The position numbers and the translations under genes are program-made. From the NCBI GenBank assembly GCA_030950375.1, contig JAUZRN010000019.1, positions 62,001 to 126,000 on the forward strand: a DNA stretch of 64,000 nt, in the 5' to 3' direction. Under the pieces are notes generated by a model. It saw nothing but the letters and a program-made list of their open reading frames with translations. It was not told where the DNA came from and did not search any database. Each line of letters starts with the position of its first letter. The first letter of the stretch is position 1. Positions 1-64,000 of this stretch are shown here, piece after piece. This DNA comes from Rhodothermus sp. Its GTDB lineage: Bacteria > Bacteroidota > Rhodothermia > Rhodothermales > Rhodothermaceae.

Positions 1-658
1 GATTAATCAGGCTCAGCGGGTTACGCGGTGGTGGCGGCGCGCCATTGATACCGGCCCCCTGCGGCATCAGCGGCACGTTATTAATCGGAACCCCATCGAT
101 CACAATCAGGGGCTCATTACTGGCACTGATCGAGGTACCACCCCGCAAGCGAATGTTTAATCCAGCCCCCGGCTCCCCATTGTTTGCAAAAATGGTCAGG
201 CCCGCTACGCGCCCCTGAAGTAGCTGATCCGGTGAAATGTAATTGCCCTGATTCACATCATCAGCACTGATCATGGCCACCGATCCGGTAACGTCTTCAC
301 GCCGCTGCACGCCATACCCCACCACGACAATCTCTTCCAGCACCTCAACCGTGGGTTGCATACGCACATTAATGACCGTGCGATCTCCTACCACCTCCTG
401 CACCTGCTCATAGCCCACAAACGAAAAAACCAACACGGCCTCCGGACCGGGCACTTCGATCTGGTAGCGTCCTTCTACATCGGTCGTTGTGCCCGTCATG
501 GTGCCCAGCACCACGATGTTAACACCGGGCAGCGGTTCACCGGTCGAAGCATCGGTTACCGTCCCGGTTACCGTCCGGGGTTGTCCGATGGCAACGCTTA
601 CACTCCAACACATCAGTAACAACCCCAACCAAAGGCTCCGTTGATGCAGCTTGCTCAT
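1..658 (-). CDS. SusC/RagA-family TonB-linked outer membrane receptor, N-terminal part (cut by window edge)
   Basis: The minus-strand frame opens with ATG at 658 and stays open to base 1, giving 219 codons without a stop. Residues 1-25 form a signal peptide ending near VAIGQ. Residues about 28-110 form a carboxypeptidase-regulatory-like beta domain (VTGTVTDASTGEPLPGVNI, FSFVGYE). A TonB plug domain follows (VGYGVQRREDVTGSV, QLLQGRVAGL, RLRGGTSIS, LIVIDGVPI). This order is diagnostic of SusC/RagA receptors, which import glycans or peptides together with a SusD lipoprotein. The barrel and any susD partner lie beyond the left edge, so the substrate cannot be told. The secreted glycosidase 776 bases upstream may or may not be related. 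Family assignment is secure. Confidence 0.93.
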   Translation of the reverse strand, partial: MSKLHQRSLWLGLLLMCWSVSVAIGQPRTVTGTVTDASTGEPLPGVNIVVLGTMTGTTTDVEGRYQIEVPGPEAVLVFSFVGYEQVQEVVGDRTVINVRMQPTVEVLEEIVVVGYGVQRREDVTGSVAMISADDVNQGNYISPDQLLQGRVAGLTIFANNGEPGAGLNIRLRGGTSISASNEPLIVIDGVPINNVPLMPQGAGINGAPPPPRNPLSLIN

Positions 659-1433
659 AGCACTTTTTAGATCCAGTTGTTTGAGTAAATAAAAGAGCTT
701 TCATACATGATGGAAACGCTCCCAATCTGCATGCTTTCTGCCGGAAAAGCAAGCCCTTTTTTAAGGGACACCCGTCAAATTAACCGGTTTAGTTGTAACA
801 ATCCTGCAACCCTTAACACAATATTCACAATAAAAAGACCAATCGGTGCACAACAAAATGCTATTGATCCGGCCAGCGTCAGTCCCCTTCGCTCTGTCCA
901 TCCCCCAACCTTTCCGATGAGCCCTTGGTCCAACCGTTCGTGTAAGCCTTTTCTTCTGGGACGTGTCTCACTTTTCGAGCACAATGTCTGATCCTGTCCT
1001 GAGCCTGCAGGGCAAAAATAACTTGTTGACAGGCACGGACAGGGAGCCACACACCATCGTGCGCCCTATCCGCTCTGTGATGCCTCCGTATTGAGATCTA
1101 TGCGATAAAAGGGGCTGCCTGGCTTCGGCGAACCAAGAGCCGTTGGCTAAAAAGGCCTGCTGGCCCCTGGTCCGCCGCCGTCGTCATCATCCGCGGCTTT
1201 ACACCCATCCACGTACCCAGGTCCCCGAAGACTTTCCGGCCGCGCCCACTCGCTGACCGAGGTGATCTCCGCATCCCGGGCGACCTGACGGGTCCCTGCG
1301 GCGTCCATCGCCAGGACTTTCGGTTCGCCCGGACTTCTACAGCTGTCCCTCTCCCTGCGTTTTTCTTTTTCGTACTTTCCGTAGGATTAGCAGGTATGGG
1401 GCCCTTTCTGTACTGCGCTTCTCGTCTCTGGCT
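659..1433. other. Gene-poor gap between the SusC-like gene and the glycosidase
   Basis: No convincing gene is present in these 775 bases. The part next to the SusC start (661-850) is AT-richer than its surroundings and probably holds that gene's promoter, but no full TAnnTTTG element with a matching upstream TTG was found. On the minus strand 1147-1308 reads as a coding-like 53-codon frame (MDAAGTRQVARD..., ITSVSEWARPESL) with no clear ribosome binding site. It may be the remnant of a lost gene. A 91-codon minus frame at 775-1050 looks like chance. No hairpin followed by a T-run was seen after the glycosidase gene. Confidence 0.5.
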
Positions 1434-4037
1434 TCACTGCAACGGCAGACGCAGCACACGCCGCACGTAGCCCGTGCCTTCTTCACCCATGCGTACGTGC
1501 AGGCGATAGCCGTCCGGTGCAGGCTCGAGCTGCACTCCTTCGATAGCCCATAGGCGGCGCGGGGTGCGTACCTGCAATGTGTACGTTCGACCCACACGCC
1601 CCTCCAGCACCAGCAACAGGTGGCCTGCCTCAGCCCGCACGCGCAGCACACGCAGTCCCTGGTTCGCCATACCGGGCACCAGTGGCTCGGGCGCTACATA
1701 CACGTCGGTGCCTGGCTGCATACGGTAGCGGATGGTGGTAGGACCGACTATCGGTATGCGAATGCGCACGCGCTGCAGATCCCCCTCCTCCCGTACCTCG
1801 AACACGGCCGGCTGCTCGTTCACGGTTACGGCTTCCACCTGCGCGTCCAGGGGGAAGGCCGGCGCCAGATCCAGCGAAATGGGTGCTGCTCTGCCTTCGG
1901 GCGTTATCTGTATCTGAAAGGCTTCCGCTGTCCGACGAATACGGATAGCGTACCGATCACTGCCCACAGGTACATGCCGCAGTTGCAACGAATCCCACGT
2001 AGCCGGCAATTGCGGCGCCAGCCGCAACACGCGCCCCCCCTCCCGCACTTCCAATCCCAGCAGTCCACGCACCAGGGGGGTCACCACCATGGCTTCTGAC
2101 CAGATCTGATGGTACGACGAGCGTCCGAAATCACGGTTAAAGGCGCCTGACAGCAGCTCGGTCACATACCCCAGTGCTCCCTGATAGGTGAGCAGCACGT
2201 TTGCCATCAACGCCTGGTAACCAATATGTGGCTTCTCGTAGCGGTAGGCAGCCATCGAGGCCCAGCCAGTAAACAGAGGCCAGACCGAACCATGGTGGTA
2301 GGAAAGGGGATCGTATCGGCTGCTGGCGCTGGAGAGTATCCGGGTCCCCCAGTCAGTCGCCATCTCAGCGCTGCCCACGTGCTCCAACGCCCGGCGTGCT
2401 CGTTCTGGATGGAGCAACCGCCACCAGAGTGGCACTGCCTGCAGGACGGTGTTTTCCGGGAGCAGTTCGGAGGGACCCGCTCCGTCTGGCCTCCAGGTAG
2501 CAAAGGCATAGAATCCTTTATCGTCCAACCAGTAAGTGCGTTCGACGGCCGCCCGCACCTTTAGCATCTGCTGCCGCACCTCGGTGGCCAGTTCGGTCTT
2601 GCCCAGCGCTGTGGCCATGGCGGCCATCCCTTCCAGCGCTGCCAGCCATACGCCCTGCTGGTACAGCTCTTCATGCGGTGGGTAGAGCTGTCCACCTTCC
2701 ACCCACCCATGTCCCACGTCGGTGTTTTCCACCAGATCGTTGCCATCGGTATCGGTAGCCGCTGTGAAACGATACGCCCTTACCAGCGAGGTCCAGTGTT
2801 GCCGGATGTAGTCCAGATCCCCGCTGGTTTGCCAGTAATCGGCGTGGGCCACGATGAACAGCGGGGTAGCATCGGCCGACGCCCAGGGGTACGGGTAGTT
2901 CTTGAACCAGTCGATCAACGCCGCACTTTGAGAGATTTCATGCGGGATTTTGCCGTCTGCGCGCTGGAACTTGCGCAGGAAGTCCAGCGCTATGCGGGTC
3001 GTCTCGAAATGTCCGACAGCCGTTGTAGCCAGCACCGTCCAGAGCGCATCCCGTCCAAAGAACCAGGCAAAGCCGGGCCGTTCACTGTTGCCTGCCGTAC
3101 GAAATCCGGCCACCAGTCCGGTTCCCAGATAGGGATTGGTCGCCAATCCTTTGTCGATCCCCACCAGTGCCCAGGCATAGGCTGTGTTCAGCGCCGGATC
3201 CGGGGTTTCGAGCTGCAGGGCCGTGTCCAGCAGCCGTTCGTAGTGCGCCACGTTCTGGTGATAGTAGGAGGCTGCCTGATCAAGTAGTCGACGATAGGCT
3301 GCAATCGCATCGTCGATGCCCTCGACGCTGCCCGTGATCACCACCGGAATGTAATAGCGCGCGGCCAGCTCGGGCGTCACTTCCAGCTCAAACTGGTTGG
3401 GCAAATCTTTGGGCTCCTCCTGGTAAGGTTGCACGGAAAGGTCCCGGGCCAAAGGCGAGCCGATCACACCGGCGAAGCGTCGGGTTTCCTCCGTAATCGT
3501 GTAGCAGCGCACCTCTTCGTTCCACCCAAGATAGCCGGTCATCAACCCGGCCGGCCACATGAGCCGCAGGTCGGGTCGAAACGCCACGCGAATCGTTAGC
3601 GGCCGCACGGCCTGCACATCAAAAAGCATCACAATGCCTGGCTCATGCAAGGGCGCATACAGAATTTGCCGCACCGTAAAGGCGGCGTGGCTATAGGTAA
3701 GCACGGTAGCTTCTGGCCGTACTTCAATAAACGCCAGTGTCTCCTCACCGCTCAACGGAATCGGATAGTCGGCGATCTGAAAGCTCAGGCGCAGGTCGCG
3801 CAGGATCTTCAATGGATAGACCCAGACCTCGAACGCGCGGTGTTCGTAGCCAAGCAGGGCTGCCCGTCGCCCTACTACGTCCAGAAACGCCCCGGCCTGC
3901 GTGGGTCGCGTTAGCACCAGACGACCGGTCGGTCGCTCAAAACGGGGAACCAGTCCTTCTATGTCCTGTGCCGGTACCCTCATCGTTCCGAGCATCCAGC
4001 AGCCAAACAGTCCAAGTAGTCCTATCAGGGTGCGCAT
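1434..4037 (-). CDS. Secreted glycogen-debranching-type glycoside hydrolase
   Basis: This 867-residue protein has a signal peptide (residues 1-24, hydrophobic run then VPAQ), so it is exported. An N-terminal beta-sandwich region (about 30-270) is followed by an alpha/alpha-toroid typical of amylo-alpha-1,6-glucosidase and related inverting glycosidases. Visible landmarks are NPYLGTGLVAGF, AWFFGRDALWTVL, RADGKIPHEISQ, the acid-rich NTDVGHGWVEGG and HHGSVWPLFTGWAS. The C-terminal 200 residues look like beta-rich accessory domains. The probable role is trimming of branched or short alpha-glucans outside the cytoplasm; the exact linkage cannot be read from sequence. It lies downstream of the ABC exporter operon on the same strand, and an intrinsic terminator ends only 28 bases before its ATG, so expression may rest on read-through. 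Family call good, substrate uncertain. Confidence 0.8.
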   Translation of the reverse strand: MRTLIGLLGLFGCWMLGTMRVPAQDIEGLVPRFERPTGRLVLTRPTQAGAFLDVVGRRAALLGYEHRAFEVWVYPLKILRDLRLSFQIADYPIPLSGEETLAFIEVRPEATVLTYSHAAFTVRQILYAPLHEPGIVMLFDVQAVRPLTIRVAFRPDLRLMWPAGLMTGYLGWNEEVRCYTITEETRRFAGVIGSPLARDLSVQPYQEEPKDLPNQFELEVTPELAARYYIPVVITGSVEGIDDAIAAYRRLLDQAASYYHQNVAHYERLLDTALQLETPDPALNTAYAWALVGIDKGLATNPYLGTGLVAGFRTAGNSERPGFAWFFGRDALWTVLATTAVGHFETTRIALDFLRKFQRADGKIPHEISQSAALIDWFKNYPYPWASADATPLFIVAHADYWQTSGDLDYIRQHWTSLVRAYRFTAATDTDGNDLVENTDVGHGWVEGGQLYPPHEELYQQGVWLAALEGMAAMATALGKTELATEVRQQMLKVRAAVERTYWLDDKGFYAFATWRPDGAGPSELLPENTVLQAVPLWWRLLHPERARRALEHVGSAEMATDWGTRILSSASSRYDPLSYHHGSVWPLFTGWASMAAYRYEKPHIGYQALMANVLLTYQGALGYVTELLSGAFNRDFGRSSYHQIWSEAMVVTPLVRGLLGLEVREGGRVLRLAPQLPATWDSLQLRHVPVGSDRYAIRIRRTAEAFQIQITPEGRAAPISLDLAPAFPLDAQVEAVTVNEQPAVFEVREEGDLQRVRIRIPIVGPTTIRYRMQPGTDVYVAPEPLVPGMANQGLRVLRVRAEAGHLLLVLEGRVGRTYTLQVRTPRRLWAIEGVQLEPAPDGYRLHVRMGEEGTGYVRRVLRLPLQ

Positions 4038-4065
4038 GATATCCGACCTTCAGTTGTTTGCCAAC

Positions 4066-4101
4066 AAAAAAGCCCGTCCGGCAAGAAAGCACCGGACGGG
4101 C
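4066..4101 (-). terminator. Intrinsic terminator after the ABC exporter operon
   Basis: A perfect 10-bp stem (GCCCGTCCGG at 4072-4081 against CCGGACGGGC at 4092-4101) with a 10-base loop is followed, read on the minus strand, by six T residues (4066-4071). It lies 20 bases after the DUF4340 stop codon and only 28 bases before the start of the next gene. Confidence 0.85.
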
Positions 4102-4121
4102 CTTTCGGTCAAGTCCCGGAT

Positions 4122-5042
4122 TTATGCATTGGAGCGCGCACGCAGTGATCCAGCCGAGGGCAGCAGCTGGCTACGCCGATAGGCATAGATACGAAAGACC
4201 GTATCGTCATCACCCCGTACCACCGCCCAGCCATTGTCGCGTTCGTCAAAGTAAAGCACCTGCTGCACGCCTCCCGGAAGGCGCAGCGTCAGCACGTAGT
4301 CAGGTGCCTGCCGAATGGAGTCGGCTGACAGCTCGTCGAAAAAGCCATCAGCCCGAAGTGGATCGAACTGGCCGGCCCATCGGACGGCTGCTGCCGAGTC
4401 GGCCGCTACCGTTCGGTTGTTTTCCACCAGCTCCCATCCGCTTTCGCTTCGACGTACACCGTAGGTCTGTCCCTGGTGCTGTACTTCCAGCGCCTCCACC
4501 TGGGCAGCCGGCACATTCAGGATCGTTTTATCACGCCAGCGACTCAAATCTTCAGGAAACGTCAGCCCCGTACGGGCCAGAAAGACCCGTTCGTCGCCCG
4601 CCAGCCGCACGTAACGTGCCTGGAAGTCCGGCCCCGGATTGCCCCAGAATAACTGGAGCGAATCGCCTGCCCTTCGATAGGCCACCAGGCGGATGGCATT
4701 GGAGTCGGCCACGCCGTAGGTGCCATAACGCGCCGGATTGATGGACACGACACTGACCAGTTCGGTTTCGGCCAGATTTTCAACAAAGCGACGGGCAAAG
4801 GAGGAATCGGCTGGATAGCGAATGGGCGCCGTCAGTTGCCAGCCTGATCCCCCCCGTTCAAGTGTCAGGGGGTCCTTTTCAGGCCGTTCCAGCCGAATAC
4901 GTATGATCTCATCGGCGCGAAGCGTCCACGCCGGCACGTCGATGGTCGATGGATTACGCTTGAAAGCGCCGGTGGCCCAGGCCAGCACGAGCAACACTAC
5001 CAGCACAGCCGAAAGGATCACAACCGGATTTTTCCGCGGCAT
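4122..5042 (-). CDS. DUF4340 domain protein of the GldA/F/G-like ABC system
   Basis: This 306-residue protein has one N-terminal membrane segment (residues about 7-26, VVILSAVLVVLLVLAWATGA). The rest is an extracytoplasmic beta-rich domain with the repeated pattern of DUF4340 (ITLERGGSGW-like repeats: LTLERGGSGWQLTAPI and YGVRRSESGWELVEN). It is the last gene of a four-gene minus-strand operon, 22 bases after the GldG-like gene. DUF4340 proteins are regularly encoded with such ABC-2 exporters and are presumed periplasmic or membrane-attached partners. Biochemical function is unknown. A strong terminator follows at 4066-4101. Confidence 0.88.
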   Translation of the reverse strand: MPRKNPVVILSAVLVVLLVLAWATGAFKRNPSTIDVPAWTLRADEIIRIRLERPEKDPLTLERGGSGWQLTAPIRYPADSSFARRFVENLAETELVSVVSINPARYGTYGVADSNAIRLVAYRRAGDSLQLFWGNPGPDFQARYVRLAGDERVFLARTGLTFPEDLSRWRDKTILNVPAAQVEALEVQHQGQTYGVRRSESGWELVENNRTVAADSAAAVRWAGQFDPLRADGFFDELSADSIRQAPDYVLTLRLPGGVQQVLYFDERDNGWAVVRGDDDTVFRIYAYRRSQLLPSAGSLRARSNA

Positions 5043-5064
5043 GGCTTGCTTTCCGGATTGATTT

Positions 5065-6591
5065 TCAGGTGGTCAGTACGATCTGGCGTTGACGCCGCAT
5101 GCGCCAGCGGATCAGCCCAAAGAGGACGACCAGGATCACGGGCCCCAGGATGTTTGCATACTTGATGAAGGGGCGCAGGCTTTCGCTTACTGGCTCAAGC
5201 GCACGCGGCGCAATCGACTTGGTACGGATTGCCAGTAGCGCTTCATCCTGACCAAGCCAGTCGGCAATGTTCAGCGCAAAGGCCAGATTGCCCGGCGGCA
5301 ACTGTCCTCCGTAACGCTGTTCGTTGACCAGATCGCCATCGCCCACCACAACCAGCCGGGCGGACTGTCCTACCCGTGTACTGTCATAGGCACTCGGGAA
5401 GCTTCCGTGCAGCGCTACCGCCAACACATAAGGCCCTCCCTGGAAGTTTGTGGCATCTGGCAGCATGGCAGGCTGGATGGTAAAGAAGCCCTCCTGCGTG
5501 GTGCTCTGAGGCGTCGAATAGACCAGCGGGATGCGTTCGACGCCCTCAGGTAGCGCTACGCTCGTATCGATAGAGCTGACATAGTAGAAAAACACTTCCC
5601 GCAGCCGACTGACCATGGGATGCTCCGGATTAAAGCGCGTAGCAATCGGGAAGAATGGATACTCCACCATCTGCGCCACCCGGAAGAAGCCCACGGTTCG
5701 CTGGAGCGTTACCACCGAGCTCTGGCGGTCCATCACCAGATCGGGCCGCACCACCACGCCATAGTGGGCCAGCAGATCCTCCAGCCCGGTCTGTTGTTCA
5801 CTGGCAAAGCCAAATTGCAGGTTTGCATTGACCCGGTTAAGCAACACAGCCATCCGACCGCCTGTCATCAGATACTGGTCGATGGCCTGCAGGTGTGGTT
5901 TCGGAAAGGTATCGGTCGGGGCAATGATAAAGAGCAGGTCGGGCCGAGGATCCAGCGTGCTATCCTTTACCGACACGGTGCGCACCTCGTAATTGCGCTC
6001 CAGGCCCCGCCAGAACGTTTCGATGGCTGCACGGCCCGGCTCTCCGTGCCCTGTCAGCACACCCGCCACCGGCAGCCGATCCCGGGTAAGTTTGCGAATG
6101 GCACTGGTCAGGTCATATTCCAGCGTCGAGAGATCCTCAATCACCGGGATTGTCTCCCGCTTCCCCCCGTACTCGACCACCAGTCCCATGTAGGCGTTCT
6201 TGATCTGCAGGTTGTCGTTTTCAATCACCTGCACCTGCACGGGGGGAATATTGTAGCGGGCTGCTTCTTGCTGGAGCGATTCGTCTGCGCCCGGATCCAG
6301 AAATTCATATTGAAATTTATTGCCGCCATAGGCCCGGTATTCGTCCAGTTTATCCCGCAGAAAACGCCGATAGCTACTGTAGGGCGCAGGTAGATCGGCC
6401 GTAAAAAACACGCGCACCGTGACCGGATCCTCAAGCGCACGCACCGTTTCGATCGATGCGTCAGAGAGCGAATAGACCCGGTCGTCGGTCAGGTCTATGC
6501 GAAAGAAGACGTTCAGGCCAATCAGGTTGAGCACTACCAGAATCAGTCCGACCAGCAGCAGTGTGGTGCGGGTGGTCCAGTTCCGTTGCAT
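5065..6591 (-). CDS. GldG-family ABC exporter auxiliary protein
   Basis: This 508-residue protein has an N-terminal membrane segment (about 9-29), a large extracytoplasmic domain and a C-terminal membrane segment (ANILGPVILVVLFGLI) followed by a basic tail (RWRMRRQRQ). The region after the first helix (FRIDLTDDRVYSLSDASIE, then VRVFFTADLPAPY) is the classic start of GldG/DUF4350-type proteins. It lies 3 bases downstream of the permease gene. In Flavobacterium the GldA-GldF-GldG trio is needed for gliding, but homologues occur widely in non-gliding bacteria, so only exporter-complex membership is inferred here. The transported substrate is unknown. Confidence 0.88.
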   Translation of the reverse strand: MQRNWTTRTTLLLVGLILVVLNLIGLNVFFRIDLTDDRVYSLSDASIETVRALEDPVTVRVFFTADLPAPYSSYRRFLRDKLDEYRAYGGNKFQYEFLDPGADESLQQEAARYNIPPVQVQVIENDNLQIKNAYMGLVVEYGGKRETIPVIEDLSTLEYDLTSAIRKLTRDRLPVAGVLTGHGEPGRAAIETFWRGLERNYEVRTVSVKDSTLDPRPDLLFIIAPTDTFPKPHLQAIDQYLMTGGRMAVLLNRVNANLQFGFASEQQTGLEDLLAHYGVVVRPDLVMDRQSSVVTLQRTVGFFRVAQMVEYPFFPIATRFNPEHPMVSRLREVFFYYVSSIDTSVALPEGVERIPLVYSTPQSTTQEGFFTIQPAMLPDATNFQGGPYVLAVALHGSFPSAYDSTRVGQSARLVVVGDGDLVNEQRYGGQLPPGNLAFALNIADWLGQDEALLAIRTKSIAPRALEPVSESLRPFIKYANILGPVILVVLFGLIRWRMRRQRQIVLTT

Positions 6592-6594
6592 GGC

Positions 6595-7302
6595 TCACTC
6601 CGGACGTCGTGCCAGGTGATACGCGGTCAGCAAACCGGCAAAAGCCGTCAGCGACAGGTAGTAAAGCACGTCACGCGAGTCAATCACACCACGCATCAGG
6701 TTCCGATAGTGGAAATCAATGCTCAGGTATTCCAGCACGGAAGCCAGCCAGCCCGGCACAAAGATCGTGACTTTGTCCAGCAGGTACAGTCCAAAAATCA
6801 TAGCAAAACCCAGAATAAAGGCCACGATCTGGTTACGCGTCAGGCTGGAGGCCAACAGGCCCAGTGCGCTGCAGGACAGGCCCAGCAGGGCCAGCCCCAG
6901 GTAGCCGCCCAAGGTACCACCATTGTCCGGATCCCCCAACACGGCCAGCGTCAGCACATAAATGCCCGTCAGCGCCAGCGCCACCAGCAACACCGTCACT
7001 ACCGACAGCAGCTTAGCGACAATAACCTGTCCGTCACGCACCGGCAAGGTCAGCAGCAGCTCAATGGTACCAGCCCGACGCTCTTCGGCAAAGGTGCCCA
7101 TCGTAAGGGCGGGAATAAAAAACATAAACAGCACCGGTGCCAGATCGAAGAGCGACCGTAACGACGCGACATTCTCAACAAACAGCGTGTTACCAAAGAA
7201 CCAACCGGTAATCAACAAAAACACACTTAGCACAATATAGGCGGAAGGACTATCAAAAAACGCACGCAATTCACGTCGCGTGAGAATCCAGACCTCTCGC
7301 AT
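6595..7302 (-). CDS. ABC-2 type exporter permease, GldF-like
   Basis: This 235-residue integral membrane protein has six predicted spans, among them YIVLSVFLLITGWFF, LAPVLFMFFIPALTMGTF and LSVVTVLLVALALTGIYVL. The segment after the second span, FAEERRAGTIELLLTLPV, is the coupling-helix signature of ABC-2 permeases. It sits between the ATPase gene (13-base gap) and the GldG-like gene (3-base gap), completing an ATPase/permease/auxiliary exporter. It acts in the inner membrane; the substrate is not known. Confidence 0.9.
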   Translation of the reverse strand: MREVWILTRRELRAFFDSPSAYIVLSVFLLITGWFFGNTLFVENVASLRSLFDLAPVLFMFFIPALTMGTFAEERRAGTIELLLTLPVRDGQVIVAKLLSVVTVLLVALALTGIYVLTLAVLGDPDNGGTLGGYLGLALLGLSCSALGLLASSLTRNQIVAFILGFAMIFGLYLLDKVTIFVPGWLASVLEYLSIDFHYRNLMRGVIDSRDVLYYLSLTAFAGLLTAYHLARRPE

Positions 7303-7315
7303 GGTTGTCGTGCGT

Positions 7316-8242
7316 TTAGTTCATCGTGAGCTGGCGGAAAACTTCCTCTAGATCCACACGCTCCCGGTGAAGCTCGGTGAGTGTCCAACCACGCTCGACA
7401 GCCAGCCGGAACAACTCCGGGCGCAGGTCCTGCTGGCCATCGGTGCTCAGGCGAAACAGCAACGTGCCATCACCTTCTACTCGCGCTTCCTCCACCCTGA
7501 CGCCGTCGACCCGTTCCAGCGCAGCACGCACCTCGGACTCCGACGCCTGCACGCCAAACAGGATACGTTGTCCCCCATGGGCTGATTGCAGCTCATCGGG
7601 CGTCCCGTCGGCCACGATTCGTCCACGGTGAATGATCAGCACCCGATCACACGAAGCCTGTACCTCGGGCAGGATGTGCGTCGAGAGAATTACTGTCTTT
7701 TCGCGTCCGAGCGTTTTAATCAGACTGCGGATCTCCACAATCTGATTCGGGTCGAGTCCGGAAGTCGGTTCGTCCAGAATCAGAATGGGCGGGTCATGCA
7801 CCATGGCCTGAGCCAGACCAACGCGCTGGCGATATCCCTTCGAAAGCGCATCAATGCGCTTGTTGAGCACCTCCCCCAAGCCACACACGTCAATCACTTC
7901 CGCCAGACGCCGACGCCGCGCCGCCCCGTCGAGTCCCCGCATGGCCGCCATGAATTCCAGGTAATCGTAAGTGACCATATCAGGGTAGAGCGGCGTGTTC
8001 TCAGGCAAATAGCCGATCTTCTGCCGAATCGTCAGACTATCCTGCCGCACATCCAGGCCATCTACCAGGACAGTGCCCTCGGTCGGAGGCAGATAACAGG
8101 TAATGACCTTCATCGTGGTGGTCTTTCCTGCCCCGTTGGGCCCGAGAAAACCCAGCACCTCCCCCGATCGCACGGAGAACGAGATACGATCGACAGCTAC
8201 CTCCGACCCATACCGCTTTGTCAGCTCGCGTACCTCAATCAT
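7316..8242 (-). CDS. ABC exporter ATP-binding protein, GldA-like
   Basis: This 308-residue ATPase powers the GldF-like permease. All core motifs are present: Walker A GPNGAGKTTT (about 35-44), Q-loop region YLPENTPLY, signature LSKGYRQRVGLAQA (about 135-148), Walker B ILILDEPTSGLDP and the switch histidine in ILSTHILPE. After the nucleotide-binding domain (residues 1-215) a C-terminal domain of about 90 residues continues to the end, as in CcmA/GldA-type ATPases. It is the first gene of the four-gene minus-strand operon that ends at the 4066 terminator. The family is certain; the role in surface or cargo export is not. Confidence 0.93.
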   Translation of the reverse strand: MIEVRELTKRYGSEVAVDRISFSVRSGEVLGFLGPNGAGKTTTMKVITCYLPPTEGTVLVDGLDVRQDSLTIRQKIGYLPENTPLYPDMVTYDYLEFMAAMRGLDGAARRRRLAEVIDVCGLGEVLNKRIDALSKGYRQRVGLAQAMVHDPPILILDEPTSGLDPNQIVEIRSLIKTLGREKTVILSTHILPEVQASCDRVLIIHRGRIVADGTPDELQSAHGGQRILFGVQASESEVRAALERVDGVRVEEARVEGDGTLLFRLSTDGQQDLRPELFRLAVERGWTLTELHRERVDLEEVFRQLTMN

Positions 8243-8577
8243 GACACGCGTGCCGGTATTGATGGTCGTGGTGCAACGCTATCAGAAAAGCACTCTAAGC
8301 CCCTGCCTTCCACCGCCCCTATCAGAAAGATACAAACGAATTAGCTGACCGTTTAGTGCGCTCCTGCACAACACCTCATCAATTCTTTGCAATAGCATGG
8401 GCCTACAACTAAACTGCGCACAGCCTTCAAAGAATTTCCGAGCAAAAGGCACACAATCCCCCCGACACCTCTCAGCGCACACCGACATGCGCACCGGACG
8501 TTTCGCTTGCGCCTTCTATCACCGTTCCATATTTTTGGAGCGATTTTTAGTCAAGCCTAAATCTCAAATCGACCGAT
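8243..8577. other. Divergent intergenic region between ABC operon and porin gene
   Basis: These 335 bases separate divergently transcribed genes. Short open frames on both strands (8282-8494 minus, 8397-8606 plus) have no recognisable product. The porin-proximal end carries a clear plus-strand promoter at 8507-8537. A promoter for the minus-strand ABC operon must also lie here but no match to CAAAnnTA (the reverse of TAnnTTTG) was found. Confidence 0.6.
8507..8537 (+). promoter_or_regulatory. Bacteroidota-type promoter of the porin gene
   Basis: TTG at 8507-8509 and TATTTTTG at 8530-8537 are separated by 20 bases. This matches the Bacteroidota vegetative promoter (TTTG, 19-21 bases, TAnnTTTG). 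The predicted start of transcription near 8544 gives a leader of about 33 bases before the porin ATG at 8578. Confidence 0.65.
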
Positions 8578-9765
8578 ATGCTGGCGTTGGTGCTGGTGCT
8601 TGGTAGCAAGTTGTTACTTGCCGACACCAGCCAGTCCATTTCGAGGCTGGCGGTGGCCTATACGGTGGACCTGATAAGTCCACTGGCTGGAGCTTCAAGC
8701 CGGCCGGTGTGGATGGACAATGTAGACGTCACGCTGACCCTTCGGCTGCATCCCCGCACAACGCTTTTTCTCTATGGCCTGGGCAACCAGGGAGGGACTA
8801 TCAGCGAACGCATCGGCGTTGCCCAGAGCCTCAGCAACATCGAAGCCCCTACTTCCTGGCGCCTCTATGAGGTGTTTGTCGAGCATATGGTGGATCAAGG
8901 ACATCTTTCCCTGTTGGCAGGGCTCTACGACCTGAATAGCGAGTTCGACGTGCTGTCGGCAGCCGAGCTGTTCCTGAACAGCTCCTTTGGCATTGGACCT
9001 GAATTTGCCAATAGCCGGTCTGAGGGTCCTTCTATTTTTCCTGTGACGGCTCTGGGCCTGCGCATTCGCTTCGTCCCCTGGTGGACGCCCTATCACGCCG
9101 GATATGTGCAAGCTGTTGTGCTGGACGGCGCGCCGGGGCACACGCATACCCGGACAGGCACCCACATTCTTTTTGGACGCAATGATGGATGGCTCCTGGT
9201 AACCGAAGCTGGTGTGTTCGTTCATCCGAGAAAATCTGAGCTTTCCCTTTCGCCAACGCTGCTGGTCAGCCGCCTGCGCGAGTATCCCTACGACCACAAG
9301 CTGGCACTGGGCTTCTGGTATTACACAGCCCGTTTCCAGCGGCTCGACACCGATTACCTGAGGCGTGGCAATTGGGGAGGCTACCTGCTGGGCGAGACCT
9401 GCCTTTATCGCACAGCCACCCGAACGCTCTGGATGTTTCTGCGTGTGGGTTGGGCACACCCGCGGGTGAACCGATTCGGTGCCTACACAGGTGGGGGGTT
9501 CAGTGGCCAGGGCTGGTTACCGGGACGACCACGCGATCGCATGGGACTGGCGGTCGCTGCTGTCCACAATAGCAGGGCCTATCGTCGTCTGCAGTGGCAA
9601 CACGGCGCACCTGTACGCCATACCGAATGGGTGCTGGAAGGCACCTATCTTTTTGCTCTCAGCGCTGTGTTGTCGCTTCAGCTTGATCTACAGTGGGTTC
9701 TGCATCCCGATACCCGTACCGGCAGCGTGTTGGTCGGCGCATTGCGCCTGTTGGGGCATCCGTAA
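8578..9765 (+). CDS. OprB-family carbohydrate-selective porin
   Basis: This 395-residue outer membrane protein has a short signal peptide (MLALVLVLGSKLLLA). The body matches the OprB porin family: an N-terminal LISPLAGAS-like segment, HPRTTLFLYGLGNQGG, LLAGLYDLNSEFDVLSAAELFLNSSFGIGPEFA, then alternating beta strands with HKLALGFWYYT and VLSLQLDLQWVLHPD near the end. OprB porins admit sugars across the outer membrane. An in-frame stop at 8548 leaves 8578 as the only ATG start. A TAnnTTTG promoter lies 41 bases upstream. The gene is a single unit convergent with lepB, 8 bases from its stop, with no obvious terminator between them. Confidence 0.85.
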   Translation: MLALVLVLGSKLLLADTSQSISRLAVAYTVDLISPLAGASSRPVWMDNVDVTLTLRLHPRTTLFLYGLGNQGGTISERIGVAQSLSNIEAPTSWRLYEVFVEHMVDQGHLSLLAGLYDLNSEFDVLSAAELFLNSSFGIGPEFANSRSEGPSIFPVTALGLRIRFVPWWTPYHAGYVQAVVLDGAPGHTHTRTGTHILFGRNDGWLLVTEAGVFVHPRKSELSLSPTLLVSRLREYPYDHKLALGFWYYTARFQRLDTDYLRRGNWGGYLLGETCLYRTATRTLWMFLRVGWAHPRVNRFGAYTGGGFSGQGWLPGRPRDRMGLAVAAVHNSRAYRRLQWQHGAPVRHTEWVLEGTYLFALSAVLSLQLDLQWVLHPDTRTGSVLVGALRLLGHP

Positions 9766-9773
9766 TGGGCCTG

Positions 9774-10814
9774 TCAGCGAACAGGACGTAACAGACGTTC
9801 CCATCGAAGGCGACGCCGCTCGACGTCCCAGGATAGGTAGATCAGCAGGGCTTTCCCGACCACATGATCGGCCGGTACCAGTCCCCAGGCACGACTGTCC
9901 AGGGAATTGTCGCGGTTATCACCCAGCACAAAGTAGTAGTTTTGTCGGATCACACAGAATTGTCCGGGACGTCCGTCAATCAGAAACGTCCCATCAGGAC
10001 GGGGATAGATCTGGTGTCCTTCATAACGAATAAGCAGTTCTCGGTAGAAGGGCCAGGTCTGGGGTGTCAGATAAAGCGTGTCGCCACGTCCTGGAATGTA
10101 GACGGGACCCCACCTTTCCCGGTGGCGGGCTTTGCGAGCGGTTGCTCCCTGCAAAAGCACCGCCTCCGAGTAGGGTTGCAGGGTATCGACTTCCGCAAAG
10201 CGGGCAATATGGTGGGCCACCGCTACGGTTGCATCAAAAAACAGAAGGGTGGCCCGATAGGCTGAGCGTGCCACGTTGCGTGCACCGATCGCCTGCAGCG
10301 AATCTGGAGAAAGCCGGGCGCCGGGCCGCAACCGCAACATCCAGCGCTGCTGCACCAGATCAGGGTCGGGAAACGGCCGACCGTTTACATAGACCACTTT
10401 GTTTTCAATCCAGAGCGTATCCCCCGGCAACCCCACCACGCGTTTGATATAGGGCGTTTTGCGATCGATCGGACCGGTCTCTACGGGATAGTTGAACACG
10501 ATCACATCCCCGCGTCGGATCTCCGTAAATCCGGGCAGGCGCAGATAGGGTAGGCGGATGTCCGGCACATACCACGCGGTAAAAGGCAAGCCCAGCGATA
10601 CGGGCAGTCGGGGACCATAGTGAAGCTTGGAAACCAGCACAAAATCTCCCACGAGCAGGGTTTGCTCCATCGAAGGAGACGGAATGCGATAAGCTTCCAG
10701 AGCCAGGAGGCGTATCAGCAAGGCCAGGCCCATGGCCAACCCCAGCGCTGTCAGCCAGTCACGCATACGTCGCTTCCAACTGGCGGTATTGGCCGACCGG
10801 AGCGTCGCCCCCAT
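9774..10814 (-). CDS. lepB: Signal peptidase I, paralogue 1
   Basis: This S26 signal peptidase removes signal peptides from exported preproteins. From the ATG at 10814 it has one N-terminal membrane helix (about 19-38), the catalytic serine in RIPSPSMEQT (Ser48), the catalytic lysine in YIKRVVGLPGD (Lys124) and the C-terminal box VLGDNRDNSLDSR. About 150 residues lie between the lysine box and the GDNRDNS box, longer than in compact Gram-positive enzymes. A GTG at 10832 is an alternative start; the ATG is preceded by AGGG at proper spacing. The gene directly follows a second lepB on the same strand, and the two differ mainly in the inserted region. It ends a long operon that also carries lspA. 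Confidence 0.93.
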   Translation of the reverse strand: MGATLRSANTASWKRRMRDWLTALGLAMGLALLIRLLALEAYRIPSPSMEQTLLVGDFVLVSKLHYGPRLPVSLGLPFTAWYVPDIRLPYLRLPGFTEIRRGDVIVFNYPVETGPIDRKTPYIKRVVGLPGDTLWIENKVVYVNGRPFPDPDLVQQRWMLRLRPGARLSPDSLQAIGARNVARSAYRATLLFFDATVAVAHHIARFAEVDTLQPYSEAVLLQGATARKARHRERWGPVYIPGRGDTLYLTPQTWPFYRELLIRYEGHQIYPRPDGTFLIDGRPGQFCVIRQNYYFVLGDNRDNSLDSRAWGLVPADHVVGKALLIYLSWDVERRRLRWERLLRPVR

Positions 10815-10841
10815 CTCGTTCGACCCTGTCACTTCTGTTTG

Positions 10842-11969
10842 TCAGCGTATGGGTTTGAACAGACGATTCAAGCGGGGGAGATGATGTTTACCGTCCCAGG
10901 AGAAATAGATAAACAGGGCCTTGCCCACCACATGATCCATAGGTACGAATCCCCAGAAACGGCTATCCTCTGAATTGTCCCGGTTGTCTCCCATGACAAA
11001 GTAGTAATCCTGACGAAACGTGTAGGTAGTCGTTGGTCGGCCATCAATCAGGAAAGTACCATCATGCTGTCGGCCAGTTGTATGCCCTTCATAGCGTCGA
11101 ATCACAGGCTCCACAATCGGCCAGTTTTCCTCGGTCAGTGTGATCGTCTGACCACGAGCTGGAATGATCACCGGCCCGTAATTGTCGGGCGAATAGCCCA
11201 TGCCGGGGGGATACATCAGGTCGCTGTAGGTGTTACCCTGAGGGATAACCAGCGGCTCCACCCGCTCTACATAGGGCCACTGTGCGAGCGTTTCGACGGC
11301 ACCGGGTGTTGCCATTACCAGCACCTGACGGGGATCCGGCGTCGGCTGCACTTCCTCGATCCCCAGGGCTGCCAGGCGCACTTCGGGCAGCATAATACGC
11401 GGATCACTTTTGATCACCCGCCAGTACTGCTGCATGGTGGATCGCAGGGGTTGCGGTTCTCCGTTCACGTATACCACTTTGTTTTCAATCCAGAGTGTAT
11501 CCCCCGGCAACCCCACCACGCGCTTGATGTAGTGCGTCTTGCGATCAACCGGTAGATCTTCGGGCGGATAGTTAAACACGATCACGTCGCCCCGTCGTAT
11601 CTCGGTAAAACCTGGCAGGCGCGTGTGCGGCAGCTCGACGCCTTTCAGGTAGATTTTGGTAAATGGAATGCCCAGCGAAACCGGCGTGCGCACCCCGTAA
11701 TGTAGCTTGGAAACGAAAAGATAGTCACCGACCAGTAGTGTCTTTTCCATAGAAGGAGTAGGTATGCGAAAGAGATCGAACAAGAACGTGCGCACGACCA
11801 GCATGACCACCAGCGCAAAGGCCAGCGCCTCTATCCATTCACGCAGTTTGCTCTTGGAAGGCCGGGCCTGTCCGTCAGCCGAAGGAGTGGTCGGCGCGCT
11901 CACTTTACCTTTACCCCGACGCCTGCGGGTGCGCCTCTTTGCAGTCGACTCAGAATGCGTAGTTGCCAA
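10842..11969 (-). CDS. lepB: Signal peptidase I, paralogue 2
   Basis: This is the second S26 signal peptidase in tandem (about 375 residues). A basic, low-complexity cytoplasmic tail (KRRTRRRRGKGK) of some 40 residues precedes the membrane helix (about 46-65). Ser73 lies in RIPTPSMEKT, Lys149 in HYIKRVVGLPGD, and VMGDNRDNSEDSR marks the C-terminal catalytic box. The first available start is a TTG at 11969, with no ATG before the helix, so the exact start is uncertain. The product is otherwise full length. The N-terminal basic tail and the different insert distinguish it from its neighbour, suggesting the two cleave different sets of preproteins or back each other up. Confidence 0.92.
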   Translation of the reverse strand: MATTHSESTAKRRTRRRRGKGKVSAPTTPSADGQARPSKSKLREWIEALAFALVVMLVVRTFLFDLFRIPTPSMEKTLLVGDYLFVSKLHYGVRTPVSLGIPFTKIYLKGVELPHTRLPGFTEIRRGDVIVFNYPPEDLPVDRKTHYIKRVVGLPGDTLWIENKVVYVNGEPQPLRSTMQQYWRVIKSDPRIMLPEVRLAALGIEEVQPTPDPRQVLVMATPGAVETLAQWPYVERVEPLVIPQGNTYSDLMYPPGMGYSPDNYGPVIIPARGQTITLTEENWPIVEPVIRRYEGHTTGRQHDGTFLIDGRPTTTYTFRQDYYFVMGDNRDNSEDSRFWGFVPMDHVVGKALFIYFSWDGKHHLPRLNRLFKPIR

Positions 11970-12026
11970 GGCTCGGTGGGGTTTGGTCTGAACAACGTCG
12001 AAAAAACGTCATAAACCCGCTTCGGT

Positions 12027-12860
12027 TCAATCAATGTCTGAAAGACGGGGACGACCGGGCAGCACATAAGGCCGTCGAATGGGTTTCAGAAAGAACTGTT
12101 GACCGTCAAAACCGGTCAGGTACCAGGTGTCGGTCTCGCGCTGATAGTAGTAATCTACAAACGGCGCCCGGCGGGGGTTGGTGATCAGGCGTCCCAGCAA
12201 CGTTTGCCGCATTATCCAGAGTTGATCCCGATAGCGTGGCGCGCTGGCTACCACAATGCCTCGCTCGAAAGGCCCATTTACGTCCATAATTCGAAATGGA
12301 ATTGAATCGTTCAGTATCAGCCAGTATTCAAACTGGATATATTCTTCACGGGGGCGTCGTTGGTGCAGATCTACTTCAGCCAGGGTACGCGTGGGATCTC
12401 CGAAATGCGCCTGTAGCCGGGCGCGCAGCTCGGCAGTGCGCAGCGTATCCAGCGGCGTCCAACGGTTGCTGCCCAGATAAGCCCAGCCGGCTTGTCCGAA
12501 GCGCCGCTGGAACCAGCGCTGTTCGAAACGACGCACAACTCGCCAGCTTGTCAGCACGAAAGACGGCCCGGGTTGCTTCTGAGCAGCCGCCTGCGTAAGC
12601 AGACGCTCCAGTACCGGATAGCGCGCATAGAGAGCCAGCGGCACCGGCTCCGGTGGGCGCGGAGGTAGCATGGTAGCCCATTCGTCAGCTTGCTGTTTTA
12701 ACCAGGCGGTTCGGTACGTCCACACCAGCGCCCGCTGTGCCTGAATGCGATGCAACAGCCGGGCTATATCTTTTTCCTGTGCCAGTGTCCCTCCGACCAG
12801 CAGCAGGCCGAGCAGCCAGCTTCCTCCCCACCTGCTGTAAGCTGTCAGGCTGGTGATCAT
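12027..12860 (-). CDS. Secreted protein of unknown function
   Basis: This 277-residue protein starts with a signal peptide (WLLGLLLVGGTLAQ, cleavage near residue 28). It has no family that I recognise. The mature part is rich in Arg, Trp and Tyr (RFEQRWFQRRFGQAGWAYL, YIQFEYWLILND, IRRPYVLPGRP). The middle (LQAHFGDPTRTL, then EYIQFEYWLILNDSIPFRIMDVNG) faintly recalls GWxTD-type domains of this phylum, but the match is too weak to name it. It lies 2 bases after lepA and 57 bases before lepB on the same strand, so it is part of the export-related operon and is probably periplasmic. Confidence 0.7.
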   Translation of the reverse strand: MITSLTAYSRWGGSWLLGLLLVGGTLAQEKDIARLLHRIQAQRALVWTYRTAWLKQQADEWATMLPPRPPEPVPLALYARYPVLERLLTQAAAQKQPGPSFVLTSWRVVRRFEQRWFQRRFGQAGWAYLGSNRWTPLDTLRTAELRARLQAHFGDPTRTLAEVDLHQRRPREEYIQFEYWLILNDSIPFRIMDVNGPFERGIVVASAPRYRDQLWIMRQTLLGRLITNPRRAPFVDYYYQRETDTWYLTGFDGQQFFLKPIRRPYVLPGRPRLSDID

Positions 12861-12862
12861 CT

Positions 12863-14668
12863 TCAGTCTCCCACCGAAAGCACAGCCAAGAAGGCCTCCT
12901 GGGGCACCTCAACCCGTCCTACCTGCTTCATGCGCTTCTTGCCTTCCTTCTGGCGCTCCAGCAGCTTACGCTTGCGGGTTACGTCGCCTCCGTAACACTT
13001 GGCCGTAACGTCCTTGCGGAGTGCTTTGATCGTCTCGCGCGCAATCACACGCGACCCGATAGCCGCCTGAATGGCCACGTCAAACAGTTGCCGCGGAATC
13101 AGCTTTCGAAGCTTCTGCGTCAGCTTTCGTCCTACCTCGTAGGCTTTACTCCGATGCACAATGGTTGAAAGCGCATCGACCGGCTCACCGTTGATCAAGA
13201 TATCCAGCCGCACCAGATCACTGGGACGATAGTCCAGCATCTCATAGTCGAACGAAGCATAGCCCCGGCTGACGCTTTTCAGCTTATCATAAAAGTCAAA
13301 AATAATCTCAGCCAGTGGAAGCTCATACTGCAGGTTGACACGCGTGCGGTCCAGGTAAACTTGATTTCGATAAATACCGCGACGGTCCTGACAGAGCTGC
13401 ATCAGCGGACCGATATACTCGGTGGGCGTGATAATATCGGCGCGGACATAGGGCTCCCGAATCTCGGCAATCTTACCGGCGTCAGGCATTTCGCTGGGAT
13501 TGTCCACCGTGATCACCTCACCGGAGCGCAACACGACCTGGTATTCCACGTTCGGTACGGTCGTGATAATATCCAGCCCGAACTCGCGCTCCAGTCGCTC
13601 CTGGACGATTTCCATATGGAGCAACCCCAGAAAACCTATGCGGAAGCCGAACCCCAGCGCTGCCGACGTTTCCGGCGTGAACGTCAGCGAAGCATCGTTC
13701 AATTGCAGCTTTTCCAGCGACGCCCGCAGGTCCTCATACTGATCCGGATTGGTCGGAAAGACGCCACTGAATACCATCGGCTTGACCTGCCGGAAACCCG
13801 GAATGGGCTCGGCCGCCGGACGACGGGCCTGGGTAATCGTATCGCCTACTCGTGCCGAGCGAATGTCTTTAATGGAGCCAATCACATACCCTACCTCGCC
13901 AGCCCGAAGCATTTCCACCGGCTGCCGCTCCAGCCGCAGGATACCTACCTCTTCCGCTACGTACTCGCGACCGTTCGACATAAAACGAATGCGCTCACCT
14001 TTCTTCAGCGTACCGTCGAACACGCGCACGTAGACAACGGCCCCTCGATAGGGGTCAAAGACTGAGTCGAACACAAGCGCCCGCAACGGGGCCTCCGGCT
14101 CCCCTTTAGGCGGGGGAATACGCTGCACGATGCGTTCCAGCAGTTCCGGCACCCCTTCGCCCGTTTTGGCACTGATGCGTAGGATGTCCTCGGCCGGCTC
14201 CCCGATCAGCTCCTCAATCGACTGCGCTACCTCTTCAGGACGGGCATTGGGCAGGTCAACCTTATTCAGCACCGGAAGGATCTCCAGGTCGTGCCCGAGC
14301 GCCAGATACAGGTTGGAAATGGTCTGCGCCTCAATACCCTGCGAGGCATCAACCACCAAGATCGCCCCTTCACAGGCTTTGAGTGCCCGCGAGACCTCAT
14401 AGGTAAAGTCGACGTGTCCGGGCGTATCGATCAAGTTCAGGATATACGTCTCGCCATCGCGCGCGCGGTACGTCATGCGAATTGCATGGCTTTTGATCGT
14501 GATCCCGCGCTCGCGCTCCAGCTCCATGGTATCGAGCACCTGCTCCTGCAGCTCCCGTTCCGAAAGCGTACCGGTAAGCTCCAGGAGTCGATCGGCCAGC
14601 GTGCTCTTGCCGTGGTCAATATGGGCAATGATACAGAAATTTCGAATGCGCTCTCGATACGAAGCCAT
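12863..14668 (-). CDS. lepA: Elongation factor 4 (ribosome back-translocase)
   Basis: This 601-residue translational GTPase has the usual LepA length. G1 AHIDHGKST is at residues 16-24, DTPGHVDF is G3 and NKVDLP is G4. The LepA-specific C-terminal part is complete ([58 protein letters not shown] in outline, a KCYGGD box followed by a basic tail). LepA acts on stalled or mistranslocated ribosomes. It is encoded between lspA and the lepB pair, a linkage to lepB that is also known in other bacteria. Confidence 0.97.
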
Positions 14669-14746
14669 CGTCTACATGACACCACACGAAGCTACAGGAA
14701 TGCAGCGCTGATATACCGCGTGGAATATCCGGGTTCCACCGGCCGG

Positions 14747-15337
14747 TTATATCTCTTCGACCGGCTGCTTCGGAGACGCTCCTGCCGAAAGGGCCTCTTC
14801 TGCTTGCTGACGACGGTGAAACTCCTTCTGAAACAGCAGCATTCCCACTACGCCGATGACAATGGCCATATCGGCTACGTTCCAGATAGGAAACAAGGCC
14901 ACGTAGGCGCCTCCGATAAACGGAATGGCATCGGGCAGATAGCCGCGCCAGAGGTCAATGTGGATAAAATCGACCACACGTCCATGGAAAAATCCGGCAT
15001 AACCATAGAGTAAGCCATAAAACAGACGATCGATAATATTGCCCAGTGCTCCTCCCAGGATCACTGCCAGACTGGCCAGGTATGGCACATAGCCGTCACG
15101 AATGCGGTAGAGGTACCAGGCAATCAGAACCGTCGCTACAATGGCCAGCACCGCCACCGTGCCCGGCGGACCAAACGACAGCCCAAAGGCCATCCCAGGA
15201 TTCTCCGTGTAGGTGAGCTTAAGCCAGTCGTCAAGGATAGGAATAGACTCACCCGGGTACATTGTCTGGACTACCAGCACCTTGGTGAGCTGGTCCACCA
15301 GTACCACCAGCAGCGTAATCCAGAGTATCCGCATCAT
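14747..15337 (-). CDS. lspA: Lipoprotein signal peptidase II
   Basis: This aspartic membrane peptidase cleaves prolipoproteins after diacylglyceryl modification. Four membrane spans are visible. The conserved boxes are NPGMAFGL, GGALGNIIDRL (first catalytic Asp), VVDFIHIDLW and NVADMAIVIG (second catalytic Asp). I place the start at the ATG at 15337 (MMRILWITLL); a TTG at 15361 would add eight residues with no clear benefit. It lies between the DksA-like gene and lepA. A soluble-looking tail of about 30 residues (HRRQQAEEALSAG) extends past the last span. Confidence 0.95.
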   Translation of the reverse strand: MMRILWITLLVVLVDQLTKVLVVQTMYPGESIPILDDWLKLTYTENPGMAFGLSFGPPGTVAVLAIVATVLIAWYLYRIRDGYVPYLASLAVILGGALGNIIDRLFYGLLYGYAGFFHGRVVDFIHIDLWRGYLPDAIPFIGGAYVALFPIWNVADMAIVIGVVGMLLFQKEFHRRQQAEEALSAGASPKQPVEEI

Positions 15338-15365
15338 CTGGCCGACCCCGTGCGCCTGCAAATGG

Positions 15366-15797
15366 TTACTTTTTTTGCTTCAGCTTGGCCTCGATGGACA
15401 CTTCCGTGTGCGGCACCGCTTCCAGACGCTCCCGCGGGATCGGCTTGCCCGTTACTTTGCAGATACCGTAGGTTTTGTTTTTAATGCGCTCGAGCGCCCG
15501 ATCCAGATGGCTGATGTACTTCTGCTGGCGCGCGATCATCAGAAAGAGCTTCTCGCGCTCCATAGCGTCGGTGCCTGCATCAGCCATGTGGAAGCTATAG
15601 GCCGTATCGGTTCCCCCCTGATCCCGGGCATCTTCCAGCTGCGCCTTCATGCGCTCGATATCTTCCACTGCCTGCCGACGCCGCTCCAGGATCAGCTGCC
15701 GGAAGTATTCCAGTTCCTCGTCCGTAAATGGCGTCCGACGCACAGATGCTGTCGTCTCGTCTCCCTGCGCCGGATACTGCTCGTGCTTTTCTGCCAT
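15366..15797 (-). CDS. DksA/TraR-type protein with degenerate zinc finger
   Basis: This 143-residue protein has the DksA/TraR layout: a long helical hairpin (residues about 25-105, acid-rich near the tip) and a C-terminal zinc-finger-like motif, YGICKVTGKPIPRERLEAVPHTEV. Only the first of four finger cysteines is kept; the other three positions hold Thr, Ser and Ala. Such cysteine-poor versions are common in Bacteroidota. DksA-like proteins bind RNA polymerase in its secondary channel and modulate stringent-response promoters, but whether this one does is an inference. The basic C-terminus (EAKLKQKK) stands out. The gene lies between ileS and lspA on the same strand. Confidence 0.85.
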   Translation of the reverse strand: MAEKHEQYPAQGDETTASVRRTPFTDEELEYFRQLILERRRQAVEDIERMKAQLEDARDQGGTDTAYSFHMADAGTDAMEREKLFLMIARQQKYISHLDRALERIKNKTYGICKVTGKPIPRERLEAVPHTEVSIEAKLKQKK

Positions 15798-15877
15798 AAT
15801 CGCTGCTGCTGAGCTTTGACGTTACCACCCCACGCCTGTTTGAAAAAACAAAAGGCAGCAGACCATCGCTGCAAAGA

Positions 15878-18800
15878 TCAGGCCTGCTGTCCTGTGGTCG
15901 TCTCAGCGGGTACGCGTTGCACGCCTACCGTAAACCGCTCTCCATCAATGTCAAATGTCTCTACATGCGTTCCTGCAGGCTGCTCGGACAATTGCAACGC
16001 TACGGCCAGCGTCTCGTTCCGAATCCAGTCACCGTGTCGCGTCAGTGCTTTGGCCAGTTGGCCGCTGGCCTGGTAGCTAACCAAGATGCGGTCAGTCACC
16101 GCAAAGCCCGCCTTTTTACGCAAATTCTGGATGCGGTTGATGGCTTCCCGGGCCAGCCCCTCCAGAATCAGTTCTTCAGTCCGGTTGGTATCGAGCGCCA
16201 CGGTCACGCCCTCTTCCTGGCCCACCAGCCAGCCTTCAATCCCTTCACTTTTGATCTCCAGATCTTCGGACCCCAACTCTATCTGTTGTCCCTCGACCTC
16301 CAGCACCAATCGCCCCTCACGCAAATATCGGTCGATCTCCGCTTCGGTAAGCTGCGCGACGCGGGCTGCCACACCTTTCATCAGCCTGCCCAGCCGTTTG
16401 CCCAACCGCGGATAGTTGGGCTTGGCCGTACGACGCACCACCCGGCTGGTACCTTCTACATACTCGATCGCTTTAACATTAACCTCCTCCAGAATAAGCG
16501 ACCGCACCGACTCGACAACTTCACGTTCGACGCCGGTTCCTGTTACCACCAGAATACGAGGCAACGGTTGCCGTACGTTGATCCGGGCCTGATTGCGAAG
16601 CGCCAGCACAATGGAAACGATGGTGCGCGCCAGCGTCATACGCTGCTCCAGTACTGGATCGATGGCCTCCCGATTCACTTTCGGGAAATCGGCCAGATGC
16701 ACCGACTCGGGCCCTTGAAGTTCGCAGCCTTCCTGCAGAGCCCGATAGAGCCACTCGCTGAAGAATGGCGCAATCGGCGCCATCAGAAGTGCCGTAGTCT
16801 CCAGGCACTCATAGACCGTCTGGTATGCCGCCTGCTTATCCCGTTCGTTCTCCTGTTCGCCTGTGCGAGCACTCCAGAAACGCCGCCGCGAACGCCGGAT
16901 GTACCAGTTCGACAATTCATCTACGAAGCGTTCGATCGCCCGTGCTGCCCGCGTGGGATGATAGTCCTCGTAGGCCGCTTCGACCGCAGCCACTGTACTG
17001 TTCAGCCGACTGATAATCCAGCGATCCAGTTCGGTCCGCTCCGCCAGCGGCATCCGCGTAGATGGATAGACAAAATCGTCTACATTGGCATAGGTGGCAA
17101 AAAACGCATAAACATTCTCCAGCGTGTTAAAGAAGCGGCGTCGGGTAGCCGCCAACTCACGCTCCGAGAAGCGGATGTTTTCCCACGGCGGTGCGTTGCT
17201 GATCATATACCACCGCACCGGATCCGCCCCATAACGCTCGACCACGTCGAAGGGATCAACCACATTACCCTTCGACTTGGACATTTTCTCTCCCTTCTCG
17301 TCGAGTACCAGCCCGTTAACCACCACGTGCCGGAAGGCAACCTGGTCCATTACCATGGTGGCAATGGCATGCAGCGTGTAAAACCAACCGCGGGTCTGGT
17401 CCACACCCTCTGCAATAAAATCGGCCGGGAAGGTACGCTGGAAAGCTTCCTGATTTTCAAACGGATAATGCCACTGGGCAAAGGGCATGGCTCCCGAATC
17501 GAACCAGACGTCGATCAGGTCGGGCACACGCCGCATCGTGCCTCCATCAGGTGCGGGCCAGGTAAGCCGATCCACATAAGGCCGGTGCAGATCAAGCGCT
17601 CCGGTTTCTGGATTGTAGGCTTCGGGCGGAAAGGTGCCTCCCAGCTTCTGACGCAGTTCTTCAATCGAACCAATTACTTCAATATAATCGGGATTGCGAT
17701 CGCTCTGCCAGATGGGTAATGGCGTCCCCCAGTAGCGCTGGCGACTCAGCGCCCAGTCTACATTGTTCCGCAGCCACTCTCCGAAACGCCCCTGGCCGAT
17801 AGCTGGCGGATGCCAGCGAATCGTCTTGTTCAGTTCGATCATCCGATCTTTGACCGCCGTGGTCCGAATGAACCAGCTTTCGACCGGATAATTCATCAGG
17901 GGCGTGCCCTTGCGCCAATCGTGTGGATAGTTGTGCCGATAGGTTTCCTGACGAAACAGCAGACCGCGTTGCCGCAGATCCCGCAGAATAACACGGTCGG
18001 CATCCTTAAACCACAGGCCCGCCACCAGCGGGGCCTCGTCGGTGAACGTGCCTTCGGGTGTGATCGGATTAATCATCGGCAACCCTTCCCGCCGGGCGGC
18101 TTCATAGTCTTCCGCACCGAAGGCAGGCGCCAGATGCACGATACCGGTTCCTTCTTCGGTCGAGACGAAGTCGGCTGCAATAACGCGCCAGGCTTCTCCT
18201 TCCTGAAAGCGCTCTTTGAAGTACGGGAACAGCGGCTCGTAGCGCATGCCCACCAGCGCCCGCCCGGGAAAAGCTTCGACCACTTCTACCGACTCATCCC
18301 GCAACACATCCATCCGATCCTGAGCCAGCACCAGGTATTCGGTCCCCCGATCCGGGTCTTCCCGACGCACTTTGACGTAGGAAATGTCTGCGCCAACAGC
18401 CAGCGCCACATTCGAAATGAGCGTCCAAGGCGTCGTCGTCCAGGCCAGCAGATAGGTGCGCTCCGTCCCTCGTACCGGAAAACGCACGTAAGCGCTGGGA
18501 TCATCTACCTCTTTATAACCCAGACTTACCTCGTGCGAAGAAAGCACGGTACCTGAGCCCGGGCTGTACCACTGAATGGTATAGCCTCGGTAGAGCAATC
18601 CCTTCTCGTAAATCTGTTTGATCAGCCACCAGACAGTCTCAATGTAGGCGTTCTCAAAGGTGATGTACGGGTGCTCGAGATCTACCCAGTAGCCGATACG
18701 TTCGGTGAGCTGGTCCCAGAGTTCTTTGTAACGCAGAACACTTCGGCGGCAGGCCGCATTGTACTTTTCAATACCAAATGCTTCCACCTGTGCCCGCCCT

Positions 18801-19111
18801 TCCAGGCCCAGTTCCTTTTCGACTTCAATCTCGACGGGAAGCCCGTGCGTGTCCCACCCCGCCTTGCGCTCTACACGGAAGCCCTTCATGGTCTTGTAGC
18901 GACAAAAAATATCCTTGATCGTCCGGGCCAGGACGTGGTGGATGCCAGGCTTCCCGTTCGCAGTCGGCGGCCCTTCGTAGAAAGAGAACGTGGGTCCCTG
19001 CGCCCGTTGCGCAATGCTCCGGGCGAAGATCTGACGTTCCTTCCACCAGTGCAAAATCTCACGCTCGATTTCCGAATGCCGAAACTGTTCCACCTGCTTA
19101 AATCGCTTCAT
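15878..19111 (-). CDS. ileS: Isoleucyl-tRNA synthetase, eukaryote-like type 2
   Basis: This 1077-residue class I synthetase charges tRNA-Ile. The ATP-binding box is GPPTANGKPGIHHVLART, in which the HIGH motif appears as HHVL; KMSKSKGNVVDPF is the KMSKS loop. Editing and anticodon domains follow, and the C-terminus lacks the four-cysteine zinc module of the common bacterial type. Length and the GIHHV box point to the type 2 IleRS found in eukaryotes and some bacteria, a class known for reduced sensitivity to mupirocin. It heads the long minus-strand run toward lspA and lepB. An AAGGT just before the ATG may aid initiation. Confidence 0.95.
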   Translation of the reverse strand: MKRFKQVEQFRHSEIEREILHWWKERQIFARSIAQRAQGPTFSFYEGPPTANGKPGIHHVLARTIKDIFCRYKTMKGFRVERKAGWDTHGLPVEIEVEKELGLEGRAQVEAFGIEKYNAACRRSVLRYKELWDQLTERIGYWVDLEHPYITFENAYIETVWWLIKQIYEKGLLYRGYTIQWYSPGSGTVLSSHEVSLGYKEVDDPSAYVRFPVRGTERTYLLAWTTTPWTLISNVALAVGADISYVKVRREDPDRGTEYLVLAQDRMDVLRDESVEVVEAFPGRALVGMRYEPLFPYFKERFQEGEAWRVIAADFVSTEEGTGIVHLAPAFGAEDYEAARREGLPMINPITPEGTFTDEAPLVAGLWFKDADRVILRDLRQRGLLFRQETYRHNYPHDWRKGTPLMNYPVESWFIRTTAVKDRMIELNKTIRWHPPAIGQGRFGEWLRNNVDWALSRQRYWGTPLPIWQSDRNPDYIEVIGSIEELRQKLGGTFPPEAYNPETGALDLHRPYVDRLTWPAPDGGTMRRVPDLIDVWFDSGAMPFAQWHYPFENQEAFQRTFPADFIAEGVDQTRGWFYTLHAIATMVMDQVAFRHVVVNGLVLDEKGEKMSKSKGNVVDPFDVVERYGADPVRWYMISNAPPWENIRFSERELAATRRRFFNTLENVYAFFATYANVDDFVYPSTRMPLAERTELDRWIISRLNSTVAAVEAAYEDYHPTRAARAIERFVDELSNWYIRRSRRRFWSARTGEQENERDKQAAYQTVYECLETTALLMAPIAPFFSEWLYRALQEGCELQGPESVHLADFPKVNREAIDPVLEQRMTLARTIVSIVLALRNQARINVRQPLPRILVVTGTGVEREVVESVRSLILEEVNVKAIEYVEGTSRVVRRTAKPNYPRLGKRLGRLMKGVAARVAQLTEAEIDRYLREGRLVLEVEGQQIELGSEDLEIKSEGIEGWLVGQEEGVTVALDTNRTEELILEGLAREAINRIQNLRKKAGFAVTDRILVSYQASGQLAKALTRHGDWIRNETLAVALQLSEQPAGTHVETFDIDGERFTVGVQRVPAETTTGQQA

Positions 19112-19249
19112 ACCTTACGGTACTAAATCGGTTGACGAGTCGCCTCTGCACGCTCAGGAATCTCTGAAAAATACGCAATTCAGACCCTACACGGGCCCCT
19201 GGCCCGTTAAGAATGCTGGAGAAACGCCACATCCCTCTGGCAGGTCCGC

Positions 19250-19281
19250 TAAAAAAGTGCGCTCCCTGACAGGGAGCGCAC
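19250..19281 (-). terminator. Intrinsic terminator after malate synthase
   Basis: A perfect 11-bp stem (GTGCGCTCCCT at 19257-19267 with its complement at 19271-19281, 3-base loop) is followed on the minus strand by TTTTTT (19251-19256). It ends the malate synthase transcript 35 bases after the stop and insulates ileS. Confidence 0.9.
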
Positions 19282-19316
19282 CCCAACAACCCGCGCCTGG
19301 TGATTTTCCAACATGA

Positions 19317-20903
19317 TCAGCCCGGCACGGGCTCCAGCTGCAACAGCCGCTCGTAGGCCGGAAATGTCAGAAATTCGACAAACGCATCAGAAAGTACCAA
19401 TTCGTCGAGTACTTCGGCGGCCTCCCGATAGTGCGCCGTATCCCGTCCGCCCAGCCTGGCCAATTCTTCTTCGCGCACCTGGGCGTATAGTTCGGGCGTA
19501 ATCGGCCGACCGTCGTCCAGTCGGGCCTCGCGATGGACCCACTGCCAGAGCTGTGCTCGCGCGATCTCGGCCGTAGCCGCATCTTCCATCAGGTTAAAGA
19601 TCGCCGCTGCCCCATTGCCCGAAAACCACTGGTTCAGATACTGGAGCGCCACACTCACGTTGTTACGCAACCCGCCTTCCGTGACACATCCACCCGGCAC
19701 CCGGAAGTCCAGCAGGTCTTTGGCTGTCACCTGTACGTCTTCGCGCAACCGATCCTTCTGATGCGGCTGGTCACCCAGATAGCGATGGAACACCTCTTCG
19801 GCCACCGGCACCAGATCAGGATGGGCCACCCAGGTGCCATCAAAGCCCTGCCCGGCTTCCCGCTCCTTGTCCTTACGCACTTCGGCAAGAGCCCGCTCGT
19901 TCACCGCCGGATCGCGGCGGGAGGGAATAAAGGCTGCCATTCCACCGATGGCATGTGCCCCACGCCGATGACAGGTCTTTACCAGCAGTTCCGTATAGGC
20001 ATACATAAACGGCACCGTCATCGTCACCTGGGCCCGATCCGGGAAAATGGGCGCTGTCGCATGAAATTTCTTGATACAGCTGAAAATGTAATCCCAGCGG
20101 CCCGCATTCAATCCGGCCGCATGATCCCGCAACTCGAAGAGAATTTCCTCCATCTCCAGCGCAGCCAGGATTGTCTCGATCAGCACGGTAGCCCGAATCG
20201 TCCCACGCGGAATACCCAGATAGTCCTGGGCGAAGTTGAACACGTCGTTCCAGAGCCGGGCCTCCAGATGACTCTCCAGCTTTGGCAAATAGAAATAGGG
20301 ACCACTTCCCCGCTCCAACAACGCACGCGCATTGTGGAAAAAGTAGAGTCCGAAATCAAACAGCGAAGCACTGACAGGCTCGCCATCGATCCAGACATGC
20401 CGCTCTTCCAGATGCCAGCCGCGCGGGCGCACCAGTAACGTGGCCAGCCGCTCTCCCAACCGGTACTCTTTGCCTTCGGGCGACGTGTATTCCAGCGTGC
20501 GACGCACGGCGTCGATCAGGTTCTTCTGACCACGCACCACATTTTCCCAAGTGGGCGAAAGCGCATCCTCAAAGTCGGCCATGAACACCCGAGCCCCGGA
20601 ATTCAACGCGTTGATCATCATCTTACGATCTACCGGACCGGTGATCTCCACCCGCCGATCCTGCAGATCATCCGGACAGGGCGCCACCTGCCAGTCGCTC
20701 TCCCGAACATGACGCGTATGCGATAGAAAATCGGGACGCTCTCCTTCCAGCAAACGGGCCCATACCTCAGCGCGCCGCGCCAGCAAGCCCTTGCGGACCG
20801 CATTAAACTCGCGATGCAGGCCGGCCACAAAATCCATGGCTTCGGGCGTCAGCACCTGATCGGCTTCAGGCAGCCGTGCACCTCGGATTTCAATGCCATG
20901 CAT
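19317..20903 (-). CDS. aceB: Malate synthase A
   Basis: This enzyme condenses glyoxylate and acetyl-CoA to malate in the glyoxylate shunt. Key stretches are [28 protein letters not shown] (in outline, the MADFEDA metal/acid box), [22 protein letters not shown] and [15 protein letters not shown] choose the ATG at 20903 ([11 protein letters not shown]), which follows a good GGGAGGG ribosome site; a GTG at 20936 would add 11 residues. About 528 residues, normal for the A type. It is divergent from an IclR regulator across a short AT-rich region. Isocitrate lyase is not in this window. Confidence 0.96.
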
Positions 20904-20936
20904 GGATCCCTCCCCGAATTTGATTGCGGATTGCAC

Positions 20937-21003
20937 CCCAACTTAACACATTCTCTTGATTTTGTCAATCAATGAAATTATTTTTTGTTAAACGAAAATA
21001 ACA
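20937..21003. promoter_or_regulatory. Divergent promoter/operator region between aceB and iclR-type gene
   Basis: This strikingly AT-rich stretch contains the inverted repeat TTGATT (20956-20961), 5 bases, AATCAA (20967-20972). A TTGACA-like hexamer overlaps it on the minus strand, facing aceB. On the plus strand TATTTTTTG (about 20979-20988) is one base longer than the TAnnTTTG element. IclR proteins bind palindromes in such positions, so this is a likely operator for the neighbouring regulator. Binding is inferred. Confidence 0.45.
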
Positions 21004-21849
21004 ATGCAAAGTATCATGGCCAACCGTAAACCCGGCCGTGCACGTACAGGCGAACCAACGGGGGTACGTGCCTTAGCGCGTGGCCTCCGGCTGCTCGAAG
21101 TGCTGGGAAGTGGTGAGACGCTTTCGCTTTCGGAGCTGGCCCGACGCACCGCATTAACACCCAGCACGGCCTATCGACTGCTGGAGACGCTACGACGCCG
21201 GGGCTTCGTCGACTGGGACGAAACGACCGGCCTCTGGCGCATCGGTATGCGGGCATACGAGATCGGTCAGGCTTTTTGCCATCCGAATAGTCTTTCGGCG
21301 CTGGCCCTTGAAGCTATGCAACAGCTGGTGGCTCGGGTCAACGAAACGGTCAACCTGGCAGTCCTCGACGGCACTGAAGCGGTCTATATTCAACAGGTTG
21401 AAAGTAATCAGATGCTGCGCATGTTTACCCGGCTCGGCGCACGCGTGCCGCTACACTGCACGGGCGTCGGCAAAGTGCTGCTGGCCTGGCGGCCGGAGGA
21501 CGAAGTGCGTCAGTTACTGGGCCCCGAACCGTTTGTGGCGTTCACGCCGCAGACGCTGACCCGACTGGATGCCGTATGTCGGGAGCTGGCCCAGGTACGC
21601 CAGCAGGGATACGCCCTCGACCTCGAAGAGCGCGAAATCGGGGTGCGCTGTCTGGCGGCTCCGATTCGTGATGCAGCCGGACGCGTTATCGCTGCCCTCA
21701 GCCTTTCAGCCCCAGCCATTCGCCTGCCCAACGACCGGCTACCCCAGCTCGTCCCACTTGTGCTGGAAACGGCCCGGACGCTTTCTCTGCGGCTGGGCTG
21801 GCAACCAGACGCAACCCTTCCATCAGGGAATCCGTCCAGCCCTGCATAA
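21004..21849 (+). CDS. IclR-family transcriptional regulator
   Basis: This 281-residue regulator has an N-terminal winged helix-turn-helix (residues about 20-80, with LSLSELARRTALTPSTAYRLLETLRRRGF in outline) and a C-terminal IclR effector domain (about 95-270; GVGKVLLAW, GYALDLEEREIGVRCLAAPI, ALSLSAP). IclR of enteric bacteria represses the glyoxylate operon, and its divergent position to malate synthase makes the same target likely here. The effector is unknown. An ATG at 21016 is an alternative start. No Shine-Dalgarno site is seen, which is common in this phylum. Confidence 0.92.
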   Translation: MQSIMANRKPGRARTGEPTGVRALARGLRLLEVLGSGETLSLSELARRTALTPSTAYRLLETLRRRGFVDWDETTGLWRIGMRAYEIGQAFCHPNSLSALALEAMQQLVARVNETVNLAVLDGTEAVYIQQVESNQMLRMFTRLGARVPLHCTGVGKVLLAWRPEDEVRQLLGPEPFVAFTPQTLTRLDAVCRELAQVRQQGYALDLEEREIGVRCLAAPIRDAAGRVIAALSLSAPAIRLPNDRLPQLVPLVLETARTLSLRLGWQPDATLPSGNPSSPA

Positions 21850-21883
21850 AAGGGCCAGCGCACTGCGTAGCTCGTAGTTGTCT

Positions 21884-22242
21884 TCATCGAGCGTGCGATA
21901 ACCGTCGGCCATCATGTAGGAAATGATTGCACAACGCAGCCAGCGTGAACAGGACGTGGTTAGCCGGGGACAGGGCATGGCGGCGCAGACAGTGTTGACC
22001 CTGGCGCTTCCCGCTCATATCCCGGCAGGTATCCCTTGTCAGTTTCAGCAGAATCTGGACCAGACAGGCACAGGAATGCATCCGAGTACTGGTCTTCAGC
22101 ATATCGGGCAGCCGGTTAGTCCACGCCAGGACACCCTCGGCCAGCATCGGTGCCTGCGCGATGAACCACCGGCCAGCCTGTGCTTCCGGCCGATCGATCT
22201 GACGACGACGCGCCTTCAGGTGGGCTTCCCGGTGCGCCTCAT
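21884..22242 (-). pseudogene. Probable decayed gene downstream of punA
   Basis: A strong AGGAGG ribosome site (22255-22260, minus strand) precedes ATG at 22242, but that frame stops after eight codons (MRRTGKPT). Shifting frame gives a long coding-like stretch down to 21884 (EAHLKARRRQIDRPEAQAGR, FIAQAPMLAEGVLAWTNRLP, VLFTLAALCNHFLHDG). A third frame near its end (YMMADGYRTLDEDNYELRS) also looks coding and runs on into the 3' end of the IclR-family gene. This pattern suggests a gene broken by frameshifts. No family was recognised. It could instead be non-coding DNA with chance frames. Confidence 0.35.
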
Positions 22243-22286
22243 TCCCGCTTTCTCCCTCCTATAGCAGCATCACTACCAATGATTGT

Positions 22287-23156
22287 TCACGTTGTAGGCG
22301 CGGTGGTCTGCTGACCGACAGTTGCTACCACAGCCTTCATCAGGCGTGTCAGTCGAGGCTCGGCTTCGGCAGCAGCGGCCAGCACGGCTTCAAGCGACAG
22401 CGGTTCCAGCGCATCCGGGAAACATTCGTCGGTAATGACCGAGATGGCCATCACGCGCAGGTTCATGTGCCGTGCCACAATCACCTCAGGCACCGTGCTC
22501 ATGCCGACCGCATCGGCCCCGATAAGGCGCAGAAAACGATATTCTGCTTTGGTTTCAAGGTTGGGCCCCAACACCGCCACATAAACCCCCTGCTGGAGCT
22601 TGATGCCCAGCTCCAGCGCCTTCTCTTCTGCCAGACGACGCAGTTCCGGGTCGTAAGGTTCGCTCATGTCAGGGAAGCGTGGTCCCCAGGCATCGACATT
22701 CGGTCCAACCAGCGGATTCTGTCCCTGCAGATTGATATGGTCGGTGATCAGCATCAGATCTCCTCGCCGGAATAGCGGGTTCATGCCGCCGGCCGCATTG
22801 GAGATAAAGAGGGTATCGATGCCCAGGGTTGCCAATACGCGCACCGGGAAGGTTACCTGACGGGGCGTGTAGCCCTCATAAAGATGAAACCGTCCCTGCA
22901 GCGCATAGACGGGCACACCGTTCAACTGGCCAATGATCAGCCGTCCATGATGCGACTCGACGGTAGCGAGTGGAAAATGAGGAATCTCGTCGTAGGGCAA
23001 TGTTGTCTCGGCTTCAATTTCTTGGGCCAGTTCACCCAGACCAGTGCCCAGGATAATGCCCAGACGCGGCCGCAGCGTCGTATGCTCACGGATATATGTA
23101 GCCGCTTCTTCAACCTGGGCTCGGTACGTTTCGATGTCGAACAACGACTCCTGCAT
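22287..23156 (-). CDS. punA: Purine nucleoside phosphorylase (inosine/guanosine type)
   Basis: This 289-residue protein belongs to the trimeric PNP/MTAP family, which splits purine nucleosides with phosphate for salvage. Landmarks are [13 protein letters not shown] (phosphate site), [55 protein letters not shown] in outline, and [18 protein letters not shown]. The Asn in VITDECFP is replaced compared with NKA-type forms, but the overall family pattern is clear. It starts 8 bases after the DivIVA stop on the same strand and is presumably co-transcribed. The decayed frame lies 45 bases downstream. Confidence 0.94.
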
Positions 23157-23164
23157 GGCTTCGA

Positions 23165-24061
23165 TCAGTCCAGGTCTTTCAGGATACGACGGATCTTTTC
23201 AAATTCTTCATTTGCCTGTTCCGATGAAGGATCAGACTCCGGCTCGTCGGCCCCCTGCGAAGCTGGAGGAGGGGTTCCCACAATGCTGCGCACGGTCCAT
23301 CCTTTCCGTTCAGGAGGCATCTCGGGTGATGCAGCAGGTCCCGCCGGGGGCTCCGGAGATACCGACGGCTCGGGTTGCTCTTGAAACGTCGCAAAACGCG
23401 GCACCATAGGAGGAGCCTCACGCTCCACCATGCTTTCCTTCGCTTCGGCGCGCGACGTTTCTTCGAGGGTCGTACTTTCTGCGCCGGATCCTGCTATTTC
23501 GGATGCCTCCGAAGGCATGGGTTCATCGCGCTCGGCCTGCTGCACGGGCATTACGTCCGGCTGGTCAGCCGATGCCGCAGCGGCTCGCTCCGATTCCGGC
23601 GGCGAGGCCAGCGTACGGGCTTCAAACTTGGCCAGCACCTCCATCTCAGCCTGCAGGAAAGCCCGCAACCGGGCAATCAATTCATCACGGCGCTCGGCCA
23701 GCTCGGCCATGCGCTGCTGAAGCTGGCGGCGTTCTTGTTCAGCCCGCCAGCGGATTTCATCGGCACGCGCCTGTGCCTCCTCCAACAGGAGACGCGCCTT
23801 GCGTTCGGCCTGTTCAAGTGTCTGTCGAGCATTTTCGCGGGCTGTTTCCAGAGCCTGTTGTAGCGCCTCCTCAATACGGCGGTAGTGTGTCAGCTTATCC
23901 TCCAACTCCCGAATGCGGTCGGCCTGGCGGCGATTTTCCTCCAGCAGTTGCTGCCACTGCTCGGCAACGGTCTGCAGGAAAGCCTGCACTTCGGTCGTCT
24001 CGTACCCACGAAATGCCCGTGTAAAATCCTGCTTGCGAATATCCAGTGGCGTGAGTTTCAT
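23165..24061 (-). CDS. DivIVA-domain coiled-coil protein
   Basis: This 298-residue protein starts with the DivIVA/GpsB N-terminal domain ([32 protein letters not shown]) that binds membranes. A long coiled coil follows (residues about 35-150, Glu/Arg/Gln rich). The C-terminal half is disordered, with Pro, Ser and Glu, ending in an acidic segment and a short helix ([12 protein letters not shown]). DivIVA proteins mark curved membrane or poles and organise division or wall growth. DivIVA is classically studied in Gram-positive bacteria; its role in this lineage is not established. A TAnnTTTG promoter element lies 29 bases upstream. Confidence 0.88.
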
Positions 24062-24089
24062 GATCGCCTCCCGGCTGGCTCCGTATATT

Positions 24090-24097
24090 CAAAGATA
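24090..24097 (-). promoter_or_regulatory. TAnnTTTG promoter element upstream of the DivIVA gene
   Basis: Read on the minus strand this is TATCTTTG, a full match to the Bacteroidota -7 element, 29 bases before the DivIVA ATG. It follows a run of eight T residues that may also end the YggS transcript. No good TTG was seen about 20 bases upstream, so confidence is moderate. Confidence 0.45.
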
Positions 24098-24121
24098 GAA
24101 AAAAAAGCGGCATGCTGCATT

Positions 24122-24856
24122 TCAGGCTTCCTGTCGAGGGCCAAACAGGGCACTTCCAATGCGCACATGGGTAGCGCCTTCCTCAATGGCCACCTCGAAG
24201 TCGCCACTCATACCCATCGAAAGATAGCGAAGTTGCACGCGCGGATTACGCTTCGGGGAATACGTTTCAGCCAATTGACGCAGCAAGCGAAACTGGGGAC
24301 GCACGGCCTCCGGATCTTCGGCCGGGGCCGCCAGCGTCATAAGTCCCACGATTTCCAGGTGTTCAAAAGGTGCCAGCGCATCCAGAAAATTATGGACAGC
24401 CTCCGGAGCCACCCCAAACTTGGTAGCCTCACCGGAAACGTTCACCTGCACAAAACAGGGAAGCACGCGGTTGGCCATGGTTGCCCGTCGCTCCAGGGTC
24501 TCGGCCAGCCGAAGGTTGTCCAGGCTGTGCAGCCAGTCGGCATGGGCTACGACCTCTTTGGCCTTGTTACGCTGCAGGTGACCAATCATGTGCCAGGTAA
24601 GGTCTCCGCCGTCGATCTGTCCAGGCAATACAGCCGCCTTGGCCACCAGCTCCTGCACGCGGTTTTCCCCAAAGTGTCGCAATCCAGCTTCCCACGCCGC
24701 CTGGATCAGCGACACGGGAAATGTCTTGGTAACCCCGATCAACGTTATTTCCTCAGGGGATCGTCCAGCGCGACGACAGGCGCGTTCTATCCGCTCCTGA
24801 ATGCGGGCCAGCCGTTCTCGTAAATCCGTACTGTCGACTACATATGCGGCAGCCAT
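24122..24856 (-). CDS. YggS/PROSC-family PLP-binding protein
   Basis: This 244-residue protein is the single-domain PLP carrier (alanine-racemase N-terminal fold) that buffers pyridoxal phosphate and keeps amino acid pools balanced. The PLP lysine lies in LIGVTKTFP, followed by GLRHFGENRVQE, WHMIGHLQRNKAKEV, CFVQVNVSGEATKFG, VGLMTLAAP and YLSMGMSGDFEVAIEEGATHVRIG in outline, the full set of family boxes. It is upstream of the DivIVA gene on the same strand; yggS next to division genes is a common arrangement. No catalytic activity is expected. Confidence 0.95.
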   Translation of the reverse strand: MAAAYVVDSTDLRERLARIQERIERACRRAGRSPEEITLIGVTKTFPVSLIQAAWEAGLRHFGENRVQELVAKAAVLPGQIDGGDLTWHMIGHLQRNKAKEVVAHADWLHSLDNLRLAETLERRATMANRVLPCFVQVNVSGEATKFGVAPEAVHNFLDALAPFEHLEIVGLMTLAAPAEDPEAVRPQFRLLRQLAETYSPKRNPRVQLRYLSMGMSGDFEVAIEEGATHVRIGSALFGPRQEA

Positions 24857-24978
24857 AGGCTTGCTTTTTTTGCGGATCGAATGTTCAATCCCCGGGAAAA
24901 GATTCCGACAGCGAAACCCGAAGCCCCCTGCGGGGGTAGGCTAAGCAGTTTCTCGACCGTATCAGGACACAATCAAGG

Positions 24979-25869
24979 ATGGCAGCATTTGCGTCTGCTT
25001 CGGAGCACGAACCAGTCTGGTGGTACGAAACAGGCACCGACGACGTAACCCTGGGCCTGCGCATGCGGCTGCTCCACCGGGAGCAAACTCCTTATCAGCT
25101 GCTGGAGATTTACGAGCATCCCTTTTTTGGTCGCGTACTGGTTCTGGACGGTAACCTGCAAACAACTCAGGGAGATGAGTTCATCTACCATGAAATGCTC
25201 ACGCATGTCCCCCTGCTGGGGGCCCTTCCGGCCAGTACGCAAAATGCTTCGGTGCTGATTATCGGTGGTGGTGATGGAGGAACACTACGCGAGGTGCTCC
25301 GCCACGACTGGGTGCGTCGGGTGGTCATGGTCGAAATCGATCAGGTTGTCATTGAGCGTTGTAAGGAGTACCTTGGATTTCATGGCAATTATGACGATCC
25401 TCGGGTCTCGCTAATCATTGGCGATGCCGCGCAGTACGTGGCAGAAGAAGCTGCACGCCAGCAGCCTTTCGATGCGATACTGGTCGATTCAACCGATCCC
25501 GTAGGACCAGGCGAAGTGCTCTTTACCCCGGAATTCATTCGCAACGCCTGGGCCTGTTTGAAGCCGGGTGGCGTGTTTGTCCGTCACCTGTGCATGCCCC
25601 TGTTTGACGGGCCAGTCGTACGCGACGGTGTTGCCCGGTTACGTCAGGTATTCCCGCGGGTCGAGGTCTACCAGGCTACCATCTTTACGTACGTGGGGGC
25701 TCAGATGGCGTTCGTGGCCTGCACCAAAGATGGCCATTCGGCACGCGAACCGCAACGTCTACTGACGGCCCGCTATTATAATCCCGATGTTCATCGCGCT
25801 GCGTTTGCACTGCCCACCTGGTGGATGACCGAATTGATTGACGCCCCGGCCGCAGAAGCAGGCCTGTAA
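24979..25869 (+). CDS. speE: Polyamine aminopropyltransferase (spermidine synthase)
   Basis: This 296-residue enzyme transfers an aminopropyl group from decarboxylated S-adenosylmethionine to a polyamine. Motifs seen are FFGRVLVLDGNLQTTQGDEFIYHEM in outline, VLIIGGGDGGTLREVL, VEIDQVVIERCKEYL, IGDAAQYV and ILVDSTDPVGPGEVLF, where the Asp pair and DxTDP box are catalytic. Thermophiles often use such enzymes for longer or branched polyamines, so the acceptor could be agmatine or spermidine as well as putrescine. It is a single gene, divergent from yggS; its upstream 122 bases contain a GC hairpin (near 24925-24940) but no clear promoter. Confidence 0.94.
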   Translation: MAAFASASEHEPVWWYETGTDDVTLGLRMRLLHREQTPYQLLEIYEHPFFGRVLVLDGNLQTTQGDEFIYHEMLTHVPLLGALPASTQNASVLIIGGGDGGTLREVLRHDWVRRVVMVEIDQVVIERCKEYLGFHGNYDDPRVSLIIGDAAQYVAEEAARQQPFDAILVDSTDPVGPGEVLFTPEFIRNAWACLKPGGVFVRHLCMPLFDGPVVRDGVARLRQVFPRVEVYQATIFTYVGAQMAFVACTKDGHSAREPQRLLTARYYNPDVHRAAFALPTWWMTELIDAPAAEAGL

Positions 25870-26008
25870 ATGCGGGTCAGTGGCCGAGGCAAGCCAGCCT
25901 GAGCGCCACGACAGCGTACGGTTCCTCCGAAGGCCCCTCGTTGCTCATTGATCGCGCCCAGAAAAGAGGTTGGGGTTACGTCCAGCCTTTTGGGTTATCG
26001 TAGCCTTT

Positions 26009-27469
26009 CTACAGATTTTTGATTTCGCCAATTAACTTCATCAGCGACTCTCTGGCATCACCAAAAAGCATGCGCGTGTTAGGCAGATAGAACAGTTCAT
26101 TTTCGATACCCGAGTAGCCGGGCCTCAGGCTGCGCTTGAGCACAAGCACCGTCTTAGCCTGGTCGACGTTCAGGATGGGCATTCCATAGATCGGGCTGTT
26201 TTTGTCGTAGCGAGCCGCCGGGTTTACCACGTCGTTGGCTCCAACAACCAGCGCGATATCGGCCGTGGCAAACTCGTCGTTGATCTCGTCCATTTCGTAG
26301 AGCTGGTCATAGGGCACATTGGCTTCAGCCAGCAGCACGTTCATATGTCCGGGCATACGTCCGGCCACGGGATGAATGGCATACTTGACCTCCACACCGC
26401 GCTCCTGCAGTAGATCGGCCAGCTCACGCACCTGATGCTGTGCCTGAGCCACAGCCATGCCATAACCAGGGACGATGATCACTTTGTTGGCATAGGCCAG
26501 CAGAATCGCCGCATCTTCAACGGTTGCCTCATGGACCGTTTTTCCTTCGGCAGCTGCCACGGCAGCACCATCTCCGGCCTCGCCTCCAAACCCCCCCAGC
26601 AACACGTTCAGCAGCGAACGATTCATGGCCTCACACATGATCCGGGTAAGGATCAGTCCCGAGGCCCCGACCAGGGCACCACTGACAATCAGCGCGGTGT
26701 TGTCCAGCACAAATCCGGTAGCAGCTGCCGCCAGCCCTGAATAAGAGTTGAGCAGCGAGACGACTACGGGCATGTCGGCGCCCCCGATCGGAATCACCAG
26801 GAGTACCCCCAGCACAAGAGCCAGCCCAGAAAGTGCTGCAATCCCCCAGACGACCGGATCCGGAACCGCTGGAAATGGGTCGGCCCCGGCCACTACAAAA
26901 CCCATCGAGATCAGGGCGCCCAAGGCTACCAGTAATGTCAGCAGACGCATCCCGGGGAAAAGCACCGGATTGCCCGTGATATATCCCCCCAGCTTACCAA
27001 AAGCCACAAAACTACCTGCAAACGTCACCAACCCGATCAGTACACTGAGCACCACCGTGATGGCCTGAACAGCATCGAAAGGCACCTGCTCCACGGCTGG
27101 AAGCAACGCAGCGATTGCCGCCGTGGGCTTTTCTGGAATCAGATACCGGGCCACTTCCGCAGTAGCCACCAACGCCGAAGCTAACCCTCCAAACCCGTTG
27201 AAAGCAGCGACCAGCTCCGGCATGGAGGTCATCTCGACACGTCTGGCCAGCACAGCGCCAATAGCTCCCCCGATCACCAGCCCGGCAATCATTTCAACAG
27301 GTGTCACAATCCGATGCAAAAACAGCGTGGCTACCACAGCCAGCAACATGCCCAGCGCCGCCAGTTGATTGCCTCCGCGGGCGGTCTTGGGCGACTGCAG
27401 TCGTTTGAGGCCCAGGATAAACAGGGCCGCTGCCAGCAGGTAGGTCAGATCAATCAGCGTGGTCTTCAT
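26009..27469 (-). CDS. pntB: NAD(P) transhydrogenase, beta subunit
   Basis: This 486-residue subunit has about eight to nine membrane spans in its first 300 residues (proton channel domain II) and a C-terminal NADP(H)-binding domain III. The latter shows VIIVPGYGMAVAQAQHQV, the GRMPGHMNVLLAEA loop and IALVVGANDVVNPAA. With the two alpha proteins it couples proton influx to hydride transfer from NADH to NADP, supplying NADPH. It is the last gene of the pntA1-pntA2-pntB operon. It converges on speE with a 139-base spacer lacking a strong terminator. Confidence 0.97.
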   Translation of the reverse strand: MKTTLIDLTYLLAAALFILGLKRLQSPKTARGGNQLAALGMLLAVVATLFLHRIVTPVEMIAGLVIGGAIGAVLARRVEMTSMPELVAAFNGFGGLASALVATAEVARYLIPEKPTAAIAALLPAVEQVPFDAVQAITVVLSVLIGLVTFAGSFVAFGKLGGYITGNPVLFPGMRLLTLLVALGALISMGFVVAGADPFPAVPDPVVWGIAALSGLALVLGVLLVIPIGGADMPVVVSLLNSYSGLAAAATGFVLDNTALIVSGALVGASGLILTRIMCEAMNRSLLNVLLGGFGGEAGDGAAVAAAEGKTVHEATVEDAAILLAYANKVIIVPGYGMAVAQAQHQVRELADLLQERGVEVKYAIHPVAGRMPGHMNVLLAEANVPYDQLYEMDEINDEFATADIALVVGANDVVNPAARYDKNSPIYGMPILNVDQAKTVLVLKRSLRPGYSGIENELFYLPNTRMLFGDARESLMKLIGEIKNL

Positions 27470-27500
27470 CGGTAGGCCAACAGGTTAAAGTCCACCAGCA

Positions 27501-27827
27501 TCAGGACATGGCTGCCGGCTCGGACACTTCTTGCTTTTCGGAGGTTTGTGCCCGCTGTGCTCGCGTCTTGAACATCTGTAGCATACGATCAGTCACCAGA
27601 AAGCCGCCCACTACGTTAATCGTAGCAGCGATCAACGCGACCAATCCCAGCCATTTTGACCAGGTTCCCCCCACCATGCCAGCCACGACCAGCGCTCCCA
27701 CGATCGTGATCCCACTGATCGCATTGGACCCGGACATGAGCGGCGTATGTAGCGTCTGCGGCACCTTACTGATGACTTCAAAGCCTACAAAAGCAGCCAG
27801 CACAAAAATGATCAGATTATCTAACAT
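27501..27827 (-). CDS. pntA2: NAD(P) transhydrogenase, alpha subunit part 2
   Basis: This protein of about 108 residues is the membrane part of a split alpha subunit. Three spans are clear (DNLIIFVLAAFVGFEVI, GITIVGALVVAGMVGG, LVALIAATINVVGGFLV). The boxes VPQTLHTPLMSGSNAISG and NVVGGFLVTDRML are typical. The ATG at 27827 follows AGGTG; a GTG nine bases upstream is the alternative. It sits between the soluble alpha part and pntB, with gaps of about 30 bases on both sides. The split alpha arrangement is usual outside enteric bacteria. Confidence 0.95.
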   Translation of the reverse strand: MLDNLIIFVLAAFVGFEVISKVPQTLHTPLMSGSNAISGITIVGALVVAGMVGGTWSKWLGLVALIAATINVVGGFLVTDRMLQMFKTRAQRAQTSEKQEVSEPAAMS

Positions 27828-27865
27828 GGCACACACCTATCGGTCCGTTCAATCTATTTGCCCTC

Positions 27866-29008
27866 TCAGGCGGCCAGGAGTGCACGCACGCGCTCGTTAA
27901 CTACCTCGCCTTTATAGGTAACACAGGCACTCTTGAAGATTTCATCTTCAAAGTTAGGCGTAAAGCCTTCGGGCGTCGTGAACTCCTGAATCATGGCCAG
28001 CAACGTCCGGGCATACATCTGACTGGCATGCACCGGCATTTCGGCGGGCAGGTTCATAGGCCCGACAATATGGACACCGTTATGCACAACGGTCTCGCCT
28101 GGCCGGGTCAATACACAGTTGCCCCCGTTGGGAGCGGCCAGATCGATAATCACCGAACCGGGTTGCATGGCGGCCACAGCTTCTTCAGTAATTAACACGG
28201 GCGCCCGTCGCCCCGGCACCTGGGCCGTGGAGATCACCACGTCCGCACGTCCGATATGGGGTACCAGAAGCTGCGCCTGCTGTCGCTGTTTCTCTTCGGC
28301 CAGCGCTTTGGCATATCCCGACACATCCTGCGCATCGGGCACCTCAAAGGGCAGCTCCACAAACGTGGCTCCCAGACTCTGCACTTCTTCTTTGACTACA
28401 TCGCGGATGTCGTAAGCCGACACCCGCGCACCCAGACGTCGCGCCGTTGCAATGGCCTGGAGTCCGGCCACGCCCGCCCCCAGTACAAGCACATTGGCTG
28501 GCCGCACCGTTCCGGCGGCCGTCGTCAGCAGTGGGAAAAATTTGGGCAGCAGGTTGGCTGCAATCAATACGGCTTTATAGCCCGCCACAGCCGCCATCGC
28601 CGAAAGCGCGTCCATCTTCTGCGCTCGTGAAATACGGGGCACCAGCTCCATGGCCAGCGCCGTCACCCCCTGACGCGCCAGCTTTTCAATGCGCTCAGGA
28701 TGATCCAGGGGACTCAAAAACCCGATGAGTACACTGCCCGAACGCAGCAGGGTGATTTCTTCTACCGATGGGGGCTGTACGTGCACCACCAGATCAGAGG
28801 CCCAGGCTTCCTCCTGAGTTACCACCTGCGCACCAGCCGTTTCATAAGCTGCATCCGCAAAGTACGCCTTGGCTCCAGCTCCCTGGGCCACGCGCACGGT
28901 CATCCCCTGCTGTGTCAGACGCTTTACCACGTCGGGCACCAGCGCTACCCGCCGCTCGCCCGCCGCTGTTTCGGCCGGAACGCCAATTTGCACAGCCATG
29001 TGAGGCAT
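27866..29008 (-). CDS. pntA1: NAD(P) transhydrogenase, alpha subunit part 1
   Basis: This 380-residue soluble subunit binds NAD(H) (domain I). It starts with the alanine dehydrogenase/transhydrogenase box IGVPAETAAGERRVALVPDVV; later RISRAQKMDALSAMAAVAGYKA, VLVLGAGVAGLQAIATARRLGA (Rossmann fold) and VIIDLAAPNGGNC are seen. An ATG at 28999 is an equally possible start. It is the first gene of the three-gene transhydrogenase operon. The C-terminus has no membrane spans, in line with the split organisation. Confidence 0.96.
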   Translation of the reverse strand: MPHMAVQIGVPAETAAGERRVALVPDVVKRLTQQGMTVRVAQGAGAKAYFADAAYETAGAQVVTQEEAWASDLVVHVQPPSVEEITLLRSGSVLIGFLSPLDHPERIEKLARQGVTALAMELVPRISRAQKMDALSAMAAVAGYKAVLIAANLLPKFFPLLTTAAGTVRPANVLVLGAGVAGLQAIATARRLGARVSAYDIRDVVKEEVQSLGATFVELPFEVPDAQDVSGYAKALAEEKQRQQAQLLVPHIGRADVVISTAQVPGRRAPVLITEEAVAAMQPGSVIIDLAAPNGGNCVLTRPGETVVHNGVHIVGPMNLPAEMPVHASQMYARTLLAMIQEFTTPEGFTPNFEDEIFKSACVTYKGEVVNERVRALLAA

Positions 29009-29170
29009 CTTGCTTATGTTACAGAGCTAAAAACAAACGTTGACCCTACTGGCGCTGCACTTTCACCTTCTCAGGCCACGGAGGCTGCTGAAAAAACCAT
29101 GCTGCCCCTGTAGCTGCAAGCCGCTGCCGCCTCCTTTGAGCCCAGTCCATCCACCAACCAATATAAACAC

Positions 29171-29261
29171 AAGGCCACCTCCTTTCCCTCGCTTAAAAAC
29201 GCAGGCACACCCGGTGGCCTTTCGTAATAAACACCGCAGGCATACGTACAGCAATGCCTGC
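29171..29261 (-). other. Two hairpins between serC and pntA1
   Basis: The 283-base gap holds no gene. Two inverted repeats could fold: GCAGGCAT (29236-29243) with ATGCCTGC (29254-29261), and AAGGCCACC (29171-29179) with GGTGGCCTT (29213-29221). On the minus strand each is followed by T-rich but broken tracts, so one may act as a weak terminator for the serine operon. Confidence 0.35.
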
Positions 29262-29291
29262 CGCAAATATTGACCAATCCATCACACAAAA

Positions 29292-30410
29292 TCAACCATA
29301 TCTTTGCTCAAAATAGTCCATGAACGATATAAGGGCTTCGACGGCCTCAATCGGGCAGGCGTTGTAGATCGACGCCCGCAATCCACCCACCGAGCGGTGG
29401 CCTTTCAGCCCGATAAGCCCGGCTTGCCTGGCCTCCTCCACAAAGCGCTGCTCCAGCTCTTCACTGGGCAGGCGAAACGTGACATTCATCTTCGAGCGTG
29501 AAGTGGGTTCGGCCGTACCCCGATAGAATTCACTCCGATCAATGCGGTCGTAGAGTAACTGGGCTTTCCGGTTGTTAATGGCTTCGATAGCTGGCAACCC
29601 CCCCAGTCCTTCCAGCCAGCGCAGCACTTTCTCGACCAGGTAAACAGCAAAAACCGGCGGCGTGTTGAAGATTTTGCCCACATGCGTACCGTAGTCAAGC
29701 ATTGTGGGCAATGGCTGATTCCGACGCTGCAGGAAGTCGTCCCGAATGAGGACCACGGTCACCCCGGCCGGTCCTACATTCTTCTGAGCACCGGCATAGA
29801 TTAAACCGTACCGTTCCGGGTTGATACGCCGACTCAAAAAGTCACTTGAGGCATCGCATACCAGCGGTACCTCCGCTTCTGGCTCGGTCTGAAACTGCGT
29901 GCCATAGATTGTATTATTTGAGGTAAAGTGCAGATAGGCCGCCTTCGGATTCAGATTCCACGTGGACGAATCCGGAATGTAGCTGAAGTTTCGATCCTCG
30001 CTGCTGGCCGCTACACGCGCATTGCCGAGAAAGCGGGCCTCCTTGTAGGCTTTTTGGGCCCAGGCTCCCGTAATCAAATAGTCGGCCGAGCCATCCCGGG
30101 GCAGAAAGTTCAGGGGCACCTGATGAAATTGCAGCGAGGCGCCCCCCTGCAAAAAGAGCACGTGCCACTTCTCATCCAATCCCAGCAATTTGCGTAGCAG
30201 CGCTTTGGCCGAGGCGTCAATGTCGGCATACGTTGAGGAGCGGTGGCTGATTTCCAGGATAGAAGTTCCCAGATCTCGATAGACCGGCAGCTCTTCTCTG
30301 ACTTCCATCAACACCGGTTCAGGCAGCACGGCTGGACCGGCCGAAAAGTTATAGACCCGGCCACTTGCCGTACGAAATACCGGAGCTTGCAAGGCTGCAG
30401 GTTGCGTCAT
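29292..30410 (-). CDS. serC: Phosphoserine aminotransferase
   Basis: This 372-residue fold-type I PLP enzyme converts 3-phosphohydroxypyruvate to phosphoserine. Boxes seen are VYNFSAGPAVLPEPVL, EISHRSSTYADI, VLFLQGGASLQF, CDASSDFLSRRIN and YAGAQKNVGPAGVTVV with the PLP lysine, then GLKGHRSVGGLRASIYNACP near the end. All are normal for SerC, and the length is usual. It lies 27 bases after serA on the same strand, so the first two steps of serine synthesis are co-transcribed. Confidence 0.97.
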   Translation of the reverse strand: MTQPAALQAPVFRTASGRVYNFSAGPAVLPEPVLMEVREELPVYRDLGTSILEISHRSSTYADIDASAKALLRKLLGLDEKWHVLFLQGGASLQFHQVPLNFLPRDGSADYLITGAWAQKAYKEARFLGNARVAASSEDRNFSYIPDSSTWNLNPKAAYLHFTSNNTIYGTQFQTEPEAEVPLVCDASSDFLSRRINPERYGLIYAGAQKNVGPAGVTVVLIRDDFLQRRNQPLPTMLDYGTHVGKIFNTPPVFAVYLVEKVLRWLEGLGGLPAIEAINNRKAQLLYDRIDRSEFYRGTAEPTSRSKMNVTFRLPSEELEQRFVEEARQAGLIGLKGHRSVGGLRASIYNACPIEAVEALISFMDYFEQRYG

Positions 30411-30437
30411 GGCTCCCTCTCTGTTTTGGTGTGTTCC

Positions 30438-31643
30438 TCAATGAAGGGGTATCAGTGAAACGGCCAGGACGTCCGGGAGTGCCGCAATGCGTTGCACGAC
30501 GGCCTCATCCGGCTGTCCGTCAAACCGAATGCGCGCACAGGCAGCACGCGCTCCGGCAAAGATCAGGTTTTCCATCTCCTGTACGTTCCAGTTCGCCCGT
30601 CGCACCTCGTCAAGCACCGAGGCCAGCACCCCCACCTTATCGAGATGGCGTACGGTCAGTAGATGGGTAGCCGGCGAGTGCACTTCCAGATTTACGCAGT
30701 TGGGGGCATGACCGGTCTCAAGATAGCTCCTGATAATGCGAACGACTTCGTCGGCAATCGCCTCCTGCGCCTGTTGCGTCGAGGCGCCAATATGATGCGT
30801 AATGTATACCTGGGGATGACGGGCCAGTGGATGGGCAAACGCGCCGGATTTTTCCGCCGGCTCTCCTTCCATCACATCCAGCGCCGCTCGAATGCCGCGA
30901 TGTTCCAGCGCCCAGCTCAGCGCCTCTTCGTCGACCAGCGAACTCCGGCTGGTATTGATAAAGTAAGCCCCGGGCTTCATCGCTTCGAAGAAAGCCCGGT
31001 TGGCCAGATGGCGCGTCTCCGGGGTAGCGGCCAGATGCAGCGTTACAATATCCGCCTCGTTCGCTACCTCCAGAGGACTGTGCTTACGGACGACACCCAG
31101 CTCATGAGCGATCTCATCGGTTAGCGAACGACTCCAGGCTACCACGGGCATTCCAAAGGCATGGGCGCGCCGCACCACCTCTCGGCCGATATGGCCCAGG
31201 CCAATTACCCCAAGCGTTCGCCCCTTGAGCCCCCGCCCTTTGCTGTAAGCGGCCTTGTTCCAGCGTCCCTGGCGCGCATCCAGGACGTTTTCCGGAATGA
31301 AGCGATCCAGCGCCAGGATCAATCCAAAGGTCAGCTCAGCCACGGCCACCGCATTCTTACCAGGACAGTTCGCCACAAAAATCCCCCGATCCGAGGCCGC
31401 GGTCACATCAATGGTGTCGTAGCCGGCGCCTGCGCGGATGATCAGCTCCAGAGACGGCGCGGCTTGCATCATGTCGGCCGTTACGCGCGTGGATCGCACC
31501 ACAAGAATTTCCGGATTCAGATCAGAAAGCGCTTCCGACAACGCCTCGTTTTTCAGTTCGGGTCGGTTATGCACGGTCAGCCCCATGTGCTGGAGCGCTG
31601 CCAGACAGCGCGCCTCTAACTTGTCAGCAACCAGTACTTGCAT
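30438..31643 (-). CDS. serA: D-3-phosphoglycerate dehydrogenase with ACT-like C-terminus
   Basis: This 401-residue NAD-dependent dehydrogenase catalyses the first step of serine synthesis. The Rossmann motif is LGVIGLGHIGREVVRRA. The catalytic set is seen as IRAGAGYDTID (Arg), DVMEGEPAE (Glu) and VYITHHIGAST (His). After residue about 315 a C-terminal ACT-type domain (HLLTVRHLDKVGVLASVLDEVRRANWNVQEM in outline) suggests feedback by serine. The gene sits between the DUF1015 gene and serC, with 27-base gaps on each side. Confidence 0.95.
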   Translation of the reverse strand: MQVLVADKLEARCLAALQHMGLTVHNRPELKNEALSEALSDLNPEILVVRSTRVTADMMQAAPSLELIIRAGAGYDTIDVTAASDRGIFVANCPGKNAVAVAELTFGLILALDRFIPENVLDARQGRWNKAAYSKGRGLKGRTLGVIGLGHIGREVVRRAHAFGMPVVAWSRSLTDEIAHELGVVRKHSPLEVANEADIVTLHLAATPETRHLANRAFFEAMKPGAYFINTSRSSLVDEEALSWALEHRGIRAALDVMEGEPAEKSGAFAHPLARHPQVYITHHIGASTQQAQEAIADEVVRIIRSYLETGHAPNCVNLEVHSPATHLLTVRHLDKVGVLASVLDEVRRANWNVQEMENLIFAGARAACARIRFDGQPDEAVVQRIAALPDVLAVSLIPLH

Positions 31644-31670
31644 GGTCCGCTCCCCTTTTTTCAGGCAGGT

Positions 31671-32894
31671 TCAATCAAAAACATGGATGAGCAAGCCGCT
31701 ACGCAGCTTAGGTTCGAACCAGGTGGATTTGGGTGGCATCAGCAAGCCGGCATCAGAGACGGCTACCAGCTCTTCAATGCTGGTCGGATACATGGCAATG
31801 GCCAGGTCTGCCTCGCCCCGCTCGACCATGTCTTTCAACGCAGGGAGCCCTCGAATCCCTCCTACAAAGTCCAGATTGGGATCGGTACGTGGATCGGTAA
31901 TGCCCAGGATGGGCTCCAGGATATGTTCATTCAGGCGGGCCACATCCAGTTGGTCGGCTACAGTAGCCCGCTGCGACGGCGGTAACACCACCCGATGCCA
32001 GCTTCCGTCCAGGTACAACGTGATGATACCTTTGGCCGGTGGGGTAGGATCTTCCACATGACGCCTCACCTCCATGCGTGCTTCCAGCGCCTGCAAAAAT
32101 TCTTCGGCCGACATAGGAAGCCGACGCACCACGCGGTGGTAGGGCAGAATGCGCAACTGCCCCATTGGAAAAAGCACCGCTGGAAAGATCTCGTACGCGG
32201 CCAGTCCTTCACGGGTCGCCTCCTGCTCACGCAGCACCCTGGCTGCGCGAGCGGCTGCTGCACACCGATGGTGCCCATCGGCCACATAGACGCGCTGCAC
32301 TCCCTGGAAAGCCTCCAGGAGCGTGGACGGATCGTCCACCTTCCAGATCGTGTGGCGTACGCCATCATCGGCCACAAAATCATACAGCGGTGCCCCTTCC
32401 ATACCGCGGGCTACCCGTTCGTCAATGACAGCCTGATCTGCATAGGTCAGCATGACCGGTTCAGCATGGGCCCGCTGCTCCAGAATATGACGGGTGCGAT
32501 CGGCCTCTTTATCCGGCCGTGTTTTTTCATGCCGCACGATCCGCCCATCCTCATAGGCAGCCACCGGTACACACCCAAACACTCCGGTCTGCACATGATC
32601 GCCCATCTGCTGCCGATAAATGTAGAGCGCCGGGGTCGGATCCTGTACAAAAAGGGCGCTCTCCCGAAACCTTCGTAGGTTTTCTGCACCCTTAGCGTAA
32701 ACGGCTTCGTCGTGCTCGTCGGTGCCTTCCGGCAGATCGATCTCCGGACGAATGACGTGCAGAAAGCTCCAGGGTTTGCCGGCAGCCAACCGGCGTGCTT
32801 CTTCCGTACGCACTACATCATAAGGAGGGGAGGCGACTTCGGCGGCCTTTTCAGGAAGGGGCCGCAATGCGCGAAACGGATATAACAACGACAT
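31671..32894 (-). CDS. DUF1015 family protein
   Basis: This 407-residue protein is a full-length DUF1015 member. The start FRALRPLPEKAAEVASPPYDVV and the later VYVADGHHRCAAAARAA box are the family hallmarks; the second resembles the DGHHR motif of ParB-like nucleotide-using kinases. Some archaeal ParB-like relatives phosphorylate free serine, which fits its place as first gene of a serA-serC operon; that activity here is inference. The operon arrangement is recurrent in this phylum. A TAnnTTTG promoter element lies 55 bases upstream. Confidence 0.9.
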   Translation of the reverse strand: MSLLYPFRALRPLPEKAAEVASPPYDVVRTEEARRLAAGKPWSFLHVIRPEIDLPEGTDEHDEAVYAKGAENLRRFRESALFVQDPTPALYIYRQQMGDHVQTGVFGCVPVAAYEDGRIVRHEKTRPDKEADRTRHILEQRAHAEPVMLTYADQAVIDERVARGMEGAPLYDFVADDGVRHTIWKVDDPSTLLEAFQGVQRVYVADGHHRCAAAARAARVLREQEATREGLAAYEIFPAVLFPMGQLRILPYHRVVRRLPMSAEEFLQALEARMEVRRHVEDPTPPAKGIITLYLDGSWHRVVLPPSQRATVADQLDVARLNEHILEPILGITDPRTDPNLDFVGGIRGLPALKDMVERGEADLAIAMYPTSIEELVAVSDAGLLMPPKSTWFEPKLRSGLLIHVFD

Positions 32895-32949
32895 GGTTCA
32901 CAGGTTTTTGCATCGAATGCCTTGACGTCAGGACCTTCTTCGAGGTTCA

Positions 32950-32957
32950 CAAAGTTA
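32950..32957 (-). promoter_or_regulatory. TAnnTTTG promoter element of the DUF1015-serA-serC operon
   Basis: On the minus strand this reads TAACTTTG, a full match to the Bacteroidota -7 element. It implies a transcript start near 32943 and a leader of about 48 bases. The upstream partner element is poor (TTTC at the wrong spacing), so the call is moderate. Confidence 0.45.
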
Positions 32958-33064
32958 ATATGCTACACTTTGAAAGTCGTGCGAATCCTGTAACACCTGC
33001 CTGCAACGTATAGGAAACTTCTCTTCCGTGGTCTACGTTAAAGGGTTCGGTTTTTGGAAAACAT

Positions 33065-33137
<73 letters not shown>

Positions 33138-33144
33138 CAGCGAA

Positions 33145-33179
33145 AGGCGCCTGATCCATAAAAGGCAGGCGCCTTTTTT
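33145..33179 (+). terminator. Intrinsic terminator of tRNA-fMet
   Basis: A 9-bp stem (AGGCGCCTG at 33145-33153 with CAGGCGCCT at 33166-33174) is followed by six T residues (33174-33179). Confidence 0.88.
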
Positions 33180-33301
33180 ATTTGCCGTTTGTCTTACAGC
33201 TCAATTTTTTCTGCCCATTGATTTAAGTGCCCGTCCAAACAGCCGATTCTCTACGGAAAAGCTATGACCCCCCGTGTGCCTTAACCAACCATCCAAAAGC
33301 C

Positions 33302-33859
33302 ATGCGTACCATGCGCTTCGTTGCCGTATTGTCGTTTTTGCTGAGCACAGCCTTTGTTCTGGTGCCGGCTAACGAGTCGGAGGTCACGCCCATTCAGCAG
33401 CTCTTTCTGATCAAAGAGCTAAAGCCCGATATCAGCCGGATTGGCGTTATCTGGGATAAGAGTGCGACCAGTCGGGATCAGATCTTGCTCCAGTTGGAAC
33501 GCGCTTCGGCAGCCACCGGCATCAAGGTCATCGTTGGCGAAGTGGCCAACTTGCAGGAAGTAGCGCCCCAGTTTCGGACATTGTTGCGTGACCACAGGAT
33601 TGAGGCGCTCTGGATCCTGGAAGAGAGCGGGCTGTTGGGGCGGGCTGCTACCCGTAGCTTTCTGATCAAAAGTGCCACGCAGGCAGGTATGCCCGTGTTT
33701 GCCCCCTCTGAAACCTGGCTCAAAGAGGGAGCCTGTGTCACCTGGCGCAAAGACGCGGGAGGCATCCAGCTGGTCGTCAACAAGGCGGTGGCCGAGGCCA
33801 TGGGTATCACGATCCCGGCCAAGTATGAGAATCGCACGGCCTTCCTGGCGATGAATTAG
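33302..33859 (+). CDS. Half-size periplasmic ABC-substrate-binding-like protein, partner of the chemoreceptor
   Basis: From ATG 33302 this is a 185-residue exported protein with a signal peptide (MRFVAVLSFLLSTAFVLVPA). The mature part resembles the family of ABC substrate-binding proteins with YtfQ/PF04392-like folds (RIGVIWDKSATSRDQILLQL, GIKVIVGEVANLQEVAPQF, RIEALWILEESGLL, AGMPVFAPSETWLKEGACVTW). Full members are near 300 residues; this one is about half as long. No ABC permease or ATPase is nearby. Instead a methyl-accepting chemotaxis protein starts 28 bases later, so it may bind a ligand and present it to that receptor. An upstream start at 33227 would place 25 unlikely residues before the signal peptide. 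Confidence 0.75.
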   Translation: MRTMRFVAVLSFLLSTAFVLVPANESEVTPIQQLFLIKELKPDISRIGVIWDKSATSRDQILLQLERASAATGIKVIVGEVANLQEVAPQFRTLLRDHRIEALWILEESGLLGRAATRSFLIKSATQAGMPVFAPSETWLKEGACVTWRKDAGGIQLVVNKAVAEAMGITIPAKYENRTAFLAMN

Positions 33860-33887
33860 CATGTTTCACCAGAAGCTATAGCCGGTC

Positions 33888-35771
33888 ATGGAGGAACTGC
33901 GGACCCATTCACTGCGGGCGTTGCTAACCCGAATGAACCTGCGCCGACGTTTTGTGCTGTTCCTGGGCGGGCTGGCAACGCTGACGTTTGTCGCCTTCTT
34001 CATTTATGCCCAGTATTCCATCCGGGTCACTGAGCATGAGTTTGAACAGCGGGGGCATCTGCTGGCCCAGATGCTGGCCCACAAGAACAGCCTGGCCCTG
34101 CTCATGCAGGATACCGAGGGGTTGCAACAGGCTCTTGAACAGGCAACAGCCTCGGGTTATGCCACGGCTGGCGCCTTTCTCAATCAGGAAGACAGCGTGG
34201 TAGCGGCCCATAACCTGGAGATACTGCGCCCTGAAGATCTGGCGGCGCCCGCAGATACCACCCTTGGAGCGCGCCTGCATTGGACGAAAACGCGGGCCGG
34301 TGCCCCGGTGCTGGTGGCGCAGGCGCCGGTCACCTTGGGAGCCGATGGGCAACAACTGGGCCGTGTGCTGGTGGTGCTGCCAGCCGAATCCGTACAGGCG
34401 CAGCAGCGCACCGGATTCTGGTTGTCGATGCTGATTGCCGCCTTCATTACACTGATTGTCTGGCTGATTCTGGTGGTCGTCCAGCGCACTGTGGTGCGCC
34501 CGGTGGAACAGCTACGTCAGGCTGCCCGTGCGGTTGAGCAGGGCGATCTGAGCGTACGTGTCCACATTGATCAGCAGGACGAAATTGGACAGCTGGCCGC
34601 CTCTTTCAATGCCATGGTGGAGGCCAGTCAGCGCAACATGGAGGCCCTGCGGGAGCAGCAGGAAGCGGCCGAAGCCGCCCGTAAGCAGGCCGAAGCCCTG
34701 CGTCGCCAGGCCGAAGAAACCAGTCAGCGTCTGCAGGAACGCTTCCGTCAGATTTCACAGGTCATTGCTGCCGTTACGCGTGGCGATCTGACCCATCGGC
34801 TTGAAGTATCCGAGGACGATGAGGTAGGCGCTCTGATGCGTCAGATCAACCAGATGATTGAAGACCTGACGGCGCTCGTCCGTGAAATTCATGCGACCGG
34901 CAACGCGCTGGCGGAAGTTGCCCACAGCGTGTCGACCTCGGCCGAAGAAATGTCGGCCGGCGCCAGCAACCAGGCCCAGCAGACCATGGAAGTGGCCACG
35001 GCGATCGAGGAAATGACGCAGACGATCGCCTCTTCCTCCCAAAACGCACACGAAGCCAACCGCATGGCCCAGCGGGCTTCAAAGCTGGCTGCCAGTGGTG
35101 AAGAGATCTTTCGCAAAACGACCGAGGGCATGCACCGCATCGCCACCATTGTCAAGGATTCGACCCAGAAGGTCATGGCCCTCGGGGAGTCCAGCGCCCA
35201 GATCGGCGAAATCATTCAGGTCATCAGCAGCATCGCCGATCAGACAAACCTGCTGGCCTTGAACGCCGCTATCGAGGCAGCTCGTGCTGGCGAGCAGGGA
35301 CGCGGCTTCGCGGTGGTGGCCGACGAAGTACGCAAGCTGGCCGAACGCACCACCAGCGCCACCAAGGAAATTGAGCAGATGATTACCCGGATCCAGCAGA
35401 ACACGGGGGAGGTTGTCGAATCAATGACGCGGGGCAATAGCGAAGTGGAGGCCGGTCTGAAGCTGGCCGATGAGGCTTCGCACGCTTTCGGGGAAATCCT
35501 GCAGGCCATTGATCAGATGGTGCTGATGATCAACCAGATTGCCTCGGCCAGCGAGCAGCAGTCGGCTACCAGCAGTCAGATCTCGCAAAGCGTTGAAGAG
35601 ATTTCGTCGGTGGCCAATGAGGTCTCGCGTGCTACTTCAGAGCTGGCCGCCACGGCCAACATACTGAACCAGCACGTGCATCAGATGCGCCAGCTTATCG
35701 AACGCTTCCGCATCCAGCAGACGAACGAGCTCAAACAACCGATCACTGCCTCTATCGGAGATGGGCAATAG
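33888..35771 (+). CDS. Methyl-accepting chemotaxis protein with two HAMP domains
   Basis: This 627-residue receptor has a membrane span at about 22-44, a periplasmic sensor of roughly 125 residues, a second span ([20 protein letters not shown]) and then two HAMP modules joined by a Glu/Ala-rich coiled coil ([20 protein letters not shown] and [24 protein letters not shown] in outline). The cytoplasmic signalling tip is clear: [48 protein letters not shown] in outline, followed by a long helical return arm. It signals to CheA/CheW, which are not in this window. It is paired with the preceding binding-protein gene. A bidirectional terminator follows. Confidence 0.93.
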
Positions 35772-35790
35772 AACACACGGGGGACACCCA

Positions 35791-35820
35791 AAAAGGCTGC
35801 CGACATCGGCAGCCTTTTTT
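35791..35820. terminator. Bidirectional terminator between MCP and PAP2 genes
   Basis: An 8-bp stem (GGCTGCCG at 35795-35802 with CGGCAGCC at 35807-35814, 4-base loop) is flanked by A-run and T-run, so it can end both the plus-strand receptor and the minus-strand phosphatase transcripts. Confidence 0.88.
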
Positions 35821-35826
35821 TATTTA

Positions 35827-36417
35827 TTACTGCCAGAGCTGGTGTATCGTCCAAGCCACGCCGGCTCCCAACGCGGCACCGATTAACACGTCGGTCGGAT
35901 AATGGACCCCTTTCCAGACGCGTCCGATGGCCACACTGGAAGCCCAGACGTAAGCCGGCCCCACCACATACACCCGGGGTACTTCCAGACTCCAGGCGGT
36001 TGCCAGCGCAAAGGCCAGGGCGGCATGTCCCGATGGAAAGGCATACGAGGAGGGTGAATCTCCACGGGGCGTGATATCCTCCCATGCCTTGAAGGGCCTG
36101 TCCCGCTGGATCACAGCCTTCAGTCCGAACACCAGGGCCGTGGTAGCCGCGACCGAAAGGGTGATGCGTTCGGCTGTCGGACGTGACAGTTGCCCTGTCA
36201 ACACGCCCCCCCATGCGACCACTGTCAGCCCGGCAAAGGCCGGATAAGCCGCAGCATCCACGGTTCGAAAATAGGCCGACACAACGGGTCCGTCCCACCG
36301 ATAGGTGGCACACAGCAGTCGAAGCTCCAGGGCGTTTCGTTCACAGGCTGCCTGGGCCCATGCATTGGCCGACAACAATCCGGCCAACACCAATCCTATC
36401 CAGAGCGGCCGCCCCAT
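35827..36417 (-). CDS. PAP2-family membrane phosphatase
   Basis: This is a membrane phosphatase of about 196 residues with a signal-like first helix and several spans. The three PAP2 boxes are present: KAVIQRDRPF (KxxxxxxRP), SYAFPSGHAALAFA (PSGH) and RVWKGVHYPTDVL (SRxxxxxHxxxD-like). It probably dephosphorylates a lipid such as undecaprenyl diphosphate or a phosphatidate. Its ATG (36417) shares a base with the recA stop (TGATG overlap), so it is translationally coupled to recA; a GTG at 36420 is an alternative start. The substrate is not readable from sequence. Confidence 0.9.
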   Translation of the reverse strand: MGRPLWIGLVLAGLLSANAWAQAACERNALELRLLCATYRWDGPVVSAYFRTVDAAAYPAFAGLTVVAWGGVLTGQLSRPTAERITLSVAATTALVFGLKAVIQRDRPFKAWEDITPRGDSPSSYAFPSGHAALAFALATAWSLEVPRVYVVGPAYVWASSVAIGRVWKGVHYPTDVLIGAALGAGVAWTIHQLWQ

Positions 36418-37457
36418 CACTCGGTATGTACTTCGTCCAGCTCGGTCCGGCTGCGTGGCGTTTGCATCCCCATCGCCTCCTGAACCCGGCGACGGATCTC
36501 CTCCTGTAGCTCCGGATGCGCCTTCAGCCAGGCCTTGGCAGCCTCCCGGCCCTGTCCGATTCGCTCCTCACCGTAAGCGTACCAGGAGCCACTCTTCTGA
36601 AGGATGTTGTGCTCAACGGCCAGATCAACCAGCTCACCCAACACAGAGATGCCTTCTCCGTAGATAATATCGAACTCGGCTTCGCGGAACGGCGGGGCCA
36701 CTTTATTCTTGACGATTTTTACTTTGGTACGGTTACCCACCACTTCGGTACCTTCTTTAATGGCCCCGATCCGCCGAATATCCATACGCACCGAAGCGTA
36801 AAATTTCAGCGCACGCCCCCCCGTGGTGGTTTCGGGGTTACCGAACATAACCCCGATCTTTTCACGGAGCTGGTTGATGAAAATAAGCACGGTGCGCGTA
36901 CGATTAATCGTGCCCGTCAGCTTGCGCAGAGCCTGGCTCATCAGGCGGGCCTGCAGTCCGACATGGCTATCCCCCATGTCGCCCTGAATTTCGGCCTGGG
37001 GCACCAGCGCGGCGACCGAGTCAACCACAATGACGTCAAGCGCACCACTGCGCACCAGCGTATCGCAGATATTCAGGGCCTGTTCGCCTGTATCCGGTTG
37101 GGATACGAGCAGGTTATCCAGATCAACGCCCAAGTTGGCTGCGTAGCGCGCATCAAAGGCGTGTTCGGCATCAATGAACGCACAGGCCCCTCCCAGTTTC
37201 TGCGCTTCGGCCATAATGTGCAGCGCCAGCGTAGTCTTACCGGACGACTCAGGCCCGAAGATTTCTATGATGCGTCCCCGGGGCACCCCCCCTACGCCAA
37301 GCGCCGCATCCAGCGCCAGCGAACCGGTGGGAATCACATCGACTGAGATAGCCGGTGCGTCACCCAGACGCATGATGGCGCCCTTGCCATACTGTTTTTC
37401 AATGTGCTTGACCGCCAGCTCCAGCGCCTTCGCTTTTGCTGCATCCTGAATTGCCAT
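36417..37457 (-). CDS. recA: Recombinase RecA
   Basis: This 346-residue RecA is full length. Walker A is [13 protein letters not shown], Walker B region is [12 protein letters not shown], and the L1/L2 DNA loops follow ([49 protein letters not shown] in outline). It drives homologous recombination and induces the SOS response. It lies 89 bases downstream of cinA on the same strand, the well-known cinA-recA pairing. The overlapping PAP2 gene downstream is unusual. No LexA box was recognised upstream. Confidence 0.98.
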
Positions 37458-37491
37458 GATAACCGTCCTGATTGCTCAGTTTTTCTGGTAA

Positions 37492-37518
37492 AGTATAAAA
37501 TATTCTTACGCTTGCCAA
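37492..37518 (-). promoter_or_regulatory. Candidate recA promoter
   Basis: On the minus strand TTGGCA (37513-37518) and TATACT (37492-37497) are spaced by 15 bases, in an AT-rich patch 35 bases before the recA ATG. Spacing is short for a sigma70-type promoter; TATACTTT also comes close to TAnnTTTG. This would give recA its own transcript apart from cinA. Confidence 0.35.
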
Positions 37519-37546
37519 GATCGATCACCGGGCTGCCACCGGTCTG

Positions 37547-38818
37547 TCATGCCGACAGAACAGGGGTCGAGATCATCTTTTGAAGCAAATGTCGTCGTAA
37601 AAGATCCAGTGCGGCGGCTGTAGCCCGCTGTTTGAAGCGTTGTCGGTCATCCGGCAGGTAATAGCGTCGCGCAAAGGCAGTGTGCGCGTCGGCCAGTCCG
37701 ATCCAGACGGTGCCTACTGGCTTATCGGGGGTGCCTCCAGTCGGTCCGGCAATGCCCGTGGTCGCAAGGGCAAGGTGGGCACCCAGTCGTTCGCGCACGC
37801 CGCAGGCCATCTGCACCGCTACTGCTTCGCTAACCGCGCCTTCACGCGCCAGCACGTCGGGGTCCACGCCCAGCACAGCAACTTTCACGGCATTGTCATA
37901 AGCCACCACGCCGCCACGGAAGTACGCAGAGGCTCCGCTGACATTGGTGAGGCAGTCAGCCAGATGACCTCCGGTACAGCTTTCGGCTACGGCCATGGTG
38001 GCGTTCAGCCGACGCAACATTTGCCCGACCACTACTTCCAGCCTCTCTTCATTGGTGCTTACCAGATGACTCCCGATACGTTCGCGAATGAACCGCACCA
38101 GTTTTTCGATATGCTGCCGGGCTTGCTCGTCAGAGGGCGCCCGCACTGTCAGACGCAACCGCACTCCATAGGGATCGGGCAGGTAGGCCAGTTGCATGGT
38201 GTCGCTGAGCAGGGCTTCTATACCGGCCAGTCGCTGCTGCAGGTCCGACTCGCCAATCCCGGCCGTTACCAGTATTTGCTGCCGGACAGCCGGTCGGCCA
38301 GGCAGCTGCTCCAAACGCGGCAGCACGACCTCACGCATCAACGTTTGTAGCTCATGCGGCACACCAGGAAGTACCACAACAATACCTGCCTTGTCCTGCA
38401 ACCACAGGCCCGGGGCCGTACCGACCGGATTCGGCAGTGGCACAAATCCTTCGGGAATCAGCGCCTGCACCCGGTTGCGTTCAGGCATGGGCCGGCCTCG
38501 CTGCCGGAAATAAGCCTCAATTTGCGCCAGTAGCTCCGATTGCAGGCGTAGTGGGCGACTCATACAGCTGGCCAATGCCTCGCGTGTGCGATCATCATGC
38601 GTAGGGCCCAGTCCCCCACAGATGATTACCACCGCCGCTTCTGCCCGCGCCCGGCGTAGCGCCTGACAGATCGCCTCGGGATGATCGCCAACAACCTCGA
38701 TCCGCTCCACCGTAATTCCCCGAGCCGTCAGTTCGGCCCCCAGCCATGCGGCATTGGTGTTGATCGTCACGCCGGTAAGCAACTCATCGCCAATGGTCAG
38801 CAGAACGGCCTTCATCAT
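37547..38818 (-). CDS. cinA: CinA-like protein (competence/damage-inducible; nicotinamide mononucleotide deamidase domain)
   Basis: This is a two-domain protein of about 423 residues. The N-terminal molybdopterin-binding-like domain has ILTIGDELLTGVTINTN-type boxes and the GGLGPTHDDRTREALA loop. The C-terminal PncC domain has AESCTGGHLADCLTNVSGASAYFRGG in outline and hydrolyses nicotinamide mononucleotide to recycle NAD precursors. The start ATG at 38818 overlaps the pyrE stop (ATGA), with AAAGG upstream. It is upstream of recA. Confidence 0.95.
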   Translation of the reverse strand: MMKAVLLTIGDELLTGVTINTNAAWLGAELTARGITVERIEVVGDHPEAICQALRRARAEAAVVIICGGLGPTHDDRTREALASCMSRPLRLQSELLAQIEAYFRQRGRPMPERNRVQALIPEGFVPLPNPVGTAPGLWLQDKAGIVVVLPGVPHELQTLMREVVLPRLEQLPGRPAVRQQILVTAGIGESDLQQRLAGIEALLSDTMQLAYLPDPYGVRLRLTVRAPSDEQARQHIEKLVRFIRERIGSHLVSTNEERLEVVVGQMLRRLNATMAVAESCTGGHLADCLTNVSGASAYFRGGVVAYDNAVKVAVLGVDPDVLAREGAVSEAVAVQMACGVRERLGAHLALATTGIAGPTGGTPDKPVGTVWIGLADAHTAFARRYYLPDDRQRFKQRATAAALDLLRRHLLQKMISTPVLSA

Positions 38819-39468
38819 ACATGGTGTGCCTTTGACCACCCGTACGGATCGGCCTGCCAGTCCTCCAGCACAGCGGCCGCGCGCGCATCGAGCAACCCAT
38901 GCTCGCGAGCCACTTCTACCAGGACAGACAGGTTCGTCAGCGTATGCAACGGAATTTCAGCCTGGGCGAACCGCTGCTCCGCTTCAGGAAATCCATAGGT
39001 AAAAATAGCCAGGACAGCCTCCACGCGGGCATCAGCCGCCCTCAAAGCTTCGGCAGCGGCCAGCGACGAGCGGCCCGTGGAAATCAGGTCTTCAATCAGC
39101 ACCACCCGTTGTCCCGGCTCCAGTCGTCCTTCGAGCTGTCGCTTCTGCCCATGTGCCTTGGGCTGGGCACGAACGTACACCATGGGAAGCTCCAGCCGAT
39201 CGGCCAGCCAGGCCGCATGTGGGATACCAGCTGTAGCCGTTCCGGCAATCACCTCAGGCGCCAGTTCCCAGAACTCAATGATCTGACAGAAGCCTTCGGT
39301 AATGGTACGCCGGAGGTGGGGATAACTGATCAGCAGGCGATTGTCACAGTAAATAGGGGCCCGCAGGCCAGAAGCCCACGTGAACGGTTGTTTCGGCGCA
39401 AAGGAAACCGCCCCAATGGTCAGCAGTGCGGTAGCGACCTGTCGTGCCCGTGCTTCTTCAGGCGTCAT
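38815..39468 (-). CDS. pyrE: Orotate phosphoribosyltransferase
   Basis: This enzyme of about 217 residues joins orotate and PRPP to make orotidine monophosphate in pyrimidine synthesis. The PRPP-binding loop is RVVLIEDLISTGRSS; LRAPIYCDNRLLISYP and AGTATAGIPHAAWLADRL are the other type I PRTase boxes. I choose the ATG at 39468 (MTPEEARARQ); the longer frame to 39507 adds unlikely residues. Its start overlaps the end of pgsA by 11 bases and its end overlaps the start of cinA, so three genes form a tight unit. Confidence 0.95.
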   Translation of the reverse strand: MTPEEARARQVATALLTIGAVSFAPKQPFTWASGLRAPIYCDNRLLISYPHLRRTITEGFCQIIEFWELAPEVIAGTATAGIPHAAWLADRLELPMVYVRAQPKAHGQKRQLEGRLEPGQRVVLIEDLISTGRSSLAAAEALRAADARVEAVLAIFTYGFPEAEQRFAQAEIPLHTLTNLSVLVEVAREHGLLDARAAAVLEDWQADPYGWSKAHHV

Positions 39469-40051
39469 GACGATACAGAGCGGTTCGGCTCCACATGCCC
39501 TGCACATACCAGAGGCCTGTCAGCACCGTAAAGGTGACGAGTCCTAACAGCAAGAAAAACGGTATCGGTCCCTCCAGGATCTGTGCGGCATACGTTCCTG
39601 TTGTTCCGGGCAATCGGCGCAACACCAGCAGTAGCAGCATGCCGATCAGAAAAACAAGCTGTACGGTCGTTTTGGTCTTGGCCAGCGGAAGCGTGCGCAG
39701 GCTCTGACCGCGGGCTTCAGCCCAGGTACGCAGTCCGGTCACCAGCACGTCCCGCGCTGCAATGAGGCCCACGGCCCACCACGGTACTTGCTGCGGAAGC
39801 AAGATCGCCAGGCAACTGAACGTGCCCAGTACCAACACCTTATCGGCAAACGGATCCAGAAACTGCCCCAGCCGAGAGCGCGCGCGAAAGCTGCGGGCCA
39901 GCTTACCGTCCAGGTAATCCGAAATAGCCGCCGCCACAAAAAGCCCCAGCGCAGCCAGCTCTCCTGTAAAGGTTTCGCTGAGCAGCAATACCAGCAAAAC
40001 TGGGGTAAGCGCGATACGCGCAATGGTCAATGCATTGGGCAGATGTTGCAT
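39458..40051 (-). CDS. pgsA: CDP-diacylglycerol-glycerol-3-phosphate 3-phosphatidyltransferase
   Basis: This membrane enzyme of about 197 residues makes phosphatidylglycerol phosphate. The CDP-alcohol phosphotransferase motif is complete: DYLDGKLAR, then eight residues, G, three residues, DPFAD. It has about five membrane spans. The ATG at 40051 (MQHLPNALTIARI) matches the family start; a TTG at 40081 would add ten residues. It heads the pgsA-pyrE-cinA run. Close relatives such as phosphatidylserine synthase use the same motif, but the NALTIARIALTPVL start fits PgsA. Confidence 0.93.
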   Translation of the reverse strand: MQHLPNALTIARIALTPVLLVLLLSETFTGELAALGLFVAAAISDYLDGKLARSFRARSRLGQFLDPFADKVLVLGTFSCLAILLPQQVPWWAVGLIAARDVLVTGLRTWAEARGQSLRTLPLAKTKTTVQLVFLIGMLLLLVLRRLPGTTGTYAAQILEGPIPFFLLLGLVTFTVLTGLWYVQGMWSRTALYRHDA

Positions 40052-40279
40052 GATCGACGCCTGGCGTCCCGATGCTCTCAAAAGATAACAAACCGCCGCC
40101 TATAAAAGCAGCTCCTGCACGAACGTTTACTCGCCCAACAGGTTCGTCGGGTTGTGTCAAAAGCGTGAGATAGCTGACATTCTGACGCACTTTGCAACGC
40201 GGCACTGTTCTTGATCCAGGCTCGGCACAGCATCTGTGTGGTGCAAATTGTCGGACCTTATAAACCACAGTAGTGAACG

Positions 40280-42202
40280 ATGGGCAAGATTATCGGCATC
40301 GACCTGGGCACGACGAACTCGGTGGTGGCTGTCATGGAAGGCGGCGAGCCCAAAGTCATTATCAATGCAGAAGGCTCGCGGATCACACCTTCGGTGGTAG
40401 CTTTTACGTCCGATGGTGAACGCCTCGTCGGCGCCCCGGCCAAACGCCAGGCCATTACCAATCCCAAGAACACCATCTTCTCCATCAAGCGCTTCATGGG
40501 GCGCTTCTATGACGAGGTGACCGAAGAGATCAAGATGGTGCCCTATAAGGTCGTCCGGGGTGACAACAATACAGTTCGCGTCGAGGTTGAGGTAGGCGGG
40601 GAAAAGCGTCTGTACACGCCGCAGGAAATCTCGGCCATGATCCTGCAGAAGCTGAAACAGACGGCCGAGGAATACCTGGGGGAGCCGGTTACGGAAGCGG
40701 TTATCACGGTGCCGGCCTATTTCAACGACGCACAGCGTAAGGCAACAAAGGAGGCCGGGGAAATTGCTGGGTTGAAGGTGCGTCGTATCCTCAACGAGCC
40801 CACCGCAGCGGCGCTGGCTTATGGCCTGGACAAGAAAGAGAAAGAGCTCAAGGTGGCTGTCTACGACCTTGGAGGCGGTACGTACGACATTTCGATTCTG
40901 GAGCTGGGCGATGGCGTCTTTGAAGTAAAGGCTACAAGTGGGGATACGCATCTGGGTGGCGACAACTTCGACCAGCGGCTCATTGACTACATCGCTGACG
41001 AATTCCAGAAGCAGGAGGGCATCGACTTGCGGAAGGATCCCATGGCGCTGCAGCGGCTTAAGGAAGCGGCCGAAAAGGCCAAGATTGAGCTGTCCAGCGC
41101 CATGAAAACCACCGTGAACCTGCCGTTCATCACGGCGACAGCCGAAGGGCCCAAGCACCTGGTTATGGAGATCACGCGCGCCAAATTTGAACAATTGATT
41201 GAAGACCTCGTGGCGCGCACGATTCCGCCCATGGAGCAGGCCCTCAAGGAAGCCAAGCTTCGCAAGGAAGACATTGACGAGATCATCCTCGTCGGTGGTT
41301 CCACGCGGGTTCCACTGGTGCAGCGGACGGTTGAAGAGTTCTTCGGCAAGAAGGCCAACAAGTCGGTCAATCCCGACGAGGTGGTGGCTATCGGAGCGGC
41401 CATCCAGGCCGGTGTCCTTTCGGGTGAGGTGCAGGATGTGCTCCTGCTGGACGTGACGCCGCTCAACCTGGGAATTGAGACGCTCGGCGGTGTGATGACC
41501 GTGCTCATTCCGGCCAACACAACAATTCCAACGCGCAAGAGCGAGATCTTCACAACGGCGTCGGACAACCAGAGTTCGGTCGAAATTCACGTCCTGCAGG
41601 GCAACCGAGAAATGGCGGCTGACAACCGGAGCCTCGGGCGGTTTATCCTCGACGGGATCCCGCCAGCTCCGCGAGGAGTGCCGCAAATCGAAGTGACCTT
41701 CGACATCGATGCCAACGGCATCCTGAACGTGTCGGCGCGTGACAAAGCCACCGGCAAAGAACAGTCCATCCGCATTGAGGCCTCCAGTGGGCTGACACCC
41801 GAAGAAATCGAGCGGATGCGCGAAGAGGCACGTCGGCACGCAGCAGAGGACCGGAAGCGGCGGGAACAGGTCGAGAAGCTCAACCAGGCCGACTCGCTTA
41901 TCTACATGACCGAAAAGAACCTGCGCGAGTACGGAGACAAGCTGCCGGCCGAAAAACGGGCAAAGATTGAGTCGGCCCTCGAACGCCTCAAAGAAGTGCA
42001 CAAAGCTCGCAACTTTGACGAGCTCGACTCGGCAATCGCCCAGCTGAACCAGGCCTGGAATGAGGCCAGCCAGGAACTCTACCAGGCCCAGCAAGCGGCC
42101 GGTGCGCAAACGGCCGACGGGGCTTCAGCGCAGGCCGGGTCTGGTGGCGTCCGCGAAGCCGACTATGAGGTGATCGACGAAGACGACAAAGACAAGCAAT
42201 AA
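40280..42202 (+). CDS. dnaK: Chaperone DnaK (Hsp70)
   Basis: This 640-residue Hsp70 is complete. ATPase boxes are [40 protein letters not shown] in outline, [15 protein letters not shown] and [13 protein letters not shown]. The substrate-binding domain ([32 protein letters not shown]) and the helical lid with the acidic end ([10 protein letters not shown]) follow. No dnaJ or grpE is adjacent. The 200-base upstream region shows neither a CIRCE palindrome nor a clear sigma32 site. Two terminators follow. A very long antisense frame opposite this gene is a known composition artefact. Confidence 0.98.
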
Positions 42203-42238
42203 AGCGCGCGTGCTGTGGCCTGGCCACCGCGCGCTTTT
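42202..42238 (+). terminator. Terminator hairpin 1 after dnaK
   Basis: A stem of nine pairs (AAGCGCGCG at 42202-42210 with CGCGCGCTT at 42228-42236) begins at the last base of the dnaK stop codon and ends in TTTT (42235-42238). Confidence 0.75.
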
Positions 42239-42252
42239 ACATAGATGACTTG

Positions 42253-42286
42253 AAACCCGGATGGGGTATCCCATCCGGGTTTTTTT
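42253..42286. terminator. Bidirectional terminator between dnaK and tatD
   Basis: An 11-bp stem (ACCCGGATGGG at 42255-42265 with CCCATCCGGGT at 42270-42280, loop of 4) is followed by seven T residues on the plus strand; on the minus strand it is followed by a short A/T tract. It separates convergent dnaK and tatD. Confidence 0.85.
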
Positions 42287-43098
42287 CATTGTCCTGTCCG
42301 CTCTGCCTGATCCTCCGGCAACCGAAATATGCGCCGGGCATTTGTGGTCGTGATGCGGGCCACCTCCTCCAGCGGCACGCCCTTGAGCGCGGCCAGTTTT
42401 TCAGCAACATGCCGCACGTAGGCTGGCTCGTTGCGCTTGCCCCGGTGCGGTACAGGAGCCAGAAAGGGGGCGTCCGTTTCCAACACCATCTGTTCCAGTG
42501 GTAACGTACGTACCAGTTCAGCCAGTCCACTTTTTTTAAAGGTCAGGATGCCACCAATACCCAGCAAAAAGCCCAGCTCGGCTGCCGCCTCGGCTACCCA
42601 GGCCGGTCCGGTGAAACAATGAAAAATCCCTCGTAGTCGCTCGGGATGTGCGCTGGCGTCCCGTTCTTCCTGCAGGATGCGCACCAGGTCTTCGGATGCT
42701 TCCCGGTTATGCAGGATCAAGGGGAGATCCATTTCGATAGCCAGCCGAATGTGCTGACGCAAAAATGCCTGTTGCCGATCCATGAAAGACCGATCCCAGT
42801 AGTAGTCCAGCCCGCTTTCCCCTACGGCAACCACGCGGGGATCCTCACACAACCGGGCAACTTCGTCAAAATCGGCTTCGGTAGCCTGCCGGGTCTCCGA
42901 AGGGTGCAGCGCAGCCATCGCATACACCCCCGGGTAGCGGTCGCAGAGTGCCAGCGCTTGATGCACCGAAGCCACATCAATAGCGGGCAGGATCATGGAC
43001 ACTACCCCGGCAGCCCGCGCGCGGGCAACCACGTCATCACGGTCCGCCTCGAAAGCCTCCAGGTACAGATGCACATGCGTGTCGACCAGAGTGATCAT
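42286..43098 (-). CDS. TatD-family metal-dependent hydrolase
   Basis: This 270-residue TIM-barrel hydrolase has the metal motif DTHVHL at its start, VAVGESGLDYYWD, LPLILHNREASEDLVRIL, GIFHCFTG and VLETDAPFLAPVPHRGKRNEP, the full TatD set. Members act as DNases or in quality control of nucleic acids and D-amino acid products. The true substrate is not defined by sequence. It is a single minus-strand gene that diverges from the histidine kinase operon. Confidence 0.94.
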   Translation of the reverse strand: MITLVDTHVHLYLEAFEADRDDVVARARAAGVVSMILPAIDVASVHQALALCDRYPGVYAMAALHPSETRQATEADFDEVARLCEDPRVVAVGESGLDYYWDRSFMDRQQAFLRQHIRLAIEMDLPLILHNREASEDLVRILQEERDASAHPERLRGIFHCFTGPAWVAEAAAELGFLLGIGGILTFKKSGLAELVRTLPLEQMVLETDAPFLAPVPHRGKRNEPAYVRHVAEKLAALKGVPLEEVARITTTNARRIFRLPEDQAERTGQ

Positions 43099-43259
43099 GG
43101 ATTCTCCTGCTGGTTGGACTACTTATGCACAGGCTCTATGCTGGCGTGGGTATTGCCTTCAGGGGGCGAACGGCTGCTTTAACGAAAGGCCTGCGGGATC
43201 CTTCCCCGTTTTCTTTTTTTGTAATTTGGGTAAGGTTTCCTCAACCACCGCCGCTAACC

Positions 43260-45761
43260 GTGCCCGCTGCCCACCGTCGCTTTGGGCTTGCCCTGTTACC
43301 GCTGGTAGCCCTGCTTGCTTTATGGCCGGTTGGCCGTATGATCCACGACGGCTGGGAGCTGATCCGGCTGACCGGACAGATGCCGGAAGCTCCTCCTCGT
43401 GGCTTCGACTGGGTGCACTGGGTCTCCGAAGAAGGGCGTATCGTAGCCGGCCACGTCTTTCCTGATGGCCCGGCTGCCCGTGCCGGCATCCGGGAAGGGG
43501 ATGTGTTTTACATGCTGGACTTCCAGCCGTTTTTCAACCTGGAAGACCTCAAACAGACGATCGACGGCCTGCCCCCCGGTAGCGTGCACACCTATGCACT
43601 ATTCCGAGACGGCAACTATATAGAGGCACGCGTGCAGTTTACCCGCTATCCTACGTTTCTATATCCGCTGTCGCCTTCCCTCTGGCAGTTCTCGCTCTGG
43701 GGATTTACCGCAGGGGTGTTCGTGCATGTGCTGGCGCTACTCTTGTTGTTTCCATTAGCCCGACGCAGCCGACGTGCGCTTCTCTCGCTCTTGCTTATCT
43801 GCGTTTCGGCCCTCTGGTTCTTCAGCAATCTCGGTCGGCTGTTGATCGTGCAGTTCCTGGGGCCTCCTGCCCCCGGAAGCTTGCAGGACCGGATCTTCCA
43901 GCTACTTACGTTCACGGGACTGGTCGGCTGGATTGGCTTTCCCACCTTGCTTCTGCGACAGATCGTGCACGATCTTCGGCTGGAGCGTCCCGCCTTTTAC
44001 CATCGCAGCTGCTATCTTCCTCCGCTGTTGCTGGCTGCTGCAGTCGTGCTGACCACCTTTCGACCGTTTGCCCTTCCCTTCACGCTTGAGGCGTTAATTG
44101 CCCCGATCCTGTTTTATGTCTGCTGCTACGTAGGTCTGGCCGCCGGTCTGACGCTGCTGTTACGGTCTGGTCGGCGTACCCCTTCTGAAGGCTGGAACCG
44201 ATCGGGCAGTCTGCTCACGCTGGGCTTTTCGGGGCTGCTGGGGCTTTCGGTACTGGATGTAGTCCCGCTGCTTGGTCTGGTCACCGACAGCATGGTAGGC
44301 TGGCTGATTGTAGGAACGCAGCTACTATCGATCGCTCCGATCGGTCTGGTATCGCTGGCTACGCTCAAACTGGGGAAGGTCGACCTGGTCCTGGAACGCA
44401 CGCTGGTCTATGGCACGGTGCTGGGTCTCATTTTTCTGGCCTTTGTCGGGGGCATGGCTCTGATGGAACCGCTGGTAGCACGCAGCGGTACCCCTCCCCA
44501 CGTCATTGGCGGCCTGTATGTGGTGGTGCTCCTGGTGCTTTTCGAACGCATTGCCCGTTGGCTTCGCCACGAACTGCCTGCCCTTTTCTCAACGGAACGC
44601 CAGCGCACCCGTCAATTGCTCAGCCGCTTTCAGGAGCAGCTACGTCAGATGGTCAGTTTTGAAGAACTGGCTCAACAAACGGTGGAGGTCATTGGCGAAG
44701 CATTTCGCGTTCGTTCAGTTCGTATTTTCTTCCGTCCGGCCGAATCGACCCCCTGGGTTTCGGCCGTCTATCATCCAGAGCCGCCTTATCTGACCGAACC
44801 GATCGTCGAAACCATCTGGCCCTATTTTCGGCAGGAGGGCCGCATCTGGGCGCGTAATCCTGAACTGAACGAAAGCCGCCTGCCGAAAGAAGTACAAGCC
44901 CTCCTCGAAAGCCGCCACGTATCCCTTGTGATTCCCATTACCGGCGAAAAGCGCCCTCTGGGCCTGCTCATCCTGGGAGGTAAACGTAACCGTCATGCGT
45001 TCTACAATCTGGAAGAGCTGGATTTGCTGCGCATCCTGAGCAGTCAGCTGGCGTTGGCGATTGAGCGCCTGTACCTGATCGAGCGTGAACGGGCCCTGAT
45101 CCGTCAGAATGCTGAAGCACAACTGGTGGCCCTGCGTGCCCAGATTAACCCGCATTTTTTGTTCAATGCCTTGAATACCATTGCCGCCCTGATCAACGAG
45201 CGCCCCGACGAAGCGGAAGCTGCTGTCGAACACCTGGCAGCTATCTTTCGCCATACGCTGAACACAGAGGGGCGTTCATTCGTTACGCTCTCCGAAGAGC
45301 TGCAGCTTGTTGCCCACTACCTGGAAATTGAACGGGCGCGCTTTGGAGGCAAGTTGCAGGTGTCCATCGACGTTCCTCCCGACCTGCTCTCCTTTCCAGT
45401 ACCGGCTTTCGCGGTGCAGACACTGGCTGAGAATGCCGTTAAACATGGTCTGGAAAAGCTACGTGCAGGAGGTACGGTACAGATTCGAGCGCGTCGTCAT
45501 GCAGATGGCCTTGTTGAAATCCTGGTAGCTGATACAGGGGTCGGCATTCCAGCTCTGTGGGAACAAAACGGTCAGCCTACAGAAGGGCCGCTTCCCTTTT
45601 TTGGCCTGGGGCTGCGGAATGTGGCGGCCCGGCTGGAACAACTCTACGGACGACGCGATCTGCTGCGCTTTGAAAGTGCGCCCGGCCAGGGTACACGCGT
45701 TCGGTTGCTGCTTCCAGCACCCACACCCCAGATGGTTTCGCCTGTAAACCTGAACCGCTGA
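43260..45761 (+). CDS. LytS/YpdA-type sensor histidine kinase with PDZ, multiple membrane spans and GAF
   Basis: From GTG 43260 this is about 833 residues long. A membrane anchor (FGLALLPLVALLALWPV) precedes a PDZ-like extracytoplasmic domain (GHVFPDGPAARAGIREGD, about 55-130). About eight membrane spans follow (roughly 165-440), then a GAF domain (about 475-600). The kinase core is of the His_kinase class used by LytS: QINPHFLFNALNTIAAL carries the histidine, AENAVKHG is the N box, and DTGVGIPAL plus FFGLGLRNVAARLEQLYG form the ATP lid. An upstream ATG at 43125 would add 45 residues without family likeness. It pairs with the LytTR regulator 5 bases downstream. Confidence 0.88.
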   Translation: MPAAHRRFGLALLPLVALLALWPVGRMIHDGWELIRLTGQMPEAPPRGFDWVHWVSEEGRIVAGHVFPDGPAARAGIREGDVFYMLDFQPFFNLEDLKQTIDGLPPGSVHTYALFRDGNYIEARVQFTRYPTFLYPLSPSLWQFSLWGFTAGVFVHVLALLLLFPLARRSRRALLSLLLICVSALWFFSNLGRLLIVQFLGPPAPGSLQDRIFQLLTFTGLVGWIGFPTLLLRQIVHDLRLERPAFYHRSCYLPPLLLAAAVVLTTFRPFALPFTLEALIAPILFYVCCYVGLAAGLTLLLRSGRRTPSEGWNRSGSLLTLGFSGLLGLSVLDVVPLLGLVTDSMVGWLIVGTQLLSIAPIGLVSLATLKLGKVDLVLERTLVYGTVLGLIFLAFVGGMALMEPLVARSGTPPHVIGGLYVVVLLVLFERIARWLRHELPALFSTERQRTRQLLSRFQEQLRQMVSFEELAQQTVEVIGEAFRVRSVRIFFRPAESTPWVSAVYHPEPPYLTEPIVETIWPYFRQEGRIWARNPELNESRLPKEVQALLESRHVSLVIPITGEKRPLGLLILGGKRNRHAFYNLEELDLLRILSSQLALAIERLYLIERERALIRQNAEAQLVALRAQINPHFLFNALNTIAALINERPDEAEAAVEHLAAIFRHTLNTEGRSFVTLSEELQLVAHYLEIERARFGGKLQVSIDVPPDLLSFPVPAFAVQTLAENAVKHGLEKLRAGGTVQIRARRHADGLVEILVADTGVGIPALWEQNGQPTEGPLPFFGLGLRNVAARLEQLYGRRDLLRFESAPGQGTRVRLLLPAPTPQMVSPVNLNR

Positions 45762-45766
45762 GTCCT

Positions 45767-46594
45767 ATGCTCCGCCTGTTGATTGTGGACGACGAACCGC
45801 CGGCCCGACGGCGGCTGCGCAAGCTACTTGAACCGCTCCAGAAGGAGGGCCGCATCGCCACGCTGGAAGAAGCGGCCGACGGCATCGAAGCGCTTGAAAA
45901 GCTCCACCAGCAACCCTTCGATTTGCTGTTGCTTGATGTGCGCATGCCAGAGCTGGATGGCTTTGAGGTGCTCGAACGCATTGATCCCGACCAGCGACCG
46001 TTTGTCATCTTTGTCACCGCCTACGACGACTATGCCCTGAAGGCTTTCGAAGCACACGCCATCGACTACTTGCTCAAGCCTGTCAACCAGCAACGATTGC
46101 TGGAAGCCATCGCCCGCGTCGAGCAACTACAGACAGCCACACTGCGAAAAGCCCAGGAAGAGCGCCTGGCCCGGCTCCTCGACTGGCTGGAAGCCCAACA
46201 GCAGGCCAACCCCTCAGGACCCAGACCAACTGCTCCCTACCTGGAACAACTTTCTGTTACCTATCGAGATCGCATTCTTATCATTCCCGTCACACGGCTG
46301 GTCTCTGCCGAAATCCACGATGGAATTACTCGCCTGTACGTGCTGGATGAAGAGGCCGGGCTACCGCCACGCCTGCGCCAGCACGTGGTCAACTACACGC
46401 TGGATCAGCTGGAGGCGCGCCTGAACCCGCACGATTTTCTGCGGGTACACCGTTCAGCTATCGTGCAACTCCGGCATATTCAGGCGTTGATCCCCTGGTT
46501 CAGTGGGCGCTATAAACTGGTGCTGGCGGGTGATCATGAGGTAATTGCCAGCCGTGAACGTTCTAAACTGCTCAAAGAACGGCTTATACTGTGA
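45767..46594 (+). CDS. LytTR-family response regulator
   Basis: This 275-residue regulator has a receiver domain with Asp57 (LLLLDVRMPELDGFEVLE) as phosphate acceptor, acidic DDE at 8-10 and Lys104 (YLLKPVNQQRL). A linker of about 35 residues leads to a C-terminal LytTR DNA-binding domain (about 165-275; RILIIPVTRLVSAEIHDGITRLYV, FLRVHRSAIVQLRHIQAL in outline). It is encoded 5 bases behind its kinase. The two likely control the envelope genes that follow in the same run, though no LytTR target repeat was identified. Confidence 0.95.
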   Translation: MLRLLIVDDEPPARRRLRKLLEPLQKEGRIATLEEAADGIEALEKLHQQPFDLLLLDVRMPELDGFEVLERIDPDQRPFVIFVTAYDDYALKAFEAHAIDYLLKPVNQQRLLEAIARVEQLQTATLRKAQEERLARLLDWLEAQQQANPSGPRPTAPYLEQLSVTYRDRILIIPVTRLVSAEIHDGITRLYVLDEEAGLPPRLRQHVVNYTLDQLEARLNPHDFLRVHRSAIVQLRHIQALIPWFSGRYKLVLAGDHEVIASRERSKLLKERLIL

Positions 46595-46597
46595 ACC

Positions 46598-47959
46598 ATG
46601 CTCATGCCATCCCTCATGCTGCTCCTGAGTGGCTGGGTAACCGTGACCCCCGTATATTCGGACACATTACGCGTGCAACTGTTTGCGCAGTTTCCACTGG
46701 ATGTGCTGGTGTTGGAGCCGACCGGCGCCGATGCCTGGCTGTTTGCCGAAGATTACACCCAGCCACTACTTCGCCTGCGTGCCGGGACTACCCTGCGGGT
46801 TGACCGTCGAAGCAACGAACTTCGCCTGCGCACCTCCGACCGAACCCTCTTTGCGCGCTGGATTCGCATCTATCCGGAAGCCGGCGGCTATCTGCAGGTA
46901 AGCGCCCGACGTCCCGGCCAGACCGTCGGGCCCTTCACCTATCCCGGATGGCTCTGCATTGCTCCTGCAGCCGACGGCCTGCAGATCCTCAACTACGTTG
47001 CGCTCGAAGATTACGTGGCGGCTGTGCTGGCTCGTGAACATCACTTCAATGACCTGGAGAGTTCCAAAGCGCTGGCTGTGGCCATCCGCACCTATACGCT
47101 GCATCGCCTGCAGACGCTCGCTATATTGTCAGATCATGCAGCTCACCAGATGTACGAAGGCATCGATCGCATCACCCCGCTGATTCGCGAAGCCGTAGCA
47201 CAAACCCGTGGCGAGGTGCTGACCTACCAGGGCGAGCTGATAGAAGCCGTCTATTTCGCCTCCAGCGGGGGCCACACGGCGAACAATGAAGACGTGTGGA
47301 ACGGCACCCCGCGCCCTTATCTGCGGGGCCAGCCCGATCCGTACGACCGCAACACTCCCTACCACCACTGGACCGCATCGATTCCACGTGACCGTCTACT
47401 GGACGCACTCTCGCGTGAATATGGCACCCGCATCACTGGCTTCCGAGTAGGACGCCGTAGTCCTGACGGTCGTGTGGCTACCATCGAATTGCTTCGCGAA
47501 CGCGGCGAGCCCCTCTCCATGCGCGCCAATGCATTTCGGCTCCTGGTCAACGCTCATTTCGGACGCCATACGCTTCGCAGCACGTTTTTCGAAGTACGCC
47601 GCCAGGGTAATACCTACCTCTTCGAAGGTAAAGGCTTCGGGCACGGCGTAGGACTCAGTCAGTACGGTGCACGGGAGATGTCACGCCAGGGCTATACATA
47701 CCGCGACATTCTGGCTTTCTACTATCCGGGCACCGAGCTGAGCCGCTATGAAGCAGGGACGCTGCTGGCGGCTACCCAACTGCCGTCGCCAGCTCAAACC
47801 GAAGCTGCAGACTTTCGGCCGCCAGCGCAGACAGCACCTGTGACTCCCGCAGCGGCCGAGCCTACCCTCAACATGCCCCGCTCCGCGGTAACCATCGGCT
47901 GGAGTGCGCCCTCTATTCGCCACGCTGATCGTTCCTCACAACGCCGAATTGGCTGGTGA
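46598..47959 (+). CDS. SpoIID/LytB-domain protein, probable peptidoglycan lytic transglycosylase
   Basis: This 453-residue exported protein has a signal-like N-terminus and a SpoIID/LytB domain from about 130 to 390: ALEDYVAAVLAREHHFND, SKALAVAIRTYTLHRL, VYFASSGGHTANNEDVW, and FEGKGFGHGVGLSQYGAREM with the metal/catalytic-type GHG box. SpoIID enzymes cut denuded glycan strands during sporulation in Firmicutes; LytB-like members outside that group remodel wall during growth. The usual glutamate region (xGExP) reads AREHH here, so catalysis may differ. The Pro/Ala-rich C-terminal tail is likely unstructured. It lies 3 bases after the response regulator. Confidence 0.9.
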   Translation: MLMPSLMLLLSGWVTVTPVYSDTLRVQLFAQFPLDVLVLEPTGADAWLFAEDYTQPLLRLRAGTTLRVDRRSNELRLRTSDRTLFARWIRIYPEAGGYLQVSARRPGQTVGPFTYPGWLCIAPAADGLQILNYVALEDYVAAVLAREHHFNDLESSKALAVAIRTYTLHRLQTLAILSDHAAHQMYEGIDRITPLIREAVAQTRGEVLTYQGELIEAVYFASSGGHTANNEDVWNGTPRPYLRGQPDPYDRNTPYHHWTASIPRDRLLDALSREYGTRITGFRVGRRSPDGRVATIELLRERGEPLSMRANAFRLLVNAHFGRHTLRSTFFEVRRQGNTYLFEGKGFGHGVGLSQYGAREMSRQGYTYRDILAFYYPGTELSRYEAGTLLAATQLPSPAQTEAADFRPPAQTAPVTPAAAEPTLNMPRSAVTIGWSAPSIRHADRSSQRRIGW

Positions 47960-47961
47960 CC

Positions 47962-49998
47962 ATGCAGTCGGTTTTGTTGCTCACGTTGGGTATCGGGATG
48001 CTGGCATGGACGGCTCAGGGCCAGACGCCCCGCACGGCCCCTCATACTGCGGAGGACAGCCTCACGGTCTTTCAGCTTCCACCCGTGCTGGTAGAAGCCA
48101 CCCGTGGATTCACGGCGCCCTGGGGCGAGGCGTTACCCCTGCTCACGTTGCGACGGTCGCCGCTCGAAGTGCATTTTCGTCCAGCACTGACGCTGACGGA
48201 GACGTTACGTGACCTGCCTGGCCTCTGGCTGGCCGACCGCCAGAACTATGCGCTGGGGGAACGAGTGCTCGTGCGCAGTGCAGGCTGGCAGGCAGCCTTT
48301 GGGGTGCGCGGCGTGCAGGTTGTACTCGATGGCGTTCCGCTGACCATGCCTGACGGGCAGGCCGTCCTCGATCCAGTCGATCCTGCTTTCGTGCGTCGTG
48401 CTGAGCTGCTGCGCGGCCCGGCTGCACTTTTCTGGGGGAATGGCAGTGGTGGTGCGCTGGTGCTTTCGACCTGGCCCGAACCACCCCGCCCGGGCTTTTC
48501 CCTACGCCTGCTTAGCGGCAGCTACGGCCTGCGTCGAGCAGGAGGCGAAGTCGTATGGCGTGCCGGACCGCATGTGCTGGCCATTCGCGCCTCCCACTTC
48601 GCACAGCAAGGCTATCGCGCACACAGCCGCGTCCGCCTCAGCCGCCTTGGTCTGCAGGCCGGCCTACGGGTAAATACTCAGACGCACCTGCGGCTGACCC
48701 TGGCTGGATCCGCCCTGGATGCCCGTCATCCCGGTGCACTGAGCGCCGACGAGCTGGCCCGCGATCCACGTCAGGCCAGCGCCCGCTATGTAGCCACCCG
48801 TGCCGGCAAAGTAAGTCGGCAGCTTCAGCTCGGTACCACCTTCGTACACCGGCTCCCGACAAGCTGGCTTACACTGACCACGTTCGCCCTGATCCGGCAC
48901 CTGGACAATCCCCTGCCCTTCGCCTATATTCGCCTGCGCCGGCAGGCAGCCGGTCTACGCACTACCTGGACGCACAGCCATGGCCCCTGGCGTACGGCCC
49001 TGGGCCTCGACCTCACGCTACAAAACGACAATCGCCAGAACTTCCCCAACCAGAACGGCACACCGGGCGTCACGCGACTGCGGGACCAACGCGAACGCGT
49101 CAGCGAAATGGCCCTGTTCGGTCTGGTCCAACGCACCGTCACGTCGCGTCTGCAGGCCCTGGTTGGTTTACGCCTGAGCTATCTGCACTTCACACTGAGC
49201 GATTACCTGCTTGTCAATGGTGATCAGTCCGGCCGCCGTACCTTCCGTATCTGGACCCCCACGCTTGGTCTGGTCTATTCTCCCAGCGCAACCATGCAAC
49301 TTTTTGCCACACTGGGCACCGCCTTCGAGTCGCCTACCACAACCGAACTGGTCAACCGCCCTGACGGACAGGGCGGGTTCAACCCGGATCTGGCCCCGCA
49401 ATATCTCTACGGCCTTGAGCTGGGCGTTCGCCAACAGAATACAGTGCTTCAGGCCGAGCTGACGCTGTTCTACCAGTGGGTTCGCGGTCGCATTCTGCCC
49501 TTCCAGCTCGAAGGCGACGGCCGCACCTTTTATCGCAATGCCGGCCGTACCCGGCAGTATGGACTCGAAGCCTGGCTACAGGTGCGTCCAACGCCTGCAG
49601 TGCAGCTACGGCTGGCCTACACAAACGCCCGCTTTCGCTTTGAAGAACCTGCCCTCCGAGGCAACCAGCTACCCGGCCTACCCGGGCACCGTCTGGCATG
49701 GACGCTTCAATATCAAGCAGGTCCCCTCTGGCTGGAAATAACCGGCATCACGGTGGGCCCCAGCTATGCCGATGATGCCAACACCGTCCGCGTAAGCGGC
49801 TACATGACACTGGATCTCACTGCAGGGCTGGCCCATTCGCTGCTGGCTGGTTTCGAGGTGCGCCCATTCATCTCCGTCCAGAATATACTGGATCGACGCT
49901 ATGTGGGCTCGGTAGTCGTCAACGCCGGGAGTGGTCGCTATTTTGAACCGGCGGCTGGCCGCAGCGTTCGTTTCGGGCTGAACTTAGGCATTCCTTGA
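47962..49998 (+). CDS. TonB-dependent outer membrane receptor
   Basis: This protein of about 678 residues has a signal peptide (MQSVLLLTLGIGMLAWTAQG), a plug domain (about 60-165; ALTLTETLRDLPGLWLADR, VRSAGWQAAFGVRGVQVVLDG, RRAELLRGPAALFWGNGSGGAL in outline) and a 22-strand barrel (GTAFESPTTTELVNRPDGQGGFNPDLAPQYLYGLELGVR region is typical). It is a siderophore/vitamin-type receptor rather than SusC-type: there is no regulatory beta domain. A GTG at 47956 overlapping the previous stop is an alternative start. Substrate unknown. It lies inside the five-gene envelope operon. Confidence 0.93.
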   Translation: MQSVLLLTLGIGMLAWTAQGQTPRTAPHTAEDSLTVFQLPPVLVEATRGFTAPWGEALPLLTLRRSPLEVHFRPALTLTETLRDLPGLWLADRQNYALGERVLVRSAGWQAAFGVRGVQVVLDGVPLTMPDGQAVLDPVDPAFVRRAELLRGPAALFWGNGSGGALVLSTWPEPPRPGFSLRLLSGSYGLRRAGGEVVWRAGPHVLAIRASHFAQQGYRAHSRVRLSRLGLQAGLRVNTQTHLRLTLAGSALDARHPGALSADELARDPRQASARYVATRAGKVSRQLQLGTTFVHRLPTSWLTLTTFALIRHLDNPLPFAYIRLRRQAAGLRTTWTHSHGPWRTALGLDLTLQNDNRQNFPNQNGTPGVTRLRDQRERVSEMALFGLVQRTVTSRLQALVGLRLSYLHFTLSDYLLVNGDQSGRRTFRIWTPTLGLVYSPSATMQLFATLGTAFESPTTTELVNRPDGQGGFNPDLAPQYLYGLELGVRQQNTVLQAELTLFYQWVRGRILPFQLEGDGRTFYRNAGRTRQYGLEAWLQVRPTPAVQLRLAYTNARFRFEEPALRGNQLPGLPGHRLAWTLQYQAGPLWLEITGITVGPSYADDANTVRVSGYMTLDLTAGLAHSLLAGFEVRPFISVQNILDRRYVGSVVVNAGSGRYFEPAAGRSVRFGLNLGIP

Positions 49999-50002
49999 AG
50001 CA

Positions 50003-50608
50003 ATGGGCAAACCCAAAAAAACACAGGCCGGGGTGCTTCCCATTCGCCATCGCAGTGGCCAGATTGAAGTACTGCTGGTCACTTCACGTACGGTAAACCG
50101 CTGGATCCTTCCCAAAGGAAACGTCAGGCGGCACCAGTCGCCGATGGAGGCGGCCCGCCGCGAAGCCTATGAAGAGGCAGGTGTCCGTGGATACATTGAC
50201 CCTGAGCCCCTGGGTTGCTACCTGCATGGCCGTCCGGGCGATCAGCGCTGGGTAGAGGTCTACCTGATGAGGGTGGACGAGGAGCTGGACCACTGGCCTG
50301 AGCAGCATGAACGCACCCGCCGCTGGATGTCGCTGCAAGAAGCCCGCCAGGTGATCTACGAAGACGGCCTCCGCACGCTACTTGACCGCCTCCCCGACGA
50401 ACTGACCCGTCGCAGGCACGGGCGTAAGTTGAGTCCTCGGGCCTCCCGCCTGTTGGTGGTGCTCTTGCTGCTGGCCTCGCTGGCCCTGGCTTTTGGGGGT
50501 ACATACTATCTGGCCCGTCTGCTTGCCCGCCCCGAAGTGCAGCAACGCCTGCAGGAGCTCCAGCACGAAACCGAAGCTGCACCCTCGACCGACGCGATGC
50601 GTTTTTAA
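50003..50608 (+). CDS. NUDIX hydrolase with C-terminal membrane anchor
   Basis: This 201-residue protein has a NUDIX domain in residues 1-130. The start KTQAGVLPIRHRSGQIEVLLVTS and the box PKGNVRRHQSPMEAARREA...EEAGV resemble diphosphoinositol-polyphosphate/diadenosine hydrolases; the first glutamate of the consensus is Gln here, while REAYEEAGV is intact. Residues about 147-172 are a hydrophobic span (ASRLLVVLLLLASLALAFGG), and a short tail follows. A membrane-held NUDIX enzyme is uncommon. It starts 4 bases after the TonB receptor gene and ends the operon. Confidence 0.88.
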   Translation: MGKPKKTQAGVLPIRHRSGQIEVLLVTSRTVNRWILPKGNVRRHQSPMEAARREAYEEAGVRGYIDPEPLGCYLHGRPGDQRWVEVYLMRVDEELDHWPEQHERTRRWMSLQEARQVIYEDGLRTLLDRLPDELTRRRHGRKLSPRASRLLVVLLLLASLALAFGGTYYLARLLARPEVQQRLQELQHETEAAPSTDAMRF

Positions 50609-50711
50609 CAGGCGCTCGTTGCAGAATTCACGCGAGCCAAACGACGCACGCCGGCGGGCGTTGTAGTTTCCGGAAGTTTTTCCTGTCAGAAAAACAACCG
50701 GTTAAGACCCC

Positions 50712-52169
50712 ATGCATCAACCTCAGGAAAAATATCGCATCACAATTGCTTACGGCGACGGCATCGGTCCGGAAATCATGCGCGCCACGCTGGCCGTGCT
50801 TGAAGCCGCTGGAGCCCCGCTGGAATACGACGTGATTGAAATCGGCGAAAAAGTCTATCGGAAGGGCGTCACCTCTGGTATCCCGGACGAGGCCTGGAGC
50901 GTTCTGCGCCGCAATCGAATTTTTTTGAAAGCGCCGATCACCACGCCCCAGGGAGGTGGCTATAAAAGTCTGAATGTAACAATCCGCAAGGCCCTGGGCC
51001 TGTTTGCCAATATTCGTCCTACCAAATCCCTTCACCCATACGTCGAGACGCCTTACCCGGATATCGACCTGGTGATCGTCCGTGAAAACGAAGAAGACCT
51101 GTATGCGGCGATTGAACATCGCCAGACGACCGAGGTCGTGCAGGCCCTCAAGCTGGTCACCCGGCCGGGTAGCGAAGGCATCATTCGCTACGCTTTCGAA
51201 TACGCCCGGGCTTATGGCCGTCGCAAGGTCACCTGTATGTCAAAGGACAACATCCTCAAGATGACCGACGGCCTGTTCCACAGGATCTTCGACGAGATCG
51301 CCGCCGAATATCCGGACATTGAAGCTGAGCATCGCATCATCGATATCGGTGCTGCGCTGGTGGCGGCCCGTCCGGAAACGCTCGATGTAATCGTCACCCT
51401 GAACCTTTACGGAGATATCCTGTCGGATATTGCCGCGCAGGTGGCTGGTTCGGTAGGGCTGGGTGGTTCGGCTAACGTAGGCACACACGCTGCTATGTTT
51501 GAGGCCATTCATGGATCAGCGCCCGACATAGCGGGCAAGGACATCGCCAACCCGTCGGGTCTACTCAATGCTGCTGTCATGATGCTCGTCCACCTGGGAC
51601 TGGCCGATGTTGCTGCCCGTATTGAAAACGCCTGGCTACGTACGATTGAGGATGGCATACACACAGCCGACATTTATCGCCCCGGTAAGAGCAAGCAGAA
51701 GGTAGGCACCCAGGCTTTTGCCGAGGCAATCATTGCCCGGCTGGGCCAGCAACCCCAGCATTTGAAGCCCGTGCATTTCCGCAAGCCAGGCGTCACTGTG
51801 GCGATTCGTCCCACTCCACGCCAGCCCAAACAGCTGGTGGGCGTAGATGTGTTTATCGACTGGGACGAGGACGGACGCGATCCGAACGTGCTGGGCCGCA
51901 AACTGGAGGCCCTGACCGGCGAGGCCTTCCGCCTACGCGTGATTACCAATCGGGGCGTCAAGGTCTATCCCGGCGGCCTGCCCGAAACGTTCTGCACAGA
52001 CCACTGGCGCTGTCGTTTCGTTGCGGCCAAGGAAACGGGCACCGTAACGCCTACCCAGGTGCTGGAGCTGCTCCGCCGCATTCATGAAGCTGGATTGACG
52101 TTCATTAAAACCGAACATCTCTACATGTTCGATGGCCAGCTCGGCTACTCCCTTGCTCAGGCAGAGTAG
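50712..52169 (+). CDS. icd: NADP-dependent isocitrate dehydrogenase with C-terminal extension
   Basis: This 485-residue enzyme oxidises isocitrate to 2-oxoglutarate in the TCA cycle. Seen are ITIAYGDGIGPEIMRATLAVLE in outline, KAPITTPQGGGYKSLNVTIRKALGLFAN in outline (substrate serine in KSLN), RENEEDLYAAIEHRQT and HGSAPDIAGKDIANPSGLL. About 140 residues beyond the core (from VAIRPTPRQPKQLVGVDVFIDWDE) form an extra domain, as in Thermus-type and alphaproteobacterial-type enzymes. This is the branch point with the glyoxylate shunt, whose malate synthase is encoded in this window. Terminator at 52211. Confidence 0.93.
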   Translation: MHQPQEKYRITIAYGDGIGPEIMRATLAVLEAAGAPLEYDVIEIGEKVYRKGVTSGIPDEAWSVLRRNRIFLKAPITTPQGGGYKSLNVTIRKALGLFANIRPTKSLHPYVETPYPDIDLVIVRENEEDLYAAIEHRQTTEVVQALKLVTRPGSEGIIRYAFEYARAYGRRKVTCMSKDNILKMTDGLFHRIFDEIAAEYPDIEAEHRIIDIGAALVAARPETLDVIVTLNLYGDILSDIAAQVAGSVGLGGSANVGTHAAMFEAIHGSAPDIAGKDIANPSGLLNAAVMMLVHLGLADVAARIENAWLRTIEDGIHTADIYRPGKSKQKVGTQAFAEAIIARLGQQPQHLKPVHFRKPGVTVAIRPTPRQPKQLVGVDVFIDWDEDGRDPNVLGRKLEALTGEAFRLRVITNRGVKVYPGGLPETFCTDHWRCRFVAAKETGTVTPTQVLELLRRIHEAGLTFIKTEHLYMFDGQLGYSLAQAE

Positions 52170-52210
52170 TCAATTACCCCGCATACCTTGCATCTGCTCG
52201 AACTGCGACG

Positions 52211-52262
52211 TCCCGGACCCACACCTATGCTCCAGCGTACACTCTGGGTCCGGGATTTTTTT
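52211..52262 (+). terminator. Intrinsic terminator after icd
   Basis: An 11-bp stem (TCCCGGACCCA at 52211-52221 with TGGGTCCGGGA at 52245-52255) encloses 23 bases and is followed by seven T residues. It sits just before dnaG, whose start at 52287 is 25 bases downstream. Confidence 0.82.
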
Positions 52263-52286
52263 CTTTTGCGCTACTGCCCCACAATC

Positions 52287-54146
52287 ATGCGTATCCCGGA
52301 GGAAACCATCGAAGCCATCCGGGCGGCCGTCGATATCGTCGAGGTCGTGGGAGAGTACGTATCGCTGCGACGTCGCGGCGCCAACTGGTTCGGGCTCTGT
52401 CCGTTTCACGAAGAAAAGACGCCATCTTTCAGCGTCAATCCTCGCCTGGGCATTTTCAAGTGCTTTGGCTGCGGCGTCGGAGGGGACGTGTTTGCCTTCA
52501 TTCAGCAGATCGAAGGGGTGAACTTTGCAGAGGCGGTACACATGCTGGCCGAGCGGGCGGGCATTCCGATTGCTGAAAGGGAAGCCGAAGCCGACGATCC
52601 AAGGCCGGCCCTTTACCACGCCCTGCGCTTCGCCGCTCGTTTCTACTTTGAGCAGTTAAGCCATCCTGAAACGGGTCGAGCGGCCCGTGCCTATCTGAAG
52701 CATCGGGGCATTCAGCCGGAATCCGTCCGCTACTTCGGCCTGGGGTACGCGCCCGATGCCTGGGATGCTCTGCTGCAGGCAGCCACCGCGGCCGGTCTCC
52801 GTCCCGACGTACTCGAACAGGCGGGACTGGTGCTTCCCCGCCGGGAGCGTGGAGGCTACTACGACCGCTTCCGTCACCGACTCATGTTTCCCATCTTCTC
52901 GCACACAGGCCGCGTGGTTGGCTTTGGCGGGCGCCTCCTGGCGTCCAATGCGGAACAACCCAAGTACATCAACACCCCGGAAACCCCGGTCTACCATAAA
53001 GGGCGCATTCTCTACGGCCTGTATCAAGCACGTCAGGCACTTCGAGACCGGGGCGAAGCCATTCTGGTTGAAGGCTACACCGATGTCATTACGCTGCACC
53101 AGGCCGGCATCACGCACGTGGTAGCCACCGGCGGTACAGCGCTCACGCCCGACCAGGTGCGTCTACTGGCACGCTATGTGCGCCGTGTGGTATTGCTCTA
53201 CGATGCCGATACAGCCGGCCAGCAGGCCACCCTGCGCAGCATTGAGCTGTTTCTCGAGCGGGGGTTGAGCGTTTATGTCGTCCCCCTGCCGCCAGGCGAG
53301 GATCCCGACTCGTTCGTGCGCGCACAGGGTGCGCGTGCCTTTCAGGTGTACCTGCAACGCCACCGCCACGATTTCGTCACGTTCTATTATGAGTGGGCCC
53401 GGCAGCTGGGCCAGCTCGACACTCCCGAAGATGAAGCCGAGGTAGCTCGCACGATCATAAAAGCTATCGGGCGCCTCCCCGATCCGCTACTGCGCGAGCC
53501 ATACGTGCGCCGCGCGGCCGAGCTGCTTCGCATCGAGCCAGTACGCCTCCTGGAGATTCTGGAAGCCCAGACGAGCTCGCCTGCCCCCACCAAACTCTCG
53601 ACTCCCCCGGCTCGCCCCACCCCTCCACCAACCACATCCACGTGGCATGAAGCCGAGCGCCTGCTCGTGCGCCTGATGCTGGAAGAAGGCAAAGCCATGG
53701 TTGGCTTCGTCCTGGGCCATATGGCCCTGGAAGAATTCACCGAAGGACCTCCACGTCAACTGATCGCCCGCCTGCTTGAGCAGTATGAGGAAGGTACCAT
53801 CAATGCACAACCCTTCCTGGAGGGCCACTACGGTCCAGATTTGCAACGCCTGACCATCGAGGCCCTTATGGAGCCCTACGAACCCTCCCAGAACTGGGAG
53901 CGCAAAGGCATTGCGGTTCCCCGCCTGCGCGACCGGGCCTACGAAGCAGCTGTTGATGCTATGATGCGCCTTAAACTTCAGCGCATTGACGAACTCATTC
54001 ACCAGCTCAAAAAAGAACAGCTACACGCTCGCCACAATGAAACGCGCCTTCGGGAAATCATGACCCGTCTGAACCATATCCTGCAGCTGCGTCGCCAGAT
54101 CGAACGCCGCACTTTCCTCAATCCAGAGCTCCTGCCAGACTCCTGA
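52287..54146 (+). CDS. dnaG: DNA primase
   Basis: From ATG 52287 (MRIPEETIEAIRAAVDIVEVV) this is a 619-residue primase. The CHC2 zinc finger is GLCPFHEEKTPSFSVNPRLG and FKCFGCGVGGDVF. The TOPRIM domain shows AILVEGYTDVITLHQAGI, VVATGGTALTPDQ and VVLLYDADTAGQQAT with the acidic catalytic set. The C-terminal helicase-interacting part is present. It makes RNA primers for replication. A longer frame starting at 52188 runs across the icd terminator and is not used. No rpsU or rpoD is next to it. Confidence 0.97.
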   Translation: MRIPEETIEAIRAAVDIVEVVGEYVSLRRRGANWFGLCPFHEEKTPSFSVNPRLGIFKCFGCGVGGDVFAFIQQIEGVNFAEAVHMLAERAGIPIAEREAEADDPRPALYHALRFAARFYFEQLSHPETGRAARAYLKHRGIQPESVRYFGLGYAPDAWDALLQAATAAGLRPDVLEQAGLVLPRRERGGYYDRFRHRLMFPIFSHTGRVVGFGGRLLASNAEQPKYINTPETPVYHKGRILYGLYQARQALRDRGEAILVEGYTDVITLHQAGITHVVATGGTALTPDQVRLLARYVRRVVLLYDADTAGQQATLRSIELFLERGLSVYVVPLPPGEDPDSFVRAQGARAFQVYLQRHRHDFVTFYYEWARQLGQLDTPEDEAEVARTIIKAIGRLPDPLLREPYVRRAAELLRIEPVRLLEILEAQTSSPAPTKLSTPPARPTPPPTTSTWHEAERLLVRLMLEEGKAMVGFVLGHMALEEFTEGPPRQLIARLLEQYEEGTINAQPFLEGHYGPDLQRLTIEALMEPYEPSQNWERKGIAVPRLRDRAYEAAVDAMMRLKLQRIDELIHQLKKEQLHARHNETRLREIMTRLNHILQLRRQIERRTFLNPELLPDS

Positions 54147-54176
54147 TCGGTGCGTCAGAAGCGTATCAGGCTTTTT
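54142..54176 (+). terminator. Probable terminator after dnaG
   Basis: A 6-bp stem (CCTGAT at 54142-54147 with ATCAGG at 54165-54170) that overlaps the dnaG stop codon is followed by CTTTTT. The loop is 17 bases, so it is weaker than others in this window. Confidence 0.5.
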
Positions 54177-54238
54177 CCTTTCCTACTTAGCCTCTGATCG
54201 ACGGTTCTTGCACCTTTAAGTCGCAATGTTCAGCAGCT

Positions 54239-54264
54239 GTTTGCAATCCATCTTTTCTGCAAAC
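54239..54264 (+). promoter_or_regulatory. Inverted repeat upstream of the T9SS cargo gene
   Basis: GTTTGCA (54239-54245) and TGCAAAC (54258-54264) form a perfect 7-bp inverted repeat with a 12-base spacer, 38 bases before the cargo gene's ATG. It could be an operator or an RNA hairpin in the leader. Confidence 0.35.
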
Positions 54265-54301
54265 GGCTCATTGCGTCGACAACTTCAATCGCAGTCAGGT
54301 C

Positions 54302-56845
54302 ATGAGACGCGTACTACTCCTGACGGTAGGCTGGTTTTTCCTACTGCAACCAGCGGCGCAGGCCCAGAACGCCTGGATCAACGAATTCCACTATGACAAT
54401 GCTGGCGCCGACGCCAACGAATTTGTCGAGATTGTTATCGAAAATGCCTTTGCATTCTCGCTGGATGACTTCACCCTGGTACTCTACAATGGCAACGGCG
54501 GTGCCCCCTACAGCACGCATACGCTGGGCACGTTTACGGAAGGAGCAACAGTCGGCAACTATACTTTCTTTTACAAATACATTGCTGGTATTCAGAATGG
54601 CGCACCCGACGGATTGGCGCTCTGCTACCAGGGTAACCCGATTCAGTTGCTCAGCTATGAAGGTGTCCTTACAGCCAACGGAGGCTGTGCCGATGGCATC
54701 CTCTCCACCGACATCGGTGTGGCCGAAAGTGGTACGACAGGCGCCACGGAGTCGCTTCAGTTAACCGGTTCAGGTTCTGACTACGCAGACTTTAGTTGGA
54801 CCGGTCCTGCAGCTGCTTCTCCAGGCATGCCTAACGCGGGCCAGACGATGCTCAGTCGGCCGGTGGTGAATATTAACAAAGGTACGAGCTATAATACCCT
54901 GCAGGAGGCCATCGACGATGCCGATCCGTATGATCAGCTTGAGCTGCAACCCGGCACTTACCCGGAAACCATCACGATCGACAAATCCCTATCGGTGGTG
55001 GGCGCTTCTACTGGACTTCCCAAGCGGAGTACACGCCGGACGCACCCGCACCGCACGCAAAGCATTGGTTGTACGCTCCCCGTCATCATTGATGCTACAG
55101 GTTTCCCTATTGGGATCAACATTGCCGCAAATGACGTGTACCTGTCCGGTTTCTGCATTACCGGAGCCACCAATGCCAACCTGTATATCAATGCCATTAT
55201 TTCTAATCTCACACTGGCTCAGATCGAATCTGTCAACACAGGACCCTATGGTTACGGCTTCGACATTCACAACAATGCCGAAGTCGATGGACTGAATATT
55301 TCAGAGTCCTATTTTGCCGGACATTTTATCGGCATGCGCGTTCGAGGCTCGCTCTTTGGGGCCGAAATCAACGCCAGCACTTTCGAACAAAACCAACACA
55401 GTGGCCTGTACACCACACATGGCAATGACACCACAGGAAGCACTTTCGTGGAACACCTGAATATCTTGGATACTCAGTTTGCCGATAACCCCTGTAAAGC
55501 CATTTATGCTGAGAAACTTGCCCATACGCTTTTTATGAACGTGACGGTTGAGAACAGCGGCACCTCTCAGACCCCAGACTGTTTGTATCCCGAAGCCGTT
55601 GATCTTAACCTGAAATATGGTTCCTATGAGAATCTCCGGTTTGACAACTTACATGTCACCGGCTCCATTGGCGAGGGATTGCACATCAAGGGTCGTGCAG
55701 ACTACGGCAATGCTTCGGTTGATAACGTGGTCATTGAAAATAGCTATTTTGCTGACAACAGTATCGGTGTCGCCATCGGGGGTAACGTGGGTGTGGGGGA
55801 AGGATTGACGTTGCGCGCCAGCGCTATTGTAAACAACGGCAATGAACCGGATCGCTACATCTATAAAGACAGCACAGCAGTCAGCTACGCTACGCGGGGT
55901 GGTGTGTTGCTCTATAACATCCCTGACAATGCATGGATCAGTCTCACCTACAACTGCATCGTTAACAACGGGACGACCGAATACAATGGTACTTACGGCT
56001 TTGGGCTGGCCAATGCCGGAGACGCCACGGTGGATGCCGTAAACGTCTGGTGGGGACAGGCCACAGGCCCTGTATTTTTCACCGGCACTTTTACGGAAGG
56101 GAACTATGTCTTTGAAGGTGCCGACGTCGTTACAGATCCGTTTGCCACAGCACCCCATGCCGACATTGAGGGTTGTGGCGGTCTGACAGGTACCTGTACG
56201 CTGGCTACGCTGGGCACGCTCCAGGTACTGAATCCGAGCACAGGGCGAGCGCAGATCCTGGGCACTGACGGCATCCAGATCGTTCAGAACAGTCCTACCC
56301 AGCCGAATGTCAACCTGGAGCTTGTCAATGTCACAGACGGCGACGGCAACCCGGTCTTCACCGAAATCGCGCCAGGTGTCTGGGAATACACGGGCGGGGG
56401 ATCTCCGCCGACCGAAGCCTGGGCCTATTACCAGCGGCTCGATACGAGCGACCCCAACAATCAGTTTTTCCTGCAGGTGTCTACGGTCTGTCCTTCCGAG
56501 CCGGACGGCACCCTGGAGGCCCACCTCGATCCAAACTTTAGCTTTGGAGAGGCTCTGCCTGCCACCTTTGCTGTCCGGTCAGCTGCGCCCAATCCGTTCT
56601 ATACACGCACAACACTGGTTATCGAGCTACCGCAGCCAGCCCACGTCATGGTCCGTATATTCGATCTGCTGGGCCGCGAGGTGGCCCTCCTCACCAATCG
56701 CTCCATGCGAGCCGGTACCCACCAGATCGTATGGGAACCCGGACGCAGTGGGCTTTCTGGCGGTACCTATCTTCTGCAGCTGATTGTCCGAGAAAATACC
56801 GGCAGACATCACCGGCATACGCAACTACTGACCTTCATTCACTGA
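54302..56845 (+). CDS. Large secreted protein with lamin-tail-like domain, beta-helix and T9SS C-terminal sorting domain
   Basis: This 847-residue protein has a signal peptide (residues 1-21, ending QAQ). Residues about 23-150 resemble a lamin-tail/ExeM-like domain (WINEFHYDNAGADANEFVEIV, FTLVLYNGNGG). Residues about 190-600 form a right-handed beta-helix (YNTLQEAIDDADPYDQLELQPGTY, then repeated Asn/Asp-rich turns such as NSYFADNSIGVAIGGNVG). The last 80 residues are a type A T9SS sorting domain (SAAPNPFYTRTTLVIELP, RIFDLLGREVALL, SGGTYLLQLIV). It is exported over the outer membrane by the type IX system and likely held at the surface. Possible pectin/polysaccharide-binding or adhesive role; no active site recognised. 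A small ORF follows 15 bases later. Confidence 0.88.
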   Translation: MRRVLLLTVGWFFLLQPAAQAQNAWINEFHYDNAGADANEFVEIVIENAFAFSLDDFTLVLYNGNGGAPYSTHTLGTFTEGATVGNYTFFYKYIAGIQNGAPDGLALCYQGNPIQLLSYEGVLTANGGCADGILSTDIGVAESGTTGATESLQLTGSGSDYADFSWTGPAAASPGMPNAGQTMLSRPVVNINKGTSYNTLQEAIDDADPYDQLELQPGTYPETITIDKSLSVVGASTGLPKRSTRRTHPHRTQSIGCTLPVIIDATGFPIGINIAANDVYLSGFCITGATNANLYINAIISNLTLAQIESVNTGPYGYGFDIHNNAEVDGLNISESYFAGHFIGMRVRGSLFGAEINASTFEQNQHSGLYTTHGNDTTGSTFVEHLNILDTQFADNPCKAIYAEKLAHTLFMNVTVENSGTSQTPDCLYPEAVDLNLKYGSYENLRFDNLHVTGSIGEGLHIKGRADYGNASVDNVVIENSYFADNSIGVAIGGNVGVGEGLTLRASAIVNNGNEPDRYIYKDSTAVSYATRGGVLLYNIPDNAWISLTYNCIVNNGTTEYNGTYGFGLANAGDATVDAVNVWWGQATGPVFFTGTFTEGNYVFEGADVVTDPFATAPHADIEGCGGLTGTCTLATLGTLQVLNPSTGRAQILGTDGIQIVQNSPTQPNVNLELVNVTDGDGNPVFTEIAPGVWEYTGGGSPPTEAWAYYQRLDTSDPNNQFFLQVSTVCPSEPDGTLEAHLDPNFSFGEALPATFAVRSAAPNPFYTRTTLVIELPQPAHVMVRIFDLLGREVALLTNRSMRAGTHQIVWEPGRSGLSGGTYLLQLIVRENTGRHHRHTQLLTFIH

Positions 56846-56860
56846 AACTGACGTGTAGCT

Positions 56861-57010
56861 ATGCGTACCAACACCACGACCCAGAAGGCATCCGCCTCCA
56901 CCACCCACCAGACGCCTGCTACGGAGAGGCGGCGCCCCTTTGAGCCGCCGCGCCTGGAATATCAGGGGCGTCTGACTGAGCAGACAACAGGCGTTTTCTC
57001 GTTCTCATAG
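56861..57010 (+). CDS. Small ORF with a lasso-peptide-type leader motif (orphan RiPP precursor candidate)
   Basis: This 49-codon frame starts at ATG 56861, 15 bases after the T9SS cargo stop. The N-terminal half is Thr/Ser/Gln rich and looks disordered. Residues 27-43 read FEPPRLEYQGRLTEQTT, which fits the spacing YxxPxLxxxGxxxxxT of lasso-peptide leaders (F27, P30, L32, G36, T42). In that family the core begins two residues after the Thr, here at G44, leaving only GVFSFS. That core is too short and has no Asp or Glu at positions 7-9, so it cannot be a normal lasso ring. It may be truncated, a different RiPP, or chance. A hairpin at 57038-57074 follows. No maturation enzyme lies in this window. 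Confidence 0.45.
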   Translation: MRTNTTTQKASASTTHQTPATERRRPFEPPRLEYQGRLTEQTTGVFSFS

Positions 57011-57037
57011 CTCCCCTCAGCCGACCGGATGGATGAG

Positions 57038-57078
57038 CCACCCACGGGCGGGCCGTTAAGACGCTCGTGGGTGGTTTC
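57038..57078 (+). terminator. Hairpin/terminator after the small ORF
   Basis: A 9-bp stem (CCACCCACG at 57038-57046 with CGTGGGTGG at 57066-57074) is followed by TTTCT. The tract is weak, but its place suggests the end of the cargo/small-ORF transcript. Confidence 0.6.
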
Positions 57079-57712
57079 TACCGGCGTCTACGAATGGCTT
57101 GCGTTCCGATCTGTCGTCCATCCCGGCTGTAAAAAGTCCCCAGGAACTACTCTGTTGTTTCGGGTCAGCAAATCTTGAGGAGCTGTGGCACTACGCATTG
57201 ATCCTGCACAACCTGGCTTCGTCTCCCTACATGGCACACAGCTGTCGAACATCAGCGCCGCCTTTATCCAGAAGTCTTCCGCTTCCCTTTGAACAAACGG
57301 TTGGAAAGGCATTCCTTCGACTGTTAGCGTCGACAGTCTGAGCTCAATCCTTTACAGCAGGGCTCCTTAGCTTGCTTCTATAAGGAGATCGGTCTGGAGT
57401 GCATCTGTCCACTATCGGGGCAGCCTTTGCTTGGATCCCTCCTATGCGGGGGGATCTTCCCCGATCCGTACTGAGGTGCACGCCGTCTTCCGGGCAGACA
57501 AACTATCACAGCCTTTCACGTTCGTTCCCCGGTCAGGGGACGCCTGGAACATACAAAAAAACACCTGCCTTATTCGAAGGCGTACCGTTTAACAGTGTAC
57601 GTCTCCCCCTTCTCAAAGCTGTCAACATTTCGACACGATCTACCGATTACTTCAAGACCGCTGTCCACCGAGGGCTTTACGGCTCACGTTTCCGACCGCG
57701 GGGCCGACGCGA
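57079..57712. other. Stretch without an assignable gene
   Basis: No reliable gene is seen. Plus-strand frames at 57099-57341 (LEELWHYALILHNLASSPYM) and 57371-57591 (VHYRGSLCLDPSYAGGSS, no usable start) look faintly coding but match nothing I know. A 171-codon frame at 57399-57914 has an AAGGAGAT 11 bases upstream of its GTG but runs antisense over gpmI. The region may contain decayed genes. A minor hairpin with a T-run on the minus strand near 57551-57585 may end the gpmI transcript. Confidence 0.4.
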
Positions 57713-59251
57713 TCAGATCAGTACCTCACCGGTCATCTCAGGCGGAATCTCCTCACCCAGCATATGCAGGATAGTAGGCGCCACATCACCCAGCTTACCC
57801 TCTTTGATCGGTCCGTCAAAGCCCGGTTTGATGATCAGGTGGGGCACAAGCGCCGTTGTATGGGCTGTATGCGGTGATCCGTCGGGATTTTTCATGCGGT
57901 CGGCGTTGCCATGATCGGCCAGCACCGTTACCGTATAGCCATGCTGAAGCGCTGCTTCAATAACCACCTTGGTGGCGGCATCAACCGCTTCGATCGCCCT
58001 GACGGCGGCCTCAAAAACGCCCGTATGTCCCACCATGTCAGGATTGGCGAAGTTCAGTACGATCAGGTTGTAGCACTCCTTTTCAATGGCTTCGGCACAG
58101 CGCCGGGCCACTTCGGGCGCACTCATTTCGGGCTTCAGATCATAGGTAGGCACCTTGGGCGAAGGTACCAGGATGCGATCCTCTCCTTCGAAAGGCTCTT
58201 CGCGTCCACCACTGAAGAAATACGTGACGTGTGCGTATTTTTCAGTTTCGGCGATTCGCAACTGGCGCCCGCCCAGCGCAGCAATCACCTCACCAAGCGT
58301 CATGCGCAGATTGACCTTCCCGAAAGCAATCGGCAGCTCGAAGGTCTCGTCGTACGGTGTAAAGGTTACAAACAGCAGATCCAGTCGCCTGCCTCGGTCG
58401 AAATCCTCAAAATCCGGCTCGGTAAAGGCACGAGTGAGCTGGCGAGCACGATCAGCGCGGAAGTTGTAAAAAATCACAGCATCGCCATCGGCTATGCGCG
58501 TTGGATAGCCGTCGCCGTAATCAATCCGACGTGGTTTGACGAATTCGTCGGTTACCCCTTCAGCATAGCTGGCCTCCAGCGCCTTCACGGGATTGTCGAA
58601 CACCTCGCCCTCTCCATAAACCAGCAGGCGATAGGCCTTTTCGGTGCGATCCCAGCGTCTATCGCGGTCCATAGCATAGTAGCGCCCCACGATCGAAACG
58701 ATACGCCCGACTCCGATTTCCTGTGCTTTCTCCAGAAACTGGCGTACATAGGTAACGCCTGCTTTCGGATCGGTATCGCGGCCGTCGGTGAAGGCATGCA
58801 CACATACCTGCTCAGGCCGCAATCCTTCACGCCGGGCCAGCTCCAGCAGCGCAAACAGGTGGTTCAAGCTGGCATGAACACCGCCATCGGAGAAGCATCC
58901 CATCAGATGCAAACGTGTGTTATGCTTCCGGGCGTGACGGGCCGCCCGTACCAGCACTTCGTTTGTAAAAAACGTGCCCTCTTCAATCTCTTTATCAATA
59001 CGGGTAATCTCCTGATAGACAACCCGTCCGGCTCCCAGGTTAAGATGGCCCACTTCGGAGTTGCCCATCTGGCCTTCGGGCAATCCCACAGCCAGCCCTG
59101 ATGCCTTCAAGGTAGCATGCGGATACGTGGCAAACAGATGATCCAGAAAAGGCTTATGGGCATGATCGATCGCGCTGACCGACGGATCCTCGGCTATGCC
59201 GTATCCATCCAGAATAACCAGGAGGTGACGTTTTTTCGGATCCATGAGCAT
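57713..59251 (-). CDS. gpmI: 2,3-bisphosphoglycerate-independent phosphoglycerate mutase
   Basis: This 512-residue enzyme interconverts 3- and 2-phosphoglycerate in glycolysis. It has the alkaline-phosphatase-type metal site: LLVILDGYGI at the start, MGNSEVGHLNLGAGR with the catalytic serine, FTDGRDTDPKAG, VSIVGRYYAMDRDRRWDR, NFANPDMVGHTG and VLADHGNADRM. Length is normal. An ATG at 59245 is an alternative start. It lies 42 bases downstream of nth on the same strand. Confidence 0.97.
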   Translation of the reverse strand: MLMDPKKRHLLVILDGYGIAEDPSVSAIDHAHKPFLDHLFATYPHATLKASGLAVGLPEGQMGNSEVGHLNLGAGRVVYQEITRIDKEIEEGTFFTNEVLVRAARHARKHNTRLHLMGCFSDGGVHASLNHLFALLELARREGLRPEQVCVHAFTDGRDTDPKAGVTYVRQFLEKAQEIGVGRIVSIVGRYYAMDRDRRWDRTEKAYRLLVYGEGEVFDNPVKALEASYAEGVTDEFVKPRRIDYGDGYPTRIADGDAVIFYNFRADRARQLTRAFTEPDFEDFDRGRRLDLLFVTFTPYDETFELPIAFGKVNLRMTLGEVIAALGGRQLRIAETEKYAHVTYFFSGGREEPFEGEDRILVPSPKVPTYDLKPEMSAPEVARRCAEAIEKECYNLIVLNFANPDMVGHTGVFEAAVRAIEAVDAATKVVIEAALQHGYTVTVLADHGNADRMKNPDGSPHTAHTTALVPHLIIKPGFDGPIKEGKLGDVAPTILHMLGEEIPPEMTGEVLI

Positions 59252-59293
59252 TAACCGGTTAGGTTCTACACAGCAGCGGGCTGACAGCCTGGC

Positions 59294-60136
59294 TTAACGC
59301 ACGCGATAATCAGGCACGCGTTTCGTCGAACGGCCGGTTTTTGCATCAAATACATGCATCGAACCACATGTCGGACAGCTTACCTGCTCCAGTCCGTAGC
59401 GATCGGATTGATACACCGGTGTGTTGAAGTAGCTTCGGCACCGTTTACAAAAGTAGCGTCCCCGGCTCGGATCCAGCCCTTCAATGGGAGGCGGTAATCG
59501 CCGAAGTCGACGGTAATGGTCGCACAGGTCTGTGAGCACACACCGGGCACAGCGAGGATGGCGGGCCGTGCACGTATAACGACCGTGCAGAATAAGCAAG
59601 TGATGCGCCTCACTCCACTCACGTGCTGGAAGCTGACGCTTAAGCCGTTGCTCAACCTCACGAGGCGTACGTGCTCGACGCACCAGTCCGATTCGATGCG
59701 CCACGCGATACACGTGCGTATCGACAGGCAACGCCGCCATCCCAAAAGCTACCGACGCCACCACACGTGCCGTCTTGGGTCCTACACCTGGCAGCGTCTC
59801 AAGTGCCTTGAGGGAGGCCGGAATCTTTCCATCAAATTCATGGCAGATACGGCGGGCTGCTGCCACCAGATGCCGCGCTTTGCTATTTGGATACGAAATA
59901 GATCGGATGTAAGGCAGCACGTCTTCTGGCTCAGCAGCTGCCAGCGCTTCCACCGTGGGAAAAGCCGCAAACAACGCTGGCGTCACCTGATTGACCCGCG
60001 CATCCGTGCACTGGGCCGAAAGCATGACAGCAACCAGCAGTTGATAGGGATTCTCGTGGCGTAGCTCGGTCTGCGGTCGGCTGATCACCTGCCGCAACCG
60101 CACCAGCACCTGTCGGGCTCGAGAAGCACGTGCCAC
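59294..60136 (-). CDS. nth: Endonuclease III with C-terminal zinc ribbon
   Basis: The core (from GTG 60136) is a helix-hairpin-helix DNA glycosylase/AP lyase for oxidised pyrimidines. LLVAVMLSAQCTDARVNQVTPALF is the family start, LETLPGVGPKTARVV holds the HhH and catalytic Lys, VDTHVYRVAHRIGLV holds the catalytic Asp, and C-x6-C-x2-C-x5-C (CTARHPRCARCVLTDLC) binds the iron-sulfur cluster. About 70 residues beyond this form a four-cysteine zinc-ribbon-like tail (CKRC ... CPTC), which ordinary Nth lacks. The frame extends upstream to 60349 with GTG at 60280 and TTG at 60172 as other possible starts, so the N-terminus is uncertain. gpmI follows. Confidence 0.9.
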   Translation of the reverse strand: MARASRARQVLVRLRQVISRPQTELRHENPYQLLVAVMLSAQCTDARVNQVTPALFAAFPTVEALAAAEPEDVLPYIRSISYPNSKARHLVAAARRICHEFDGKIPASLKALETLPGVGPKTARVVASVAFGMAALPVDTHVYRVAHRIGLVRRARTPREVEQRLKRQLPAREWSEAHHLLILHGRYTCTARHPRCARCVLTDLCDHYRRLRRLPPPIEGLDPSRGRYFCKRCRSYFNTPVYQSDRYGLEQVSCPTCGSMHVFDAKTGRSTKRVPDYRVR

Positions 60137-60282
60137 AGTAGTTGCCAGACCGTCTCGTAAAATCGCCTCCAAGATAGCACGCCAGGCATCAAGTTCCTTT
60201 GAAAAAAGCGCTTTGGGCAGACGAACCCGTAGCCTCTGCTGTCGTTGGAGCCGCTGTACGCATGCATTGACGTAGTTCACCC

Positions 60283-61455
60283 ATGCACCGCTTGTTGCTA
60301 TCGCTGTTGCTGCCGCTGATAGCTCTCCCGACGACGGCTCGTCCACCACTTTCGGACAGCGCCCGTGTAGCGCTGGTCACCATTCTGCCTGGACGTTCCC
60401 TGTATGCGGCGTTTGGTCACAGCGCCCTGCGCGTATACGACCCCGTACAAGGCATCGACTGGCTTTTCAACTATGGTACGTTCGACTTCAGCGATCCCTG
60501 GTTTATTCCCAAATTTATCTATGGCCAGCTCGACTACTTTCTATCGGTGAGCGATTATGCACGCGCGGTCCAGTTCTATCGCGATGTAGAAAGGCGCCCG
60601 ATTATCGAACAATGGCTGAATCTGTCGCCTGACCAACGCGACACGCTTATGGCTTTTCTGATGTGGAACGCCCGTCCAGAAAACCGCACCTATCGCTACG
60701 ACTTTCTGTTCGATAACTGCTCTACACGCATCCGGGATGTGCTTGAACGTACGCTGGGGTCAGCGCTTCGTTTTACACATGCAGCTCCGGCCGCTACATT
60801 TCGCCAGATGCTCGATCCATATGTAGCCGACCGCCAGCTGTTGCAGCTTGGTTTTTATTTAGCACTTGGTCAGCGGGTTGATCGTCTCCCTACAGCCCGT
60901 GAGATCATGTTTTTGCCCCTGGACCTGAAAAGTGCCTTCGATCAGGCACAGGTGCTACGCGATACCGCCTGGTTGCCCCTGGTTGCTCGGACCGACACCG
61001 TATTCTGGCCTGAAGGCCACCGACCGCTACCTGCCCCGACCTGGCCGTGGCTCACCATGCTGAGCTGGTTACTGTTTGCCGCCGGTGCAGGTGCGACAGG
61101 TATCGGCTGGCAACGGGGACCGCTCTCCTTCCCCCGCCTGGATGCGCTGCTTTTTGGTGCCGTGGGGCTGGTTGGCCTGGTGTTGTTACTGCTCTGGATA
61201 GCGACAATCCATACGGTAACGGCCTGGAACTGGAATCTGCTCTGGGCCTGGCCACCGCATCTGTTGGTAGCCATACGCCTCTGGCGCCGTCGTCTTCCGG
61301 ATCGTCTGGAGCGTGTCTATCTGTTCGTGACGGGTCTGCTCACGCTTCTGCTGGTGTTCGGATGGTTTTTCTGGCCGCAGGATCTGCATCCGGCGCTGCA
61401 GCCAATTGCACTACTGCTGGTCGTACGTACGGCCACACGTCTCTATGTTCAATGA
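60283..61455 (+). CDS. DUF4105 (Lnb-like) exported membrane protein
   Basis: This 390-residue protein has a signal peptide (LLLSLLLPLIALPTTA) and an N-terminal DUF4105 domain: SLYAAFGHSALRVYDP with a conserved His, NYGTFDFSDPWF, and YDFLFDNCSTRIRDVL with a conserved Cys, a His/Cys pair of the kind used by papain-like thiol enzymes. The last 150 residues carry four to five membrane spans (WLTMLSWLLFAAGAGATG onward). The domain is that of Lnb, reported to N-acylate lipoproteins in Bacteroides; activity here is inferred. It diverges from nth and converges with the GT2 gene, 17 bases from its stop. Confidence 0.85.
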   Translation: MHRLLLSLLLPLIALPTTARPPLSDSARVALVTILPGRSLYAAFGHSALRVYDPVQGIDWLFNYGTFDFSDPWFIPKFIYGQLDYFLSVSDYARAVQFYRDVERRPIIEQWLNLSPDQRDTLMAFLMWNARPENRTYRYDFLFDNCSTRIRDVLERTLGSALRFTHAAPAATFRQMLDPYVADRQLLQLGFYLALGQRVDRLPTAREIMFLPLDLKSAFDQAQVLRDTAWLPLVARTDTVFWPEGHRPLPAPTWPWLTMLSWLLFAAGAGATGIGWQRGPLSFPRLDALLFGAVGLVGLVLLLLWIATIHTVTAWNWNLLWAWPPHLLVAIRLWRRRLPDRLERVYLFVTGLLTLLLVFGWFFWPQDLHPALQPIALLLVVRTATRLYVQ

Positions 61456-61472
61456 GCGGTTGTCCGCCAGGC

Positions 61473-62495
61473 TCAGCATATTCGCGAAGTTGTTCGCTTT
61501 CCCAGACGTCCCTGCCATCCATCTCGCAACGCCTGCCAGATAGCTCGCATGCGGCGCCAGGTGAAACGCAGACTCTTTTCACGAAGCAATGAGATCAGGC
61601 AGAGCGCTCCCAGAAAAATTGCGCCGTTGAGCAGAAAAACGCTTCGATGGGTAAGGTAACGCTTTTCCAGCCATATCCGGTTACGCAATGCGTAGTAAAG
61701 TCGATCGGCATCAATGACGGGATTGATCCATGGAAATCTTTTTGTTCCCTGCACATGCCAGGAATCGTCCAGATCTTCTATAACCGCCGTGGCACACAGG
61801 TAAAGTCGGGCCCCGGCCGCGGTCAACCGTAAGGTATATTCATGATCATCGGCATACAGATACAGCCGACGTTCCGGCAATCCTACCCGTTCTACCCAGG
61901 ATCGGTGCAAAAGCACGCCGCCGTAGGGTGCATAAGCAATGGGGACCAGTGGAAAAACCAAGGCTTCTGGCTCCCTGCCATGTTGTTTTTTTCCGAAAAG
62001 GCGAGCCGGCAATTGCCGAATGTGAAAGCCTATGAAGGTATTCGGCGCATGCTCCATGCCTTTCCCCTCTGAAACAGTCTGTCGCTGGTCTTTTCGACTG
62101 GGTCGGAAGCCTACCAATACGTTGCATGGATGGGCGCCCAGTAGATGATAAGCCAGCAGCAGCCGATCCAGAGCATCGCGTGCTGGCCGATTGTCATCGT
62201 CCAGCAGCCAGATGAACTCGGCACCGCCTTCGTACGCAGCCTGAATCCCTGTTGCATAACCACCAGCCGATCCTGCATTTTCTTCCAGATGGACCAGGAG
62301 TAATTGGTCGGCCAATGTTTCCTGCAGGGCGAGCAGTTCAGTCCGTGCGGCGGCAACACATCCATTATCTACCAGCACAACCCGTCCTACCCCGGCTTCC
62401 AACGCAGCTTCGATAACTGTCCGTACCAGTGGTACACGGTTCCCATAGGTAACCGTCACCACCCAGACCTGCTGCGCTGTTACACGCTCAGGCAT
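61473..62495 (-). CDS. GT2-family glycosyltransferase
   Basis: This 340-residue protein has a GT-A fold in residues 10-260. VVTVTYGNRVPLVRTVIEAAL is the nucleotide-binding start, FIWLLDDDNRPARDAL holds the DxD box, and YADDHEYTLRLTAAGARLYL is the acceptor/base region. It resembles the rhamnosyl/galactofuranosyl-type GT2 enzymes. A single hydrophobic stretch near 285-305 (VFLLNGAIFLGALCLISLL) probably tethers it to the membrane, and the tail is basic. It lies 5 bases after the flippase gene on the same strand, pointing to a surface polysaccharide locus that continues beyond the right edge. Confidence 0.9.
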   Translation of the reverse strand: MPERVTAQQVWVVTVTYGNRVPLVRTVIEAALEAGVGRVVLVDNGCVAAARTELLALQETLADQLLLVHLEENAGSAGGYATGIQAAYEGGAEFIWLLDDDNRPARDALDRLLLAYHLLGAHPCNVLVGFRPSRKDQRQTVSEGKGMEHAPNTFIGFHIRQLPARLFGKKQHGREPEALVFPLVPIAYAPYGGVLLHRSWVERVGLPERRLYLYADDHEYTLRLTAAGARLYLCATAVIEDLDDSWHVQGTKRFPWINPVIDADRLYYALRNRIWLEKRYLTHRSVFLLNGAIFLGALCLISLLREKSLRFTWRRMRAIWQALRDGWQGRLGKRTTSRIC

Positions 62496-62500
62496 ATTGG

Positions 62501-64000
62501 TTATCGTTTCAACACGCGCCTCACCACCTCACGATCTGCTTCGTCCAGCAGCCGTTTCCAGGCAAACCAGGCAAATACGCTCAGGAGCAACCCCAGAAGC
62601 ATCAGATGGCTCCAGGGTGGCAGATTCTCTGACAGTTGTTGTACGCCCCAGGCCGTTATGCCCAGCAGGCCCAGTGCTCTGGTAATTGGCCACAGCTGAC
62701 GCAACACTTCCAGCCCGTTCAACCGTTGCAATCGAAATGTAGCTCCGAACAGCAGGAGGGCATCTGCACCAACACGTAATGCCCAGGCTATAGCAGCGCC
62801 AACGATGCCCTCATGTGTTATCAGCAACCAGGCGCCCCCCACATACAAGGGCAACTCCAGTAGATGAAAACGCGCAGGAAGATCCGGTCGTCCGATCCCC
62901 TGTAACAGTGCATAAGGGACGTAGGCCAGCGAATTCATCAGCACACCAAGTGCCAACACCTGCAATACCCGTGTACTCCGGGTGGCAAAGTCCGCCCCCA
63001 GCCACACATGCAGGAGGTCCGCAGCGCCCAGCACAACACCCAGCGTGATCGGTCCCATAGCCAGCAACACATACCTGACCGCTTGCCCAAAATAACGCGC
63101 CAGCCGTCTTTGATCCTGTACGCCTTCCAGTGCACTGAATACCGGAAAAAGCACCATAACCAATCCGGAAGGCACCAGGCGAAGCCGGGTAACGATTTCA
63201 TAAGGGGCCGTATAGTAGGTCAGCGCTGTCATTGAGCGCAGCGAACCGATCAAAAAACGATCAAGATAGACCAGCAGTGGACTCACGACACTGGAGACGG
63301 TAACCCATCCACCAAATGCAAAAAGCGACCGTAGTAGTGCAGGCGACATGGTGTAGGAACGCAAACCAGGAAACAGGCGTCCGTTCATCACAATAAAGGC
63401 CATCAGACTGCCCAGGCGTGCCAGCAGCAGCAACGCCACGATGCCGGGCAACCGAAACCCCACCATCAGCCCGAGCAGGGGTAGCACGAACATGGAAATC
63501 CCGGCCGGAATACGCACGGCATTGAGCCAGTCAAAGCGCTGAGCAGCTTCCAGTGCTCCACTAAACGATCCAGAAATCAGCACAATCGGCACAGCCAGCG
63601 CCAGCAGGTGAAAGGTACCACGCGCCTCATCGTGCAATGCTTCGGGAATGTTCAGCACTTTTTCAATCAACAGCGACGTGCTTCCCAGCACGAGCAATAG
63701 CCCGACCAATCCCAGCAGTGCCTGCGCCGTAACCGCCGACCAGATTATACAGCGTAGACGAGCCATCTCACCACGTGCCAGGGCCTCGGCGACAAACTTG
63801 GTCGTTGCCCGTCCCAGGCCCAGATCAAAGAAGGTAAAATAGCCCAGCAGCATCCATGCCAGCGCCAGCAGACCGAATCGATCTGTTCCTAATCCCTGAA
63901 TAATAAACGGAAGGGTAACCACACCAATCAGGAGCGGTCCCCCCTGCCCAGCCAGATTGAGTAGCGTGTTACGGGCCAGTAGTTGCCCGCTGAGCTGTAA
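62501..64000 (-). CDS. Oligosaccharide flippase (Wzx/MATE-like), N-terminus cut by window edge
   Basis: The frame is open from 62501 to the last base and continues outside, since residues LSGQLLARNTLLNLAGQGGP lie before any ATG. About 12 to 14 membrane spans fit the polysaccharide-export/flippase superfamily: VTLPFIIQGLGTDRFGLLALAWMLLGYF, TTKFVAEALARGEMARL, FAFGGWVTVSSVVSPLLVYLDRFLIG in outline and YTAPYEIVTRLRLVPSGLVMVLFP. It flips lipid-linked sugars across the inner membrane. Together with the downstream GT2 gene it marks the edge of a polysaccharide locus. Confidence 0.9.
   Translation of the reverse strand, partial: LQLSGQLLARNTLLNLAGQGGPLLIGVVTLPFIIQGLGTDRFGLLALAWMLLGYFTFFDLGLGRATTKFVAEALARGEMARLRCIIWSAVTAQALLGLVGLLLVLGSTSLLIEKVLNIPEALHDEARGTFHLLALAVPIVLISGSFSGALEAAQRFDWLNAVRIPAGISMFVLPLLGLMVGFRLPGIVALLLLARLGSLMAFIVMNGRLFPGLRSYTMSPALLRSLFAFGGWVTVSSVVSPLLVYLDRFLIGSLRSMTALTYYTAPYEIVTRLRLVPSGLVMVLFPVFSALEGVQDQRRLARYFGQAVRYVLLAMGPITLGVVLGAADLLHVWLGADFATRSTRVLQVLALGVLMNSLAYVPYALLQGIGRPDLPARFHLLELPLYVGGAWLLITHEGIVGAAIAWALRVGADALLLFGATFRLQRLNGLEVLRQLWPITRALGLLGITAWGVQQLSENLPPWSHLMLLGLLLSVFAWFAWKRLLDEADREVVRRVLKR

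Follow-up and report, generated by a model that had tools for sequence, protein, structure and literature searches.

The analysed window is a 64,000-nucleotide stretch of a Rhodothermus sp. genome of 3.03 Mb. On its forward strand, positions 56,861-57,010 encode a peptide of 49 residues, MRTNTTTQKASASTTHQTPATERRRPFEPPRLEYQGRLTEQTTGVFSFS, composed of a lasso-type leader and a very short tail. The leader motif, F27-x2-P30-x-L32-x3-G36-x5-T42 (56,939-56,986, forward strand), can be read directly from the sequence and follows the pattern of lasso leaders (Y/F-x2-P-x-L, with Thr at the penultimate leader position) at exactly the right spacing, as an earlier, sequence-only reading of this DNA had claimed. 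The tail, G44-V-F-S-F-S49 and the stop codon (56,990-57,010, forward strand), is the putative core. A lasso core is expected to carry an Asp or Glu acceptor at about positions 7-9; GVFSFS ends after six residues and contains neither. The missing ring acceptor, also pointed out in that reading, is a feature of the window copy and of seven of the eight sequences of the genus.

The frame begins 15 bases past the end of the open reading frame of an 847-residue beta-helix protein with NosD-like repeats (54,302-56,845, forward strand). The C-terminus of this protein scores 24.4 bits against the type IX secretion system (T9SS) sorting-domain model TIGR04183 (cut-off 23), which upholds its earlier description as a T9SS-exported protein. 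Family-model searches found no T9SS sorting domain in the peptide itself; it is the upstream protein that carries one. Downstream, the hairpin noted in the earlier reading is indeed present (57,025-57,084, forward strand; -39.5 kcal/mol, z -3.7) and may mark the transcript end; it is not listed in the output of the intrinsic-terminator scan because a long T run is absent. The peptide is probably made from the transcript of the T9SS surface protein. None of the family models searched recognises it: NF033521 (curated cut-off 19 bits) matched neither the window peptide nor anything in genome G000. Elsewhere in the window, positions 60,283-61,455 encode a homologue of the lipoprotein N-acyltransferase Lnb family, with 243.7 bits against NF051878 (curated cut-off 550); the Pfam models Lnb_N and 5TMH_Lnb both exceed their cut-offs.

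A conserved gene under purifying selection

Open reading frames with the leader motif are expected 0.2 times per 64 kb (40 simulated sequences), and the window holds only one. Leader and tail together occurred in none of the 40 simulated 64-kb sequences. A DNA pattern joining the leader to G-x-aromatic-x-aromatic-S-stop (GxFxFS-stop) was then scanned through 245 genomes, with the reversed pattern as a control. Eight copies were found in six genomes, all of the genus Rhodothermus; outside the genus, the scan gave a single genuine gene, in G092, and a fortuitous match interrupted by an in-frame stop. No match to the reversed pattern occurred in the 245 genomes. The peptide is present in six of the seven Rhodothermus genomes, with one extra copy each in G004 and G005, and was not found in G003. 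A single-sequence scan matched two Rhodothermus MAGs.

Among the eight genus sequences, R24, R25, P30, R31, L32, G36, L38 and T42 are invariant, as are G44, F46, F48, S49 and the stop codon in the tail. Between pairs of the genus, dN/dS is about 0.17-0.41 for the whole gene; for the last 25 codons, it is 0.07-0.16 in most pairs, while two pairs that have few substitutions give 0.27 and 0.34. The 49-codon frame is a real gene under purifying selection: the orthologues in related genomes conserve both leader and tail, and the ratios are not those of non-coding DNA, the two points on which the earlier interpretation depended. Tail and stop are under selection and do not vary: the gene is maintained with this short end and has not been truncated. 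A truncated lasso precursor, one of the options proposed initially, is therefore not supported.

Related peptides behind T9SS cargo genes across the Rhodothermales

A search outward from the genus, based on peptide similarity alone and not on neighbouring genes, identified over 15 additional loci, in other families of the order, at which a related leader is followed by a short and mostly aromatic tail. The family consensus is a polar N-terminus followed by [RK][RK]xFxxPxLxxx(G/D)xxxxxT and a short tail. Tails ending in Ser include GVFSFS, GSFNFS, GGFVFS, GQYQWS, SVYAFS, TIYEFS and GTFTFGVAAAS; GSVNLW and SINLWDKK are among those without a terminal Ser. The window peptide is a member of an apparently undescribed family of tiny lasso-leader peptides without the lasso-forming part. 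A phylum-wide search found no convincing member beyond the order, and the weak hits in G425, G388 and G379 have no T9SS gene upstream. Genome G026 contains T9SS-linked leader peptides (loci L213, L214 and L260) with longer cores, GPGLGTEDAVIF... and GPGMTGTQDAVIF..., the third copy looking degenerate. Acidic residues occupy core positions 7-8 of the G026 tails. Given this core length and these acidic residues, some members might still be lasso precursors, and the G026 peptides are possibly true ones located behind T9SS genes.

All copies in the genus have a T9SS-cargo gene directly upstream. The beta-helix/peptide gene pair is found likewise in G006, G004, G002 and G005; the paralogue in G004 follows a different cargo of 595 residues, that in G005 a related cargo, and the G001 peptide lies behind an LTD-like cargo of 402 residues. 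Outside the genus, most of the related peptides likewise have a T9SS cargo gene immediately upstream, at loci in G012 (three loci), G026 (two, plus the degenerate third), G027 (two), G016, G007, G091, G092 (two), G074 (two) and G090. TIGR04183 was checked for the cargos of G001, the G004 and G005 paralogue loci, G026 (two), G092 (two), G007, G091 and one G012 locus, and the remaining assignments rest on the conserved tail pattern. The beta-helix orthologues of G002, G004 and G005 score slightly under the T9SS cut-off. Placement behind a T9SS cargo gene, observed at first for the window only, is therefore a repeated feature in the order. Genes with a T9SS tail number 16-139 per genome, roughly 0.6-3.5% of all genes (gene totals are estimated). 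With a model built from the genus only, five of the 11 hits outside the genus lie behind T9SS cargo (p about 2e-5). The general lasso-leader model behaves differently: its hits are ordinary lasso-type precursors, and the majority of them do not follow T9SS genes.

Candidate modification machinery

The sequence-only reading called the peptide an orphan. Locally this holds, as no set of B1, B2 and cyclase C adjoins the gene in its own genome; for the genome as a whole it does not, since a candidate set is encoded on contig C59 and adjoins the peptide in relatives. The C59 locus comprises an NTP_transf_5 protein, a lasso B2 (NF033537, 63 bits), an HprK-related kinase and a second PqqD. Kinase and PqqD are under the curated cut-offs (47 of 200 bits for TIGR04352 and 23.7 of 35 for TIGR04353). 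The kinase retains the H/G/GKS/DD residues named for lasso-precursor kinases (PMC10368454), and the B2 retains its Cys and His. Among solved structures, the C59 PqqD is closest to the lasso RREs TbiB1 (E 1e-12) and TfuB1 (E 1e-5). A genome-wide search for lasso proteins and RREs, as suggested initially, thus yields B2 and PqqD on C59 and, on contig C30, a lasso-type cluster (precursor, ABC transporter and PqqD) cut by the contig end.

In the genus, the precursors of the lasso clusters themselves (L033:5586-6332, L034:5829-6575 and L079:18-209) have cores such as GSCWYGKQGGQYDADLGPGTLSDCR and GSGWGRPPHIPRGW..., without Asp or Glu at the usual positions 7-9, yet the cyclase NF033535 is encoded alongside in G002 and G004. 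Their true core start or their ring may be unusual. In G004 and G002 (L033 and L034), the entire lasso cluster lies ~2 kb from the beta-helix/peptide pair and faces it; it is located elsewhere in other genomes.

In a tree of PqqD proteins (58 rows and 94 columns, with some long branches), the C59-type RRE forms a group of its own, with a support of 94/95, apart from the PqqDs of lasso clusters. The group includes G007, G012, G026, G027, G073, G074, G091, G092 and G093. Among 60 relatives, the C59-type RRE and the peptide co-occur (Fisher p 2e-7; 1e-4 when the genus is counted once). Exceptions exist: the RRE is found without the peptide in G003, G031 and G037, and G016 has the peptide with an RRE outside the group. 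In G003 and G001 (L085 and L088), the C59-type locus consists of B2 and PqqD only, with no kinase, and NTP_transf_5 is degenerate in G003 and missing in G001. A strict requirement for the kinase is not supported, as G001 possesses the peptide. In G011, twelve PqqD-domain matches in long open frames on a few contigs suggest an unusual expansion of RRE fusions.

In peptide-bearing genomes, the RRE usually lies beside an HprK-like kinase and NTP_transf_5, sometimes with a lasso B2; no cyclase gene adjoins this distinct PqqD-type RRE there. Several relatives join peptide and machinery in one place. The order is peptide, kinase, PqqD in G026:C29, and kinase, PqqD and NTP_transf_5 adjoin the peptide in G073 and G074. 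In G091, the peptide is convergent with NTP_transf_5. G027:C342 shows the order T9SS cargo, peptide, T9SS cargo, B2, with a PqqD nearby; the same cargo-peptide-cargo order is present in G016, directly followed by a B2 match. In G007, kinase, PqqD and NTP_transf_5 are present, the tail does not end in Ser, and no B2 was found in the genome; hence, neither cleavage nor phosphorylation of a C-terminal Ser can be universal. Together with G001, which lacks the C59 kinase, G007 argues against one uniform chemistry.

Interpretation and comparison with known systems

These peptides are probably precursors of a leader-guided modification other than lasso formation, co-expressed with surface proteins. 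Among the three options of the sequence-only reading, a precursor for another RRE-guided modification has fared best: the frame is conserved, and the genome encodes lasso-type RREs, a B2 and kinases. The modification itself, as well as the binding of the leader and any service to the surface protein, we infer from these associations. The window frame would give a cytoplasmic RiPP-type precursor, of which residues ~24-42 would be the lasso-type leader, held by the PqqD-type RRE (B1), and the last six residues the substrate or part of the product. Its modification would take place in trans, by a cassette encoded at another locus, which in the window's genome is on contig C59. No lasso ring is possible on the window tail, as the acceptor residue is absent. 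By analogy with PadeK, PsmN and BsfK/BsfB1, a likely reaction would be phosphorylation of the conserved C-terminal Ser49, possibly with transfer of a sugar or nucleotide onto it, and B2, where present, would remove the leader by a cut after residue 43. Judged as a paeninodin-type substrate, the peptide has a Ser49 invariant in the genus and a kinase with its motif present; in the genus, however, the kinase gene lies apart from the peptide gene, and the C59 locus of G001 lacks it. As a guess, the product could accompany the cargo as a label or signal that is synthesised alongside it.

More tentatively, the whole could be a T9SS-coupled system, in which leader peptides, each paired with a surface-protein gene, are served by one trans-acting cassette of RRE, kinase and NTP_transf_5, with or without B2, to give phospho- or glyco-peptides acting with or on the exported protein. 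If true, such a system would constitute a RiPP-like class in which no lasso is formed. The peptide family supplies candidate substrates for RRE/HprK-kinase/NTP_transf_5 cassettes without an adjoining lasso cyclase gene, and makes the role of leader-guided kinases and NTP_transf_5 enzymes testable where the cyclase is absent. It also connects the type IX secretion system with leader recognition of the RiPP type, and shows that lasso-leader peptides can pair in trans with many unrelated surface proteins. The literature searched contains no description joining lasso peptides and type IX secretion; publications naming both 'RiPP' and 'T9SS' are, judged by title, apparently unrelated.

The best-surviving alternative, which we nevertheless consider unlikely, is an unmodified adaptor. 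The leader would be borrowed for docking on the RRE (or on the kinase or B2), the tail would be a short binding motif, and the peptide, tied to the synthesis of the cargo, would serve as regulator, decoy or recruiter. In favor of this, the tail is very short, differs in detail among families and lacks the C-terminal Ser in some members, and G001 retains the peptide without the C59 kinase. However, the operons of relatives join the peptide to kinase, NTP_transf_5 or B2, as is usual for precursors, and the penultimate-type Thr is mostly retained. Clearly less probable is an ordinary or recently truncated lasso precursor, processed by the lasso cluster of the genome. The exact leader spacing, the presence of such a cluster (~2 kb away in G002 and G004) and the acidic positions 7-8 of the G026 relatives are in its favor, but the tail and stop are conserved, the precursors of the genus lasso clusters have W-x2-P-x-L leaders, and a separate RRE clade tracks the peptide. 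Processing by the lasso cyclase of the genome is rejected because the acceptor is missing. It is very improbable that the peptide assists the secretion or assembly of the T9SS cargo. The tail would then serve as a short strand or a chaperone-like element, and the resemblance to a leader would reflect another binding site. The position behind T9SS cargo genes that are unrelated to one another, seen in several families, and the alternating aromatics of the tail would fit, but the co-occurrence with the RRE clade and the linkage to kinase, NTP_transf_5 and B2 are left unexplained, and the sequence shows no signal peptide. A chance frame, non-coding DNA or a pseudogene can be dismissed, even if family models miss the window copy, as this is refuted by conserved orthologues and paralogues, an invariant stop, dN/dS well below 1 and the empty reversed-pattern control.

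The closest comparison for a leader-guided modification is with the phosphorylated (and glycosylated) lasso peptides: paeninodin (PadeA/PadeK), pseudomycoidin (PsmK/PsmN) and Bsf of Bradymonas. In these systems, B1 binds YxxPxL and speeds the kinase, which phosphorylates the C-terminal Ser in paeninodin and Ser3 in Bsf; hexoses on phospho-Ser are associated with PsmN, and B2 takes off the leader (PMC9266682, PMC10368454). The Rhodothermales set resembles them in its YxxPxL-kind leader, PqqD-type B1, HprK-like kinase, nucleotidyltransferase-like protein and, often, B2, and the Rhodothermus copies share the C-terminal Ser with paeninodin. Unlike them, it has no adjoining cyclase, its peptide has a six-residue tail without ring acceptor and a leader motif that opens with F where theirs has Y, and the precursors are scattered behind T9SS cargo genes.

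The same leader pattern defines NF033521 (lasso_leader_L3, lasso RiPP family leader peptide-containing protein), which gives weak matches to four of the 18 family members (best E 0.0012); the window copy, on the contrary, is unmatched, and within the order only a minority of the NF033521 hits lie behind T9SS genes. An HprK-related kinase with a PqqD-family chaperone is also typical of the HPr-rel-A system (TIGR04352 HprK_rel_A and TIGR04353 PqqD_rel_X), but here both models remain below their curated cut-offs and the pair is tied to NTP_transf_5 and lasso-leader peptides. Finally, the closest solved relatives of the C59 PqqD, TbiB1 (5v1u/5v1v) and TfuB1 (6jx3), serve lasso clusters, whereas the C59 type groups separately.
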